Positions 1 to 64,000 of a DNA stretch of 64,000 bases are shown here, one piece after another. The position numbers were made by a program, and so were the translations under genes. The stretch is taken from assembly GCA_029261155.1 (NCBI GenBank), contig JAJDBW010000013.1, forward strand, positions 1 to 64,000. Direction: 5' to 3'. The notes below the pieces were generated by a model. It ran no database searches, had not been told where the DNA came from, and worked only from the letters and a program-made list of their open reading frames with translations. The stretch comes from Nitrospirota bacterium. Lineage in GTDB: Bacteria; Nitrospirota; Nitrospiria; SBBL01; JAADHI01. Numbering within the stretch: position 1 is the stretch's first letter; each line of letters opens with the position of its first letter.

Positions 1-120
1 CAGATCAGCCTGTTGCGTTTCATTAACTTTTATAATACCGTCAAACCCCACAAGGGCATCGACGGCATGACGCCCTATGAAAAGCTATTTGAACACTTTC
101 ATGGATCAACAAATGTGTAA
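1..120 (+). CDS. C-terminal fragment of an integrase-core transposase (IS3/IS481-like), truncated by the window edge
   Basis: Frame 1 translates to QISLLRFINFYNTVKPHKGIDGMTPYEKLFEHFHGSTNV*, typical of rve-type transposase C-termini (FYN..KPHKGI.G.TP.E). Confidence 0.75.
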   Translation, partial: QISLLRFINFYNTVKPHKGIDGMTPYEKLFEHFHGSTNV

Positions 121-174
121 ACAACGCGATGTTTTCTAACACCTTACCCTAAATACCCACTCGGTTTTGCATAG

Positions 175-687
175 ATGAATATCTTGATCTGTTTAGATTT
201 CTCTGAGGGTTTTCAGAAGATTATTGATGAGGCGAAAGCCTTAGCCCAGGACATGGCTTCAAAGGTGTGGCTGCTTCATGTCGCCGAAGCGAAGCCGGGG
301 ATGATTCCTTATACGGGAAGCTATGTCGATTATGGTTCCGGCTTTATCGATTACGGTCCCGATCCCAAGGCCCTACGGGACCAAATCGCGCAGAAATTCC
401 ACACCGAACATAAAGACTTGCAGGATGAAGCCCAGGCCCTTCGGAATCTAAACATTAAGACCACGGCCCTCTTGATTCAAGGGTCGGTGATTAAAACGAT
501 CCTTCAAGAGGCCGAGAAGCTTTCGATCGACATGATCGTTCTCGGATCCCACGGGCATGGCGCGGTCTATAATCTGCTTGTTGGAAGTGTCAGTGAAGGT
601 GTGATAAAAAACGCCGCTTGCCCCGTCCTCGTCGTGCCCACCCACGATCGTTCAGAACAAAAAGACAAATCAAAAAATAAAACCTAG
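175..687 (+). CDS. Universal stress protein (UspA family)
   Basis: ILICLDFSEG N-terminus and C-terminal IVLGSHGHGAVYNLLVGSVSEGVIKNAACPVLVVP (G-2x-G-9x-G(S) motif). Confidence 0.93.
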   Translation: MNILICLDFSEGFQKIIDEAKALAQDMASKVWLLHVAEAKPGMIPYTGSYVDYGSGFIDYGPDPKALRDQIAQKFHTEHKDLQDEAQALRNLNIKTTALLIQGSVIKTILQEAEKLSIDMIVLGSHGHGAVYNLLVGSVSEGVIKNAACPVLVVPTHDRSEQKDKSKNKT

Positions 688-716
688 AGCAAATCCGTCT
701 GACGGATGTTTCCGGC

Positions 717-2117
717 TTACTTCAAGGCTTCTGCCATTTTGACGATGGTGCTTTTGGCGTCGCCGAAGACCATCATGGTGTTCGGCCGGAGGAAGAGTTC
801 GTTGTCGATGCCAGCAAAACCCGGTTTCATGCTCCGCTTGAGGACCATGACCAATTTGGATTGATCGACGTGGAGAATGGGCATGCCGTAGATTGGGCTG
901 TTGGGATCGGTATCGGCCGCGGGATTCACCACATCATTTGCGCCGATCACCAAGGAGACGTCGGTTTCGGGAAACTCGTCGTTGATGTCATCCATGTCGA
1001 TCAATTGATCGTAGGGAACGTTGGCTTCGGCGAGTAACACATTCATGTGTCCCGGCATCCTTCCTGCGACGGGATGGATGGCATAGCTGACTTCCGTACC
1101 CTGGTTTTGAAGCAGCTCCGCAAGTTCTCGTACCGCGTGTTGGGCCTGTGCGACCGCCATGCCGTAGCCGGGAACGATGATGACCTTTTTGGCCTTCTTG
1201 AAAATCTCTGCCGCCTCTTCGGGGCTGCCGCTGCGGACTTCCGGCGCGGCAGCGGGCGTGGCCTGTTTATCGGGGGAGGCCGCGACCTGTGCCTTGGGCG
1301 CCGCAATCTGACCGAAGGCGCCAAACAGGACATTGCCGAGGGAGCGATTCATCGCCTTACACATTAATTGCGAAAGGATGATGCCTGCAGAGCCGACCAG
1401 CGATCCGCTAATAATCAAGACATTGTTGTTAAGAATAAAACCACTTGCGGCAGCCGCCAACCCGGAGTAAGAATTGAGTAGAGAGATGACGACCGGCATA
1501 TCCCCGCCGCCGATGGGAATGACAACCATGACGCCGAGAATGCCAGAAAGTACGATCAAGGCCCAAAAAGCGGGGGTCATGGTCGGAACAAAAGCGAGGT
1601 AGCCGAAAAGCCCCAAGGCCACAAAGAAGAAGACCAAGTTTAGCGCATTTTGCCCGGGAAAAACGATGGGGGTGCCTCGCATCAGCTCCTGAAGTTTGGC
1701 GAAAGCAATGAGGCTGCCGGTGAAGGTGACCATGCCGATTAAAACCGTTAAGCCGATGGTGGTCATCGGATAAGGCGTCAGGTGGGCCTGTGAGCGTAAG
1801 AATTCGCCGCCGCCGACTAAGGCTGAAGAGAGTCCGCCGAAACCGTTTAAAAGGGCGACCATTTGTGGCATCGCCGTCATCTGGATTTTCGTGGCGAGCA
1901 AAGATCCGATAAGCGATCCGATCACGATACCAACCAAGATCATGCCGTAGCTGACCACGCTGTGATTCAGCAGGGTCGCTATGACGGCGATGAACATGCC
2001 CAGTTGCGAGAGGAGCATGCCACGAGACGCGGTTTCAGGTGAACTTAAGTATTTGAGCCCAAGGATAAATGAGATCGCCGCCAGGAGGTATGAAATTTCG
2101 ATAATTTGAGTCGTCAC
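717..2117 (-). CDS. pntB: NAD(P) transhydrogenase subunit beta
   Basis: TM-rich N-terminus plus C-terminal dIII VIIVPGYGMAVAQAQHAVRELAELL ... VIGANDVVNPAA. Confidence 0.96.
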   Translation of the reverse strand: MTTQIIEISYLLAAISFILGLKYLSSPETASRGMLLSQLGMFIAVIATLLNHSVVSYGMILVGIVIGSLIGSLLATKIQMTAMPQMVALLNGFGGLSSALVGGGEFLRSQAHLTPYPMTTIGLTVLIGMVTFTGSLIAFAKLQELMRGTPIVFPGQNALNLVFFFVALGLFGYLAFVPTMTPAFWALIVLSGILGVMVVIPIGGGDMPVVISLLNSYSGLAAAASGFILNNNVLIISGSLVGSAGIILSQLMCKAMNRSLGNVLFGAFGQIAAPKAQVAASPDKQATPAAAPEVRSGSPEEAAEIFKKAKKVIIVPGYGMAVAQAQHAVRELAELLQNQGTEVSYAIHPVAGRMPGHMNVLLAEANVPYDQLIDMDDINDEFPETDVSLVIGANDVVNPAADTDPNSPIYGMPILHVDQSKLVMVLKRSMKPGFAGIDNELFLRPNTMMVFGDAKSTIVKMAEALK

Positions 2118-2398
2118 GATGTTTTTGTACCCTTCTTAAACATTTTGAGCATTCGGCTGGTGACCATGAATCCACCAACGAGATTAATGGTGGCAAAAAT
2201 CACGGCGAACAAGCCTAGAATGGCGCTCAGGTCGGTTAGGCCGGTTCCGGACACCAACACGGCACCGACCAGGGTAATACCCGAAATCGCATTGGCACCC
2301 GACATTAAAGGGGTGTGCAAGAGCGGCGGGACCCTTGAGATGAGCTCGTAGCCGAGGAAGGTGGCGAGGACAAAAAGCGTGACAGACATGATTAGCAT
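2114..2398 (-). CDS. pntAB: NAD(P) transhydrogenase subunit alpha part 2 (membrane)
   Basis: MLIMSVTLFVLATFLGYELISRVPPLLHTPLMSGANAISGI; start chosen inside the longer ORF after AAGGAG; overlaps pntB. Confidence 0.92.
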   Translation of the reverse strand: MLIMSVTLFVLATFLGYELISRVPPLLHTPLMSGANAISGITLVGAVLVSGTGLTDLSAILGLFAVIFATINLVGGFMVTSRMLKMFKKGTKTS

Positions 2399-2411
2399 AA
2401 GACGATGCTCC

Positions 2412-3563
2412 TTAGTTTTCCAAAGCCGCCTTGACGGCTTCGTTGACGATGTGTCCACCGTGGGTGACAAGGGCGCCCTTGGTGATCTCATCGTTTAAAT
2501 CGAGGTTAAATGTGTTGTCGCGATAGAGATGCTGTATGAAGTTGGACATGTTTTTTGCGAACATTTGGCTGGCGTCGATAGGCAGGGTTGCCGCCAGATC
2601 GTTTGCGCCAATAATCGTAACGCCCTCTGCAACAACGTCCTTCCCGGATTCGGTCAAGGCACAATTGCCGCCTTGCGATGCAGCCAAGTCCACAATCACT
2701 GACCCGTCTTTCATATCCTTAACCATCTCTGCGGTAATAAGAATAGGCGCTTTTTTCCCAGGGATGAGTGCCGTGGTAATAATGATGTCTGCATTTTTCG
2801 CGTGTTCGTGGATGAGGGCGACTTCTTTTTGATGGGCGGCCTCCGACAAGGTTTTGGCATAACCCCCTTCGCCTTCGCCCTCGCCCGCATCCAGCTCCAA
2901 CTCAACAAAAGTTGCCCCTAAACTTTGCACCTGCTCTTTTACCGCCGGACGCGTATCAAAGGCTTCAACCTGGCCGCCCAGGCGTTTTGCGGTCGCAATC
3001 GCCTGAAGCCCGGCGACGCCTGCGCCCAAAATCAAAACCTTCGCCGGGGGAAGGGTCCCGGCCGCAGTGGTCATCATTGGAAAAAACCGCCCTAAGGCAG
3101 CAGCGGCGAGGAGTACAGCCTTGTAGCCAGCGGCACTGCTCATCGAACTGAGGATGTCCATTTGTTGTGCGCGAGTAATGCGGGGAAGCAACTCCATAGC
3201 AAACGCGCTGATATTGCGTTCGGCAAGTAAATTCAGGTCTTTGGGGTGGGCCAAGGGCTGGAGAAGGGCCAATAACAGGCTGCCTGCTTTCATGAGGTCG
3301 GCTTCGTGTTTACCCAGGGCTTCATTGAGGATGGGTCGCTGGATTTTTACAACGAGATCTGCATTTGCAAAAAGCGTTGCGACCTCTGGGATAATTTTCG
3401 CGCCGGCGTTTTCGTAGGCCGCGTTCGATTGGTGGGCGCCCAGGCCTGCATTCGATTCGACCTGCACCTCCAAGCCCTTTTTAACCAAACGTTTTGCAAC
3501 ATCGGGCGTCAAGGCCACACGTTTTTCACCCGGCATGATTTCTTTCGGAACGGCAATGATCAT
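2412..3563 (-). CDS. pntAA: NAD(P) transhydrogenase subunit alpha part 1
   Basis: MIIAVPKEIMPGEKRVALTPDVAKRL ... VLILGAGVAGLQAIATAKRLGGQVEAFDTRP. Confidence 0.96.
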   Translation of the reverse strand: MIIAVPKEIMPGEKRVALTPDVAKRLVKKGLEVQVESNAGLGAHQSNAAYENAGAKIIPEVATLFANADLVVKIQRPILNEALGKHEADLMKAGSLLLALLQPLAHPKDLNLLAERNISAFAMELLPRITRAQQMDILSSMSSAAGYKAVLLAAAALGRFFPMMTTAAGTLPPAKVLILGAGVAGLQAIATAKRLGGQVEAFDTRPAVKEQVQSLGATFVELELDAGEGEGEGGYAKTLSEAAHQKEVALIHEHAKNADIIITTALIPGKKAPILITAEMVKDMKDGSVIVDLAASQGGNCALTESGKDVVAEGVTIIGANDLAATLPIDASQMFAKNMSNFIQHLYRDNTFNLDLNDEITKGALVTHGGHIVNEAVKAALEN

Positions 3564-3798
3564 GGGTGCCCCTTTTTACCTATGTTTTCAGCATAATATC
3601 GAAATCTTTCGCAAGACAAAAACTTCCAACTTATACACAAGCCCGCTTCGCTTCGTCAAGCATTAATTCTGATTCAGCCTAATGAACTTGGGTCTTAAGC
3701 GCCTGTTTTGGGCACGCTTGCCTGTTTATTGGAAATAAGATGCCGGTTGTGGGTGTTTTTACGTCTTTGGAGGAAGGAAGCTCGGCCCTTTGCGTCAC

Positions 3799-4938
3799 TT
3801 AAGGCCCGGTAAAGCGGCTGACCCCGCCATAGGTGCCGAACCATTTATTACCGTCCGCATCGATGGCGATAGAGTAGATATAATCGCCTAAAAGCCCGTC
3901 TTTTTGCCTGTAGTTTTTAAAGGCCTTACCGTCGAATCGGCTGAGGCCTTGGTTGGTGCCGATCCACATCACGCCCTTCGAATCGATCTCGATTGCATTA
4001 ACGATGTTGCCGGCGAGGCCGTCTTGGGTCGTGTAGTTTTTAAAGGTTTTGCCGTCGAAGCGGGCGAGACCGCCGCCCCAGGTGCCGAACCAGAGGAGGC
4101 CTTTTTTATCGATGGCGGAGGCGATCACATAGTTGGGGTTATGGTCTTGGTTCTCGCGGCCAGCCTGCAGATGGTGGTCTTCGTCCTCATCGTAGTCTTC
4201 GTCCGTTTGAGGGCGGGGCGGCCGTTTGCTGGCTTCGCGGATGTCCGCGCCGAGGCCGTCTTTGTGGGTCCAGCCGTCCCAACGCTTTCCGTCGAAGCGG
4301 TTGATTCCGCCTTCCGTGCCGAACCAGAGTACGCCCGAGGCTTCGCGTTCGATGGTGTAGACCCATTTGTCGACCAGTCCGTCCGCCATGGTATAGGTGT
4401 GAAAACCATTTTGCGTGACGTGGCTGGCGCCTTTCCAGGTGGCGGCCCACATCGTGCCATTTGGTTCGAAGAGTAGGTCGTAAACCCAAAGGTCGCCCAG
4501 GCCGTTTTTGGGGGAGTATTGGGCCCAGTTGGCCCCATAGTCTTTGCCGCCGTGGCCATAGGGGGTAAAAAGTTCCCAGGATTTTTCGTCGAAACGGGCC
4601 AGGCCCCCGCCATAGGTAGCGATCCAGATGTTGCCTTTTACATCGTCCTTGATGGCGACAATGATATTGGATAAGAGGCCCGCGCTCCGCGTGTTGTAGA
4701 GTGTGTGACTTTCATGTTTGCGATTAAAACGAAGCAGGCCGTTGGAGGTGCCGATCCAAATATCGTCTCCCTTCGCGAACAAGCCTCGGACAATGATGTT
4801 CCCAATGGACCAGCCTGTCCATCTTGGATCGACGGCCCCAGGGGGCAAGGGCGGCGGTGTTTGGGCCTGTGCGATTGCACTGATGAAGATCCATAGGGTC
4901 ATGACAAAAAAAAGGATGCGTTTCACGACTCGCCCCAT
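3799..4938 (-). CDS. Secreted two-component-regulator-type beta-propeller protein
   Basis: Signal peptide; repeated WFGTxGGxxRFDGKxxxxYTxxDGL blades; overlaps the nadK 3' end by 16 nt. Confidence 0.85.
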   Translation of the reverse strand: MGRVVKRILFFVMTLWIFISAIAQAQTPPPLPPGAVDPRWTGWSIGNIIVRGLFAKGDDIWIGTSNGLLRFNRKHESHTLYNTRSAGLLSNIIVAIKDDVKGNIWIATYGGGLARFDEKSWELFTPYGHGGKDYGANWAQYSPKNGLGDLWVYDLLFEPNGTMWAATWKGASHVTQNGFHTYTMADGLVDKWVYTIEREASGVLWFGTEGGINRFDGKRWDGWTHKDGLGADIREASKRPPRPQTDEDYDEDEDHHLQAGRENQDHNPNYVIASAIDKKGLLWFGTWGGGLARFDGKTFKNYTTQDGLAGNIVNAIEIDSKGVMWIGTNQGLSRFDGKAFKNYRQKDGLLGDYIYSIAIDADGNKWFGTYGGVSRFTGP

Positions 4939-5744
4939 TTTAGTTTTTGGCGAAGCACCTGGTAGTAACTGCGATTGGGGGAGCGGATGATCTTTAGCCG
5001 TTTTTTAGCGGTCGTGATGTGGACGGCGTCGCCGAGAAGAAGTGGAAAAATTTCCTGGCCATCAAACATGGCAACGGGACCCGTGTCTTTGGTTTTGAGC
5101 ACCACCTTTACTTCTGCGGTACTGGGCACCAAGATGGGCCGGTTGGTCAACATATGCGGAGAGATGGGCGTTAGCAGTATTGCATCGACAGAGGGATGAA
5201 CGATGGGTCCGCCAGAAGACAATGAATATCCTGTCGATCCGGTGGGGCTCGAAACGATAAGGCCGTCGGCCCGGATGGTCGTCACAAACTGATTGTTGAT
5301 TGTAATTTCCAAGTGGATGAGTTTGGAGAGTGCCCCTTTGTGAAGGGTGACGTCGTTGAGTACGGTGGGTTGCGGGCTTTGGTTACCGTCTCTTTCCACA
5401 AAAGATTTTAAGGTTTGCCGGGAGTCTTCCAGAAAATCGCTTTTAAAGATACTTTCTAGGGTGACATAAATTTCGTCGCGGGTGATCTCGGTTAAAAAGC
5501 CCAAGCTTCCAAGGTTGACGCCAAGGAGCGGAATGGCCATTCCTTCAATTCGTCTTGCCGCCGAAAGGAAGGTCCCATCCCCGCCAAGGACGATGAGTAG
5601 GTCTAAATCGGAGGGCGCCAGCCCATTTTGCGGGGGAATTGAGACGACCTCTTTGTCTCTTTTATGGAGCCAATCGACGAGGGCATCCAGGGTCGCTTTC
5701 CCTTCCGGGTGGTTTGGTTTAAGGATAATCCCTATTTTTTTCAT
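4923..5744 (-). CDS. nadK: NAD kinase
   Basis: MKKIGIILKPNHPEG, LLIVLGGDGTFLSAAR, GVNLGSLGFLTEI, DGLIVSSPTGSTGYSLSSGGPIVHP; start at inner ATG with AAGG upstream. Confidence 0.96.
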   Translation of the reverse strand: MKKIGIILKPNHPEGKATLDALVDWLHKRDKEVVSIPPQNGLAPSDLDLLIVLGGDGTFLSAARRIEGMAIPLLGVNLGSLGFLTEITRDEIYVTLESIFKSDFLEDSRQTLKSFVERDGNQSPQPTVLNDVTLHKGALSKLIHLEITINNQFVTTIRADGLIVSSPTGSTGYSLSSGGPIVHPSVDAILLTPISPHMLTNRPILVPSTAEVKVVLKTKDTGPVAMFDGQEIFPLLLGDAVHITTAKKRLKIIRSPNRSYYQVLRQKLKWGES

Positions 5745-5916
5745 GAGGACGGCCTTGAAAAGGCTGATCGGTTCCATTTTTTATCGAACGCAGGTGATTC
5801 TATACGTCGGTATTTTCTTTGTCAACGGAAGCGCTTGGGCTTGAAAATGTATAGGAAATCTTGAGCGGTTTCGCTAAAGGGAAGAAAACAGGCGGATGCT
5901 TTTGAGGTAGATCTTG

Positions 5917-6420
5917 CTAAAATATGGTCGTATCGCCTTCGTGTTGAGGTTGCTGGTCTGCCGCAGCCAGATAGAGTTGTTTATTCGGGTCCCAGTTGGC
6001 ATCAAGCCAAACGCAAGAACGTCCACATTCGGATGTATTTGGAAAGCATTTGATTTTTCCCGATTGGTCTCGGATTTGAATGCCTAAGCCATGGAGAATC
6101 ATCGGAATGGCGACTTGGAATTCAAGGCCGTAGGCCAGCATGGCGTTTTTTAAGCGCCCCAATAATTGGTTGGAGACTTCTCCGATCCAGCCCTCGCGGA
6201 GCGTGCTATATTCGTCATTGTTTACGGCTTTTAAAATGGACTTTTCGGCGGCAAAGCCGAGCGCGCCGCCAAAGCCATTCCCTGAAAACCCGATCACGGA
6301 GATGGTGTCGTATTCTGCCTTGTTCTCCTCTTCTTCGGAGATATCTATTCCACTTTCCATTAAAATGATTTGGGCTGCATGGGGGATGGTGTTCTTAATA
6401 ATTTGATCGATGGTTTTCAT
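5917..6420 (-). CDS. CheX-like chemotaxis phosphatase-domain protein
   Basis: 167 aa, FSGNGFGGALGFAAEKSILKAV...EGWIGEVSNQLLGRLKNAMLAYG resembles CheC/CheX-type E..N signature. Confidence 0.6.
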   Translation of the reverse strand: MKTIDQIIKNTIPHAAQIILMESGIDISEEEENKAEYDTISVIGFSGNGFGGALGFAAEKSILKAVNNDEYSTLREGWIGEVSNQLLGRLKNAMLAYGLEFQVAIPMILHGLGIQIRDQSGKIKCFPNTSECGRSCVWLDANWDPNKQLYLAAADQQPQHEGDTTIF

Positions 6421-6632
6421 TTCGGCGGCTCCTTGTTCATGCCTATTATCGGTTTGTCAATCCGGACGCTGGAGGTGATCCTCTTTCTTATCGGCATGGC
6501 CGGGTTCATTCTTTAGCTTTTTTAATCAAAGCCATGTCCTTCTTGCACTTGGAGCAAGTCACTTGGATTGACATCCTTTACGGCAACGTGATAATTTTTC
6601 GAGAAAATAAGACACGAATTCGGTCTTTTCAG

Positions 6633-6707
6633 GCGGGAGTGGCGCAGTGGTAGCGTAGGAGCTTCCCAAGCTCTTGGTCGCGGGTTCGAATCCCGTCTCC
6701 CGCTCCA
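6633..6707 (+). tRNA. tRNA-Gly (CCC anticodon), CCA encoded
   Basis: GCGGGAG...CTCCCGC acceptor stem, TTCCCAA anticodon loop, GCGGGTTCGAATCCCGT T-arm, T-CCA 3' end. Confidence 0.96.
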
Positions 6708-7004
6708 TTTACCCAAGCCCAAGCGTTTGGGTTTTTCTGTAAGCAAAGAAGAGACGAATCCCTCTTCTTTAATCTGTAAGGACGTCCTAAATTTTTATCG
6801 CTTTTTTTCTTCTTGTTCTTTAATCTTCTTTGAAATCTCGGAATGCGTACCCCTAAAAATCGGTGATTTACTCGCTTTTGAATCGTACAGGTCAAACCCT
6901 GCGGTTCGGACGTTTAGGATATAAAGTTGTTCTTGGCCCGATGTTTATCCATCGGATCTCGCTGTTTGACTCGCCCGGCGCTTTTGAATATAGTTTAGTG
7001 TGAT

Positions 7005-10000
7005 GTGTTGCGATGTATTGAGGTTTGCTTGAGAGATACTGACTTCATTTTTTTTCGAAATCATAAAAAGGTCCAGGGTCTTTTCTATCCTCTGTTTTTA
7101 TTTTTTGTCCTCTTCCATTCCCCAATTTTTGCACATGCAAATGGTCAAATTCATCACGAGATCCGGGTGGTCTTACAGCCGGATTCCCATCGATTAGAGG
7201 TGGAAGATCAAATTATTCTTCCCGCTTCTTTTTTGCCCGGCCCTGACGGACGATTCCATTTTCTTATTCACGACGGGCTAGAACTCCAATCTAAAACCCC
7301 AGGTGTGCGTATTTCGCGCGAAGCCATGACCCCGGGGGTGGAGGGCGCCGATACCGAGATCCCGACCGCGCACTATGCCGTGAGCCTTCCGGTGGGTCTT
7401 CGCGTTTTCGTTCTACATTATGCGGGTGAAATACATCATCCCATTACGCGGGGAGAGGGAGCGGTTTTTCAGGGTGAGGAAAGCCTCGGCATCATTTCAT
7501 CTGATGGTATTTTTCTTTCGGGAAGGTCCTTGTGGTTCCCTTGGTTTGACTCGGATTTGGTTACGTTTTCGCTAAACGTCGCCCTGCCTTCGGGTTGGCA
7601 GGCCCTGAGCCAGGGTCTGCGTACGGCTTATCGTGCGGAGGGCGATGCCGTGGCAATGCGTTGGGAATCTCCTGAGCCTCAGGAAGAAATTATTCTCGTT
7701 GCCGGACGGTGGACGGCATACCGTCGGGATGCAGGGCGAGTGGCGGCAATGGTCTTTCTTCAATCACCCGATCCTGATTTGGCCGAGAAATATCTCGAAG
7801 CGGCCGAGCAATACATCGAGATGTATCAAGGTTTAATTGGTCCTTATCCTTATAAAAAATTTGCCTTGGCCGAACATTTTTGGGAAGGGATCCAAGGGTT
7901 TCCTTCCCTGACCTTGCTGGGACCCAAGACTATCCGTTTTCCTATTATTGTGCAGGGCGCTTTTCCGCATGAACTCCTTCACAATTGGTGGGGAAACGGC
8001 GTATTTGTCGATCGGGAAACGGGCAATTGGAGCGAGGGGCTCACCCGATATCTCGCGGAGGTTTTGATCCAGGAACAAAAGGGAATGGCGATAGAATCAC
8101 GCCGCGCCGCTTTGCAACAATATGCCGACTATGTCGCTGGCAACGAAGAGAGGCCCTTAAGCGAGTTCCATACCTCCAAAGATGAAGGGGCCCAGGCAAT
8201 CGGTTTTGGGAAATCGGCTTTTCTCTTTCATATGCTCAGGCGCAACTTAGGGGATGCGGTTTTTACTCAGGCCCTGAAGACCTTCTTTCAAGACTATCGT
8301 TTTAAGCGCGCTTCCTTCGACGACTTACTTCGATCTTTCAAACGTTCGTCGGGCAAGGATCTTTCACAATTTTTTTCCCAATGGGTCTACAGCACCGGTG
8401 CGCCGGTGATACGCGCCCGGCGGGTTCGCGCCGACAAAACAGAGTCGGGTTATCTCCTCAGTGCTTCGATTCAACAGCAACAACCGGGTTTGCCTTATGT
8501 GCTCGACCTTCCCATTGCCGTCACCCTCAATACGGGGGAAACGATGGCGTATCAAACCAAGGTGTCCATGGTGGATAAAAATACTGAACTCGTGCTCACG
8601 CTTCCTGGTCGGCCTATTCACCTCAGCATCGATCCAGAGTTCGATCTCTTTCGAAAATTACATCCAGCGGAAATGCCCCCCTCGCTCGCCAGAGTTTTTG
8701 ACGCCTCTTCCGTACTAATCGTCCTTCCTTCAACGGCGACAGATCGATTAGCGCTGGGCTATCAAAAACTTGCGGAATCGTGGCAATCCGCGAAGCCTGC
8801 CCAATTCGAAGTGGTCTGGGATAACCAGCTCGAAGCGATACCCAAAGATCGCGACGTTTGGCTTTTTGGATGGAAGAATCGTTTTCAACGGACGATTCTG
8901 AAACAACTTCAGGCCTACGGCTTGTCGACGAACAGTGCGATCACGCGAATTGGAGAGGTCCAGATTCCACGGCGAAATCATAGCTTGGTCCTTGCCGCAC
9001 GCAACCCCGAAAATACGCGACATACCTTAAATTGGCTGGCGACAGACCAGGCGGTGGCGCTTGTGGGTTTAGAGCGCAAACTGCCTCATTATGGGGGCTA
9101 CGGCTATCTCGGTTTCGAAGGAGAAGAAGTAAAAAATGTGATCAAAGGGCGATGGCCTGTGATTGGTTCGCCGATGTCCATTCGCGTGACGCAGGACGAT
9201 GGCAAATGGATGAAAAGCAAAGAGACCCTACTCCCCGCAAGATCGCCCTTGGCAAGCCTCCCTCCTATTTTTTCAGAAGATCGGCTGCGTCGTGACATTA
9301 ATTTTCTTTCCAGCCCGAAGATGAAGGGGCGGGGTTTTGGCTCGCCGCCACTCGATCGGGTGGCCGAATATATTGCGGCGGCCTTTCGCCAGGCAGGTTT
9401 GAAGCCGGGAGGCGATTCGGAACGGAGCTATCTCCAACAATGGAAAGGCAAAGCGGGCGGTGTCGGAAGTGGCGTAACTTTGAAAAATGTCATCGGCGTG
9501 CTTCCGGCCGAGGCTTCCGAGAAAATGCAGGGGCAATCGCTCGAAGGAGAAGAAGCCCTTGTCATTGGCGCGCACTACGATCATCTTGGTTTTGGATGGC
9601 CGCGTGTAGAAAGAGGCGATGAAGGAAAACTACATCCGGGCGCAAATGACAATGCAAGCGGCGTGGCGCTGCTCATAGAACTTGCGCGCCTCCTCGGAAA
9701 GACAAAGGGTTTGCAACGCACGGTGGTCTTTGTCGCCTTTACAGGGAAAGAGGTGGAGCTCCGAGGGTCGGAACATTTTGTAACGGAAGGCAAGCCCTTT
9801 CCCAGCGACAAAACCATCGCCATGATCAATCTCGATACCCTTGGCAATATGGGCTCACGGCCCTTGATCGTTCTTGGCGGTGGGTCGGCCCGAGAATGGC
9901 CTCCTCTGCTTCGAGAGGCGAGTGTGGCCACAGGTTTTTCCATATCGCCTTTAGCCGGAACCGTGGGTGCGAGCGATCAAGTGAGCTTTATTAAATATGG

Positions 10001-10217
10001 TATCCCTGCAATACAGCTTTTCAGCGGCATTGATGCCAATACCGGACGTCCGAGCGATACACCGGAAAAAGTCGATTTAGGCGGTATCGTTAAAGCAGGC
10101 CGGGTGGCCAAGGAAATTGTCATGTCGCTCGCCGAGCGGAAGCGAAGTCTCACTTTTACACCCATCGAAAAGAACGACCCTTCGCTCATGTGGCAAAGAC
10201 GATCCGACGTCCGCTAA
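7005..10217 (+). CDS. Exported dual-domain metallopeptidase: N-terminal M1-like + C-terminal M28-like
   Basis: Hydrophobic leader; HELLHNWW with downstream NWSEG (M1) at about 7968; VIGAHYDHLG ... GANDNASGVALLIELARLL ... VVFVAFTGKEVELRGSEHF (M28). Confidence 0.9.
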   Translation: MLRCIEVCLRDTDFIFFRNHKKVQGLFYPLFLFFVLFHSPIFAHANGQIHHEIRVVLQPDSHRLEVEDQIILPASFLPGPDGRFHFLIHDGLELQSKTPGVRISREAMTPGVEGADTEIPTAHYAVSLPVGLRVFVLHYAGEIHHPITRGEGAVFQGEESLGIISSDGIFLSGRSLWFPWFDSDLVTFSLNVALPSGWQALSQGLRTAYRAEGDAVAMRWESPEPQEEIILVAGRWTAYRRDAGRVAAMVFLQSPDPDLAEKYLEAAEQYIEMYQGLIGPYPYKKFALAEHFWEGIQGFPSLTLLGPKTIRFPIIVQGAFPHELLHNWWGNGVFVDRETGNWSEGLTRYLAEVLIQEQKGMAIESRRAALQQYADYVAGNEERPLSEFHTSKDEGAQAIGFGKSAFLFHMLRRNLGDAVFTQALKTFFQDYRFKRASFDDLLRSFKRSSGKDLSQFFSQWVYSTGAPVIRARRVRADKTESGYLLSASIQQQQPGLPYVLDLPIAVTLNTGETMAYQTKVSMVDKNTELVLTLPGRPIHLSIDPEFDLFRKLHPAEMPPSLARVFDASSVLIVLPSTATDRLALGYQKLAESWQSAKPAQFEVVWDNQLEAIPKDRDVWLFGWKNRFQRTILKQLQAYGLSTNSAITRIGEVQIPRRNHSLVLAARNPENTRHTLNWLATDQAVALVGLERKLPHYGGYGYLGFEGEEVKNVIKGRWPVIGSPMSIRVTQDDGKWMKSKETLLPARSPLASLPPIFSEDRLRRDINFLSSPKMKGRGFGSPPLDRVAEYIAAAFRQAGLKPGGDSERSYLQQWKGKAGGVGSGVTLKNVIGVLPAEASEKMQGQSLEGEEALVIGAHYDHLGFGWPRVERGDEGKLHPGANDNASGVALLIELARLLGKTKGLQRTVVFVAFTGKEVELRGSEHFVTEGKPFPSDKTIAMINLDTLGNMGSRPLIVLGGGSAREWPPLLREASVATGFSISPLAGTVGASDQVSFIKYGIPAIQLFSGIDANTGRPSDTPEKVDLGGIVKAGRVAKEIVMSLAERKRSLTFTPIEKNDPSLMWQRRSDVR

Positions 10218-10270
10218 AGGCACAGACCGCAATACGCGGAGGCGGCGCGCTCAAAATCTATCGCCCTGGC

Positions 10271-10951
10271 TTAGCCTGAGGCAACCGTCCATTCTCCCGA
10301 AGATCCAAGGCACTTTCCCACAATACCTGAACGGGTATGGACCTTCATTTTTTTCATGATTCGTTTGACATGATCTTTTGTGGTATGCACACCAATTTTG
10401 AGGCTGAGGGCGATCTCTTTGTTGGTGAAGCCCTTCCGGATACCCTGAAGAACCGATTGTTCTCTTGGTGTTAAAGGGGTCGGCGTGAGCGTTTCGATCA
10501 GGACCATCACAAGGATCTCGTTGTCCATCCCTTTTAATAGCTGTCCTCTGCATAAAACCCGCGTTGAAGATGTCGTAAAATAGAAGCGTTTTTCGATCGG
10601 CAGTCCATCGCTTGTTTCTCCTGATTTGGGCTGTATAAGGTCATCCTGAAGACGATGAAGCTTTTCGAGTAGGCGATGCTGTGCTTCGTTGCAATTGAAT
10701 GCATTCTCGGAGGTCTTCAGCAGATCAGCAATCGCTTTCGGAACCCTGCCGAGAAATAGGATCTGACCGTCGATACCGATAAGCACAACGCCGGGTCCGT
10801 CCGTTTGGTGTCGTGCCCTGGCGTGGAAATTTTCTTTCCAGGGTTCACGATGGACGGATAGTCGTGTTCGAGAAGTTTGTCTTTCTGGATCATCGGAATT
10901 CCCGTTTCTCCGTCTTAAAGGTTCCCGTCGATAATCGCTTACATTGAGCAT
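10271..10951 (-). CDS. LuxR/NarL-type HTH transcriptional regulator
   Basis: C-terminal LTPREQSVLQGIRKGFTNKEIALSLKIGVHTTKDHVKRIMKKMKVHTR. Confidence 0.85.
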   Translation of the reverse strand: MLNVSDYRREPLRRRNGNSDDPERQTSRTRLSVHREPWKENFHARARHQTDGPGVVLIGIDGQILFLGRVPKAIADLLKTSENAFNCNEAQHRLLEKLHRLQDDLIQPKSGETSDGLPIEKRFYFTTSSTRVLCRGQLLKGMDNEILVMVLIETLTPTPLTPREQSVLQGIRKGFTNKEIALSLKIGVHTTKDHVKRIMKKMKVHTRSGIVGKCLGSSGEWTVASG

Positions 10952-10975
10952 TTTTATCGTCCTTTCTCATCGGTG

Positions 10976-11500
10976 CTAATTTTGTCGATCGGTATTCGCC
11001 CGATTAAGGCCTGCCTGCACATCGTGATAGCGAAGGCAGGCTTGCATTAACAATCCAAGTTCTTCCTTGAATTGACCCAAGCGCGTAATCAGGGTGTTCC
11101 GTTGTTCACGATCTGTTTGGTCGACGATTTCGTCCCCCAAAGTCAACACGCCGCGGTGCCAGTCTGAGTTGAGTTGCAAGGTAAATTCCAAGAGCCCAAT
11201 TTCCCGTATTATTTCATCCAAATTTTCGCTGGCCGTTTTTTTTGAGAGGTCGATTGCATCGATCTTATTATAGAGTTTGTCTCGATACGAATCGGGACAG
11301 TCCTGCCAAGCTCTGATTTTGTGAAGTTGCGTGTCTTTAAGATCGTGAAGCGATCTCAGCGATCTGATTTCATTCGCCATGAGTCTAGATCCTCTTATGG
11401 GTTTGATGTTGAAGTGCGGATCGAGGTCGATCACAGTGGAAGAATGGTTTTGCTGCTTGTAGGTATGGCTGTATTCCCAGATCTTATCCATAAATTTCAT
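10976..11500 (-). CDS. Hypothetical protein
   Basis: Long ORF, inner start MKFMDKIWEYSHTY; ends just upstream of the LuxR gene; no family recognised. Confidence 0.6.
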   Translation of the reverse strand: MKFMDKIWEYSHTYKQQNHSSTVIDLDPHFNIKPIRGSRLMANEIRSLRSLHDLKDTQLHKIRAWQDCPDSYRDKLYNKIDAIDLSKKTASENLDEIIREIGLLEFTLQLNSDWHRGVLTLGDEIVDQTDREQRNTLITRLGQFKEELGLLMQACLRYHDVQAGLNRANTDRQN

Positions 11501-11839
11501 TGTTCTCCCCCAATCCCATGACAAGCTTTATTTCGCTCGATATCGAGCTTGTTCTTGATAAGAGCAAAAGCTATGCCGCACTCGTTTGTGGTCTCCCGAT
11601 GCGGAAAACTGCAATGAATAGGGCTTTTCTCGATAGTGGGTGGATTGGGTATTCCGGTTTTCCGAATTCCATTTCGAAAACCGGAATGCTTCGCCTTGTT
11701 CAAACAGGAGGCCTTGATTCTATTCGTCGAAAACGCTTAAACGGGGTGAGCTGTCTGGCTGTGTGGGTTTCTTTTCCGGACTTCGATCGAAGTTCGAGTG
11801 GAAATGCTAAGTCTCTGTATGCGTGGTGGGGGGGACGGG

Positions 11840-12739
11840 TTAATCGTTTTTGAGGTTGGGGATATGGGGTTCAAGATGGACGATGACTTCGGCGACTTCA
11901 GAAAAGGCGTCCATGATTTTGGCTTCGACCTCATGGGCCGTCTCGTGAGCGGCCTCGATCGACATCTTCGGATTCACATGGATGTGTAAATCGACATGCA
12001 CATGGTTCATGCTCCCGCGTGTGCGCACGGCATGACAGGCTTCAACCTCCGGGATAAGCATGACAAGGTCGACAATTTCTTTCGACTCGATTCTCGAAAC
12101 ATCCGTTAAGACTTTCGAACTCTCGAATAGAATTTCCCAGCCGACTTTTCCGATAATCACCGCTATCAATATGGCGATGATGGGATCGAGCTGGGGATAG
12201 CCAGCCTTCGTGGCAAGGAGACTGCCGATAACCGAGAGGGAGACGTAGATATCGCTCTTGGTGTGAGCGGAATCGGCAATCAAGACTTCGTTTCGAAGCC
12301 GCAGGCCTTCCCCTTTTTCCCATCGGCTAATAAAAACGTTGGTGACAAGCGTAATGAGCATGATCGCAAAACTGGTTGTGCTGACCTCCGTCACGCTCCC
12401 GTCTTGAAATCTTAAATAACTCGATTCCAGCACCTTGTAGCAACCGAAGAAGAGAAAGACGGAAATACAAAAAGCGGCAAAGGTTTCGAACTTTTGGTGG
12501 CCATAGGGGTGCGCTTTATCCGGTGGGTGGGAGGCAAACCAAATACCGATGAGGCCAGTAATATTGGCTGTGGCATCGAGAAAAGAATGGATGCCGTCGG
12601 CCTCCATGCTAATGGAATGACTGTAAGCGCCCCATAGCGATTTCGCCAAGGCGGTTGCCACATTCAAAAAGAGAATGACAATAAGTATTTTTTTGACTTG
12701 CGCAAGATTAGAATCGTATTCGGCGCGTTTAGCAGAAAT
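11840..12739 (-). CDS. Cation diffusion facilitator (CDF) transporter; probable non-AUG (ATT) start at 12739, alternative TTG at 12667
   Basis: MEADGIHSFLDATANITGLIGIWFASHPPDKAHPYGHQKFE, DP..A, C-terminal HVDLHIHV; open frame with AAAAAGGAG 8 nt before ATT. Confidence 0.88.
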   Translation of the reverse strand: MSAKRAEYDSNLAQVKKILIVILFLNVATALAKSLWGAYSHSISMEADGIHSFLDATANITGLIGIWFASHPPDKAHPYGHQKFETFAAFCISVFLFFGCYKVLESSYLRFQDGSVTEVSTTSFAIMLITLVTNVFISRWEKGEGLRLRNEVLIADSAHTKSDIYVSLSVIGSLLATKAGYPQLDPIIAILIAVIIGKVGWEILFESSKVLTDVSRIESKEIVDLVMLIPEVEACHAVRTRGSMNHVHVDLHIHVNPKMSIEAAHETAHEVEAKIMDAFSEVAEVIVHLEPHIPNLKND

Positions 12740-12987
12740 AGTTCAGACTCCTTTTTATTTTACGATGGCCCAGTGGTTTCGAAATGTTATTATCCCTCGC
12801 GCGAGAAGGGGAGGATTTGTTCAGCGGGCCGGGGTTGATCCCCGGGGCTCAATATCCATCGTTCTGAATGAGGTCGTAAAGGAAAATAGGTACCTTGTTT
12901 TAAACGCAAGGGGAACGATTTGAAAAGTGACTCCAAAGATTCTAGAGATGTCCACCGATTCATGAGAAGCGGTCTGTCACCAGTAAA

Positions 12988-13866
12988 TTAATTTAATCTT
13001 GCGACGTCTACCGAGACATCGAGCTTGTGTTCTCCGCCCCCAAAAGCGAGCCCTTTTAAAGGCGATACATCTGAAAAATCCCGGCCCCAAGCCACGGTGA
13101 TATGCTGTTCTGAAGGCATTTGATTATTGGTAGGGTCAAAATCGATCCAGCCTGCATTGGGATGAAAGACAGAAAACCAGGCATGCGAGGCGTCCGCGCC
13201 CACGAGCTTTTCTTTTCCGGGCGGCGGCAGGGTTTCGAGGTAGCCGCTGACATAACGTGCCGCGAGCCCTTGAGCCCGCAAGCAGGCGATGGCGAGATGG
13301 GCGAAGTCCTGACAAACGCCCCGGCGATGTTCCAGCACCTCCGCAAGCGGCGTGGCGATGGAGGTAAATTCCGGATCGTAGGTGAATTCGGTGTAAATCC
13401 GCTGCATCAAGTCCCGTACGCCGTCCAATAAGGGCCGCCCGTCCGGAAAAGAGGCCCGTCCATACTCGGCGAGGGTTTCGCTGGTATGAATCATGGGTGA
13501 GTCGAGGGTAAATTGCATGGCATACAGGATGTCGGAACTCAGATCCTGTGTTAGGCGATCTCGGAGGGTCTCCCAAGCTGAATCGGTCCCAAATTCGGAT
13601 AAACTTTGTTGCGGCGAAATTGAAATTTCGCTGGTGGCGGTGATGACCAGTTTCCCGTGCGGTTGCTGTACCGAAAAATAGGCGACCCGGTTACCGAAAA
13701 AATCTTGGCGTTCCAGATAATCGGCAGGGGAGGGATCGATTCGAATCTCGCTGGCGCGGCATTGTTGATTCGGGAGTTCGCGGGGTTGCAGGCGGGCTTC
13801 GTTGTGACAGAGGCCGACCTCACCGCTGTATTTGTACTGCGTTTTGTGAATAACCCTGTAATTCAT
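12988..13866 (-). CDS. Transglutaminase-like protein with N-terminal bacterial TGase domain
   Basis: MNYRVIHKTQYKYSGEVGLCHNEARLQPRE; HRRGVCQDFAHLAIACLRAQGLAARYVSGYL; DASHAWFSVF. Confidence 0.92.
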   Translation of the reverse strand: MNYRVIHKTQYKYSGEVGLCHNEARLQPRELPNQQCRASEIRIDPSPADYLERQDFFGNRVAYFSVQQPHGKLVITATSEISISPQQSLSEFGTDSAWETLRDRLTQDLSSDILYAMQFTLDSPMIHTSETLAEYGRASFPDGRPLLDGVRDLMQRIYTEFTYDPEFTSIATPLAEVLEHRRGVCQDFAHLAIACLRAQGLAARYVSGYLETLPPPGKEKLVGADASHAWFSVFHPNAGWIDFDPTNNQMPSEQHITVAWGRDFSDVSPLKGLAFGGGEHKLDVSVDVARLN

Positions 13867-16460
13867 AGTTCCTCTTCGACCTTGGACGACGCGAAGATCT
13901 GCTCGCCTTGGACATGACTGAAATAGCTGTGGGTGAGGGTTTCGGAAAACTTCCAAAGGCGCGTGTCCATGCCGGCCAACAATTGGTCGAGATTCCGATT
14001 CAGGCGGTTTCTTTTCGTGGTCTTGGCCAAGGCCGACACATTGGCCAGGCGCAGATCGGTATAGATCTCGAGGATGAGCCGTTGATCCTCGTGCAGGCCC
14101 TGAATCCGCCGTTCGCGCGGTAGTAAATCAATGTGCTTTTGAAGATGCTGAAGTTGATAGGCCAGGGCGCGAGGATGATTTTCGTCCATGAGTAGGAGCG
14201 CCAGTACCGTGGGTAATTGCATGAAGGCGCGGTAGCGGCGACGGAAGGTAATGACGCTTTCGCTCGTCGAAAGCACGGCCTCCATGATTTGATTATTGAC
14301 GCCCGCGTCGTGGCTCGGCACGAGCAGCGAGCGCAGCAAGGCAATTGTGCACAGGGCGCGTTCCAAGCGTCGGCCGATATCCAGCATGAGCCAGCCGGTT
14401 TCGCGAACCATGCTTTCGGTAGTGAGGCCGCTGAAGGCCACCAGGTTGAGGATAAAGGCGTTGAGGCTGTCTTGGATCCGCCCGAAACGCGGCTTGAGCG
14501 AACCGTTCGCGCGTTGCCATTTTTGCTCCATCTTATCGACCATGCGCCAGGTGTCGGAGGACCATAAATCCCGCACCGCATAAGCCGAGCGGGTGAAGGC
14601 TTGCAAGGAATAGGCGATGCTCCCTTCGCGTTCGATGTCCAAGGCGAGTGAGATCAACTCCTCGCGGGGATCGTTGAGCTTGTCCTTGCCTTCCTCTCCG
14701 ATGAAGCCGGGATAGGCCCCCGTAACATGGGTTAGCGCGATCAATAAGGCCTTCAGGCAAGAAAGGTCATTCGTATCGTTAAACTCGCGCGATTCGCGCT
14801 GTTTTTGTAAAACCGTGCGCATGAGACGCGCCGCGGCCTCTGCCCGTTCGGCGTAGCGCCCGACCCAAAAGAGATTTTCGGCCGAACGGCTGGGCAAAGG
14901 GCCGATCAAGGGTTCTGTCCCTTGTCCTCGATGGGGCTGCAGCCAGAGGCTGACTTGTTTTTCGGGTTCGGAGGCGAGGACCCAGGTGTCCTTGCTGATG
15001 CCGCCCGATTGATTGGAGACGTCGAAGACCCCTTTTTGAGGTCCAATTCGCGTGAGGCCTCCGGGCATCACCACATAGTCCCGGTCGCGCGCCACCACGA
15101 AGCTGCGCAAAATCGCATGGCGCGGCTCGATTTTTCCGTCCGACAAGGCGGGGGCCGTGGAAAAGCTGACCTCCTGCTGGCCCACAAAGAGATGGGGTTT
15201 GGCCCGGATCCGTGCCGAAAGATTCTCGCGTTCCGCCACGCTGAGGTTGCCGCCGAAGACGGCGTAATTACCAGCAGAACGGTTGATCGGTTTGATCACC
15301 AGTTGGGACAGGTTCGCCAAGACAAAGTCGCGTTCCTCGTCTTGTCCGCACCACCAGGTCGCGACCGAGGGCAAATGAAGGTCTTGGCCCAGAAAATAGC
15401 GGGCAATGCTGGGGAGAAAGGCCAGCAGACCAGGGTTTTCCAAGATACTGCTGCCGATGGGATTGGCGATCGCGACGTTGCCGAGCCGTGCGGCCTGTAA
15501 GAGTCCAGCGACACCCAGTTGCGAATCGAGCCGCAATTCCAGAGGATCGCAAAAGGTGTCGTCTAAGCGCCTTAGAATCACATCCACTTGTTGAAGGCCT
15601 TGTAAGGATTTGAGCCAAACTTTTCCGTCCCTTACTGTGAGGTCGTCGCCTTGAACGAGGGTATAGCCCAAATAGGATGCAAGATAGGCATGTTCGAAAT
15701 AGGTTTCGTTCAGGGGGCCGGGCGTGAGGACGACAATGTGTGGGTCTTCCTTATTTTGCGGCGCGATATTCGCCAGGCCGGTCCGGAGGCCCCGGAAGAA
15801 AACGGCTAAGCGGTGTACCTGCGCATCCCGGAACAGGCTCGGAAGCACACGCGCCATAACCGTTCGGTTTTCCAATGCATAGCCTGCGCCGGAGGGGGCC
15901 TGAGTTCGATCATCCAGGACCCACATGCGGCCATCGGGTCCCCGAGCGAGGTTGGTGGCGTGGACAATCAAGTGGTGCGTGAGGGGCTTGGGCATGTCGG
16001 TACAGGGCCGCAGGAAGCCGATATGGCTGTAGACGAGCTCCATCGGCAAAAGGCCTTTTTTGATTAAGTGTTGCGGGCCGTAGAGATCGGCCAGGATGAG
16101 GTCGAGCAGTTCCGTGCGTTGGATGAGCCCGCGTTCGATCACGGCCCATTCTTGGCTGCTAATAAGGAGAGGAATCGGATCAAGTTGCCAAGGATTGGTT
16201 TTGTTTTGCGGCGCGTCGTAAACGTTGTAGGTGACACCCGTTTCGCGTAAAAGGCGCTCGGCCTCTTTTCGTCGTCGTTCCAGCCCATCGCTCCCCAGAC
16301 GATCCAGTGCGCGCATGAGATAATCCCAATGCGGGAGTACTTCTCCTTCCTTGGCGTGCATTTCGTCGTAATCACCGAGTTGGGTCGCATAAAATTGGAC
16401 CCCTTTGCCCGCTTGTTTTTCCCGCGTTCTTTGCGTTTCCATTTTTTCCATGTTGAACAC
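13863..16460 (-). CDS. Circularly permuted ATP-grasp type 2 / alpha-E domain fusion (DUF404/407/403-type)
   Basis: 865 aa; GVTYNVYDAP...PWQLDPIPLLISSQEW; VLDDRTQAPSGAGYALENRTVMARVLP; alpha-E start LPSRSAENLFWVGRYAERAEAAARLMR. Confidence 0.92.
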   Translation of the reverse strand: MFNMEKMETQRTREKQAGKGVQFYATQLGDYDEMHAKEGEVLPHWDYLMRALDRLGSDGLERRRKEAERLLRETGVTYNVYDAPQNKTNPWQLDPIPLLISSQEWAVIERGLIQRTELLDLILADLYGPQHLIKKGLLPMELVYSHIGFLRPCTDMPKPLTHHLIVHATNLARGPDGRMWVLDDRTQAPSGAGYALENRTVMARVLPSLFRDAQVHRLAVFFRGLRTGLANIAPQNKEDPHIVVLTPGPLNETYFEHAYLASYLGYTLVQGDDLTVRDGKVWLKSLQGLQQVDVILRRLDDTFCDPLELRLDSQLGVAGLLQAARLGNVAIANPIGSSILENPGLLAFLPSIARYFLGQDLHLPSVATWWCGQDEERDFVLANLSQLVIKPINRSAGNYAVFGGNLSVAERENLSARIRAKPHLFVGQQEVSFSTAPALSDGKIEPRHAILRSFVVARDRDYVVMPGGLTRIGPQKGVFDVSNQSGGISKDTWVLASEPEKQVSLWLQPHRGQGTEPLIGPLPSRSAENLFWVGRYAERAEAAARLMRTVLQKQRESREFNDTNDLSCLKALLIALTHVTGAYPGFIGEEGKDKLNDPREELISLALDIEREGSIAYSLQAFTRSAYAVRDLWSSDTWRMVDKMEQKWQRANGSLKPRFGRIQDSLNAFILNLVAFSGLTTESMVRETGWLMLDIGRRLERALCTIALLRSLLVPSHDAGVNNQIMEAVLSTSESVITFRRRYRAFMQLPTVLALLLMDENHPRALAYQLQHLQKHIDLLPRERRIQGLHEDQRLILEIYTDLRLANVSALAKTTKRNRLNRNLDQLLAGMDTRLWKFSETLTHSYFSHVQGEQIFASSKVEEEL

Positions 16461-16533
16461 TATTTTAGCAGCTCAGTTTTGTTTTCCCACAGCCTTGTCT
16501 TTTTCATCTGCACAACGCATCGGCAAGACGAAA

Positions 16534-19500
16534 TCATGATCGGAAACGGCGTCTCAGGTCAAGGGTGAAGGGAAATTCTTCGTTGGGTTCCTCGGGCGGC
16601 GGCGCCATGGCTTGTGGCGGATTTCCGCTGGGAAGAAACTTGCCTAAGGTCGCCACTTCGGGGGAAACTTGAAGGGGTTCGGGATCGTGTCCGATGTCCC
16701 AAAAGCGGGCCATCCGCCGGGCCTCGGCCTCGTAGGCGTTGACGGGAAAGACATCGTAACTGCGGCCACCGGGATGACTGACGTGGTAACTACAGCCGCC
16801 GATGGATCGGCCATTCCAGGTGTCGATGAGATCAAACACCAAGGGAGAGTGGGGCTTAATCGTTGGGTGCAGGGCCGAAGGCGGCTGCCAGGCTCGATAG
16901 CGAAGGCCCACGACATACTCGCCTTTGCGGCCGGTGGGGTGCATGGGCAAACGCCGGCCGTTGGCGCAGACGACATAACGCGTATCGTTCAGACCGGTGA
17001 TACGCACTTGCAGGCGTTCGACCGAGGAATCGACGAAACGGGCTGTGCCCATGCTGCTCACCTCTTCCCCCAGCACGTTCCAGGGCTCGATGGCGAAACG
17101 CAATTCCAATTCCATGGTGTCGATCATTACCGTGCCGTAGCGCGGAAAACGAAATTCGAAGAAGGGATCGAGCCAGTCCAATTGAAAGGGATATCCCGCC
17201 GCGTTTAGATCGCGCATCACCTCTTTCATGTCCTCGCGCACATAATAGGGCAGAAGGAAACGGTCGTGGAGCGCGGTGCCCCAGCGCACCAAGGGGTGGG
17301 CGTAAGGCTTTTTCCAGAACGTCGCGACCAGGGTTCGCAAGAGCAGGGCCTGCACCAGGCCCATGCGGGCGTGGGGCGGCATTTCGAAGGCCCGCAATTC
17401 GAGCAGGCCGAGTCGGCCCGATTCGCGGTCGGGCGAATAGAGCTTGTCGATGCAGAATTCGGCGCGGTGGGTGTTGCCGGTGATGTCGATCAGCAGGTTT
17501 CGTAAGAGACGGTCGACCAGCCAGGGCGAGGACGATTCGCCTTTCGGCATTTGCTGAAATGCGATTTCCAATTCGTAAAGCGCGTCATCGCGGCCCTCGT
17601 CCACGCGCGGGGCCTGGCTGGTGGGGCCGACGAACATCCCGGAAAAGAGATAGGACAAACCGGGGTGATGCTGCCAATAGGTGATGAGGCTGCGCAAAAG
17701 ATCGGGCCGCCGCAAGAGGGGACTGTCGGCGGGCGTCGTGCCGCCGAGGGTAATGTGGTTGCCGCCGCCCGTGCCGGTGTGCCGCCCGTCGAGCATGAAC
17801 TTTTCCGTACCCAGACGGTTTGTACGCGCAAGCGCGTAAAGCCGCGTTGTTGTGTCGACGAGTTCGTTCCAATGCTTGGCTGGATGGATATTCACTTCGA
17901 TGACGCCCGGATCAGGCGTGACCCTTAGGGCTTCGATGCGAAGGTCGCGCGGCGGTTCATAGCCTTCGAGTACCACCGGCAACGACAGGATTTCTGCCGT
18001 GGCCTCAATGGCCGCGACCAGTTTTAGATACTGTTCGAGATGGGTAAAGGGCGGGAGGAAAACGTGGAGCCGTCCCTCGCGGCATTCGACACAGACCGCC
18101 GTGTGCGGAATTTCGGCCCAGCGGTCTTCGGTGTCGGGGTCGGCTTGGGCCTGGTCCTGAATGCCGCTTCGATCGATCTCTTTTTTGATTTGGCTGTAGC
18201 GCCGCGTGACCTCGCCATAATAGTCTCCCAAGGGCGGCAAGGGTTCGAACAAGCTTCGTTCGTGTTGGGTCTCCCGTTTTTCGGGTTCCACCCATGGGAG
18301 AGAATCGAGTGGAAGCCGAAGACCCATGGGCGAATTGCCCGGAATCAAGAAGAGATGCCCGCGCCGGAATTTCCAGGAACCACTTTGCCAGTCCTGCTCG
18401 CTTTCATTCCATTTGAGCGGGAGGGTGTAGCCGGTCGGTGTCTCCAGACCTTTGTCGAGCAATTGGGTTAAGTGGCGCCGCTCCATTGGATCTTTCAATT
18501 TGTGTTTGAGTGGATCGATGTTCGCGGGAATCGTGCCTTCCTTCCAGAGATAGTAAAAATGATCTTCATAGGCGGGGAGGGCATAATGTTCCGGGAGACC
18601 AAGGTGCCTCGCCAATTCACGACTGAAACTCTCGGCTTGGGCGATGGTCAATCCATAGTCTTTGTTGATATTGGCGAGGCTGTCTGAATTCCGCCAGATG
18701 GGCGCGCCGTCTTTTCGCCAGAAGCAGCCGTACTGCCAACGGGGAAGCGCCTCGCCGGGATACCACTTGCCTTGCCCGAAGTGAAGCAGCCCCCCTTGCC
18801 CGAAGGCCTCTCGCAATTTCAGGCTTAGGTTATAGGCCAAGCGGCGCTTGTCGCTGCCGTCGGCGCGGGTGTTCCATTCGGGACCGTCCATGTCGTCGAT
18901 GGAAACGAAAGTCGGCTCGCCGCCCATGGTGAGGCGGACGTCGCCTGCGTCCAAGTCTTCATCCACCTGTTCTCCGAGGGCATCGATGAGGGTCCATTGT
19001 GCGTCGGAATAGGGCTTGGTGACGCGCGGGTCTTCGTGGATGCGCTCGACCGTATTCGAAAATTCGAATTCAACCTCGCAGTCGTCCATGGCCCCGGTCA
19101 CCGGCGCGGCGCTTGCGGGGTGCGGCGTGCAGGCCAAGGGAATGTGTCCTTCGCCCGCCAGTAATCCCGAAGTGGGGTCGAGTCCCACCCAGCCCGCGCC
19201 GGGGAGAAAAACTTCGGCCCAGGCGTGGAGGTCGGTGAAATCTTTTTCTGGGCCCGAAGGTCCATCTAAGGATTTTTCATCCGCCGTCAGCTGAACGAGA
19301 TAGCCGGAAACAAAGCGCGCGGCCAGGCCCAAGTGCCGCAGAATTTGCACCAGCAGCCAGCCCGAATCCCGGCAAGAACCCAGGGCCTTGCCCAGGGTTT
19401 CCTCGCAGCTTTGTACGCCGGGCTCCATGCGAATCGCATAGTTCACGTCTTCCCGGAGGCGGTGGTTAATCGCGACCAAAAAATCGACACTGCGCTGTTT

Positions 19501-19911
19501 TTTGCGATCCACTTGGGTGAGCCACTTTTGTAAAAGTGGGCCGTTTTCGGTGACTTCCAGATACGGTGCGAGTTCCTTTCGAAGCTGGGCCTCGTATTGA
19601 AAGGGAACCTCTTCCGCCGCCTCCTCCAGAAAAAAATCGAAGGGGTTGATCACCGTCAACTCGGCGACGACCTCGACGGATATTTTCATTTCACGCATTT
19701 TTTCTGGAAAGACAACGCGTGCGAGGATGTTGCCGAAAGGGTCTTGTTGCCAATTCAGGAAGTGTTTTTTCGGTTCGATGCGAAAGGCGTAGTGCTTGAT
19801 CGGTGTGCGCGAATGGACGGCGGGCCGCAGGCGGAAGACATGCGGGCTCAGTTTCACGGCGCGATCGAAGCGGTAGGCCGTGTGGTGGCGAAGTGCGACG
19901 CGTATGGCCAT
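16534..19911 (-). CDS. Transglutaminase + DUF2126 protein
   Basis: 1125 aa; GSCRDSGWLLVQILRHLGLAARFVSGYLVQL; LHAWAEVFLPGAGWVGLDPTSGL; DUF2126-like DVRLTMGGEPTFVSIDDMDGPEWNT, DGRHTGTGGGNHITLGG. Confidence 0.94.
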   Translation of the reverse strand: MAIRVALRHHTAYRFDRAVKLSPHVFRLRPAVHSRTPIKHYAFRIEPKKHFLNWQQDPFGNILARVVFPEKMREMKISVEVVAELTVINPFDFFLEEAAEEVPFQYEAQLRKELAPYLEVTENGPLLQKWLTQVDRKKQRSVDFLVAINHRLREDVNYAIRMEPGVQSCEETLGKALGSCRDSGWLLVQILRHLGLAARFVSGYLVQLTADEKSLDGPSGPEKDFTDLHAWAEVFLPGAGWVGLDPTSGLLAGEGHIPLACTPHPASAAPVTGAMDDCEVEFEFSNTVERIHEDPRVTKPYSDAQWTLIDALGEQVDEDLDAGDVRLTMGGEPTFVSIDDMDGPEWNTRADGSDKRRLAYNLSLKLREAFGQGGLLHFGQGKWYPGEALPRWQYGCFWRKDGAPIWRNSDSLANINKDYGLTIAQAESFSRELARHLGLPEHYALPAYEDHFYYLWKEGTIPANIDPLKHKLKDPMERRHLTQLLDKGLETPTGYTLPLKWNESEQDWQSGSWKFRRGHLFLIPGNSPMGLRLPLDSLPWVEPEKRETQHERSLFEPLPPLGDYYGEVTRRYSQIKKEIDRSGIQDQAQADPDTEDRWAEIPHTAVCVECREGRLHVFLPPFTHLEQYLKLVAAIEATAEILSLPVVLEGYEPPRDLRIEALRVTPDPGVIEVNIHPAKHWNELVDTTTRLYALARTNRLGTEKFMLDGRHTGTGGGNHITLGGTTPADSPLLRRPDLLRSLITYWQHHPGLSYLFSGMFVGPTSQAPRVDEGRDDALYELEIAFQQMPKGESSSPWLVDRLLRNLLIDITGNTHRAEFCIDKLYSPDRESGRLGLLELRAFEMPPHARMGLVQALLLRTLVATFWKKPYAHPLVRWGTALHDRFLLPYYVREDMKEVMRDLNAAGYPFQLDWLDPFFEFRFPRYGTVMIDTMELELRFAIEPWNVLGEEVSSMGTARFVDSSVERLQVRITGLNDTRYVVCANGRRLPMHPTGRKGEYVVGLRYRAWQPPSALHPTIKPHSPLVFDLIDTWNGRSIGGCSYHVSHPGGRSYDVFPVNAYEAEARRMARFWDIGHDPEPLQVSPEVATLGKFLPSGNPPQAMAPPPEEPNEEFPFTLDLRRRFRS

Positions 19912-20102
19912 GATTTAAACCTCGTGTAAGTTGTTCTAAAAATGCCTCGAAAGCGACCGCAGCCGGGAAGGCATAAGCTTCGCGGCTCAAGCCGGTTGAA
20001 GTGAGGCTATTCTATCAGATTGGAATGTGTTAATCTCTCCCAAAGTCGAAGGAAAGGGGCCTGCTGAACACACAAGCCCTTCTTAAAAGGGAAATAGAGA
20101 CC

Positions 20103-20525
20103 ATGAGCGAACGGCCCTCCGCCGAAAGAAAGTGGAAGATGAACGCCAAAAAGGTGGCCTTCGCCAAGACCTTTCCCGGACGTTTGCCGAATTGGGAAGC
20201 GGCTTCCGGGAAAACAATCGACCGGGTACTGAAGTTGGAAAAAGAGAACATGGAAATGGTGTTGTTTTCCGACGCCACCTTTGTTCTCACGCCCGACCCT
20301 GATGCGAAGCCCGCCTTACTGATTCAAGCGCTCCTCCAGGCAAAGCCGTTTTTGGAAAAATATTACGCGGAGGCCTACCTTATTCTGGACGACTTGATCG
20401 CCTCGGACAAAGAATTACAACGCATGGCCCGGCTGGAAAACATCATAGGCGCAATCAGAAATAATCTCCCAGAAATTCCGGAATTGAAAGCGGAACTACA
20501 ACGGTTTTTGGAGGACGATAAATAG
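20103..20525 (+). CDS. Hypothetical protein
   Basis: 140 aa ORF with upstream purine-rich SD-like stretch, no recognised family. Confidence 0.55.
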   Translation: MSERPSAERKWKMNAKKVAFAKTFPGRLPNWEAASGKTIDRVLKLEKENMEMVLFSDATFVLTPDPDAKPALLIQALLQAKPFLEKYYAEAYLILDDLIASDKELQRMARLENIIGAIRNNLPEIPELKAELQRFLEDDK

Positions 20526-20923
20526 GACGATCCACACTATAGCGCATCTTAAAAGCTTCGCTCTTAGGTGAGTTGAAATATTATCGATTACCAAAAGAAA
20601 GGGAGGACCACTCAAAATATCGTGGTAAAGGCTTGGACCTACAAAATTGGACAGGGTCTTGAGTGTAAACTGTTGAGTTCGTAATTCTCTAAGATAGGGA
20701 TAGATCCGATGTTGTTTCCCGGACAAAGGGTAACATTCAGATAAAGATCTCAGGCATCAAGCGTTGTACTTTTCTTTTGATAACCGCTTGCCCTTGATCA
20801 ATGCGTTTGTCTCGAATTCGACGACTGCAGTAAAAGAGCCGGTTCACATCGCTACCGTCTACAAAAAATTTGACGAACCATTAAATGTTTTGAAGTTTTT
20901 ATTTTCTAAAAATATCTACCGGA

Positions 20924-20962
20924 ACCCTCGGTTCATGCCAATTCTAGACCTGAACCGAGGGT
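20924..20962 (-). terminator. Candidate hairpin downstream of the minus-strand response regulator
   Basis: 12-bp perfect inverted repeat ACCCTCGGTTCA / TGAACCGAGGGT with 15-nt loop. Confidence 0.45.
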
Positions 20963-21098
20963 GCAAATCTATCGGAGACTCGCGACAGGAGCCGGGATTC
21001 CCGCCAAAGAACAGGGCAGGCCGCCCGAACGCGAAGGACGCAGGGACGCCGTGAAGATCGCTAAGCTGTATCCGCGCCAATGGCTTTCTGGGATTCGC

Positions 21099-21482
21099 CT
21101 AAAAATTGGGCCGCACCATGACCGCTTTTTTTACCGCCGCGAGCAAGGTCTCCTTTTTCACCGGTTTCACGAGGTAGTCTTTAATCCCTTGTTTCATGAG
21201 GTCCACGGCCAGTTCGGTCTGCGGATAGCCCGTCATGACAATAAGCGGAAGCGTCGGACAGGTCTTTAGGAAATAGCTGATGGCCTCCATGCCATCCATC
21301 TTGGGCATGCGAATATCGCAGATGACCGCATCGACTTCCAAGGGGTTATCGCCCTCGTTGATCTTCCGCATCGCCTCTTCGCCATCCGCGGCCTCGATCA
21401 CCTCGCAGTCCGCGTTGACCAGGTGGTGTTTCACAGTGGCTCTAATTTCTTGTTCATCGTCGATCACTAAAATTCTGTGCAT
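21099..21482 (-). CDS. Stand-alone response regulator receiver protein
   Basis: ILVIDDEQEIR, VICDIRMPKMDGMEAI, VMTGY, YLVKPVKKETL. Confidence 0.95.
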   Translation of the reverse strand: MHRILVIDDEQEIRATVKHHLVNADCEVIEAADGEEAMRKINEGDNPLEVDAVICDIRMPKMDGMEAISYFLKTCPTLPLIVMTGYPQTELAVDLMKQGIKDYLVKPVKKETLLAAVKKAVMVRPNF

Positions 21483-21539
21483 GGTATTCCTCCTTCATGA
21501 TTAAAAGTGCATTCCTGTCTATACCTTGAGGTCGAACAT

Positions 21540-22922
21540 TCAGGGCATTTTTGTCGAGAGGGTCTGCTTAACCTCACTTTCTCCTCTCGCCTCCTCTGCT
21601 TGTAAGCGCTCCGGTACCGGGGGCAGACGAACAATAAAGGTGGCCCCCTGGCCCTCTTCGCTCTCCACGTTAATGCTGCCGCCGTGTCCGGTGATAATTT
21701 TGTGAACGATATTTAATCCGAGTCCCGTCCCTTTTCCAGGCTCTTTGGTCGTGAAAAACGGCGTGAACAGCTCTTTAAGATGTTCACCTTTGATCCCGGC
21801 GCCGGTGTCCCGGATGGAAACCGTCACCGCCCCCCCTTCAAATCCCGAGCGAATAAACAGGCGGCCCCTGCCACTCATGGATTGAACAGCGTTACAAATT
21901 AAGTTCACGAAGACCTGTTGTATTTCTCCAGCATTGCCGCAGACCGGAGGCAGGTCATGGTAGTCGGTGATCAACTCGACGTGATCGAAGGGTGTGGAGT
22001 ATTTGGAAAGTTTGATCGCCTTATCGAGTTGGTCGTTCAAAAAAATCCGTATCTCGCTTCCAGGCCTGGAGGGGGCCCGCGAGTAATATGTGATGCCCTT
22101 CACCACCCCGGAGGCCTTTTCCGCATAGTCGATAATTTCCTGTGCATATATGTTGATCGACGCCCGGTCTTCTTCTTCGAGGATCATCTCCGCCTTGCCG
22201 AGTATGACAGCAAGGGGATTGATGACTTCATGGGCCATGCCGGCCGCCATCACCCCCACATGGGCCAACTTCTCGCTTTGGATCAATTGCTGCTGAAGGT
22301 GGTTTGCGGCAAAAACCCATTCATCGGGTTTCACCATGTGCATCAGGTCTTCGACGATCTTTTCCGCAAGGCCGATTTCTTCAGTGATGATATTCAAGTA
22401 TTTTTCTGATTTTTCATCGGATTTTAAATTGCGCGAAAGACAAGCGACCGAATTCTTTATGGCCTCCAACGGACCCCGGAGTTCATAGGAGATGCCGGAC
22501 GAGATCTGCTGCATGATAAACAGCTTGTTTCTAAACAAGTCTCCTTGAACTTCCTTGAGTTCATGCGCCCGCTCTTTTATTTTCTCTTCCAAAACCTCGA
22601 TAAACTTCCACATGAGTTTCGCGCTGATTCCGCCCAAGACCTCCACCTGGGGATCTTTTTCCGCCAGAATCTGCAAGTGGATCTCGGGCCGCCCCGTGAC
22701 GTCCGCGATTAAATCGAGGCCGTCTTGTTTGAGCAGCTGGCTTAAATCGGTGGTAGTGAAAATATTCTCCGCCTGAGCATAAAGAATGGCCGGGGCGTGT
22801 GGTCTTATGTCGGCGACGCCGAGCATCTCGATGCCTTTTTCTTTGTAAAAAAGCCGAAGCAATTCCAGTCCCCCCCGGCCGCCGCCGATAATCGCCAGTC
22901 CTAATTTTTTTTGTTGATCCAT
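21540..22922 (-). CDS. Sensor histidine kinase with N-terminal Rossmann-like domain
   Basis: AIIGGGRGGLELLRLF...ADIRPHAPAIL; HisKA AAGMAHEVINPLAVILGKAEMIL; NLICNAVQSM, DTGAGI, GTGLGLNIVHKI. Confidence 0.92.
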   Translation of the reverse strand: MDQQKKLGLAIIGGGRGGLELLRLFYKEKGIEMLGVADIRPHAPAILYAQAENIFTTTDLSQLLKQDGLDLIADVTGRPEIHLQILAEKDPQVEVLGGISAKLMWKFIEVLEEKIKERAHELKEVQGDLFRNKLFIMQQISSGISYELRGPLEAIKNSVACLSRNLKSDEKSEKYLNIITEEIGLAEKIVEDLMHMVKPDEWVFAANHLQQQLIQSEKLAHVGVMAAGMAHEVINPLAVILGKAEMILEEEDRASINIYAQEIIDYAEKASGVVKGITYYSRAPSRPGSEIRIFLNDQLDKAIKLSKYSTPFDHVELITDYHDLPPVCGNAGEIQQVFVNLICNAVQSMSGRGRLFIRSGFEGGAVTVSIRDTGAGIKGEHLKELFTPFFTTKEPGKGTGLGLNIVHKIITGHGGSINVESEEGQGATFIVRLPPVPERLQAEEARGESEVKQTLSTKMP

Positions 22923-22962
22923 GGATCTTCCTCAAGCGCTTGATGTCTAGGGTCTCGATCCG

Positions 22963-23937
22963 CTATGCGCTATCTCCGTTGTGCGATTTTCCGGTGAGCC
23001 TCAATTGGCGGATCGACTTGCGATCGTAGCTAGGCTTATAGACTTTGCAGCCGCCGCCTGCCTGTTTGGCCGCGTACATGGCATGGTCTGCCTGCTGGAA
23101 AAGGGTTTCCGCATCGCTGCCATGATCGGGATACATCGCGATGCCGATACTCGCATCGATTTCGATGATCGTGTCCTTGATTTCGAATGTGGGGGCGAGA
23201 CTTTTCAGAATTTTGCGCGCCGCGCGCCGCGCGCCATTAATACTGGTATTCGGCAGCAGCATCGCGAATTCATCCCCGCCGATTCGGGCGAGGGTGTCCG
23301 ATTCTCGCAGGCAGGGCCGCACCCGCGGGCCGATCTCCCGCAGCAACAGGTCGCCCCAGGGGTGGCCGAAGGTATCGTTAACGGCCTTGAATCGATTCAG
23401 GTCCATCAGCAGCAGGGCCAGGACCTTGTGTTCACGGTGACCGCTTAGGATGCCCTGTTGGAGCCGGTCGTGGAAAACGGTCCGATTGGGAAGATCGGTG
23501 AGGGCATCATGATAGGCAAGGTAATAGAGGGTCCCTTCATTCCTTTTTTTTAGACGCCGAACTGACCATTCCTGGAGGTGCTGTTCCACAATCGAATGAA
23601 GGCGCTTCAGCTTATTATTCAGGACGTAATCTTGTGCGCCGGCTTTTATCGCCTCTACGGCGGTCTCGATTTCGACCTTCTCCGCGACGAAGATAAACGG
23701 GGTGTCTTCTTCCTTTTTTTTCACCAGGGCCAGCGCATCCATTCCGCTGAAGCGGCGCATCGTGAAACCGGAGAAAACAATAGTCCAATGTTGCCGCTCG
23801 AGCGCTGCGCTGAGCGCAGCAGCGGTATTCACCCGCTCGAAGGTTAAATTGGCGCCGCCGCTTCGCAGCGCGTCCACGATCGACTCGGCGGCGGATTGTG
23901 AATCTTCAACAATCAAAACATGAAGTGGATTTTCCAT
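22963..23937 (-). CDS. Diguanylate cyclase with N-terminal receiver domain
   Basis: VLIVEDSQSAAESIV; YHDALTDLPNRTVFHDRL; RESDTLARIGGDEFAML (GGDEF with RxxD I-site). Confidence 0.95.
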   Translation of the reverse strand: MENPLHVLIVEDSQSAAESIVDALRSGGANLTFERVNTAAALSAALERQHWTIVFSGFTMRRFSGMDALALVKKKEEDTPFIFVAEKVEIETAVEAIKAGAQDYVLNNKLKRLHSIVEQHLQEWSVRRLKKRNEGTLYYLAYHDALTDLPNRTVFHDRLQQGILSGHREHKVLALLLMDLNRFKAVNDTFGHPWGDLLLREIGPRVRPCLRESDTLARIGGDEFAMLLPNTSINGARRAARKILKSLAPTFEIKDTIIEIDASIGIAMYPDHGSDAETLFQQADHAMYAAKQAGGGCKVYKPSYDRKSIRQLRLTGKSHNGDSA

Positions 23938-23982
23938 AGATCGATCCCTCCTCGTAGGCATTGTCCCAGCCGTGCCGAGTAA

Positions 23983-24005
23983 AGTCTGGTCAAAATTGCT
24001 CAGTT
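23983..24005 (-). promoter_or_regulatory. Candidate operator, copy 1 (AACTGAGCAATTTTGACCAGACT on the minus strand)
   Basis: 23-nt perfect match to 32081..32103; lies 46-68 nt upstream of the diguanylate cyclase start. Confidence 0.5.
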
Positions 24006-24212
24006 ATTGGGAATGCGTTCTAGGAGGGGTGGAGAAAAAAACGGATCGCACAATCGGGCGGGGTTCTTTCTTCCTTTCCTTTATTCTTCCTTTCTTTCTT
24101 CTTTCATTTTTTTTCTGCTTTGCTTACTTCTGTCCTTACTTCTTTGCTTCATTTTCTGCTTCTTTTTTCTCATTGAAGCGCGGTCGCACAGCTTTTGATC
24201 GCCAAAAAAATC

Positions 24213-24241
24213 TTGACAAGGCTGGGCGAGATTTTTTAAAT
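24213..24241 (+). promoter_or_regulatory. Candidate sigma70-type promoter for the first Crp/Fnr gene
   Basis: TTGACA - 17 nt - TTAAAT. Confidence 0.4.
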
Positions 24242-24304
24242 TGTACGTATTATTCATCTTTTTGCACCGGATACAAACTGGAGCGAAATTTCCCAGATAT
24301 CCTT

Positions 24305-24958
24305 ATGACATCTAAACCCAATCCGTCTTTTAATCCAAAAGCGCTTCTCACGAAAATCAACGGCGGTAAAACGCTTCTGAGCGTGGACAAAAAACATACC
24401 TTCTTTTCCCAGGGGGATGCGGCGGATGCCGTATTCTATCTCGAGGCGGGCAGGGTCCAGCTGAGCGTCCTCTCCAAAGGCGGAAAGGAAGGCGTGATTG
24501 CCGTTCTGGAGCCCGATGCATTTTTTTGCGAAGGCTGTCTCACCACGCAGACGGTCCGCATGTCGACCGCAACCGCCATCGAAAATGCCACGATCGTCCG
24601 CATCGAAAAACAAGAAATGATTCGCGTGCTTCACGAAGATCCTGAAGTCTCCACGCACTTCATGTCCTATCTTCTTTCACGTAACATCCGGATTGAAGCG
24701 GATCTGGTGGATCAGCTCTTCAATTCCAGTGAAAAGCGGCTGGCGCGCGTGCTGCTTCTGCTGGCGCACTTCGGTAAAGAAGGCAAGGAAGAGCCTATCC
24801 TTCCAAAAATTAGCCAGGAAACGCTGGCCGACATGATTGGCACCACCCGCTCCCGCGTCAGCTTTTTTTTGAACAAGTTCCGGAAAATGGGCTTCATCGA
24901 GTACAATGGCGATTTTAAAATCCACAGCTCCCTCTTAAATATCGTCCTCCACGATTAG
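24305..24958 (+). CDS. Crp/Fnr family transcriptional regulator (paralogue 1)
   Basis: cNMP-binding-like fold FSQGDAADAVFYLEAGRVQLSV; HTH ISQETLADMIGTTRSRVSFFLNKFRKMGFIEY; start at inner ATG. Confidence 0.93.
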   Translation: MTSKPNPSFNPKALLTKINGGKTLLSVDKKHTFFSQGDAADAVFYLEAGRVQLSVLSKGGKEGVIAVLEPDAFFCEGCLTTQTVRMSTATAIENATIVRIEKQEMIRVLHEDPEVSTHFMSYLLSRNIRIEADLVDQLFNSSEKRLARVLLLLAHFGKEGKEEPILPKISQETLADMIGTTRSRVSFFLNKFRKMGFIEYNGDFKIHSSLLNIVLHD

Positions 24959-25032
24959 TTTTCCCCGTAATCGAGATCGTCATCCTAAAAAACCGAACAG
25001 GGCGGATCTGCCCCATGCCCGCTTTTTTTCGG

Positions 25033-25055
25033 AAGTGATCAATTTTGACCAGACA
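25033..25055 (+). promoter_or_regulatory. Candidate operator, copy 2 (AAGTGATCAATTTTGACCAGACA)
   Basis: 20/23 identity to copies 1 and 3; 60-82 nt upstream of the second Crp/Fnr start. Confidence 0.5.
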
Positions 25056-25114
25056 GGACCTTGTGCTGACCGCCATACTGTGCCTCCTAAAGACGCGCCA
25101 CGGAGGAAACAGCC

Positions 25115-25783
25115 TTGCCTTCAAACAAAATAACGAAAAAACGCAAAACGCCTTTCGATGCGGAGGCCTTTTTGAGTCTTATCAACGGCGGGAAAACGGT
25201 TCTAAAGAAGGAAAACGATCAAACCCTCTTTTCACAGGGGGACGACTCCGACGCCGTCTTCTACATTCTAGAAGGAAAGGTCAAGCTGGTCGTGGTGTCC
25301 CCCCAAGGAAAAGAAGCCGTGATCGCGGTGCTGGAGACGGGCGCGTTTTTTGGCGAAGCCTGTCTGACGACCCAGGCGATCCGGATCGCGACTGCGGTCT
25401 CTATGGGAGAAACAGAGGTCATCCGAATCCATAAGGCGGCCATGCTCCGCGTGCTTCATGACGAACCGGCATTCTCGGAACTCTTTCTTTCGTATTTGCT
25501 CACGCGCAATATCCGGATTGAAGCCGACCTGGTGGACCAATTGTTTAATTCGAGCGAAAAACGTCTCGCCCGCGTACTGCTCTTGCTGGCGCATTTTGGA
25601 AAAGAGAGCAAGACGGAGCGCATCCTTCCAAAAATCAGCCAGGAGACCTTGTCCGAGATGATCGGTACGACCCGCTCCAGGGTCAGTTTCTTCATGAATA
25701 AGTTCGAAAAGCTCGGCTTCATCGACACCAACGATGGCTTGCACATTCACAGCTCTCTCCTGAATATCGTTCTCCACGATTAA
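25115..25783 (+). CDS. Crp/Fnr family transcriptional regulator (paralogue 2), TTG start
   Basis: GGAGGAAACAGCC-TTG; shares IRIEADLVDQLFNSSEKRLARVLLLLAHFGKE and HTH with paralogue 1. Confidence 0.93.
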   Translation: MPSNKITKKRKTPFDAEAFLSLINGGKTVLKKENDQTLFSQGDDSDAVFYILEGKVKLVVVSPQGKEAVIAVLETGAFFGEACLTTQAIRIATAVSMGETEVIRIHKAAMLRVLHDEPAFSELFLSYLLTRNIRIEADLVDQLFNSSEKRLARVLLLLAHFGKESKTERILPKISQETLSEMIGTTRSRVSFFMNKFEKLGFIDTNDGLHIHSSLLNIVLHD

Positions 25784-25943
25784 TTTTTCCTGAATTCAGA
25801 TTTTCATATCGTCCTTCTCCAGTCTTACTCTTCGCCGCGTCGATTATTATACCGATATGAGCAATATTGAGCAGACGGTGATCGATCTTAGCCCTATGAT
25901 ACCGTTCATACGGATGAATTCCGATGACATAAAGGAGAACAAA

Positions 25944-26426
25944 ATGCGGACATTTAACATAAACAAGATGAACGATTTTAAGATAGTGTGGCTGGTCTTG
26001 CTGATCGTCCTTTTTGTTCCTGGATGCACGAACAGTAAGAACGATAGCGCTGGAAGCGCCGCAGACGGGACCCTCCCAAGCGTGAGCGCCACAACGCCCG
26101 AGGACGCCGCCACCAAGGTTGCGATGAATCGGACAATCACAGCGACCTTCAGTAAAGGGATGAATGCGGCGACCATTACGCCTGCGACCTTCACCTTATT
26201 ACAAGGGACAACACCCGTCTCTGGCACCGTGACTTACGAAGGCACCACCGCCGTTTTTAGTCCCTCAAAGAATCTGGATCCGAATACCTCCTTTACCGCC
26301 ACCCTGAGCGAAGGGGTTAAAGATCTAGGAGGCAAGGCACTCGCGACAAATAAAACTTGGAGCTTTATGACCGACGAAACGTCTGGGTCTGAACCCGATC
26401 CCGATATGAAGCCCACAATGGAATAG
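25944..26426 (+). CDS. Lipoprotein with Big_5-type Ig-like domain
   Basis: Signal peptide with lipobox VPGC; SVSATTPEDAATKVAMNRTITATFSKGMNAATITPATFTL; AAAGGAGAACAAAATG. Confidence 0.85.
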   Translation: MRTFNINKMNDFKIVWLVLLIVLFVPGCTNSKNDSAGSAADGTLPSVSATTPEDAATKVAMNRTITATFSKGMNAATITPATFTLLQGTTPVSGTVTYEGTTAVFSPSKNLDPNTSFTATLSEGVKDLGGKALATNKTWSFMTDETSGSEPDPDMKPTME

Positions 26427-26593
26427 ATGAAGCAAATTCCATATCAGCACCAGATCCGATAAGAACCTGAACAAACGCGCTTGGGAAAAGCGTCATTTAG
26501 AAATAGGCGTGGCCCCTTTCGATAGATCGAAAGGCCGAATTAAGATCGTGTGCATTTCGGTATTTAAGGGTTTCGTCAATGTGAATAGGAGAG

Positions 26594-26914
26594 ATGTCAA
26601 TGAAAACAAAAATCTTAGGATTCATCGCCGCGTTCTTAGTATTTACAGGAAGCGCTATTGCAGGCATACCGGGCAGCATCTCGGGGGAAGTCACCCACAT
26701 TAAAGGAGAAATGGTGACAATTAAAATAAGCGCAGACAAGACGGAAAAATTTCATGTTGACCCAAAAAGCACTAAAAAAATAGGAAATATCGAAATTGGT
26801 GCTCAGGTCACAGCCGACGTAGATAAAGAAGGCCATGCCAAGTCAGTCACCGTAGTCAGTAACAAGAAGATGAAGATGAACAAAAATATGGACATGGACA
26901 TGGACAAGAAATAG
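26594..26914 (+). CDS. Small exported protein with Met/Lys-rich tail
   Basis: Signal peptide, AGGAGAG SD, C-terminus KKMKMNKNMDMDMDKK. Confidence 0.75.
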   Translation: MSMKTKILGFIAAFLVFTGSAIAGIPGSISGEVTHIKGEMVTIKISADKTEKFHVDPKSTKKIGNIEIGAQVTADVDKEGHAKSVTVVSNKKMKMNKNMDMDMDKK

Positions 26915-26932
26915 AGCCAGATCGGCATGCGG

Positions 26933-26974
26933 CGGAACGGCGCTCAGAGATTCCAGCGCCGTTCCGTTTTTTTT
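26933..26974 (+). terminator. Rho-independent terminator
   Basis: CGGAACGGCGCT-N10-AGCGCCGTTCCG followed by 8 T. Confidence 0.93.
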
Positions 26975-27138
26975 CTCTAAAAATGCTTAGCATTTTGAGT
27001 CAAATACCTTGGAAACGACTTCCGATATTAAAGGAACCCTCTTCTGGCGATATGAGCAATAGTGAGCAGAAGACAATTGGTCTTACCCGTATGATACCGG
27101 TTCTGCGGATGAATTCCGATTACATTAAGGAGAGCAAA

Positions 27139-28248
27139 ATGTGGATATTTAACATAAAGAAGAACACTTTAAAGATGGGGTGGCTGGTCTTGCTGTCGGT
27201 CATTTTTATTTCAGGATGCGGTAGTGACAATAATAGCGCGGGAAGCGCCGCGGACGGGATCCTTCCAAGTGTGAGCGCCACAAACCCCGATGACGGAGCC
27301 ACTGGCGTTGCGATTAACCGGAAAATCAGGGCGACCTTCACGAAAGCAATGGATGCGGCCACAGTTACTTCTGCAACCTTCACTTTGGTGCAAGGCGCGA
27401 CACCGGTTTCTGGCACTGTAAGCTACGAAGGCACCACCGCGGTCTTTAGCCCCGCAAGTCCTCTGGTTTCCAATGCCGCTTTTACCGCAACCCTGAGCAC
27501 CGGGATTAAAGATACATCAGGTAATACGTTGGCAGCGAACAAATCCTGGAATTTTACGACCGGCGCCACGGCCGCCTCGGGACCCGAACCGCTTAACCTG
27601 GGGACGGCGGGTAATTATGTCATTCTTGCGAAAGCAGGGGTTTCCACCACGGGAACGACCGCAGTCGTGGGAGATATTGGCCTTAGCCCAGCGGCCGCGA
27701 GTTCCTTGACCGGTTTTTCGGAAACCCTCGACGCCACCGGCACCTTTTCAACCGCAGCGCAAGTGACCGGAAAATTATTCGCCGCCGACTACAGCCCTCC
27801 AAGCCCGACGCAACTGACCACAGCCGTCCTCGACATGCAAACCGCTTACACCGACGCCGCCGGACGGTCCTTACCCGACTTCACCGAACTGGGCGCAGGA
27901 AATATCGATGGCTTGACGCTTGTTCCGGGCCTCTACAAGTGGGGCACCGGTGTGACTGTTCCCATCGGGGTGACACTTTCGGGGGAGGCGAACGATGTCT
28001 GGATTTTTCAGATCGCGCAAGGTCTCGATCTTGGCAACGGCGCGATTGTCACCTTAAGCGGAGGCGCACAAGCCAAGAACGTCTTCTGGCAGGTCGCGGG
28101 TCAGGCGACTCTGGGAACGACATCCGATTTCAAGGGTATCCTTTTGTCTCAAACCTTGATTGCGCTGAATACCGGCGCAACGATGACAGGCAGGGCCTTG
28201 GCACAGACTGCAGTGACATTAGACGCCGCAGCTGTGACAGCACCCTAA
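27139..28248 (+). CDS. Lipoprotein with Big_5 Ig-like domain fused to DUF3494 ice-binding-like domain
   Basis: Lipobox ISGC; Big_5 repeat; LGTAGNYVILAKAGVSTTGTTAVVGDIGLSPAA ... VFWQVAGQATLGTTSDFKGILLSQTLIALNTGATMTGRALAQ. Confidence 0.9.
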   Translation: MWIFNIKKNTLKMGWLVLLSVIFISGCGSDNNSAGSAADGILPSVSATNPDDGATGVAINRKIRATFTKAMDAATVTSATFTLVQGATPVSGTVSYEGTTAVFSPASPLVSNAAFTATLSTGIKDTSGNTLAANKSWNFTTGATAASGPEPLNLGTAGNYVILAKAGVSTTGTTAVVGDIGLSPAAASSLTGFSETLDATGTFSTAAQVTGKLFAADYSPPSPTQLTTAVLDMQTAYTDAAGRSLPDFTELGAGNIDGLTLVPGLYKWGTGVTVPIGVTLSGEANDVWIFQIAQGLDLGNGAIVTLSGGAQAKNVFWQVAGQATLGTTSDFKGILLSQTLIALNTGATMTGRALAQTAVTLDAAAVTAP

Positions 28249-28265
28249 TCCGGCAGGAACCTAGG

Positions 28266-28321
28266 GGAGACCTCCTTGTGTTTATTTATATGCCGGGAGG
28301 TCTCCATTGTTTTTAATTTTT
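28266..28321 (+). terminator. Rho-independent terminator
   Basis: GGAGACCTCC ... GGAGGTCTCC followed by ATTGTTTTTAATTTTT. Confidence 0.85.
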
Positions 28322-28337
28322 AAAGGAGGGATATGAA

Positions 28338-29255
28338 TTGAGAAATTCAATAGCTCGACCGCTCATGCTCCCACGACTGGTCATCCAGCTTGTTGCCTTT
28401 GTTTCGTTCGCTGTGATTCTCTTCAAGCCTGGCCTAGGATTCGCTGTGCCCTTACTCGGTGTCGCGGAAAATTTCGCGGTTCTAGGCGGATCGGCAACAA
28501 CCAACACCGGCTCGACGACGCTTACCGGAGATTATGGCGTTTCACCAGGGACTTCGCTTGGCTTGGTGGGGGTTACCCTCACTGGCGCGTCCGCGGCCCA
28601 CCAGAATAATGCAGTTGCGGCCCAGGCACAGGCGGACTTGACCACAGCTTACACGGGTCTCCAAGGTCTGTTGCCCACGAGCGACTTGACGGGTCAGAAT
28701 CTCGGTGGAAGGACGCTCACCTCGGGTGTCTATTCTTTTGGGACCTCGGCTGACTTGACCGGAACACTCACCCTTGACGCCCAGAACCTCGCCAACGCCT
28801 TCTTCGTTTTTCAGATCGGGACGACGCTGACCACCGCAAGCGGCCCGGGCGGCGCGGTGGTTCAATTCCTCAATCCCGGTCTAAATAATGCCGTCTACTG
28901 GGCGGTGGGCAGCGCCGCGACCCTAGGAACAGGCACAGCCTTCCTTGGAAATATTCTCGCGCTCAACCAAATCGCCCTGCAAACCGGCGCCACGATTGGC
29001 TGCGGGAGGGCCTTAAACCAAACGCCGGGTCCGGTGACGATGGATACCAACACCATCTCCATCGGCTGCGAGGGCTTTACCGGCCAGGGGAGCAGCCAGG
29101 GCCTAAGCGGCGGCCTTGTGCTTGACAGTAGTGGCCGCATCGCGGATGTGACAGGCCGTCCCTTAGCCGCCGCCAGGATCCCCGAACCCAGCACATTCGT
29201 GTTACTGGGTATGGGGCTAGCCGGGATGATCGCTTGGAGAAAAAGGACAGCGTAA
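28338..29255 (+). CDS. DUF3494 ice-binding-like protein with PEP-CTERM sorting signal; TTG start
   Basis: AAAGGAGGG then TTG; DUF3494 repeats; C-terminus [26 protein letters not shown]. Confidence 0.92.
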
Positions 29256-29387
29256 AGAAGGGCACCGGATAAGAAAATGCGATGAATCTCTTGCCTGTTT
29301 CACCACGGGAACCGCGAGGATTGTCTCGCGGATCAACGATGTCTTTAGGCAGGAGACACTTTAAAATCAGGATATACGGAGGGTTGT

Positions 29388-29591
29388 ATGAACTGGGATC
29401 AAATCGAAGGCAATTGGAAGCAGTTTAAAGGTGAAGTGAAGGAGAAGTGGGGAAAACTTACGGATGATGATCTGGACCTCATCAGCGGAAAGAAAGATAA
29501 AATGATCGGCAAGCTTCAGGAAAAATATGGGATCGCCCAAAACGAGGCGGAAGCGCAGTTGAAAAAATTCCAGGAACAGAATCGAACATAG
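29388..29591 (+). CDS. CsbD family stress-response protein
   Basis: MNWDQIEGNWKQFKGEVKEKWGKLTDDDLDLISGKKDKMIGKLQEKYG. Confidence 0.95.
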   Translation: MNWDQIEGNWKQFKGEVKEKWGKLTDDDLDLISGKKDKMIGKLQEKYGIAQNEAEAQLKKFQEQNRT

Positions 29592-29685
29592 GCGAAACAC
29601 CATCTATTTACAGCATGGGTCTGGATGCGCCCCGATTGAGATCAAGAGTATTTTTAACAGACAAGCCCAAACAAGGAGAGTAAAA

Positions 29686-31344
29686 ATGAAAAGAACAAAC
29701 GCCCTGGTTTCCATAGGTCTCGCGATGGCAGTGATCGTTGCAAGCGGCTGCGCATCACAACCTAAACTGACACACCAACAAATTGTGAATCAATACCAAG
29801 AAGTGGGTCAACTTGAATCGGGACTCCAAGAGGCCAGAATCCAAGGCGCTGAATTGCTTGCGCCGGAAAGCTACACCAAGGCCAACACTTCCCTAAATCG
29901 TGCCATGAGCGCAGCCCGTAACAACAAGGCTGAAGTTGCAAAAATGGCTGCGGAAGAAGGCTTACAAACAATGGAAAAACTCAATCGTGATACTGCAAGC
30001 AGCCGAGAAATCCTGGCTGAGGTGTTAAATACGCGTAAGCGCGCTTATGATGCCGGAGCCAAAACCCTGAAGGGTGATAAAGTCGCAGACTTGGACGAAG
30101 ACCTTCAAGAAACCGCAGCACTGGTCGAAAATGGCGATATTGAACAGGCGAAACAGCGCCGTCCAAAGCTGATCGCAGGATATGCACATCTTGAATTGGT
30201 CGCCTTGAAACAGGGTACCGTCGAGCAGGCCAAAGCCGCCATTGCCAATGCAAAACAGCAAGGTGCAAAGAAATATGCCGCCAAAACGATTGCCCAGGCT
30301 GAAGAGGAGCTGGCGCTCGCCGTATCCATTCTGGATGCCGACCGAACCCAAACCGATAAGGCCGATCTGCATGCCAAAAAAACAAAATGGCTGGCGGAAC
30401 AAAGCGCCGCGATTACAGAAACGATTAAGGACTTTGATCGTCGCGACTACACAATGGAAGATGTGGTGCTATGGCATCAACAGCAGCTGGGCACAGTCAA
30501 CCAACCCTTAGGCGGCCAACTTCCCTTTAACGAACCCAGCGACAAAGCCGTACTCACTTTAAAAGGTGAAGTGAGCAGGGTGATGGATGAGAGAGATGTG
30601 GCGCGTAATCAGTTACAACAAGCAGAGACGGAATCAGAAGCCCGCCTTATGGATGCAACGAATAAAATGAATTCAGTTATGTCTGCCAACAAAGAAGAGC
30701 TGCAGAAACTACGCACTCAGCATGAGCAGCAGTTGGCCACAACAGAAAAAGAGCGTTTGGCCTTAGAAAAAAAGGATCTTATCGCCCAACAAAACGCAGA
30801 CAAGCAGATTGCTGCACTGAAATCTGCCAATCAGGAAGAATTGGAAAAACTACGGATGCGGGAAGAAAAAAAGTTGGCGAGTCGCGAAAAAGAGCGCCTG
30901 GCTTTTGAGCAAAAGGATCAGGCTGAGCAACAAAAATTTGAAACCATACAAACCATGTTTACTGTGAATGAAGCCAACGTCTATCGGCAGCGAAAGAATA
31001 TTCTGATTTCTGTTCATGGGTTTCAGTTTCCATCTGGGCAGAGCGAAATCGAGGCGAATAACTTTCCGATGATGAATAAAATCGTTAATGCAATCAAAAC
31101 CTTTCCCAATGCGCGTATTGAGGTGTCCGGGCATTCTGATTCGAGAGGAACGGACAGCACCAACCAAAAACTCTCGGAATTGCGGGCCGAAAAAGTCGCC
31201 AAATTCTTAACGGAAGTCGGTGGCGTGGCGCCAACTCACATCCTATCGCGTGGTTTTGGTGAAAGTAAGCCTGTCTCTTCCAATGAGACCCAGGAAGGTC
31301 GTGCTGAAAACCGACGTATAGAGATTCAAATCCTGAATGACTAA
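29686..31344 (+). CDS. OmpA-family lipoprotein with DUF4398-like N-terminus and long coiled coil
   Basis: Lipobox ASGC; ARIEVSGHSDSRGTDSTNQKLSELRAEKVAKFL ... GRAENRRIEIQI. Confidence 0.92.
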   Translation: MKRTNALVSIGLAMAVIVASGCASQPKLTHQQIVNQYQEVGQLESGLQEARIQGAELLAPESYTKANTSLNRAMSAARNNKAEVAKMAAEEGLQTMEKLNRDTASSREILAEVLNTRKRAYDAGAKTLKGDKVADLDEDLQETAALVENGDIEQAKQRRPKLIAGYAHLELVALKQGTVEQAKAAIANAKQQGAKKYAAKTIAQAEEELALAVSILDADRTQTDKADLHAKKTKWLAEQSAAITETIKDFDRRDYTMEDVVLWHQQQLGTVNQPLGGQLPFNEPSDKAVLTLKGEVSRVMDERDVARNQLQQAETESEARLMDATNKMNSVMSANKEELQKLRTQHEQQLATTEKERLALEKKDLIAQQNADKQIAALKSANQEELEKLRMREEKKLASREKERLAFEQKDQAEQQKFETIQTMFTVNEANVYRQRKNILISVHGFQFPSGQSEIEANNFPMMNKIVNAIKTFPNARIEVSGHSDSRGTDSTNQKLSELRAEKVAKFLTEVGGVAPTHILSRGFGESKPVSSNETQEGRAENRRIEIQILND

Positions 31345-31502
31345 AGCCTGTAACGGCCTTCGCCTAAAAACCAAAGGGAAATGCGTCGTCAACAACATGA
31401 CCGTCGACAAGACGATATCGAAGAATAACTAAACAGGCGACGCCCGGACGGCGAGTGAGAACGGTCGTCCGCCGGTCGCGAGTCGAAGCAAAGGAGGATC
31501 GT

Positions 31503-31652
31503 ATGTTGTGGACAATTTCTATTGTGCTCATCGTTTTGTGGGCGCTGGGTTTGGTGAGCAGTTACACAATGGGTGGGTATATTCACATCCTGCTCCTCTT
31601 GGCCATTATCAGCGTCCTGGTCAACATCATTCAGGGCCGCAGAATCGTGTGA
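31503..31652 (+). CDS. Small membrane protein, lmo0937-like
   Basis: MLWTISIVLIVLWALGLVSSYTMGGYIHILLLLAIISVLVNIIQGRRIV; AAAGGAGG SD. Confidence 0.85.
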   Translation: MLWTISIVLIVLWALGLVSSYTMGGYIHILLLLAIISVLVNIIQGRRIV

Positions 31653-31701
31653 CATTGCAGAACCGCGTCAATAGCATCAACCTCAGAAAGGGTTTAGTCA
31701 T

Positions 31702-31923
31702 ATGAAGACAAACACATTGTTCGCCATTATCCTCATCGGGGTGGGCATTATGGCATTTGCCTATCAAGGCATTTCCTACACAACTCGAGAGAAAGCCATC
31801 GATCTCGGACCGCTCCACTTAACGACCGATAAGACGAGGACCCTTCCGCTTCCGCCGATCGTCGGCGCAATCTCATTGGTCGGTGGCATCGCCTTGCTAG
31901 CCATGGCTAGAAAAAAGGCCTGA
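31702..31923 (+). CDS. Small two-TM membrane protein
   Basis: MKTNTLFAIILIGVGIMAFAYQGISYTT...PPIVGAISLVGGIALLAMARKKA. Confidence 0.75.
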   Translation: MKTNTLFAIILIGVGIMAFAYQGISYTTREKAIDLGPLHLTTDKTRTLPLPPIVGAISLVGGIALLAMARKKA

Positions 31924-32080
31924 TTTGTTGGGAAAAGAGTTTCTGTGAAATCAACTTGCGCGATTTCGAAAGAGTCGGCCGGCTTCCTTCATCAATCCAG
32001 GGTAATGACGGAAGTCTATGACGAAGATCGGTTTTCTATCGGGCATCCTGAGGTGAAAATTACTCGGAATAAATGTTCAA

Positions 32081-32103
32081 AACTGAGCAATTTTGACCAG
32101 ACT
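32081..32103 (+). promoter_or_regulatory. Candidate operator, copy 3 (AACTGAGCAATTTTGACCAGACT)
   Basis: 23/23 identical to the copy at 23983..24005 (opposite strand). Confidence 0.5.
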
Positions 32104-32188
32104 GAATGGACTTCTTTGGGCATAATCTTGAAAATATGAGAAACACACCGCTCCGATTAACTGTCCACCTCGGTACAAGGATTTGTCT

Positions 32189-32419
32189 ATGATCTGTCCA
32201 AAATGTGAATACCAGCAATATCAGGAGCGGATATATACCAATCAGGGTGCGGTATCGCTCTGGAAATGCATCGCCTGCGGGAATGCGACTGATGAGGTCA
32301 TCCTAAGAAACCGTGAAAGGCAAAATAATAATGAGCGCGAGACTCGGCCGAGGCTTTTTCCACTTCCGCGGAGGCAGGCGCGTGTGAAGGCAAAATCAAA
32401 GGTAAGCCAGGCCGTTTAA
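32189..32419 (+). CDS. Small zinc-ribbon-like protein
   Basis: MICPKCEYQQYQERIYTNQGAVSLWKCIACGNATDE (CPxC ... CIAC). Confidence 0.65.
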   Translation: MICPKCEYQQYQERIYTNQGAVSLWKCIACGNATDEVILRNRERQNNNERETRPRLFPLPRRQARVKAKSKVSQAV

Positions 32420-33523
32420 AGAGAGTATTCATAATGATCGATACGGCAATAAATTTCTTCAACCATATTTCGGTTTCGCCCTTCCTCCTTTGGCCAGTTC
32501 GGGTTATCGTCCTTGCCTCGCTGCACTGCCTTGTCTTGAAAATCGGGTTGCTTTTCAAGTCTCAAAAAATAGCGTACTCCGCCCACATCTCGATTAACGG
32601 ACCTTCATGCCAATAAAGGAATCAATCGAGACCGTTAATTTGAATGCCGATCTCCCTGTCAACGTAAGTCCATCGAGGCGCGTCGCATAGTAACCTAGTT
32701 GTCAAAGGCCGAGGCAGTGATAGAGACATCATCCGCCGACTCCGAGAAGAGACTGGAGCTCTAGCCTGTCTAGATGTGTTTGGCGTTTTTCACAAAAAAT
32801 TTCGATGTTCGTCTTGAATAAGCACCCATTTTCGGGGCAATCGAACACGGTTTGTTTTACGACACGCCGTTTTTCCTCCGCTTGCGATTCATCATGGTTA
32901 TTGTTTGTGATGGAGGGAGGGAAAACACAAAATACCTACCACTCTCTTTTTGGTCGATTCGAGGCCCAATTGAGAGATCGGCCACTATTATCCAGTGATC
33001 CAGAAACGCGCTCCCAATATTTGGAATCTTTTACGGACGCTATTCCCTCAATGAATGTCCTGTATGTAAAAATAAGATCCTATGTCGCATCCGGTCTTTG
33101 GGGTCTTAAAGATCTATCCCGTTCAGTAATGAAAAGACAGAGCAATGAATTGCGGTTGTAAGTCTGGATGAATTAGCGTGAATCGAAAAGCTGATACGGG
33201 AAGTAATATCCGCCTTAAAGGCATTCCTATTGTTGTAAGATTTTTATAAAATTAAAAGCCCAAAAACTTGATTCTTGAAAGGCAACCTAAAATATCGTTC
33301 TCGTTATTCGCTTTCTATTATTAATGATTTATGTTTCTATAGAAAAATTATTTGTGATGCTGGATTGAACCCGTTTATGAAAATGCGGCCATTCCCGTAG
33401 GCCTCCAATCAAATTCCTTAATGACAGAAAGCAAATTGGCTTATTGTGGTGTCCACGCATCAATACTGAGGTAGAAATAAACAGAGTCTGACCACCTTAT
33501 CAAACGAACAGAGGAGGAAGGAA

Positions 33524-34147
33524 ATGAGGACAAAACACATGAACATGAAAATTTCAGGCTTTAAATCGAACCTGACTCGCCTGGTGCGGCCTAATGCATT
33601 GCAAACGGCGATGTCTGCATTTTTTGTAGCACTAATGCTCTTATCTCCTTTTTCGGAAGCTAGCGCCGAAGTCTCGTTAATCATCGACGATGCCGGCCAA
33701 ATGACAGGTGCTACCGGAGTTACCGTCGGCACCACTATCTTTGATGTGTCATTCCTAGATGGAAGCTGCCTGGACCGCTTCTCCGGTTGTGATGACCCAG
33801 GGAATTTCACGTTCACAACCTTAGAGGATGCAAGCTTAGCGGCTGCCGCGTTGGAAGCTACGGTTTTTTTAGATGGTAAGAAAGGTAACTTCGATTCGAT
33901 TCCCTCCAAGGTACAAGGATGTACAAGTCCGATTACCGCCTGCTCCGTCATAACGCCTTACGGTTTCTCTGCGGATTCTCCTGATGAAATCAGCGCAGTT
34001 AGTTTTGTTAACGCACCAAAGAAAATGGAGGTCGGCCCGATCACGGGCGCAAGTGATTTCGTGGCTCCGGACCGGATTAAGGACAAGAAGACCACTCCTG
34101 TAATCAGCGTATGGGCGGTGTGGTCGTCTACGACTTCTAAGCCCTAA
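33524..34147 (+). CDS. Secreted hypothetical protein
   Basis: GAGGAGGAAGGAAATG; signal peptide FFVALMLLSPFSEASAEV; four Cys. Confidence 0.75.
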   Translation: MRTKHMNMKISGFKSNLTRLVRPNALQTAMSAFFVALMLLSPFSEASAEVSLIIDDAGQMTGATGVTVGTTIFDVSFLDGSCLDRFSGCDDPGNFTFTTLEDASLAAAALEATVFLDGKKGNFDSIPSKVQGCTSPITACSVITPYGFSADSPDEISAVSFVNAPKKMEVGPITGASDFVAPDRIKDKKTTPVISVWAVWSSTTSKP

Positions 34148-34383
34148 CACACGTTCACCTTATTGGGCGCTCGGTAGCCGAGTTGTTGTCTTCCGAAGGT
34201 TCTGAAAACATGGGAGCTCGCGTCAAGCATGTTGGGTGTTCTAAAGTTCAATGCCTTTCCCCGGGATGTGAGCTTCAATTAGAGAACAAAAAATATACTC
34301 ACCGTCCAAGCGTTTATTTTTCAGAGAAGATTTGAGTTCTGCCCTGCCTATTAGTGTAGATGTAGGTTCCAGACATCGGAATT

Positions 34384-34423
34384 CTTCGAATGGCACGCCG
34401 AACGCTTGAAGCGCCATTCGAAG
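34384..34423. repeat. Inverted repeat
   Basis: CTTCGAATGGC / GCCATTCGAAG, 11 bp perfect, 18-nt spacer. Confidence 0.6.
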
Positions 34424-34557
34424 GCGCTCTTCAAAATGCGTAACGGCGTAAATTCAGCAATGCCATTTGATAAGGATGTGTAACTTTATTTGATTCGAAT
34501 GGTGCGCTTACGGGAAGAGGTCAGCATTTTGCATCTAGAAGGAATATAAGGTTTTTA

Positions 34558-35862
34558 TTAGAGAAAAGTTTTTCTCAGCTTGTTTATTTCGATCATGGCG
34601 CGGAGCGGGGAGAGGTGGGTACGGAATTTCTTGTAGAGGTTTTCTTGGATAGTTTGCTTCGGTTTTTCTGAGATCGTAAAGTAATCCTTGATGAGGTCGA
34701 GGAGGAGATCGGGATATTCGGTAAAAAACTTGGGGTTGGCGTGGGCCCAGGCTTCGACCTTTTGATATTTTTTTAAGTCCTTCATCACGAAACTGCATTC
34801 GAGTTTTTCCTGGTAACTTTTTAAACCTTGCTTTGAAAAATCTCCTTTCTTCTTGGCTTCAATGATGGCTTCGGCGGCGTAGAGTCCCGAGGCCATCGCG
34901 AGATTGGTCCCTTCATGGTAGAGGGAGGCATTGACCAGATGTGCGGCGTCTCCAGCTAAAAGTAAGCCGTCCGTCAAAATCTGTGGGACTTGATTGAACC
35001 CGCCCTCCGGAATCATGTGGCCGGAATATTCTAGCGTTTCGCCCTTTCGAATCAAGCGGCGGATGCTGGGGTGTTTTTTGAAGCGTTCCAACAAATCGTT
35101 CGGGACGATCTTTTTTCCGATGAAGGCGTCGATGGAACAGGCGATGCCGACGGACAACGTTTCTTTATTCGTGTAGATAAAACCCCCGCCCACCATGCCG
35201 GCGACCGAATCGGCAAAAAATTCCATGGCCACACCCTCGTCGCCTTCGAGTCCGAAGCGGTCTTCGATGACCTCTCGCGGTAGACCGATGACCTCTTTGG
35301 CGGCCACGGCCAAAACATTCCACTTAAATTCCTTACGCAGGCCAGCTTTTTTAGCGAGGAAGGAATTTACACCGTCGGCGGCGATGACGACATCGGCAAG
35401 AATATCACCGCCTTCACGCCGGGCTTTCACGCCACAGACCTTGTCGCCCTCCCAAATCAGATCGTCTACGACGGTTTCGGGGATAATCAAGGCACCCGCT
35501 TCTTCCGCTTTCTTTGCCAGCCAGGGATCGAAACGCGCGCGGAGTGCGGAGAAACTCTGATTATAGGGCGGCGCGGCATTATAATCCTCGCAGCGAAATT
35601 CGAAGGCCGCCTCGGATTTTTCCGAGAGCAGTCCGAATCGACGCTTCACGATCTGCCGTTCGACCGGAGCCTCTTCCCAAAAGTTCGGGACGAGTTTATT
35701 CAGAATGGTTGTGTAGAGCACGCCGCCGAACATGTTCTTCGCGCCGGGGAATTCTCCACGTTCGAAGACGACGACAGACAATCCTTCACGTGCAAGGGTA
35801 AGGGCGGCGGCGGAACCGGCGGGGCCTGCCCCGACAATGGCGACGTCAAATTTATCGGACAT
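34558..35862 (-). CDS. fixC: FixC-like FAD-dependent ETF:quinone oxidoreductase
   Basis: FDVAIVGAGPAGSAAALTLAREGLSVVVFERGEFPGAKNMFGGVLY. Confidence 0.93.
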   Translation of the reverse strand: MSDKFDVAIVGAGPAGSAAALTLAREGLSVVVFERGEFPGAKNMFGGVLYTTILNKLVPNFWEEAPVERQIVKRRFGLLSEKSEAAFEFRCEDYNAAPPYNQSFSALRARFDPWLAKKAEEAGALIIPETVVDDLIWEGDKVCGVKARREGGDILADVVIAADGVNSFLAKKAGLRKEFKWNVLAVAAKEVIGLPREVIEDRFGLEGDEGVAMEFFADSVAGMVGGGFIYTNKETLSVGIACSIDAFIGKKIVPNDLLERFKKHPSIRRLIRKGETLEYSGHMIPEGGFNQVPQILTDGLLLAGDAAHLVNASLYHEGTNLAMASGLYAAEAIIEAKKKGDFSKQGLKSYQEKLECSFVMKDLKKYQKVEAWAHANPKFFTEYPDLLLDLIKDYFTISEKPKQTIQENLYKKFRTHLSPLRAMIEINKLRKTFL

Positions 35863-35895
35863 ATTTTTCTTTCTGAGGTCCGTTCACAATCGGCC

Positions 35896-36885
35896 CTACG
35901 CGGCTTTTAGCTTTTTGACTTCTTCAATCAGGAGTGGAACCACATCGAAGAGGTCGGCGACAATGCCGTAGTTGGCGATCTTAAAGATGGGGGCGTTGGG
36001 ATCGTTGTTGATCGCAACAATGTATTTCGAGGAAGACATTCCGGCCTGATGTTGGATTGCCCCCGAAATGCCGCAGGCAATGTAGAGGAGGGGGGAAACC
36101 GTTTTGCCTGTTAGGCCCACTTGGTAGCTGTGCGGCTTCCACCCGGCATCGACAGCCGCGCGCGAGGCCCCCACAGCCGCGCCAAGGGCGTCGGCGAGCT
36201 CCTCGATCAATTTAAAATTTTCAGGGGCCTTCAAGCCGCGTCCGCCAGAGACGATGATTTGCGCCTCGGTTAATTCCACCTTCGATGCAACGACGGTTAA
36301 CACTTCTTTCACGATGGCTTTGAGCAGCGAGAAATCTGTCGTCGTGGTAACTTTTTCAATTTCTGCTTTGGCTGAAGGGGCTGGCGGATGAACGGGAAAA
36401 ACATTGGGTCTCAAGGTGACCACTTGAAATTGTGCTTGCTGGCATTTTACCGTGGCGATGGCCTTGCCGCCGTAAATTGGCCGCGTGGCGACGAAAGCAC
36501 CTTCATCATTTAAGGCAAGCCCAGTGCAATCCCCGGCGAAGGCACCTTCAAGCTTGGCCGCAACCTTGGGACCCAGGTCTTTTCCCATGGCGGTGGCCCC
36601 CAGTAAAATAAGCGTGGCGTCCATTTTTTTTGCGACATCGGCAACAAGGGTGGCATAGGCTTCAGAGGAATAGAGGGCGAGCTTCGGATCATCCGCGAGA
36701 TAGACTTTTTGCGCACCACCCGCCGATAGGGTATCGGCTTGTGATGCGACTTCATTTCCAATTAATAGGGCAGCGACTTGGCCCCCTTCTTTCGAAGACA
36801 AGGCGTGTGCGGCGCCAAGCGCTTCGAGCGTAACCCGTTTTACCTTTGCCTCATGCCGTTCCGAAACGACCAAAATCTTGGTCAT
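35896..36885 (-). CDS. etfA: Electron transfer flavoprotein subunit alpha
   Basis: [38 protein letters not shown] ... [24 protein letters not shown]. Confidence 0.96.
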
Positions 36886-36945
36886 GCGTTCTCCTCATCC
36901 CTATAAAAAACTAAAAAGGTAAATAAAAAACTCATCATAGAAAAA

Positions 36946-37740
36946 CTATAGGACCTTCGCTTCTTCGTGGAGTAAGCGGACCAGTTCCGATACGGCATGT
37001 GCCGTATCGCCATCGATCGTTTTTCCGGCTTCGCGGACTGGCGGCGATGTGATTTTTTCGAGCTTCACCTTGGCGGCGCTTGCGCCGACGTCTTCGGCGC
37101 TAAGGTCCAAGTCCGCCAAGCTCCACACCGTCATTGGTTTTTGCTTGGCCTTCATGATTCCGGGTAGGGAGGCATAGCGTGGCTCGTTCAATTCTTTTTG
37201 GCAAGTAAAGATGGCGGGGAGCCTCGCCTCGACGACTTCGGCCGCACCTTCAATCTGGCGATGGGCCACAGCCTTGAGCCCATCCGCATTCAATTCAAAT
37301 TTATTGATGCCTGCGACGTGGGGCAGGCCGAGCAACTCGGCGACGTGGATGCCGACCGCACCGCTGTCGTCGTCAATGGCTTGCCTCCCGAAAAAGATGA
37401 GGTCGTAGTTCCCCTTCTTCAAGGCGGCCGCCAGGACCCGCGCGGTACATAGGGCGTCTCCGCCGGTTAAGGCATCGTCTTTAATGTGAATCGCTTCATC
37501 CGCGCCGACGGCCAGGCAGGTGCGAAGCGCCTCCACCGCCTTTTCGGGTCCGATGGTGATGACCGTAACAGTTCCCGTATCCAGTTGTTCCTTAATCTTA
37601 AGCGCCTCTTCGACGCCGAATTCGTCGTAGGGGTTCACGACGTAGCTGAGACCCGTCCGGTCGATATCCAATCCATCCGCTGCGGGCTTGATCTTGGATT
37701 CGGTCGCGGGTACTTGTTTGATGCAGACGGCAATGTTCAT
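36946..37740 (-). CDS. etfB: Electron transfer flavoprotein subunit beta
   Basis: MNIAVCIKQVPATESKI ... VNPYDEFGVEEALKIKE ... FFGRQAIDDDSGAVGIHVAELLGLPHV. Confidence 0.96.
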   Translation of the reverse strand: MNIAVCIKQVPATESKIKPAADGLDIDRTGLSYVVNPYDEFGVEEALKIKEQLDTGTVTVITIGPEKAVEALRTCLAVGADEAIHIKDDALTGGDALCTARVLAAALKKGNYDLIFFGRQAIDDDSGAVGIHVAELLGLPHVAGINKFELNADGLKAVAHRQIEGAAEVVEARLPAIFTCQKELNEPRYASLPGIMKAKQKPMTVWSLADLDLSAEDVGASAAKVKLEKITSPPVREAGKTIDGDTAHAVSELVRLLHEEAKVL

Positions 37741-37743
37741 ATT

Positions 37744-38904
37744 CTAATAGCTTCCTTTTTTTAAGACGTCTTCGGCGATGACCATACGTTGGACCTCGCT
37801 CGTGCCTTCGAAAATGCGGTTGACGCGCGAATCACGATAGAAGCGCTCGACGGGATGTTCGCCCATAAAACCGTTGCCGCCGTGAATCTGCACGGCTTTG
37901 TCGACGATGCGGTCGAGGGCCTCGGAGCAGAAAAGTTTGCAGATGGCGCCTTCTCTAGGGATTTTATTTCCTTGGTCATACATCCAGGCCGTGCGGTAGA
38001 CGATGGACTCCATTTGAAAGACCTCGGCCGCCATGTCTGCAATCATGAATTGAATGGCCTGAAAGTGGACGATGGGTTGATTGAAGGCCACACGCTTTTT
38101 GGCGAAGTCGACCGACATCGTAATGAGTTCCTTTGCCGATCCGATGGTGGCTGCGGCGAGCGAGAGACGGCTTTCGTCCAATGTTTCCATCGCAATTTTA
38201 AAGCCCATACCAACCTGGCCCAATACATTTTCCTTGGGGACCCGAAGGTCTTGAAAAACCAATTCCGCCGTGGCCGACCCGCGCAGGCCCATCTTGTCTT
38301 CTATTCTATTTGCAGAAAAACCTGGGGTGGTTGTTTCGACAATAAAGGCGGTGATGCCGCCCCGGGCCTTCAGTTCCGGATTTGTGAGGCCATAGACCAC
38401 GACGGTGTCGGCGATATCGCCGTTCGTAATCCAAAGTTTTGTGCCGTTCAAGACAAAATGATCGCCGTCCTCTTTTGCCGTGAGCTGGAGATTGGCGGCG
38501 TCCGATCCCGCGCCGGGCTCCGTGAGGGCGTAAGCACCGATCTTTTCACCTGTCGCCAGGGGTTTGAGATATTTTTCTTTTTGGGTTTCATTGCCGCCCA
38601 AAAAAATGGACATTCCCGCCAGGCCGATGTGGGCGCCGATGGTCACGCTGGTCGAGGCGCAGCCGTGGGAGAGTTCTTCGAGCAAGACGCAGTAGCCCAT
38701 TTCGCCCATGCCGGCTCCGCCGTATTTTTCGGGAAAGGGGATGCCGAGCAGGCCGAGCGGGGCCGCCTTTTTTAGAATGTCTTGAATCAGCCCGACGTTA
38801 TGTTCCTTATCGATCTGCTGCGCGACAGGCTTGACTTCCTTGTCGACAAACTTCCGCACCATGTCTCGGAGCATGCTTTGTTCTTCCGTAAAATTAAAAT
38901 CCAT
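37744..38904 (-). CDS. Acyl-CoA dehydrogenase
   Basis: MDFNFTEEQSMLRDMVRKFVDKEV ... AYALTEPGAGSDAA ... QIHGGNGFMGEHPVERFYRDSRVNRIFEGTSEVQRMVIA. Confidence 0.97.
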   Translation of the reverse strand: MDFNFTEEQSMLRDMVRKFVDKEVKPVAQQIDKEHNVGLIQDILKKAAPLGLLGIPFPEKYGGAGMGEMGYCVLLEELSHGCASTSVTIGAHIGLAGMSIFLGGNETQKEKYLKPLATGEKIGAYALTEPGAGSDAANLQLTAKEDGDHFVLNGTKLWITNGDIADTVVVYGLTNPELKARGGITAFIVETTTPGFSANRIEDKMGLRGSATAELVFQDLRVPKENVLGQVGMGFKIAMETLDESRLSLAAATIGSAKELITMSVDFAKKRVAFNQPIVHFQAIQFMIADMAAEVFQMESIVYRTAWMYDQGNKIPREGAICKLFCSEALDRIVDKAVQIHGGNGFMGEHPVERFYRDSRVNRIFEGTSEVQRMVIAEDVLKKGSY

Positions 38905-38987
38905 AAGGCTGACTCCAGTGGGATTAGATTAATGATACCAAATATTTTGGACCGAGAGGGCTGCGCGCTCACTTCTCCCTTATTTTT

Positions 38988-39767
38988 TTAACGGTCTTGA
39001 AACTTGGGCTGGCGCTTTTCGAGAAAGGCGCTAACGCCTTCCTTTTTATCCTCAGTTTCGCAGATCTCACCGAAGAGCTGGGCCTCCCGGCCTAGGCCGA
39101 TGGACAGCGGCTCGTGCATGCCTTCCTCGATGGCCTGTAAGCATGCGGCGATGGATTTTCCGCTTTTGGCCGCGATCTTTTTCGCCAGGCCGGTGGCCTG
39201 TTTGAGGACCTCGGTTTCCGGGACGACCTTGTTGACGAGGCCGATGCGCTTGGCTTCCTCGGCGTTAATCATGTCGCCGGTCAAAATGAGTTCCGTTGCC
39301 GCCGATTGGCCAACCAGCCTCGGAAGCCGTTGGGTGCCGCCAAAGCCGGGGATGATGCCAAGATTGATCTCCGGCTGTCCCAGGCGTGCGCGGTCGCCCG
39401 CGATGCGGATGTGGCAGGCCATGGCCAATTCCATGCCGCCGCCGAGACAGAAGCCATTAATCGCGGCAATGACCACCTTCGTCATTTGTTCGATCTTGTT
39501 GAAGAGTGCTTGTCCTTGCCGCGCCAGTTTTTCGCCCTCTTTCGCGGACTGAATGCCCGCGATGATTTTGATGTCTGCGCCCGCGATAAAGAGAGGACCC
39601 GTACCCGTTAAGACGATGGCCTTAACGGCGTCACTTGCGGAGAGCGCGTCGATCACTTTTTCGAGTTGCGTAATCAAATCGAGGGTGAGAACGTTTTTCG
39701 GTGGATTGTTCAGGACGACTGTCGCGACCGCGCCTTCGATTGTACTGTTTACGAGTGCATCCGGCAC
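38988..39767 (-). CDS. Enoyl-CoA hydratase/isomerase
   Basis: FIAGADIKIIAGI ... AAINGFCLGGGMELAMACHIRIA ... PEINLGIIPGFGGTQRLPRLVG. Confidence 0.96.
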   Translation of the reverse strand: MPDALVNSTIEGAVATVVLNNPPKNVLTLDLITQLEKVIDALSASDAVKAIVLTGTGPLFIAGADIKIIAGIQSAKEGEKLARQGQALFNKIEQMTKVVIAAINGFCLGGGMELAMACHIRIAGDRARLGQPEINLGIIPGFGGTQRLPRLVGQSAATELILTGDMINAEEAKRIGLVNKVVPETEVLKQATGLAKKIAAKSGKSIAACLQAIEEGMHEPLSIGLGREAQLFGEICETEDKKEGVSAFLEKRQPKFQDR

Positions 39768-39790
39768 CTTAACCTCCTTCGGATTGAATT

Positions 39791-41002
39791 TTAGTATTGG
39801 AAAAATCCTTTGCCTGTTTTCTTGCCGAGATAGCCTCCCGCGACCATGCGCTTAAGCATGGGCGCGGGCCAAAAACGGTCGCCCAGTGTTTCCGTGAACG
39901 ATTGCAATTCGGAGAGCACGACATCCACGCCGATTTCATCGGCATAGTGCAGCGGTCCGCCCTTGTCTTGCGGGAAGCCGGTGCCGGCCATCATGGCGAT
40001 GTCAATATCGCCCGCCGAGGCCACGCCCTCTTGCAGGGAAATCACGGCTTCGTTAATCATGGGCATCATGATGCGGTTGGCCGAAAAAGAGCCTTTCTTT
40101 AAGTGTTCTTCTTTTTGGACTTTTGTAATGAGAGATAAGAGGACATCGGTTTTTCCGTCCGCGTAGTCGTAAAATCCCGCGCCGCTTTTTGTGCCAAGCC
40201 GTCCGGCGCCGTCGAGTTCTCTTAGAATCCGGGCGGCGCTGGCCCTCGGGCCGTAGGCGTCGTGCAGGATGTCGGCGACCTTTACGCTGACGTCGATGCC
40301 TACCAAGTCGAAAAGCGTCAGCGGCCCCATGGGCATGCCGAACTTCACCAGGGCATCGTCGATTTCTTTTGCCGTTGCGGCGCCTTCTTGCAGTGCGAGG
40401 GCGGCCTCGTTTAGGTAGGGCATCAACAAACGGTTGACGAGAAAGCCCGCGCACTCCTGAACGCGGACCGGGATCTTGCGGAGCGATTCTGAAAACATCA
40501 CGATATCGTCCACCGTTTCGTCGGACGTTCCCAGGCCGGGGATGACCTCGACCAATTTCATCACGGGGGCCGGATTGAAGAAGTGCATGCCGATGACCTT
40601 GTCGGGTTTGCTGGTTGCAGAAGCGATGGCGGAAATTGGAAGTGAAGAGGTGTTGCTGGCGAAGATCGTTGTTTCGGGACAGACCTTTTCCAGGTCTTGG
40701 AAAAGCTTTTGCTTCACGGCCACGTCTTCGTAAATCGCTTCGATGACAATGTCTACGTCGCCAAAGCCGCTGTAATCGGTCGCGCCGCTAACGAGCGCCA
40801 TTTTTTGTTCCATCTCTGATTGCGTCATCTTCCCTTTGTCGACGCGGCCTTGGTAGATCTTTTGAATGGTCTTCAAGCCCCGGTCCACGGCCGCTTGATC
40901 CACGTCTCTTAAAATCACCGGAAGTCCTGAATAGGTGATGACCTGCGCGATACCCGCGCCCATGGTCCCTGCGCCGATAACGGCTGCCTTGTAGATATAC
41001 AT
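39791..41002 (-). CDS. 3-hydroxyacyl-CoA dehydrogenase
   Basis: MYIYKAAVIGAGTMGAGIAQVITYSGLPVILRDVD ... ASNTSSLPISAIA...IGMHFFNPAPVMKLVEVIPG; two C-terminal domains. Confidence 0.96.
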   Translation of the reverse strand: MYIYKAAVIGAGTMGAGIAQVITYSGLPVILRDVDQAAVDRGLKTIQKIYQGRVDKGKMTQSEMEQKMALVSGATDYSGFGDVDIVIEAIYEDVAVKQKLFQDLEKVCPETTIFASNTSSLPISAIASATSKPDKVIGMHFFNPAPVMKLVEVIPGLGTSDETVDDIVMFSESLRKIPVRVQECAGFLVNRLLMPYLNEAALALQEGAATAKEIDDALVKFGMPMGPLTLFDLVGIDVSVKVADILHDAYGPRASAARILRELDGAGRLGTKSGAGFYDYADGKTDVLLSLITKVQKEEHLKKGSFSANRIMMPMINEAVISLQEGVASAGDIDIAMMAGTGFPQDKGGPLHYADEIGVDVVLSELQSFTETLGDRFWPAPMLKRMVAGGYLGKKTGKGFFQY

Positions 41003-41010
41003 CCTTCCTC

Positions 41011-42201
41011 CTATTTTCTTTCCAAGACCATGGCCGAGCCGAGGCCTCCGCCGACACAAAGGGAGGCGACACCGAGCGAAAGATTCCGGCGTTTCATTTC
41101 TTTCAAAAGGGTAATAACCAAACGCGTGCCGCTCATGCCGACGGGATGGCCGAGTGCGATGGCACCGCCGTTGACGTTGGTGATCTCCCGTTTCAAACCG
41201 AGAGCGCGTTCGACGGCGAGATATTGTACGGCGAAGGCCTCGTTCACCTCGACGAGTTCGATATCCGATAAAGAGAGGTTTGCCTTTTTCAATGCCTTGG
41301 GGATGGCGATCGCAGGGCCGATACCCATGCGGCTGGGTTCGACGCCGACGGAGGCATAGGATCGCACATAGCCGAGGGGTTCCTTGCCGAGGGCGTCGGC
41401 TTTTTCTTTGGACATAATGACCAAGGCCGCCGCGCCGTCGCTGATGGGGCAGGCGTTGCCGGGCGTCACCGAGCCGCCTTCTTTAAAGATGGTTGGATAA
41501 AGTGAGAGCATCTGTTCCGTGAGCGCGATGTTGGGACCTTCGTCCTGGGCGAAGGTTTCGGGCGTGACTTCTTTTCCGGCGACTTTTTTCGGAATGGAAA
41601 CGGGGACAATTTCTTCCCGAAACTTTCCTTCGCGCGTGGCCCGAAAGGCCTTCTTGTGGCTTTCGACGGCGTACTTGTCTTGCTCTTCACGAGAGATTTT
41701 AAATTCCTCCGCGAGATTTTCGGCGGTGTAACCCATGATCTGGCCGCAGAAGCCGTCGGTTAGTCCTTCCCAAATGGTATCGATCATCGTGGAATGTTTG
41801 AGCCGCTGCCCAAAACGCATGTCGCGCGAGACATAGGGCGCGAGGCTCATGTTTTCGACGCCGCCGGCGATTTGCAAATCGGCATCGCCCGCAATGATGT
41901 TTTGACAGGCGTTGACCACGGCTTGCAGGCCAGAGGCGCAGTTGCGGGCAACGGTGTAAGCAGGGGTGGTCATCGGCAAACCGGCCATGAGGGTGATGAC
42001 GCGGGCGAGGTTGGTGGCGTCGCTATACTGGCCGACGCAGCCGAAAATGACTTCCTCCACTTCGGCAGGATCGATCTCGGCGCGATTCAAGACTTCGCGG
42101 ACCACCAGTTCGCCCATCTTTTGATTGGTGATTTCTTTGAGTGCGCCGCCCATGGTTCCGATGGGTGTCCGCACGCCTTCGACAATCACGACTTCTTTCA
42201 T
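41011..42201 (-). CDS. Acetyl-CoA acetyltransferase / thiolase
   Basis: VARNCASGLQAVVNA ... NVNGGAIALGHPVGMSGTRLVITLL ... ASLCVGGGLGSAMVLERK. Confidence 0.97.
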   Translation of the reverse strand: MKEVVIVEGVRTPIGTMGGALKEITNQKMGELVVREVLNRAEIDPAEVEEVIFGCVGQYSDATNLARVITLMAGLPMTTPAYTVARNCASGLQAVVNACQNIIAGDADLQIAGGVENMSLAPYVSRDMRFGQRLKHSTMIDTIWEGLTDGFCGQIMGYTAENLAEEFKISREEQDKYAVESHKKAFRATREGKFREEIVPVSIPKKVAGKEVTPETFAQDEGPNIALTEQMLSLYPTIFKEGGSVTPGNACPISDGAAALVIMSKEKADALGKEPLGYVRSYASVGVEPSRMGIGPAIAIPKALKKANLSLSDIELVEVNEAFAVQYLAVERALGLKREITNVNGGAIALGHPVGMSGTRLVITLLKEMKRRNLSLGVASLCVGGGLGSAMVLERK

Positions 42202-43874
42202 CCATCACCCTCCAATGTCTTTTCTTCTTCGATCAATACGCGGCGCAGGACTTTTCCGATAATGGTCTTTGGCAGTTCGGTCCGGAATTCTATTTTTTTA
42301 GGGAGTTTGAAACTGGCCAAATCGGCTTTGCAAAAGTCGATAATTTCTTCTTCGCTGGCCGATTCTCCCGCTTTGAGGACCACATAGGCCTTAATCATTT
42401 CTCCGGCAAAACGGTCGGGGAGTCCGACGACGACAGTATCCGAGATTTTGGGATGTTGAAATAGGACTTCCTCGACCTCGCGGGGATAGACGTTTTCGCC
42501 CTTGGTTTTAATCATATCCTTTTTCCGATCGACGATGAAAAAATAGCCCTCCGCGTCCATCCGGGCCATGTCGCCCGTATGAAGCCAACCCTCGCGAATG
42601 ACAGCGTTCGTTTCTTCCTTTTTCTGCCAATATCCCTGCATGACTTGTGGGCCCTTGACCGCGAGTTCGCCGATCTCGCCCAGCTTCAAAGTTTGTGTGC
42701 CTGTTTCGACGTCCACGATTTTTGCGTCCGTGTCCGAAACGGGCAAGCCGATGCTCCCCGGTTTTCGTTTGCCCTTGATGGGATTTGCGTGGGTCACGGG
42801 CGAGGCCTCCGAGAGCCCGTAGCCTTCGACCAATTTTCCGCCTGTGATTTCCTCGAATTGCCGTTGCACTTCTTGGTGCAAGGGGCCAGCCCCGGAGATG
42901 CACGCGTCGATGGAAGAGAGGTCGTAATTCCTCACATTGGGGAAATTGTTGATGGCCACGTACATGGCCTGCACGCCCATGAAGAGTGTCGGTCGTTTTT
43001 TATGGATGGTTTTTAAGACATCCTTCGTGACAAAGCGAGGAAGCAAGACCAAGGTCGCGCCCAAATAAAGCGCAAGATTCATGCAGGTCGACATGCCATA
43101 AACATGGAAAAAAGGAATCACGGCGAGAAAGGTTTCTTTCCCCTCGCGCAGGCTCGGCATCCAGTGACGGCATTGCAAGGCGTTGACGACTAAGTTACGG
43201 TGCGTCAGCATGACGCCTTTGGGCGTGCCTGTCGTTCCGCCGGTGTATTGAAGCAAGGCGAGATCGTCACATTGAACCTCGGTTTTGTTCGTCGCCGGGG
43301 GGGCGTTTTCAATGATCGATTTCATATCGTAAATCGGCGGTTTTTTTTCAAGATCGATCCATTGTCCTTCGCGTTTGGCCTTGATGGGATATAAGAGCGA
43401 CAAGAGCCAGGGGAGTTCATCGCGAACGGAGGTGAGAATAATATTTTTCAAGGCGGTGTCCTTGAGGATCTTTTCGATACGGGGATAGAAGAAATCGAGG
43501 GCGATAATGGTTTCGGCGCCTGAGTCGGCCATTTGAACCTGAATCTCCCGTTCGACGTAAAGCGGATTGGTCATCACAACCACCGCGCCGATGTACAAGC
43601 TGCCGTAATAGGCCGTGACGCATTGCGGAATATTGGGGAGCATGACGGCGACCCGGTCGCCTTTTTTTACGCCGAGCTGGCTTAAAGCCTTCCCAAAGCG
43701 CCGGCATTGCGTGTCCAAATCGCGGTAACTTGTCTTCTTTCCGTAAAAGTCCAGCGCGGCTTTTTCTGGATAGTGTGAGGCCGCGTTTTCTATAAATTGA
43801 TGCAGGACGCTTGTAGGATATTGAATGGTATGCGGAACCTGGGGTTGGTAGGCCTTGCGCCAAGGGCGATCCAT
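42198..43874 (-). CDS. fadD: Long-chain fatty-acid--CoA ligase
   Basis: LLQYTGGTTGTPKGVMLTHRNLV ... GYGLSEASPVTHANP ... GWLHTGDMARMDAEGYFFIVDRKKDMIKTKGENVYPREVEE. Confidence 0.96.
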   Translation of the reverse strand: MDRPWRKAYQPQVPHTIQYPTSVLHQFIENAASHYPEKAALDFYGKKTSYRDLDTQCRRFGKALSQLGVKKGDRVAVMLPNIPQCVTAYYGSLYIGAVVVMTNPLYVEREIQVQMADSGAETIIALDFFYPRIEKILKDTALKNIILTSVRDELPWLLSLLYPIKAKREGQWIDLEKKPPIYDMKSIIENAPPATNKTEVQCDDLALLQYTGGTTGTPKGVMLTHRNLVVNALQCRHWMPSLREGKETFLAVIPFFHVYGMSTCMNLALYLGATLVLLPRFVTKDVLKTIHKKRPTLFMGVQAMYVAINNFPNVRNYDLSSIDACISGAGPLHQEVQRQFEEITGGKLVEGYGLSEASPVTHANPIKGKRKPGSIGLPVSDTDAKIVDVETGTQTLKLGEIGELAVKGPQVMQGYWQKKEETNAVIREGWLHTGDMARMDAEGYFFIVDRKKDMIKTKGENVYPREVEEVLFQHPKISDTVVVGLPDRFAGEMIKAYVVLKAGESASEEEIIDFCKADLASFKLPKKIEFRTELPKTIIGKVLRRVLIEEEKTLEGDG

Positions 43875-44060
43875 TCGACCTCTTAAAATGAAGGGGATAA
43901 TATCCCTGAAAGCGATTATATATTAAGGATACTTAGTCTATTTAAATTTACAGAACAATAGGGTCATTGTCAATTGGATGTCCCAAAGGAATCAACGCGA
44001 TTGACATCGCTGGAGCACTTCGATATCCTTAAAAAATCGCAGACAAGGGGGCGATTAAAT

Positions 44061-44867
44061 ATGTCTTTAAGAGATTTAATCAATAGGGAAATTATAAAAA
44101 CAGATGCCAACGAGTCGGTCGGCGGCGTTGCCCGCATGATGCGCCATTTTAAGATTGGCTCCGTTTTTGTGGAAGAAGCGGGCGACTATATCGGGATTGT
44201 AACGGAAAGCGATCTTGTTCGTAAGGTCGTCACGCAGGAACTGTCCGTCAAAACCCCTGTCGCCAAGGTGATGTGCGCCCCCATTATTCAGATCGATATT
44301 GAGCAATCGGTCATCGATGCCAATCATCTGATGCGGTTTAACGAGATTCGTCACCTTGGGATATCCGAAAAAGGAAAGTTGGTGGGAATGCTTTCCGTAC
44401 GCGATATCGTTCGTTTTTTCTCAACCGATACCGGCGGCCCCATGAAAGAGATTGGAGAGGTCTTCAAGCCCTTGGAGGTGCTGGTTCGTCGGAATATCCT
44501 GACGATCCCGGCTTCGGCTTCCTCCAAAGAGGCCGCTCAGAAAATGGAAGAAAAGAAGGTCGGTTCCCTCTTTGTGATGGAAGGGGATCACTATAGCGGT
44601 ATTGTTACGGAATCGGATATCGTGCATAAAGTGATCGGCTATGACCTCTCGCCTTCATCAATTCCCGTTGGCGTTGTCATGAATACGCCGATTATTGATG
44701 TCGACATCACCTCTTCGGTGCAAACCGCCATAGAGCTGATGTCGCAGAAACGGATACGCCATCTCGCAGTTTCAGAAAATAGAAATATTATCGGCATACT
44801 CTCCATACGAGATCTTATCGGGTTAATTTCAGTAAGAGATCTTCCACGTTTCTTCTCAAAAAAATAA
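44061..44867 (+). CDS. CBS-domain protein (four CBS motifs)
   Basis: Repeated SVGGVARMMRHFKIGSVFVEEAGDYIGIVTESDLVRKVV-type units. Confidence 0.93.
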   Translation: MSLRDLINREIIKTDANESVGGVARMMRHFKIGSVFVEEAGDYIGIVTESDLVRKVVTQELSVKTPVAKVMCAPIIQIDIEQSVIDANHLMRFNEIRHLGISEKGKLVGMLSVRDIVRFFSTDTGGPMKEIGEVFKPLEVLVRRNILTIPASASSKEAAQKMEEKKVGSLFVMEGDHYSGIVTESDIVHKVIGYDLSPSSIPVGVVMNTPIIDVDITSSVQTAIELMSQKRIRHLAVSENRNIIGILSIRDLIGLISVRDLPRFFSKK

Positions 44868-44945
44868 GCGCGTTTCGTTTTTTTCTGCTATCAATTGAAC
44901 TTAAACCCCGTGAAAGGGGAACGATTGGCCTAAGGAGGAATCCAC

Positions 44946-46229
44946 TTGACCCCCCATAAGAAAGAATTGAGACGTGATCCGGAGTATTTAACCCCCATCT
45001 ATCGTATGGCTCTTGAGCAGTTTGGCCAGGCCGCCGACCAGTTATCGCTCGATCCCAATGTCAGAAAAAGATTTACCGATCCAAAACGGGCGATTATGGT
45101 TAACATCCCCATTCGTTTGGATGACGCCAGCGTTGAGGTCTTCCATGGATATCGGGTGCATCACGATACGACGCTCGGTCCCTCGAAAGGCGGTATTCGT
45201 TACCACCCCGATGTGAATTTGGGCGAATGTTCGGCCTTGGCCATGTGGATGACCTGGAAGTGCGCCTTAATGGGTTTGCCCTTCGGCGGCGCCAAGGGCG
45301 GCATCCGTTGCGACCCGCATGCCCTTTCCCGCAACGAACTCCAGCGATTAACGCGGCGATTTACGGCTGAACTGATTCAATTTATCGGCCCGGAGGTGGA
45401 TGTACCTGCCCCCGATGTGGGGACCAATGGGCAAATCATGGCTTGGATGATGGACACTTACAGTCAATTCAAAGGCTATCCCGTGCCCGAGATCGTCACC
45501 GGAAAGCCCATTGCCATCGGCGGTTCGCTTGGCCGGACAGAAGCCACAGGCCGCGGCGTCGTTTTTTGTATTATGGAGGCCTTCGCGCACTTAAAGATGC
45601 AGCCCAAGGATAAAAAAATCGTTGTGCAGGGTTTCGGAAATGTCGGCGCGCATGCCTCGGCGATTCTCCAGGCGGAAGGCTGCAAGGTGATAGCGGTCAG
45701 TGATGTAAAATCAGGTTTAGTTAATAAGAAAGGGATCGATATTCCTGCTCTGATGAAACATCTCGAAACAAACGACTATATCGAAAGTTTTCAAGGAGGC
45801 GAGCGGATTACCAACGCAGAACTCCTGGAGTTGCCCTGCGATGTGCTTGTGCCGGCGGCCTTATCGGAGCAAATTACGGATGAAAATGCCAATCGAATTT
45901 CATGTAAGATTCTCGCCGAAGCGGCCAATGGTCCAACGACGCCGAAGGCGGATAAGATCTTGCGGGAGCGTGGGGTCTTCGTTATTCCCGATATTTTGGC
46001 CAATGCCGGCGGGGTGACCGTTTCTTATTTCGAATGGGTGCAGGGTTTACAGAATTTGTTTTGGAAGGAACAAGAGATTAATGACCGTTTGAAAGACATT
46101 ATGTGCAACGCCTTTCGTGCGGTCTTGTCGTTATCCATCTCCGAGAAAGTTGATATGCGCCTTGCTGCGCTGATGCTTTCCATCCGCAAAATCACCACTG
46201 CAAAAAAAGCCCGCGGGCTCTTTCCTTAG
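44946..46229 (+). CDS. gdhA: Glutamate dehydrogenase (Glu/Leu/Phe/Val family), TTG start
   Basis: GPSKGGIRYHPDVNLGECSALAMWMTWKCALMGLPFGGAKGGIRCDP; VVQGFGNVGAHAS; AAGGAGG before TTG. Confidence 0.96.
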   Translation: MTPHKKELRRDPEYLTPIYRMALEQFGQAADQLSLDPNVRKRFTDPKRAIMVNIPIRLDDASVEVFHGYRVHHDTTLGPSKGGIRYHPDVNLGECSALAMWMTWKCALMGLPFGGAKGGIRCDPHALSRNELQRLTRRFTAELIQFIGPEVDVPAPDVGTNGQIMAWMMDTYSQFKGYPVPEIVTGKPIAIGGSLGRTEATGRGVVFCIMEAFAHLKMQPKDKKIVVQGFGNVGAHASAILQAEGCKVIAVSDVKSGLVNKKGIDIPALMKHLETNDYIESFQGGERITNAELLELPCDVLVPAALSEQITDENANRISCKILAEAANGPTTPKADKILRERGVFVIPDILANAGGVTVSYFEWVQGLQNLFWKEQEINDRLKDIMCNAFRAVLSLSISEKVDMRLAALMLSIRKITTAKKARGLFP

Positions 46230-46272
46230 AGCTGAATTGCACCGGGGGAAGCGCTGCCGCAAAAAAGACCCA

Positions 46273-47217
46273 TTAGCAGGCATCGCCGGAAAAGGGGCAG
46301 GCTTGGCCTTCGGTTTTGCTCAGGGCAAGGAGGTCTTCCCGCCAATCATTTAAGCGTGTTCCCAAGACCTCAATCTCCAATTCATTTTCGATAGATATCG
46401 CACTATATCCTTTTTCAGGAAGTACGATATTTATTTTAATATTCAAGTGTTTTTGTATGCTTTCCTCAAGTTTTTCAAGAATTAAATCGTTTTGAGAAAG
46501 TGTCTCAATTTTCTTCCGAAGCTCATCATCCAGCCAGGTCTCCAAAAGGGATGAAAAGCAGTGGGTTCCGCTTTTTGTTTCCCCGCCCTTCGTGAACAAT
46601 TCTATATTCCCATTTGTTTTTGATTGTCCTTTATCGCGGTCATCCTCTTTATTAAAAAATGGACTGTCTTTCGTTAGGGAACGTGCCAGAACCATGTTAC
46701 TGGCGCGAAAGGCCTTGCCATCAATTTTAAACTGGTGGACAGTGTGCATCGAGGCGCTTTTTGGGAGTGCATCATCTTCCTTGCATAAGCCGAGGGCGAA
46801 ATCGTAATTCGATAAATTAGCCTTGGAGAGGAAGGCCTCGATTTCACCGGGTGTCAGGAGTGGAATATTACCAGGTAGCATTAAAACGGATGGGATGGCC
46901 GAAAGCATCTTTAAGGCATCGTCTCCTTCGCTATCGTCCGATTGAACATCCGAAAGCAAGTGATGGGCAGGCTGAAAGGCTTGTGTTTGAACGCGGATTG
47001 TTTTCGAGAATAAGAAATGCGGAAGGGCATTTTCGAGGACCTTCATGATCTCTTTTTGAGGTCCGAAGACCTCGATTTCATCGATGGCCTTTACGCCGTC
47101 CAATGCGACAAGGACATAGAGTAAGAGTGGCCGGCCCTCCAAGCGGAGAAAGGAGGCTGGTGTGGCTTGCGTGTTTTGTGAGGGGGCGGGGTCTCCCGCG
47201 AAGACGAGTGCTTTCAT
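46273..47217 (-). CDS. MobA-like nucleotidyltransferase-domain protein (divergent)
   Basis: ALVFAGD...SFLRLEGRPLLLYVLVALDGVKAIDEIEVFG ... SVLMLPGNIPLLTPGEIEAFL; ATGA overlap with the upstream gene. Confidence 0.6.
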   Translation of the reverse strand: MKALVFAGDPAPSQNTQATPASFLRLEGRPLLLYVLVALDGVKAIDEIEVFGPQKEIMKVLENALPHFLFSKTIRVQTQAFQPAHHLLSDVQSDDSEGDDALKMLSAIPSVLMLPGNIPLLTPGEIEAFLSKANLSNYDFALGLCKEDDALPKSASMHTVHQFKIDGKAFRASNMVLARSLTKDSPFFNKEDDRDKGQSKTNGNIELFTKGGETKSGTHCFSSLLETWLDDELRKKIETLSQNDLILEKLEESIQKHLNIKINIVLPEKGYSAISIENELEIEVLGTRLNDWREDLLALSKTEGQACPFSGDAC

Positions 47218-48338
47218 AATGATTTAATCTTCAAAATACGTGTCTTTCGGGCATCGCTGAGTTTAGACATGGGGTTTTTGTAGCCGCCGTGCGAGATGAT
47301 ATCTCGTATCGGAGGCGTAAAGTCGATGGGGTCGCCATCCTTCTTTTTCCAAGCCAAGGGGCATTGGGCGACAGCTTCTTTGAGTACGGTGATTAGCGGC
47401 CCTTCCGTCGACCATTGGGCGCCGTCTGAAAAGGCGCAACGATAGTGAACACTGCGTTCGAGATCGGTTTCGCGATACAGCAGGGCCTTGAAGTCTTCCG
47501 CGGAGTACTTTGGCGAAACATCGAGGACGATGCGAATCTTTTGCCCTTCGGATTGATTTTTAATGTCGTAGACGGGGTAATCGGTCTTGCCACAGACCGA
47601 ACGGATTTGACCGATAATCGTATTGAGCAGGACGTTCTGAGGAAGCGAACACACGGCCACCCGCGTACGGCCACCTTCAATCTCCGTTTCAATTTCGCCC
47701 CGCAGGGTCAACTGTGCCTCCCCTTTTTCGTAAAGGGATTTAACGGCATCAATGCCACCCACAATGCCGCCCGCCGCAAAGTCGGGGCCGGGGATGACCT
47801 CCATGAGGTTTTCCAAAGGCAAGTTGGGTTCTTGGCGAAGGTGTTCCATCGCCATCCAGAGTTCTTCCAAATTATGTGAGGGAATCTCACTACCATCCGC
47901 CAACACTACACCGTTGAGCAGAGCGAGTGGGAGCAAAGGGTTTTTATCGATCTTAATCAGTCGGTAGGCTGCCTGTGAAAGGCGGAGTTCGACCGACTCG
48001 GGCCCGAAGGGAATTTCGTCGTGAATATCGCCGTACATCCCGCGCAGATCGAACAAGGGATAGCGCTTTCGCCAAGGCAAACCCATGCGCAGCAAAATGC
48101 GATAGGCATAGCCGACTTGATCCGGCGAGTAGTCTTCGATAGGGCCGACATGTCCTTCCAGTTCTTCGCATTCCTCTTCATAGTCTTCCTCATCGAGACC
48201 TAAGTCGTGCGTGGCAAAGGCATGCAAGAGTTCCTTTGCCGTCATGAAAACATGGTCGTCTTCCGACAAAGACCGGCACAGATCGATTAGTCGGGTTTCT
48301 AATGGGATTAGACCGCTTAAAAAAGTTGATTTTTCCAT
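47214..48338 (-). CDS. Short GyrA/ParC-homologous protein lacking the catalytic tyrosine
   Basis: Ungapped match to the GyrA breakage-reunion core: [38 protein letters not shown] vs E. coli [62 protein letters not shown]. Confidence 0.85.
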   Translation of the reverse strand: [374 protein letters not shown]

Positions 48339-48640
48339 AAGTGTAGTTCCCTCCAAAATGCGTGCATTTTAACCTGTGACATGCGGTATTGTCACCCTTT
48401 TATTCTTGCATTATGGTCATCCGGCCTCAGTCGCAACCCTTATAGAAAGGGCCTGCTATTCGTAGATGACGTGGAGGACGATACGATTGGATTGAATCGA
48501 ACGGGAGACAGGCTTGGAAAATTGTAAGATAAAAAAGGGTGTGCTATCCTCCAGCCCCAACACGCCAATCGGGCAGCCATTGTCCTGGAATATTATCTAA
48601 ATCTCGGCTCGATACATTGGTTCGGCTTAAGGAAGCAAAG

Positions 48641-48742
48641 ATGTTAAATCAAATAAAAACCATCGTGTTCATAACGCTGTCTTTGTTATTTATTCAGTTC
48701 CATGAAGGTCCGAGTCTTTATTTAGCGGGACATGTTCCATAG
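48641..48742 (+). CDS. Possible small exported/membrane peptide
   Basis: AAGGAAGCAAAG-ATG; MLNQIKTIVFITLSLLFIQFHEGPSLYLAGHVP; very short. Confidence 0.3.
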   Translation: MLNQIKTIVFITLSLLFIQFHEGPSLYLAGHVP

Positions 48743-49056
48743 TATCCTCAGCCCCTTTTTCTAATATTGCCGAAAAATACATTCCTTTTTAAGTGCAATC
48801 CCGCAACCTTTCAACTGCCTAAATCTCATTTGCATTCAGTCAAAGTCGGGGGTGATCTGCGAGCTGGATTTTGCTATTTTTCTTTGACATTTTAATTGCG
48901 CTATGGAATATTATATCCACGGTCCAACAATGTAGCCCAGGACCGTATCGGTAAATACCTTACTGTATAAGAGTATGTTGAGCGAGGTGGAAGGGATGGT
49001 TCTTGCTTGTATGGTAGTCAAGCAATGCGTTTTATGAAAAGGAGCATAAGAAAAAA

Positions 49057-49578
49057 ATGAAAAGAATCGGTGTTGCTTTCGCATTGGCGTTTGTGGCATT
49101 GAACCTGGCAGTAGGCATTACGATGGCAGAATCGGATATCCGCGAGCTACACATTGAGGACGATTGCGATGAAGCCACCTTCCCTCCTGAGGCGGGTTGT
49201 GTGAAAAAGGGGGGAGTTGATTTTAATATGTTTCTCGAAAAGTTGAATCCAAAAGATTTTGGACATGGGGCCTGGCGTAACCACTTCGATCGTAAACATA
49301 TTGACGAACATGAGGTCATCAGGGCTGTCAATGTGGGGGGTGAACCGCATAGCTTTACTAAGGTCGTAGCATTCGGTGGAGGATGTGTGGACGTCTTGAA
49401 TAAACCCCTTGGCCTCATTCCGGTGCAGGAGTGTGAAAGACTGGGTGCTGAATTGATTCCGCCGAAAACCAGCCGGGATTTTAAAGGGTCGACCATGGGC
49501 ATCGGTCAACACAAATTTCAGTGCCTGATCCATCCCTGGATGCGAAGTGAAATCGAGGTGCGGCCTAAGAAATCGTAA
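49057..49578 (+). CDS. Secreted cupredoxin-like protein
   Basis: Signal peptide; GGEPHSFTKV ... GIGQHKFQCLIHPWMRSEIEV fits His...Cys-x2-His-x2-Met type-1 Cu ligands. Confidence 0.75.
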   Translation: MKRIGVAFALAFVALNLAVGITMAESDIRELHIEDDCDEATFPPEAGCVKKGGVDFNMFLEKLNPKDFGHGAWRNHFDRKHIDEHEVIRAVNVGGEPHSFTKVVAFGGGCVDVLNKPLGLIPVQECERLGAELIPPKTSRDFKGSTMGIGQHKFQCLIHPWMRSEIEVRPKKS

Positions 49579-49592
49579 ACAATGTGTGCGAT

Positions 49593-49636
49593 CCCCCAAA
49601 CCCAATCCGGCATTTAGACCGGGTTGGGTTTGGGGG
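49593..49636. terminator. Long hairpin, terminator-like
   Basis: CCCCCAAACCCAATCCGG - CATTTAGA - CCGGGTTGGGTTTGGGGG (18-bp stem, one G-U). Confidence 0.7.
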
Positions 49637-49925
49637 CTGAGCTAGCCCTCTTTTCATGTACACACAAAAACGGGACCTATCATGTGACGGAGCGCAGCTC
49701 ACCAGATGAAGGTCCATACCGTGATACTGCATTGCTGTTAGTCAAGTTTTCGAATCTGAAAATAGCGGAAATCTACTAATGAATTAGCTGTCTAGCCGTT
49801 CAATCTGACTGCAAAAAAAGTGCTTCGGTTTGGTTGCGAGTCGCTGGTTGCTTGGCTCAATCGTTGAATATTCCGTAGCTTTTATCATTGAATCACAACA
49901 TTATTCATCGAAAGGAATTAAGATC

Positions 49926-50372
49926 ATGCCCACAAACACCATACAGCTTCATCGTGTGCTCCGGGCGACACCCGAACGTATCTATCGGGCCTTCCTCAAT
50001 GCAGAGGCCTTGGCCAAATGGCTTCCGCCCAACGGATTCACCGCTAAGGTGCACCACTTGGAGGCCAAGGTTGGCGGCACGCACAAAATGTCCTTCACGA
50101 ATTTCAGCACGGGACAAAGTCATGCCTTCGGCGGCAGCTATCTCGAGCTGGTGCCAAACGAACGTATTCGTTACACGGACCAATTCGACGACCCGAACCT
50201 GCCGGGAGAAATGCAGGTGACCATCAGCTTGAAGCCGGTGAGCGTTGGGACCGAATTGAGCATCGTGCAAGAAGGCGTGCCCGATGTGATTCCTACCGAG
50301 GCATGCTATCTGGGCTGGCAGGAATCCCTGACACTGCTTGCGCAACTCGTCGAGGTGGAAATTCCTGATTGA
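49926..50372 (+). CDS. SRPBCC / AHSA1-like protein
   Basis: LHRVLRATPERIYRAFLNAEALAKWLPPNGFTAKVHHLEAKVGGTHKMSFTNF; start at inner ATG after AAAGGAATTAAGATC. Confidence 0.92.
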   Translation: MPTNTIQLHRVLRATPERIYRAFLNAEALAKWLPPNGFTAKVHHLEAKVGGTHKMSFTNFSTGQSHAFGGSYLELVPNERIRYTDQFDDPNLPGEMQVTISLKPVSVGTELSIVQEGVPDVIPTEACYLGWQESLTLLAQLVEVEIPD

Positions 50373-50493
50373 AGAGAAAAGATTCAACAAAGTGTTTCTG
50401 CAGAAGGGTACATGCGCGCACCTTATATCAATCCCTATTTTGCCTCATAATTGATATCGATCAGAGATTCATTATTGAAGAAGGAGGAAATAG

Positions 50494-51054
50494 ATGCAAA
50501 CAATGAAAGGTATCGCGTTTACTTTGTTGATCTTGGCCGTTTTGAGCGCGACGGCCCGTGTTGAGACCGCCGATGCAGCGATGAAGGAATTTGCCGGCCT
50601 TAATTTTGGCGTGGGCTTGTCGCTTACCATCGATACGGGAAGCCACGATCGGATAGAAAGTGCGGAGCTCGACCCCAATGGCATTGTGCGAGCAAGCAAG
50701 GTGAATAACGATGTGCCCAGAATCATGTTGGAATCGCACTACATTTTCGAGGGCGATAAGGACATCAAGGGCAAACCCTGGGGCTGGGGTCCCTTTGTGG
50801 CGATACAGCCGGGTACGGATGAAACGATTGATGCCATCGGCTTGGGTTTCATGGTGGCGTTTAAACGCAGTTCGAAAGACGACGAGGATACGAGCAGTTG
50901 GAATTTAGGTATTGCGGCCGTTGTCGATCCGTCTGTCCGAATTCTTGGAGATGGCATTAACGAAAACCAAGCGCTTCCCGCAGGTGAGACGCAAATTCGT
51001 TTTAAAGAGACAAGCCAGTGGGGCGTGTTAGTAATGACGACTTTTTCCTTCTAG
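50494..51054 (+). CDS. Secreted hypothetical protein
   Basis: AAGGAGGAAATAG-ATG, signal peptide, beta-rich, C-terminal TFSF. Confidence 0.7.
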   Translation: MQTMKGIAFTLLILAVLSATARVETADAAMKEFAGLNFGVGLSLTIDTGSHDRIESAELDPNGIVRASKVNNDVPRIMLESHYIFEGDKDIKGKPWGWGPFVAIQPGTDETIDAIGLGFMVAFKRSSKDDEDTSSWNLGIAAVVDPSVRILGDGINENQALPAGETQIRFKETSQWGVLVMTTFSF

Positions 51055-51121
51055 ACGATTGACCCTGAAAGCATTACATAAGTTTGAGTACTGATAAGAC
51101 CTCAGCAAATTAGGGGGAACA

Positions 51122-52522
51122 CTAGCCTTTTAAAAATTGTTTGGCTTCTTTGAGATAGGTTTGAAAGGGGTCGTGCATGGGGAGATCTTGGCCTTCGATA
51201 TAAACGGAAGTCCAGTTGATGATGTAGGGGGCTGGGTTTTTAACGAGCTTCCGGATGAGTAGGGCGCGGCCTGCGGCGCGGGTTTCGACCGGCGGGGCGG
51301 CCATGGCGGAATCGATGCTGTCCGAAGTCGTCCGGCGGTGGACTCGGCCCTCGTTTTCCATGCCGAAGTAGAGGCCTTTGTCCGGATTAATATTGTGATA
51401 CTCGATATCGAGGCTCTTGAGCCAGGGGTCGTCCCATTCGAGACCTTCTTCTTTCATAAAATTTTCGTAGAGCCAGAGCTTCGACACCCAATCGATCTTG
51501 CCCACCAGGTTTTCTCGGTTTCCTGCCAAATCGTTTAAAGTTTCTTCCCAGGCGTTTAAGGTCCAATTCGTGTCTTCGTCAAAATCGCTGAAGTGTTTCT
51601 TTGCGGCCTCCAAATAGCGATGTTGAATATCCAGCGCGGAGATGGGCTTTCCATCTTCCAAATAAATTTCCCATTGGCGCGTCGGGTCGCGCGAGATGTG
51701 CTTGAGGGCATCCACCGGACTGTGAAGGGCGAGATCGGGGGCCAGGCCCTCTTGAATGAGGTCGAGTACCAGGGCGGTGGTGCCGATTTTCAAAGCGGTC
51801 GCAAATTCCGAGAGATTCGAATCGCCCATGAGCAAATGAATTCGGCGATAACGATTGGGGTCGGCCAAGGGCTCGTCGCGTGTATTGATGATGGCACGGT
51901 TGAACTGCACCCACTGATAGAAATCGCTCACGATATGGTCGGAGCGCTGTGAGATTTGAAAAGGGATTTTGGGGAATTCGGCCTCGCCCAAGAGGATGTA
52001 ACCATCCGGCACGAAGTTGGCCCCGAGCCGTCCCGCGCCGCTATAAATCTGGCGCGTGACCAAGAAGGGGACCAGGCGTCCCAGTCCGTCTTGGGTGTAG
52101 GGGAAATCGCGGGAGACGAGGTAGTTTTCGTGCGAGCCGAAGGTCGCGCCGGTTTCGTAATCGATGTTGTTTTTGATGAAGCTGGCGTCTTCTTGTAAGT
52201 TCATCTCCGCCAAGCATTGGTGCAAGAGCCGGTCGCCCGCGCGGTCGAAGGCGACAATTTCGCTTAGCCGCGTGCATTCCGGCGAGGCGTATTCGATGTG
52301 GCCCATGTCGATGTAGAGGCGGCCGCCGTTAAGTAAAAAACCGCCGTTGCCCGGCGGCTCGTCGTGGGCGCGATGATGCAGGTCCATCAAGCCTCGTTTT
52401 TGGACATGAAAGAGGTGGTTCTTCACCCGGTGGACGATGGGGTCGGAGGCGCGCGCGTTGTTGCCCTCCGTTACCAGGCAGCCGTATTCCGTTTCGATGC
52501 CGAAGAGGCGCGTGTGTTTCAA
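51122..52522 (-). CDS. pafA: Pup--protein ligase
   Basis: RLFGIETEYGCLVTEGN ... GGRLYIDMGHIEYASPECTRLSEIVAFDRAGDRLL ... YRRIHLLMGDSNLSEFATALKIGTTALVL; no Dop-loop. Confidence 0.94.
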   Translation of the reverse strand: MKHTRLFGIETEYGCLVTEGNNARASDPIVHRVKNHLFHVQKRGLMDLHHRAHDEPPGNGGFLLNGGRLYIDMGHIEYASPECTRLSEIVAFDRAGDRLLHQCLAEMNLQEDASFIKNNIDYETGATFGSHENYLVSRDFPYTQDGLGRLVPFLVTRQIYSGAGRLGANFVPDGYILLGEAEFPKIPFQISQRSDHIVSDFYQWVQFNRAIINTRDEPLADPNRYRRIHLLMGDSNLSEFATALKIGTTALVLDLIQEGLAPDLALHSPVDALKHISRDPTRQWEIYLEDGKPISALDIQHRYLEAAKKHFSDFDEDTNWTLNAWEETLNDLAGNRENLVGKIDWVSKLWLYENFMKEEGLEWDDPWLKSLDIEYHNINPDKGLYFGMENEGRVHRRTTSDSIDSAMAAPPVETRAAGRALLIRKLVKNPAPYIINWTSVYIEGQDLPMHDPFQTYLKEAKQFLKG

Positions 52523-53253
52523 TCGGCGCTCCAGCTTTGGGTCAAGTCCGCAATTTCATCTTTGGATAATTCATGATACTTCGAGGGGCCGGGAATGGCG
52601 GAAGAAAGCAGCACGGCTTCAATTCGGCGTTCTTTGAGGGTTTCTTTGAGGTGAGCCTCGAGTTTGTTGGCCTCGCATTCGGCCAAGCCCCAGGCCTTGA
52701 AAGCCTCTTCGAACAATTCAGCCATGGGCCGGTCGGCTTTTTTGGACAGTGTTTTCATGATCGCGGCGCTGCGTTCGGCGGCTTCCTCGTTGGGTGCAAG
52801 CAAGAGGGCACGGTGTTCCTCTTTGAACACGCCGTCATAGTTGAGCGTATAGAGCACAGGCGCGTCGGCGGGGCCGAGTTCTGCAATGAGCAGGCGGATG
52901 ATAAAGGGGGCGTGCGCGATTTCTTCAAAGGCGGTCTTGACCATGGGGGCCAGGCCAAACTGAATCAGACGGCGGGCCGTGACATCCGAGGGCGAGCGGT
53001 TAAAGCCCTCGACGTGGGCCATGTCCAAGATCACGTTGCGCAGACGTTCGACATCTGCGGGATGGCCGATGGCGCCCATCGCGATGCGATCGTAAATTTC
53101 ATAAACCTTTTGCGTCCCGGAACTGGCGGACAACAGAAAGATACCTTCGCGGCAGGGTAGGGCCAAGACCGGGCTTCCGGCCTTGAGTTGTTCGTCTAAG
53201 TATTCGCGTCGATTGCTGACCGCTTCGACCCAGCGGTAAGGTTCCTCAAACAT
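52519..53253 (-). CDS. prcA: 20S proteasome alpha subunit
   Basis: MFEEPYRWVEAVSNRREYLDEQLKAGSPVLALPCREGIFLLSAS; position between prcB and pafA; PrcA-like IYDRIAMGAIGHPADVERLRN. Confidence 0.92.
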   Translation of the reverse strand: MFEEPYRWVEAVSNRREYLDEQLKAGSPVLALPCREGIFLLSASSGTQKVYEIYDRIAMGAIGHPADVERLRNVILDMAHVEGFNRSPSDVTARRLIQFGLAPMVKTAFEEIAHAPFIIRLLIAELGPADAPVLYTLNYDGVFKEEHRALLLAPNEEAAERSAAIMKTLSKKADRPMAELFEEAFKAWGLAECEANKLEAHLKETLKERRIEAVLLSSAIPGPSKYHELSKDEIADLTQSWSAD

Positions 53254-54037
53254 CGTTCGGGCTCACTTTCTCTCTATAGAGCGCATTCAAGCGGTCGAGG
53301 GGAACGGTGTGCACCCCCTCCTTATCGATGGTTTTAATGGTGGGGAATATATTATCCGCCTTTTTCACGCCACTGGTTGCGACATCAAACTCGGCTGCGG
53401 TTTCCAGAAGACGCATGGCGAGCACGATGGCCTCTTCCTCTCCGGCCTCGTTGGCGGGGGTATCGCTCCATTTGTTGTGATGATGCAAGGCCCCGCGAAT
53501 GCCGGGCGATCCGGAGCCGGTGGTCGCAAATTCCACCACCTCGAATTCGGCCCCGAGGATGTCGTAAAAATAGATGCGCCCTTCTTTAATCAGCGGATCG
53601 TAGACTGCGAAGATGGGCGCGACCGCGCCGACGCCTTGGAGGGCCATGGGCGCATTTTCTTTCAAGAGACGGGAGAGAGCGCGGACTTTGCCTTCCAAGG
53701 AGAGGTCTTGCAGTTGGCTGCGCCGATAATACTTAAAGGTGTGGGAGAGCACGCGCGCCATCTCGAAAGCGGTTGCCGGAACACCCGCGATGGCCATGAC
53801 GGCGTAGCGGTCAATGTCGATGACCTTATCTGCCCGGTCATGCATCACCGTGGTGCCTGCAGTGGCCCGGCGGTCTCCGGCGATCATGATGCCGTCTTTA
53901 TATTTAAAGGCAAGAATGGTTGTTGCGGAGGTGAGCCCTGTTTTGCCGTTCGGGTCCATCGGATAGGGGGAGGCGGCAGGGGTGCCGAAGCCATAGCCAT
54001 CTTTTTTTAATAGGTTTAAGAAATCGCCGCCGGACAT
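53246..54037 (-). CDS. prcB: 20S proteasome beta subunit
   Basis: TTILAFKYKDGIMIAGDRRATAGTTVMHDRADKVIDIDRYAVMAIAG; 38-aa candidate propeptide. Confidence 0.96.
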   Translation of the reverse strand: MSGGDFLNLLKKDGYGFGTPAASPYPMDPNGKTGLTSATTILAFKYKDGIMIAGDRRATAGTTVMHDRADKVIDIDRYAVMAIAGVPATAFEMARVLSHTFKYYRRSQLQDLSLEGKVRALSRLLKENAPMALQGVGAVAPIFAVYDPLIKEGRIYFYDILGAEFEVVEFATTGSGSPGIRGALHHHNKWSDTPANEAGEEEAIVLAMRLLETAAEFDVATSGVKKADNIFPTIKTIDKEGVHTVPLDRLNALYREKVSPNDV

Positions 54038-54210
54038 TATTCCCCCGTTCTTTGGCGATAGCGTTCCGATTGTTTCGGATCGACCTTGCGCATCTTTTTT
54101 AATAGATTGTCCCTGGAGCTGTCGCCCTCCGGTTTTTTCGGGCCGCCTTCTTCACGGGGCCGCTCGATCGGGTCCAAGGGTTTTTCTCTTCTTTCAAATA
54201 ATATCCGCAT
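54037..54210 (-). CDS. Prokaryotic ubiquitin-like protein, UBact type
   Basis: ...DNLLKKMRKVDPKQSERYRQRTGE*, C-terminal Glu; GGGAGG SD; TAATG overlap with prcB. Confidence 0.92.
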   Translation of the reverse strand: MRILFERREKPLDPIERPREEGGPKKPEGDSSRDNLLKKMRKVDPKQSERYRQRTGE

Positions 54211-54298
54211 AATGCCTCCCATCGTGATGATTCAAAAATCTAGAAAATGGCGTGCCCGTCTTTTCGACACTTGCGATGCTTATTTTATCACGCCGTGC

Positions 54299-55801
54299 CT
54301 AGTTCTTAAAAATGTCGTCCACGGTCCGGCTCTTTTGAACGCGATCGATGGCCGCTGCGACGTCTTTGGGATCGATGAGGCGATCCAAGGGATAGACGCG
54401 TTCGCCCAAAGTCCTTTTAAAGCTGACACTCTCCCACTGAATTTTACGAATCTCGTCGATATATTTTTGAACCAGCAGGCCGCGCACGCCTGCCCGCGTA
54501 TCGAGTGGCGGGTTGTCCATGGCGGTTTGAATGGCGGCCTCGTCGATAAGCCGATGTATTTTGCCTTCACTTTCCAGGCAATGAAAAAGCCCGCGCTCGG
54601 GGTCGATGTTGTGATAGCTTAAATCCAAGCTGGGCAGGCGGGGATCGGTCCAGTCCACGCCTTCTGCGTCCATAAAGGTTTCGAGCAGCCATTTTTTCGC
54701 GATCCAGTCTATTCGATCGGACAATTGCATGGGGTCGCTTTTTAAGGCCACAAGCGTTGCCTCCCAATTCGTTAAAATCCATTGGGTTTCCGCGTCGCCC
54801 TTTTCAAAGGCCTTCTTCGCGGCTTCGAGATAGAGCCCTTGGTGGTCGATGGATGAAATCGTGCCGCCGTCCTTCAATGCAATCGTTTGTCGGAGTGTGC
54901 TGTCGCGCGAGAGCTCGCGAACCGACAAGACCGGATTCTGGAGTGCGGCCTTCTTGGGCGCGAGGCCACGTTCGATTAATTGAAGCACCAACCAAGTGGT
55001 CCCAATCTTCAGCGCCGTGGCAAATTCCGACATGTTTGCGTCGCCGATAATGAGGTGGAGCCGGCGATAGAGGCTGCGGTCAGCGTGCGGTTCGTCACGC
55101 GTGTTGAGGATGGGGCGCTGGTGCATGGTGTCGATGCTCGCCTCGACCTCCATAAAGTCGGCGCGTTGAGAGACTTGATAGAGGCCCTGCGTATAGTTGT
55201 TGCCTGACTCAATGCCGACTTTGCCCGCGCCCGCGTAAATTTGCCGGGTAACCAAGAAAGGGATCAAAAAAGTCACGAGGTCGCTGAAGGGGAGGCTGCG
55301 GGGCAGCATGTAGTTGTCGTGACAGCCATAGCTGTGGCCGTGGAAATCGCTGTTGTTTTTATAAAGTTGCACCGCGCCTTCGACTCCGAGCACTTGGTTG
55401 CGACGCTTCGCGCAATCCAGCAGAATGCGTTCGCCCGCGCGGTCGTGGGCGACGAGGCTTTTAAGAGTGCCGCATTCGGGCGTGGAATATTCGGGGTGGG
55501 TGTGGTCGTTGTAAAAGCGGGCACCGTTGCCCAGCATGAGGTCGCTCTTCATTTCATGAAAAGAGAAGGGGCGATGGCGATCTTGTTTTTCGAATTCGAG
55601 TTCTTCTTTTTCTTGCTGGAGTTCTTTGGCGCGAAAACCGCGGGCGTCTTGCTTGGGATCTTCCCCGCTGTAGTCCCAGTCCGAACGGAAAGGGCGGCGA
55701 TGGCTGCGCACCAGCTCCATCGATTCGACCACAGGATCGAGTTGATCGATGTCCTCGCGGGTGATGCCGTATTCCGTCTCGATGCCGAAAAGCCGAATCA
55801 T
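54299..55801 (-). CDS. dop: Depupylase / Pup deamidase family (Dop)
   Basis: RLFGIETEYGITREDIDQLDPVVESMELV; Dop-loop-like WDYSGEDPKQDARGFRAKELQQ; NDHTHPEYSTPECGTLKSLVAHDRAGERIL. Confidence 0.94.
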   Translation of the reverse strand: MIRLFGIETEYGITREDIDQLDPVVESMELVRSHRRPFRSDWDYSGEDPKQDARGFRAKELQQEKEELEFEKQDRHRPFSFHEMKSDLMLGNGARFYNDHTHPEYSTPECGTLKSLVAHDRAGERILLDCAKRRNQVLGVEGAVQLYKNNSDFHGHSYGCHDNYMLPRSLPFSDLVTFLIPFLVTRQIYAGAGKVGIESGNNYTQGLYQVSQRADFMEVEASIDTMHQRPILNTRDEPHADRSLYRRLHLIIGDANMSEFATALKIGTTWLVLQLIERGLAPKKAALQNPVLSVRELSRDSTLRQTIALKDGGTISSIDHQGLYLEAAKKAFEKGDAETQWILTNWEATLVALKSDPMQLSDRIDWIAKKWLLETFMDAEGVDWTDPRLPSLDLSYHNIDPERGLFHCLESEGKIHRLIDEAAIQTAMDNPPLDTRAGVRGLLVQKYIDEIRKIQWESVSFKRTLGERVYPLDRLIDPKDVAAAIDRVQKSRTVDDIFKN

Positions 55802-55898
55802 GGTGTGATCTCTATCCTTTTTTTCTTTCGTTTCTCTGGCGATTTGATTTTAAAATTCAATTTGTAAAATAGATTTAGAAATCGGCCTCAAGACGCTT

Positions 55899-55996
55899 CC
55901 CCCTTTTGCAAAAGGGGGATTGAAGGAGATTTTTGCTACCCAGTGGCAACCATTTTTAAATCCCCCCTTGCCCCCCTTTTTCTAAGTGGGGTAAAA
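55899..55996. repeat. Palindromic C/G-run intergenic element between dop and the ATPase
   Basis: Perfect 20-bp palindrome CCCCCTTTTGCAAAAGGGGG, then related AAATCCCCCCTTGCCCCCCTTTTTCTAAGTGGGG. Confidence 0.75.
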
Positions 55997-56013
55997 AGAA
56001 GGCAAGACGAATA

Positions 56014-57738
56014 TTAAATGACATTTTTCCGGGGCCAGGAGCGGGCTTTGGGTTTGTTGAAGGGCGACACGCTCACGACGTTTTCGGGGTCGTGGTCGAG
56101 CAAGGCCATCCAATCCTCCAAGATGTCGCTGGGCGGGAGGATTTCGCCTTCCTTGAATTCTTCCTGAATGGACTCCAAGAGGTCTTCCCGACGAATCCCT
56201 TCCTCTTTTGCCTTTTTGGGTTTCGCTTTCGTGTTCGGCTTGGCTTGCGCGGCGACGGCGCGCTTGATGGCCTTTTCCTTCGCCCGCTCGACGATGGAGG
56301 CGATGATGGCCCCATTGAGAAGGTCTTTTCTGTAGAGGACTTCCTTTCGGCTGCTTCGAAGGCGGACTTCAAGCATGCGGCTTTCTTCATCCGTGTTAAA
56401 TAGCGCATCGATCAACTCGTCCAAAAGCTTCTCCCTCGCCTTAATCGGATCGCCCGTTTCGGCGATCAATGCCTTGTCCAAGGGCAATTCGGCATCGAGA
56501 TAAATCGACAAAATCTCTCTTGAGGCTTCGCGGTCCGGGCGGCCGACCTTGATTTTACGATCAATACGGCCCGGTCTTAAAATCGCCGGATCGATGAGGT
56601 CGGGACGGTTGGAGGCCAGGATGATGACCATCTCTTTCAGCGATTCGATGCCGTCCATCTCCGCGCAAAACATGGGGACCAGTGTGCTCAGGATGTTGTG
56701 CGAGCGGCTGGAACGCCGCGTGCCGAGAATCGATTCGGCCTCGTCGATGAAGATAAAGGGGAAGTAGCCCGATTTCCGTTTTTCCCGCGCCTGCGCAAAA
56801 AGCTCGCGAACCATCCGCTCCGATTCGCCCAGCCACATATTGAGAATTTCCGGCCCTTTGATATGAAGGAAATACTCTTCGACTTTTTCGTGATTGTGTT
56901 CCCTTAGCTTTTGCACCAGGCTGGAGGCCGTTGCCTTTCCTATGAGGGTCTTACCGCAGCCGGGCGGCCCGTAAAGGAGGAAGCCCTTGGGCTGGGAATA
57001 CTTAAAGCGTTGATAGAGCTCTGGATACAGAAGCGGATGTTCTAGCGTATTTCGAATGGCCTCGATGGCGTCTTTTTGTCCGCCGATTTGGTCCCAACCC
57101 ACTTTCGGAATATTTTCGAGAAAATGATCCCGATTGTGAACCGATTCTACCTTTTCCACCGCCACACGGCGGCTGGCATCGCTTCGGATTTCGTCGCCGG
57201 TTTTTAAATCGACGTCTTTCAAGCTCGAAGAACGTAAGAGGAGCGAGGCGTTCAGGCCGGTGTCTTGCGAGACGCGAATGCGTCCATCTGCAAGCAAGTC
57301 GCTGACCTTCATCACCGGCCCGCTTTTATCGTAGCCCAGGGTTTCGATGAGGACATAGGCCTCGTTGACCAAAATTTGCGTGCCGATGTCGAGTTTTTCT
57401 TTTTCGAGCCGAGGGTCGATATTCGTATAAAATTCCGAACCGCCCACGACGATGTGTGCCGTCTCATCCGTTGGGAGACTCAGCAGAGTGCCGATGCGGT
57501 TGGCTGGGGCCGTGACTTTCTCAACGACATCGGACAGTTTTTTTAGTTCCGCTTGCAGCTGCTGCACCGTCAGATCGCTTTGCATGGCCTGCTCGCGAAG
57601 GCGTACCAGTGTTCGGCGCGGCTGGTCTTCTTCTGTTTCCAGCAGCAATTCGTCGATGAGCTGAAGGGCCGAGGGTTGCCCGGAGGCCCTTTGTCCTTCT
57701 CCTTCTCTGTTCTGCGTATACTCTTGCGGATCGCCGAT
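56014..57738 (-). CDS. mpa: Proteasomal AAA+ ATPase ARC/Mpa; candidate ATC start at 57738 (ORF track TTG at 57648)
   Basis: Coiled coil + OB region; GFLLYGPPGCGKTLIGKATA, FIFIDEAESILGTRRSSRSHNILSTLVPMFCAEMDG, ASNRPDLIDPAILRPGRIDRKI; AAAGGAG 7 nt before ATC. Confidence 0.92.
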   Translation of the reverse strand: MGDPQEYTQNREGEGQRASGQPSALQLIDELLLETEEDQPRRTLVRLREQAMQSDLTVQQLQAELKKLSDVVEKVTAPANRIGTLLSLPTDETAHIVVGGSEFYTNIDPRLEKEKLDIGTQILVNEAYVLIETLGYDKSGPVMKVSDLLADGRIRVSQDTGLNASLLLRSSSLKDVDLKTGDEIRSDASRRVAVEKVESVHNRDHFLENIPKVGWDQIGGQKDAIEAIRNTLEHPLLYPELYQRFKYSQPKGFLLYGPPGCGKTLIGKATASSLVQKLREHNHEKVEEYFLHIKGPEILNMWLGESERMVRELFAQAREKRKSGYFPFIFIDEAESILGTRRSSRSHNILSTLVPMFCAEMDGIESLKEMVIILASNRPDLIDPAILRPGRIDRKIKVGRPDREASREILSIYLDAELPLDKALIAETGDPIKAREKLLDELIDALFNTDEESRMLEVRLRSSRKEVLYRKDLLNGAIIASIVERAKEKAIKRAVAAQAKPNTKAKPKKAKEEGIRREDLLESIQEEFKEGEILPPSDILEDWMALLDHDPENVVSVSPFNKPKARSWPRKNVI

Positions 57739-58032
57739 GGCCTTGCTCCTTTATTTTGTCTGAAGTTCTCTTATTATTGCGATTCGGATCGAGAAAAGAA
57801 GTGTAAGAAAATTCTATGCCCCCATCTGCGCCAAGTCAACCTCTTTTGGATTTCGCCATGTTTGGCGCATCCCATTGTTTGAGAATAAAAAAGTGAAAGC
57901 CGATGTCTTTTTAGTCGGTCGAAACAAAGGCCTCAAAAAAATTTTGATAAGACCACCCTTTACGATATAATCATGCCTTTACTTCGGCGTACTCGCCTGC
58001 GTAGAGGCCATTGCGATGGATCAGGAGAAACG

Positions 58033-58905
58033 ATGAGATGGGATTTATTTAGAGACGGCTTCCATAGCCCGGAGACGCGTTCTGCACAAGACCGCGGTGG
58101 TGCGGGATTTTGCATGCCCTTCTTCTTTATTTTGGCATTGATGCTGACGCGACCGGCCTTCGCCGTGGATTGTAGTCTAACCGGTCCGTTTATCGACATG
58201 CACGGTTGTTCTTTGGTTGGCGTAAATTTGCGCAACGCGAATATGATTAATGTGAATCTCGTCGGTGCGGACCTGAGCCAGGCCGATCTTCGAGGCGCGG
58301 GTTTGATCGGGGCCGATTTGCGCAGGGCGAAGCTGTTTCGCACCAATCTCAAGGAGGCCAGCCTTCGCGGCGCCGATCTCAGCGGCGCCAAACTCAATAG
58401 AGCCGACTTATCGGGCGCCATCCTCAGTCACGCGAATCTTCGCGATGCCGACCTGAAGCATACGAACTTCAAAGATGCCCAGTTGGGCAAGGCCATCTTG
58501 CAAGGCGCCCAATTAGGTGGCGCAAGCTTTTTTAGGGCGAAACTCAGGGACGCCAACCTTCAGGCTGCGGATCTTGAAGGGAGTACCTTCGAGCAAGCCG
58601 ACCTTGCCGGGGCAAATCTGAGCGGGGCGGGACTCTTGGGCGTAAACTTCAGAGATGCGAACCTGCATCATGCAAATCTGAGCGGCGCGACTTTTTTCGG
58701 CGCTGTTCTACGTCGCGCTAATTTAGGCAAAGCCAACCTCAGCCAATCCCAAGGTTTAAATCAAGACCAAGTCGACAGTGCGTTGGTCGATGAAGCGACG
58801 ATTCTTCCTTCTGGCCTTCTATTAAAATTGTCCGAAAGAAAACCGCTGCCAAATTCTTCGTCTTCGCCGGAGGCACGCGTCTATTCGCCGCTTTCGAAGA
58901 AGTGA
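58033..58905 (+). CDS. Exported pentapeptide-repeat protein
   Basis: Signal-like segment then many A(D/N)LxxA repeats (ADLSQADLRGAGLIGADLRRAKL...); AGGAGAAACG-ATG. Confidence 0.92.
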   Translation: MRWDLFRDGFHSPETRSAQDRGGAGFCMPFFFILALMLTRPAFAVDCSLTGPFIDMHGCSLVGVNLRNANMINVNLVGADLSQADLRGAGLIGADLRRAKLFRTNLKEASLRGADLSGAKLNRADLSGAILSHANLRDADLKHTNFKDAQLGKAILQGAQLGGASFFRAKLRDANLQAADLEGSTFEQADLAGANLSGAGLLGVNFRDANLHHANLSGATFFGAVLRRANLGKANLSQSQGLNQDQVDSALVDEATILPSGLLLKLSERKPLPNSSSSPEARVYSPLSKK

Positions 58906-58957
58906 AATTTATGATGAAAGGGAAGGGCTGTTGAGGTGGACGCAGGAGGCCTTGGTC

Positions 58958-60328
58958 TTAGTGTTGCTTTGCATTCATGGTCTTGCTGATGAGTTTCCCG
59001 CCCACAAGGGTGAGTATAAGCGAAATCACAATGGAGATGGGGACGAAGAGGCCGGAAGCCGTGGTCGCGCTTTCGAGCCATCCGGCCTTTTCCAGTGCCT
59101 TAAAAACGTAACTGGCCAAGCCGGACAAATAATAGGCGATGACGATGACGGACAAACTTTCAACTGTATGCTGGAGGATGGCTTGGCTCTTCGTGGTCTT
59201 ATCCACATTGGCGAGCAGCCTCAGGTTTTGATCTTCCAGGATTAAGCTTTGTTCTTGCATCATCAAATTCACCCGCGTTCGGATGACCGAAATAATATTT
59301 TGAAAGTCGGCCACGAAGGCATCGATGCGTTTAAGTAATTGTTGATAGCCATCGCGCACACCGGATACGCTGCCATGGACATAATCGTATAAAGGCAAGA
59401 AAGGCGGCAGGGGCGCTTCCTGTTGGGCATGGAGGGTGGCGTGCAGAATCTCGCTATAGGGTACGGAGGCGGAAAGCCGGAAGCGCATTTCCTCGGAGAA
59501 ACGGCTGGCCTCCATGAAGTCGTGCGTGAGGTGGGCCAACCAGGTTTGGACGGCTTTGGCGTCTGAAGTCCAGAGTTCTTCCGTTATTTCGAGACTTCGA
59601 TTGAGTAGGCCCCGTTCTAATTTATGAATTTGATCCACGGCCTGAGAAAATTCAGGAAAGGGCAGCATCAGCAAACGGTAATAGGTCTCAATGGTGACGA
59701 TGCCGCCGACGACGCGCGCGAGGTGGCGCAGCAGGACTTCCTTCGATGCCGTGTAAATAAAGTAGCGTTCCCGCGCCTCTGTATCGGGCGTAAAACTGGT
59801 GACGACGGAGATGTCTTCGCCAAAGACGCGTCCGCCATAAAGATGGTGTCCAGGCATCGAGGATTTAATCAGGTCTGGCGACAGATCTTGCTCGGGGGAA
59901 ACGACAATATCGATGGCGTTAAAACAGGTTCCCAGCGCTTCATTGGGAAGCGCATACTGGGGGAAGATAATCGGACCGTGTTCGATGGGCAACATCTTAT
60001 CTTCGGGGATATGCCACGATTGAATGCTGTAATATTCCGTATGTGCATCCCAAATGAGGATGAGGCGATCTCCGTTGGTCGCGGTTCCCATGCCATAGGC
60101 GAATTTCTCGGCGACAACGATCCTGTCTCCGGGGATACCCAAGCTTTTGGTCATCTCTAAAAAGGAATCCCGGCTTTTTATGCGCTCGACGGGCGGGTCT
60201 GTCATGCGAAAGGCACTGTGATGAATGTGGGCCGGAAAATCGAGCCATTCGTCCAAGAGGCGTTTGTTTTTTTCTTCAAGCAGTTTTAGGGGTTCAAGTG
60301 CTTCTCTCCCTTTATTTACATCGGTCAT
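58958..60328 (-). CDS. DUF3422-like membrane protein
   Basis: 456 aa soluble N-terminus with two C-terminal TM (SVIVIAYYLSGLASYVFKAL; SGLFVPISIVISLILTLVGG). Confidence 0.82.
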   Translation of the reverse strand: MTDVNKGREALEPLKLLEEKNKRLLDEWLDFPAHIHHSAFRMTDPPVERIKSRDSFLEMTKSLGIPGDRIVVAEKFAYGMGTATNGDRLILIWDAHTEYYSIQSWHIPEDKMLPIEHGPIIFPQYALPNEALGTCFNAIDIVVSPEQDLSPDLIKSSMPGHHLYGGRVFGEDISVVTSFTPDTEARERYFIYTASKEVLLRHLARVVGGIVTIETYYRLLMLPFPEFSQAVDQIHKLERGLLNRSLEITEELWTSDAKAVQTWLAHLTHDFMEASRFSEEMRFRLSASVPYSEILHATLHAQQEAPLPPFLPLYDYVHGSVSGVRDGYQQLLKRIDAFVADFQNIISVIRTRVNLMMQEQSLILEDQNLRLLANVDKTTKSQAILQHTVESLSVIVIAYYLSGLASYVFKALEKAGWLESATTASGLFVPISIVISLILTLVGGKLISKTMNAKQH

Positions 60329-60652
60329 CTGTTGTCTATCCCAATATGAGCGGCCACTGCGCGTGGATTGTCGGTCTCTATACTAGTACGGCGATGAGGA
60401 TGAGGTCAAAAAAGTGATGTGCGCTACATATGCCGTCATAGAAAAGATCTTCTCCCATTCCAATATTTAATCATCGCTTGAATTATTTACGCAATGCATT
60501 TCAGAGGGTACTGAAGAGATAAACAGGATGGCCCTGTTTTTCAATATTTGCCTATCAATGCAAAATAAAATATGATATTTTATCTATTTTATATTTAAAT
60601 TATCTGTTAATGGTTTTCAAATATTCAAAGTTGTACAAGTGTGACCAATGCG

Positions 60653-63600
60653 ATGAAAGACTTGAATTTCCAGAGGACAGCCCGGCTTAAAATCGCGATC
60701 GTGGGCCTGTTTTGTTTGGGCTTCTTCTCCGCGTGTGGAAGTGGCGGCGCGGGCGGCGGCACGCCTCCAATCGATGCCCCGGATATCCAAATCTCAGGGG
60801 CTGCCCTCAAAGGCGAGGTTGCCGAGGGATCGCTTGTCGCATACGCGCTCGTCGAGGGCGAAATCGGACCGCCAATCGCAAGCACAGTGACGACTGTCTC
60901 GGGGACCTACAGCTTTTCCTTCTCTGATTATATCGGCGCAGTTTATCTTGAGATCACGGGCGGTACTTTTATAGACGAGGCCTCAGGGCTTACGATTGCC
61001 TTGCCCACGGAAGGCGGATCGGGCCTGAGCGCGGTCATCGCCAATGTGAGCCCAGGTCAGCGCATTATTGCGATGATTTCACCCTTAACAACCTTGTCTA
61101 CCCGTCTCGCGATGCGCAAACCGGGGGGGCTCACGGCTGAAAATATTGCATCGGCCCATGCGCGAATCGGTCAATATTTCGGGGGCATCCATATTCTCGA
61201 AACCGTCCCCATCAATCCGCTCATTGCCGGTTCGGCAAGCGATGCCGATCAGTCGGCAATTGACTACGGCCTCATCCTCGCGGGGATTTCCCAGTTGGCC
61301 CAAAACCAGGGCCTATCCACGCCCATGATTTTATTGGAGGCCTTGGCGAAGGATATAAGCGATGACCTGCCCGATGGTCTTGAAGCGGGCCTTCCCATTG
61401 CCTTGAATACCACAAAAACCTTGCGTCCGACGGCCTTAAGCAGTGATTTGGCGGCAGCCATCAAAACCTTTAGCGATGATCTTTCCAGGAACCTTTCCGG
61501 TGGTTCTATCTCAGCGGCTTTGTTGACTCAATTGTCCAATCCGACCCTGAGCGTCGTCATGAATCCTGAAGGAACAGGCGGGGGAACAGTCACTTCGAAT
61601 CCTGGGGAGATCAACTGCGAAAGCCAATGCAGCGAAAGCTATCTTAGCGGCACCTCCGTTCGCCTGACTGCGGTGGCCGATCCGGGTTCCCTTTTTGTCG
61701 AATGGGGAGCGGCCTGTTCCGGGAAGGAGGACTGTGTTCTCACAATGAACGCCGATCAAGAAGTGAGGGCACGGTTTGATCTTGAATCCCCACCTCCTCC
61801 ACCTCCTCCACCTCCGCCCGTGGCGCACACGTTGAACATTCAAAAAAATGGGAGCGGTTCCGGCGTCGTGACGTCTGATATCGGAACGATTCATTGTGGC
61901 CTTCTCTGCAGCGAGGACTACCCGGCCGGCACCTTGGTGACGCTGAGCGCGATCGCCGATGCCGATTCGACCTTTGGGGGATGGACAGGGCCTTGCACAA
62001 TCAATGGCAAGGGCGACTGTATCGTCACGATGGATGCGGACAAAACGGTCACGGCCCAGTTCGTCATCAAAGTGGTGAGCCATCGGCTCACTGTGAGCAA
62101 AGATCCAAGCGGCAGCGGTAGCGGCAAAGTGACTTCGAATCCAGGAAACATCAATTGCGGCGGAACCTGTAGTCAGGATTACGTGTTCGGCACACCCGTC
62201 ACATTGACCCCGACGCCGGATGCGGGTTCCGTTTTTGTCGGTTGGAGCAATGCCTGTTCCGGAAATGCAGGCTGCCTGCTCACGATGAATGCAGATAAAA
62301 CGGTGACGGCGAAGTTTAATACGGCTTCCCCGACGCCGGTTTTTTCCGTTTCGGGAAACGTAAACTACACGGGTTCAAAAACAGGCCGCATCTACATTCG
62401 ACTGATTCCCTCTTCGACCACGAAGGTGATTCACGGAACCAGTATCGCCGCGCCTGGGGCCTATCGTATTCGGGGCGTCCCGGCCGATGCCTATACGGTT
62501 GAAGCCTATATGGATCATCGGACACCGGCATCGGGCGTTCGAAATGTCTCGAATCCCATTCAATCGACGACGGTCCTCACCGTTGTGAGTAACAACAAGA
62601 CCGGGGTGAATATCACACTCAAAGACCCGGTCGGGGTTCCGACTGCGGTGCCGCCAAGTAAAGCACCCGAGGTTTATCCATTCGATGGAGGCGCCTTGGT
62701 CCTTTGGACCCCGGTAAAAAATGGCAGTGGCATCGAAACCACCGGGGCCTACGAGATTTATTGGGCCACAACTCCCGCAGTGAGTCCGAGCGAATTCGAC
62801 GGCATGCTCACCGTGCCGGCGCGGGATGCGGGCCATGTCGCCATCGCGGCTCTTACAAATGGCGAGACGCTTTATTTTATTGTGCGTTCTATGGTGGGCA
62901 CTACGCCAAGCCAACCGACACTGGCCACTCCGGCGACCATTGGTTTCCCCGCAGAAACGGGTGCGAGCGTCTCCGGTATCGTCAGTTTTCCCGAAGCCGT
63001 GTCCGGGCCGCTCTATGTCCGCCTGAAAAAATTATCTAACAATCGGCGTTTTATCTCGCGAATTGATAATCCAAGCAGTCCTCAGGCCTATAGCATCTCC
63101 TCTTTATCGCCTGGCCTTTATGCCTTCGATGCCATTATCGATAGCGATGGTAACGGCGTACTCGGCAATCCCGGCGATCTGCTTGGCGGAATGAGGAATA
63201 AAATTCTTCAGATCGAGAGTGCGGATCTAAATCATGATGAAACACTGAGTTCCGCTGGGGGATTTACGGAAATCACCACCTTGAATAAGGACGGCGCGCC
63301 CTGTTGTACGCGCGTGTTTCGGGTGGGGCAAGGGTCGAAGCTGCCGGTATCGCTGACATTATCGGGACCGCATATTCCCATCATGGACATTTATCGTTCG
63401 GGGGGTCGCGATCCCGTTTTCGATTTGGCTTTAGACCCTGCATCTTTGCCCGCGCCGCTTGTGGGTGATGCCTATCAATTCGACATTGTTTATGCGGATG
63501 GAACAGGCGAAAGCTTAAGTGCGGAGGTCAGCGGTGTGTTAAATGCCTTTCCCATTCCGCTTGCGCCTATCGCTGAAGTCGCCGGTGTGACGCAGCCGCT

Positions 63601-63856
63601 TTTTTTATGGGATCCTCCGAGCGCTGCGACGCCCACGCCATTTTACTTCCGATTAAAACTGAGCCGCGCCACCGGGGTGAGCGAGATCTGGAATCCGAAT
63701 CCCATCCCAAGTTCCGATACAAGCCTGCTTTATAATGCCGATGGATCTGCGGCCTTGTCCGCATTGATTTCGGGTCAAACCTACCGTTGGCGTATCGGGG
63801 TCGAAGATCGCCTGGGTAATGCGACGCTCAGTTCGGGGACGGACTTCCTTCCTTAA
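60653..63856 (+). CDS. Large lipoprotein with Cys-containing InlB B-repeat-like modules and a poly-Pro linker
   Basis: Lipobox FSACGSGG; three ~77-aa repeats (G..VTS..G.I.C...C...Y..GT.V.L.A..D..S.F..W...C...G.C..TM.AD..V.A.F); PPPPPPPPP. Confidence 0.9.
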   Translation: MKDLNFQRTARLKIAIVGLFCLGFFSACGSGGAGGGTPPIDAPDIQISGAALKGEVAEGSLVAYALVEGEIGPPIASTVTTVSGTYSFSFSDYIGAVYLEITGGTFIDEASGLTIALPTEGGSGLSAVIANVSPGQRIIAMISPLTTLSTRLAMRKPGGLTAENIASAHARIGQYFGGIHILETVPINPLIAGSASDADQSAIDYGLILAGISQLAQNQGLSTPMILLEALAKDISDDLPDGLEAGLPIALNTTKTLRPTALSSDLAAAIKTFSDDLSRNLSGGSISAALLTQLSNPTLSVVMNPEGTGGGTVTSNPGEINCESQCSESYLSGTSVRLTAVADPGSLFVEWGAACSGKEDCVLTMNADQEVRARFDLESPPPPPPPPPPVAHTLNIQKNGSGSGVVTSDIGTIHCGLLCSEDYPAGTLVTLSAIADADSTFGGWTGPCTINGKGDCIVTMDADKTVTAQFVIKVVSHRLTVSKDPSGSGSGKVTSNPGNINCGGTCSQDYVFGTPVTLTPTPDAGSVFVGWSNACSGNAGCLLTMNADKTVTAKFNTASPTPVFSVSGNVNYTGSKTGRIYIRLIPSSTTKVIHGTSIAAPGAYRIRGVPADAYTVEAYMDHRTPASGVRNVSNPIQSTTVLTVVSNNKTGVNITLKDPVGVPTAVPPSKAPEVYPFDGGALVLWTPVKNGSGIETTGAYEIYWATTPAVSPSEFDGMLTVPARDAGHVAIAALTNGETLYFIVRSMVGTTPSQPTLATPATIGFPAETGASVSGIVSFPEAVSGPLYVRLKKLSNNRRFISRIDNPSSPQAYSISSLSPGLYAFDAIIDSDGNGVLGNPGDLLGGMRNKILQIESADLNHDETLSSAGGFTEITTLNKDGAPCCTRVFRVGQGSKLPVSLTLSGPHIPIMDIYRSGGRDPVFDLALDPASLPAPLVGDAYQFDIVYADGTGESLSAEVSGVLNAFPIPLAPIAEVAGVTQPLFLWDPPSAATPTPFYFRLKLSRATGVSEIWNPNPIPSSDTSLLYNADGSAALSALISGQTYRWRIGVEDRLGNATLSSGTDFLP
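61547..62320 (+). repeat. Three tandem coding repeats of about 77 aa
   Basis: Repeats begin LSVVMNPEGTGGG, LNIQKNGSGSG, LTVSKDPSGSGSG; the first two separated by the poly-Pro stretch. Confidence 0.85.
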
Positions 63857-63956
63857 GCGATTACCCCCTTCCTTTTCTGCATGATGATGCCCGACTTGCA
63901 ATCCGTCCATTTTTGATGTATCACTTCGTCCAGTTTTAAAAAAAGAGGAGCGACCC

Positions 63957-64000
63957 TTGAAGCCATTCATCCGATACAGTCTTGCGATCATCTGCGCATT
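63957..64000 (+). CDS. Start of an exported protein, truncated by the window end
   Basis: GAGGAGCGACCC-TTG AAG CCA TTC ATC CGA TAC (LKPFIRYSLAIICA, signal-like). Confidence 0.45.
   Translation, partial: MKPFIRYSLAIICA

Follow-up and report, generated by a model that had tools for sequence, protein, structure and literature searches.

Through its DNA-gate face, GyrA contacts the G-segment, the second GyrA monomer and GyrB. Catalytically dead paralogues of enzymes are well known among kinases and proteases. E. coli gyrase is documented to exchange subunits at its DNA gate (PMC11164529), and endogenous as well as acidic proteins act on gyrase (PMC10886550). YacG, MfpA and phage Igy are non-catalytic proteins that occupy gyrase surfaces, and Igy has been proposed to mimic DNA by its negative charge (PMC10886550). 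The text of this review of gyrase proteins makes no mention of a GyrA-like protein, a truncated GyrA or a GyrA fragment, and we found neither a GyrA pseudoenzyme nor a published description of the protein analyzed here in the literature searched. The main text of a comparative paper on Ca. Manganitrophaceae (PMC9040806), which are among the carriers of the gene, does not mention gyrase or topoisomerase.

The gene lies in a 64,000-nucleotide stretch of DNA from a Nitrospirota bacterium, hereafter the window, and encodes what we call the GyrA-core protein. Its frame was predicted to be intact with a good Shine-Dalgarno sequence. Translation bears this out: all 374 codons are free of internal stops from the ATG at 48338 to the TGA at 47214-47216, and GGAGGG stands ten bases upstream of the start. 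Coordinates of the gene, its parts and the gene downstream are listed in Table 1.

Table 1. Features of the GyrA-core locus (positions in the window)
Feature	Position	Strand	Evidence or remark
GyrA-core protein gene, 374 aa	47214..48338	-	ORF, PF00521, orthologues, dN/dS
Ribosome-binding region TTTTGGAGGG	48349..48358	-	GGAGG alike upstream of most orthologues
Degenerate winged-helix part, residues 9-133, acidic	47940..48314	-	10/43 GyrA/ParC-invariant columns kept by the family
Remodelled active-site loop, residues 100-119	47982..48041	-	Replaces the GyrA loop ending in Arg121-Tyr122
Ser115 codon (Tyr122 column)	47996..47994	-	48338 minus 3 x 114
Tower-like domain, residues 134-306	47421..47939	-	22/41 GyrA/ParC-invariant columns kept by the family; Ile152 at the Ile174 column
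C-terminal 68 residues	47217..47420	-	Family motifs C326, W330 and GGYK.P in place of the C-gate coiled coil
Downstream, divergent MobA/IspD-like nucleotidyltransferase-fold gene	46273..47217	-	4-base overlap (ATGA) with the GyrA-core gene

The relationship to GyrA, on which the original prediction was built, is no chance match. The protein matched PF00521 (DNA_topoisoIV; E = 4.4e-23, 82.3 bits against a cut-off of 31) and, by sequence, solved GyrA and ParC structures (down to E = 4.6e-26). A profile of its orthologues aligned with S. pneumoniae GyrA at E = 1.7e-37 over residues 41-302. An AlphaFold2 model, calculated from an alignment of orthologues only, reached a pLDDT of 84.7 and a pTM of 0.82, and the best 50 PDB matches listed by Foldseek were all gyrase or topoisomerase IV (E down to 1.2e-21, TM about 0.7). 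GyrA landmarks beyond the active site persist as predicted: KIRIVLDVS and one further stretch line up with the GyrA tower, the tower motifs IPxHNL.E, PGPDF and LP..V are recognizable, and the elements follow the same order over residues 66-306. The alignment had been described as gap-free around the active site. It is so only locally, because deletions of some size separate winged helix and tower.

Family-level models place the protein elsewhere. NCBIfam models of gyrase and topoisomerase IV matched it at up to 6e-33 and far under their own cut-offs, both for GyrA (90.9 vs 877 bits for TIGR01063; 100.1 vs 902 for NF004043) and for ParC (87.9 vs 813 and 67.8 vs 629 bits). No partner parE accompanies it, the sole gyrB-type gene of the genome adjoining gyrA. 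Unlike the GyrA/ParC core, the protein has only half the length. Its ORF begins near GyrA residue 35, and the N-terminal GyrB-binding arm is therefore gone; significant similarity to GyrA is confined to the stretch from about residue 41-66 to about residue 306 of the 374, in agreement with the predicted absence of the pinwheel. Arm, coiled-coil C-gate and C-terminal pinwheel are absent in all compared members of the family. A further 27 columns invariant in GyrA/ParC fall into stretches that the family has deleted, and 43 residues are near-invariant and family-specific. By family cut-offs and active sites, the protein belongs to the PF00521 superfamily and lies outside GyrA and ParC.

We compared active-site columns between 40 GyrA/ParC sequences and 15 members of the GyrA-core family. 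E. coli GyrA residue numbers were assigned to the columns by motif and are those we take to be established. The predicted exchange of Arg121-Tyr122 for Glu-Ser is found in the window protein, where E114-S115 occupy these columns. Three columns are uniform in all 40 GyrA/ParC sequences and altered throughout the family: (i) Arg121, replaced by Glu in 13 members and by Ala and Asp in one each; (ii) His80, replaced by Glu, Asp, Arg, Gly or Lys and never His; and (iii) Thr123, replaced by Val or Met. The His78 column holds Pro, Ser, Asp, Glu, Asn and others, and the Lys42 column Thr, Ser, Asn or Ile. Further columns have changed as well, Asp87 to Arg, Ser111 to Asp and Gly114 to Asp (15/15 each) and Asp113 to His (14/15). 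A near-invariant motif, GDxHD[ED]xPxGP, sits in place of the GyrA catalytic loop, with D104, D107, P110, G112 and P113 invariant. With 13 of 32 residues invariant between positions 88 and 119, as against 17% overall, this loop is among the best-conserved parts of the protein.

Loss of the catalytic tyrosine was not found to be a conserved trait. Ser occupies the Tyr122 column in all seven members from the window's own taxonomic family (f1), Gln or Leu in f11, and Tyr in each of the six f5 members and in the one from f3; the tyrosine has thus been kept, in the exact column, by 7 of 17 orthologues and lost in 10, with the rest of the site gone. Since its loss is confined to some lineages, what the whole family shares is rather that the residues on which the tyrosine depends for its function are lost. 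As Arg121, His80 and Lys42 are gone in all compared members, the alignment agrees with the predicted loss of cleavage chemistry, and DNA cleavage by the window protein appears practically ruled out.

The winged-helix half is strongly acidic. Over the first 133 residues, the net charge is -14 in the window protein compared with -1 in the equivalent part of the genome's own GyrA, and it ranges from -6 to -16 across full-length family members. Most of the basic columns that contact DNA in GyrA (Lys42, His45, His78, His80, Arg91 and Arg121) are lost or charge-reversed. The original prediction had offered two roles, a DNA-binding or a topoisomerase-modulating protein; the former is weakened by this acidity, and the latter is possible.

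Sixteen co-linear orthologues with 41-59% identity were found in other genomes; the complete ones measure 362-378 aa, and one is truncated by a contig end. The carriers are uncultured bacteria akin to manganese oxidisers. They span two orders of Nitrospiria, the window's own (families f1, f3 and f5), which is probably Ca. Troglogloeales as described in PMC9040806, and that of family f11. The gene is present in 17 of 270 genomes of the class, including Ca. Manganitrophaceae, so that most Nitrospiria do without it, and in 8 of 396 genomes of an even sample of the phylum Nitrospirota. A scan of GTDB 220 contigs yielded at least three members before dropping to GyrA level among the matches listed, which leaves absence outside Nitrospirota unproven. 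When placed in a tree together with 40 sequences of GyrA/ParC, the family is set apart by a fully supported branch (SH-aLRT) and a stem of about 1.8 changes per column; within it, the order f11, f5, f1 matches taxonomy. Among members, dN/dS is 0.07-0.14. The gene is old, chiefly vertical in descent and maintained by purifying selection.

In one genome of the window's taxonomic family (G003), an intact dus and an intact nucleotidyltransferase-like gene stand 183 bases apart without a GyrA-core trace between them (C13, 30990-31174), which represents either a natural deletion or a site that is empty. The gene is present in sister lineages, which makes loss the more parsimonious, if unproven, explanation. 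A second, broken fragment was seen at a contig edge in another genome (G004:C38:121-300; L049), with in-frame stops and 65% identity to residues 5-69. A plasmid search gave three weak matches: an annotated parC, an annotated gyrA and an unannotated Streptomyces sequence that proved to be an ordinary subunit A of 814 aa in which RYTE is present. Six matches on viral contigs (25-28% identity) were all long topoisomerase A proteins, five of which were measured at 793-850 residues; two of these (L136 and L138; 793 and 841 residues) are joined to the GyrA/ParC tree by a very long branch. In a fold search of BFVD, the named significant matches were all topoisomerases or gyrases, several rows being unnamed.

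The predicted lack of an adjacent gyrB extends to every neighbourhood read, none of which holds gyrA or gyrB beside the GyrA-core gene. A normal pair exists elsewhere in the genome: the only full-length gyrA (C22:61392; an 841-codon frame with RYTE intact and a QRRGGKG GyrA-box in its translation) lies beside the only gyrB (C22:59461) on another contig. Of 11 family-bearing genomes checked, ten have one gyrB each and one, 88% complete, has none. No second gyrB was found in any of them, and hence no second ATPase subunit is seen with which the short protein could pair. These bacteria seem to depend on one type IIA topoisomerase only. No physical, genetic or co-expression link between the protein and gyrase came to light.

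Gene neighbours vary between lineages. The GyrA-core gene is oriented divergently from dus and maf in 10 genomes; it overlaps or abuts the nucleotidyltransferase-like gene downstream in all seven f1 genomes that bear it and is unlinked from it elsewhere (e.g. f5). The downstream protein has an NTP_transf_3 Pfam match below cut-off, and its model resembles IspD/TarI/GlmU-type folds; as the pLDDT of this model is a low 57, the fold match is a mere lead. Some genomes devoid of the GyrA-core gene carry the downstream gene as well. Its product has a conserved C-terminal Cys pair around a Gly and is found across the window's order.

We are highly confident of the anatomy, a dead GyrA core encoded by a maintained gene. 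The protein would be an old paralogue of the GyrA/ParC breakage-reunion core that is under purifying selection, does not cleave DNA and is no gyrase subunit: a part of an enzyme reused for another, probably regulatory, job. What it does is less certain. Our preferred explanation, held with slightly less than even confidence, is a pseudo-topoisomerase that binds non-covalently, most likely to a protein and possibly to gyrase. Binding would take place through the remodelled DNA-gate face, formed by the G76/R80 helix and the GDxHDE..GP loop, surface conservation and interface geometry being deduced from the alignment alone. The high conservation of the loop argues that the protein most likely works through this face, and the acidic charge argues against its holding a G-segment, so that a protein would be a likelier partner than a DNA segment. 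Gyrase is the natural and leading candidate in view of subunit exchange at its gate (PMC11164529) and the several proteins that act on it (PMC10886550). An inert acidic half-gate may compete at the GyrA DNA gate or the GyrB TOPRIM for gyrase assembly, or for DNA, and thereby restrain or protect the enzyme. This mode would be analogous to that of YacG, MfpA and Igy. The protein has, however, lost two contact surfaces of GyrA for its partners, the GyrB-binding arm and the C-gate, and we put forward gyrase as the partner only tentatively. That the protein is missing from most Nitrospiria also speaks against the pseudo-topoisomerase explanation as a whole.

Alternatively, the old pocket (D104, H106, D107, E108 and E114) may have become a ligand, metal or substrate site unrelated to DNA topology. 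Such complete repurposing would account for the near-invariant loop motif, and the position opposite dus-maf and the overlap with the nucleotidyltransferase-like gene would fit a role in nucleotide or RNA modification. These neighbours, however, differ by lineage, and the nucleotidyltransferase-like gene is found without the GyrA-core gene and unlinked from it in f5; we consider this possibility rather unlikely, if a serious one. Less likely still is an architectural protein in which tower and Ile152 bend or clamp DNA without cutting it. The better-kept tower columns favour such a role, as does the column of the intercalating Ile174, which holds Ile or Val in 15/15 rows and is followed by an invariant Pro and His. 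It would nevertheless require DNA binding by a protein with an acidic winged-helix half, with most DNA-contacting columns lost or reversed and with the stretch ahead of Ile174 shortened. The likeness to nucleoid-associated DNA-bending proteins is limited to the retained tower and Ile column, and no homology to them was seen.

The tyrosine kept by 7 of 17 orthologues might suggest that the f5 and f3 members still cut DNA together with native GyrB. These same members likewise lack Arg121, His78/His80, Lys42 and the GyrB-binding arm, and their sister lineages have Ser, Gln or Leu in the Tyr column, which makes residual cleavage very improbable. Equally, a short, stand-alone gene that lacks catalytic residues and is missing from G003 between two remaining neighbours could be taken for a decaying gyrA copy or an assembly artefact. 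Frames that are intact at 362-378 aa across distinct genomes from both orders, a dN/dS of about 0.1 and a deep clade leave next to no room for this view and bear out the prediction of a gene that is not decaying.

With the pseudo-topoisomerase as the preferred reading, the broader proposal is that the DNA-gate core of a type IIA topoisomerase was turned into a stand-alone non-catalytic cellular protein whose former active site bears a new conserved motif, either a gyrase-derived gyrase regulator or an unrelated new activity, and we regard this as a plausible but still doubtful account. Should the protein act on gyrase, the enzyme's own gate would have given rise to its regulator; should it not, it would exemplify a topoisomerase core reused for another task. 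Natural comparisons are offered by the relative from which the gene is cleanly absent and by the variation between Tyr, Ser and Leu.

Two further observations concern the surroundings of the gene. Two f11 genomes have an ORF convergent to it, less than 1 kb downstream, whose product is Lys/Ala-rich and histone-H1-like (L046:9980-10579 and L047:11256-11867). The window also contains a bacterial proteasome island (51122..55801) with a Pup ligase (PF03136), a proteasome-type subunit (PF00227), a 263-aa ORF and a second Pup-ligase-like ORF (500 aa).
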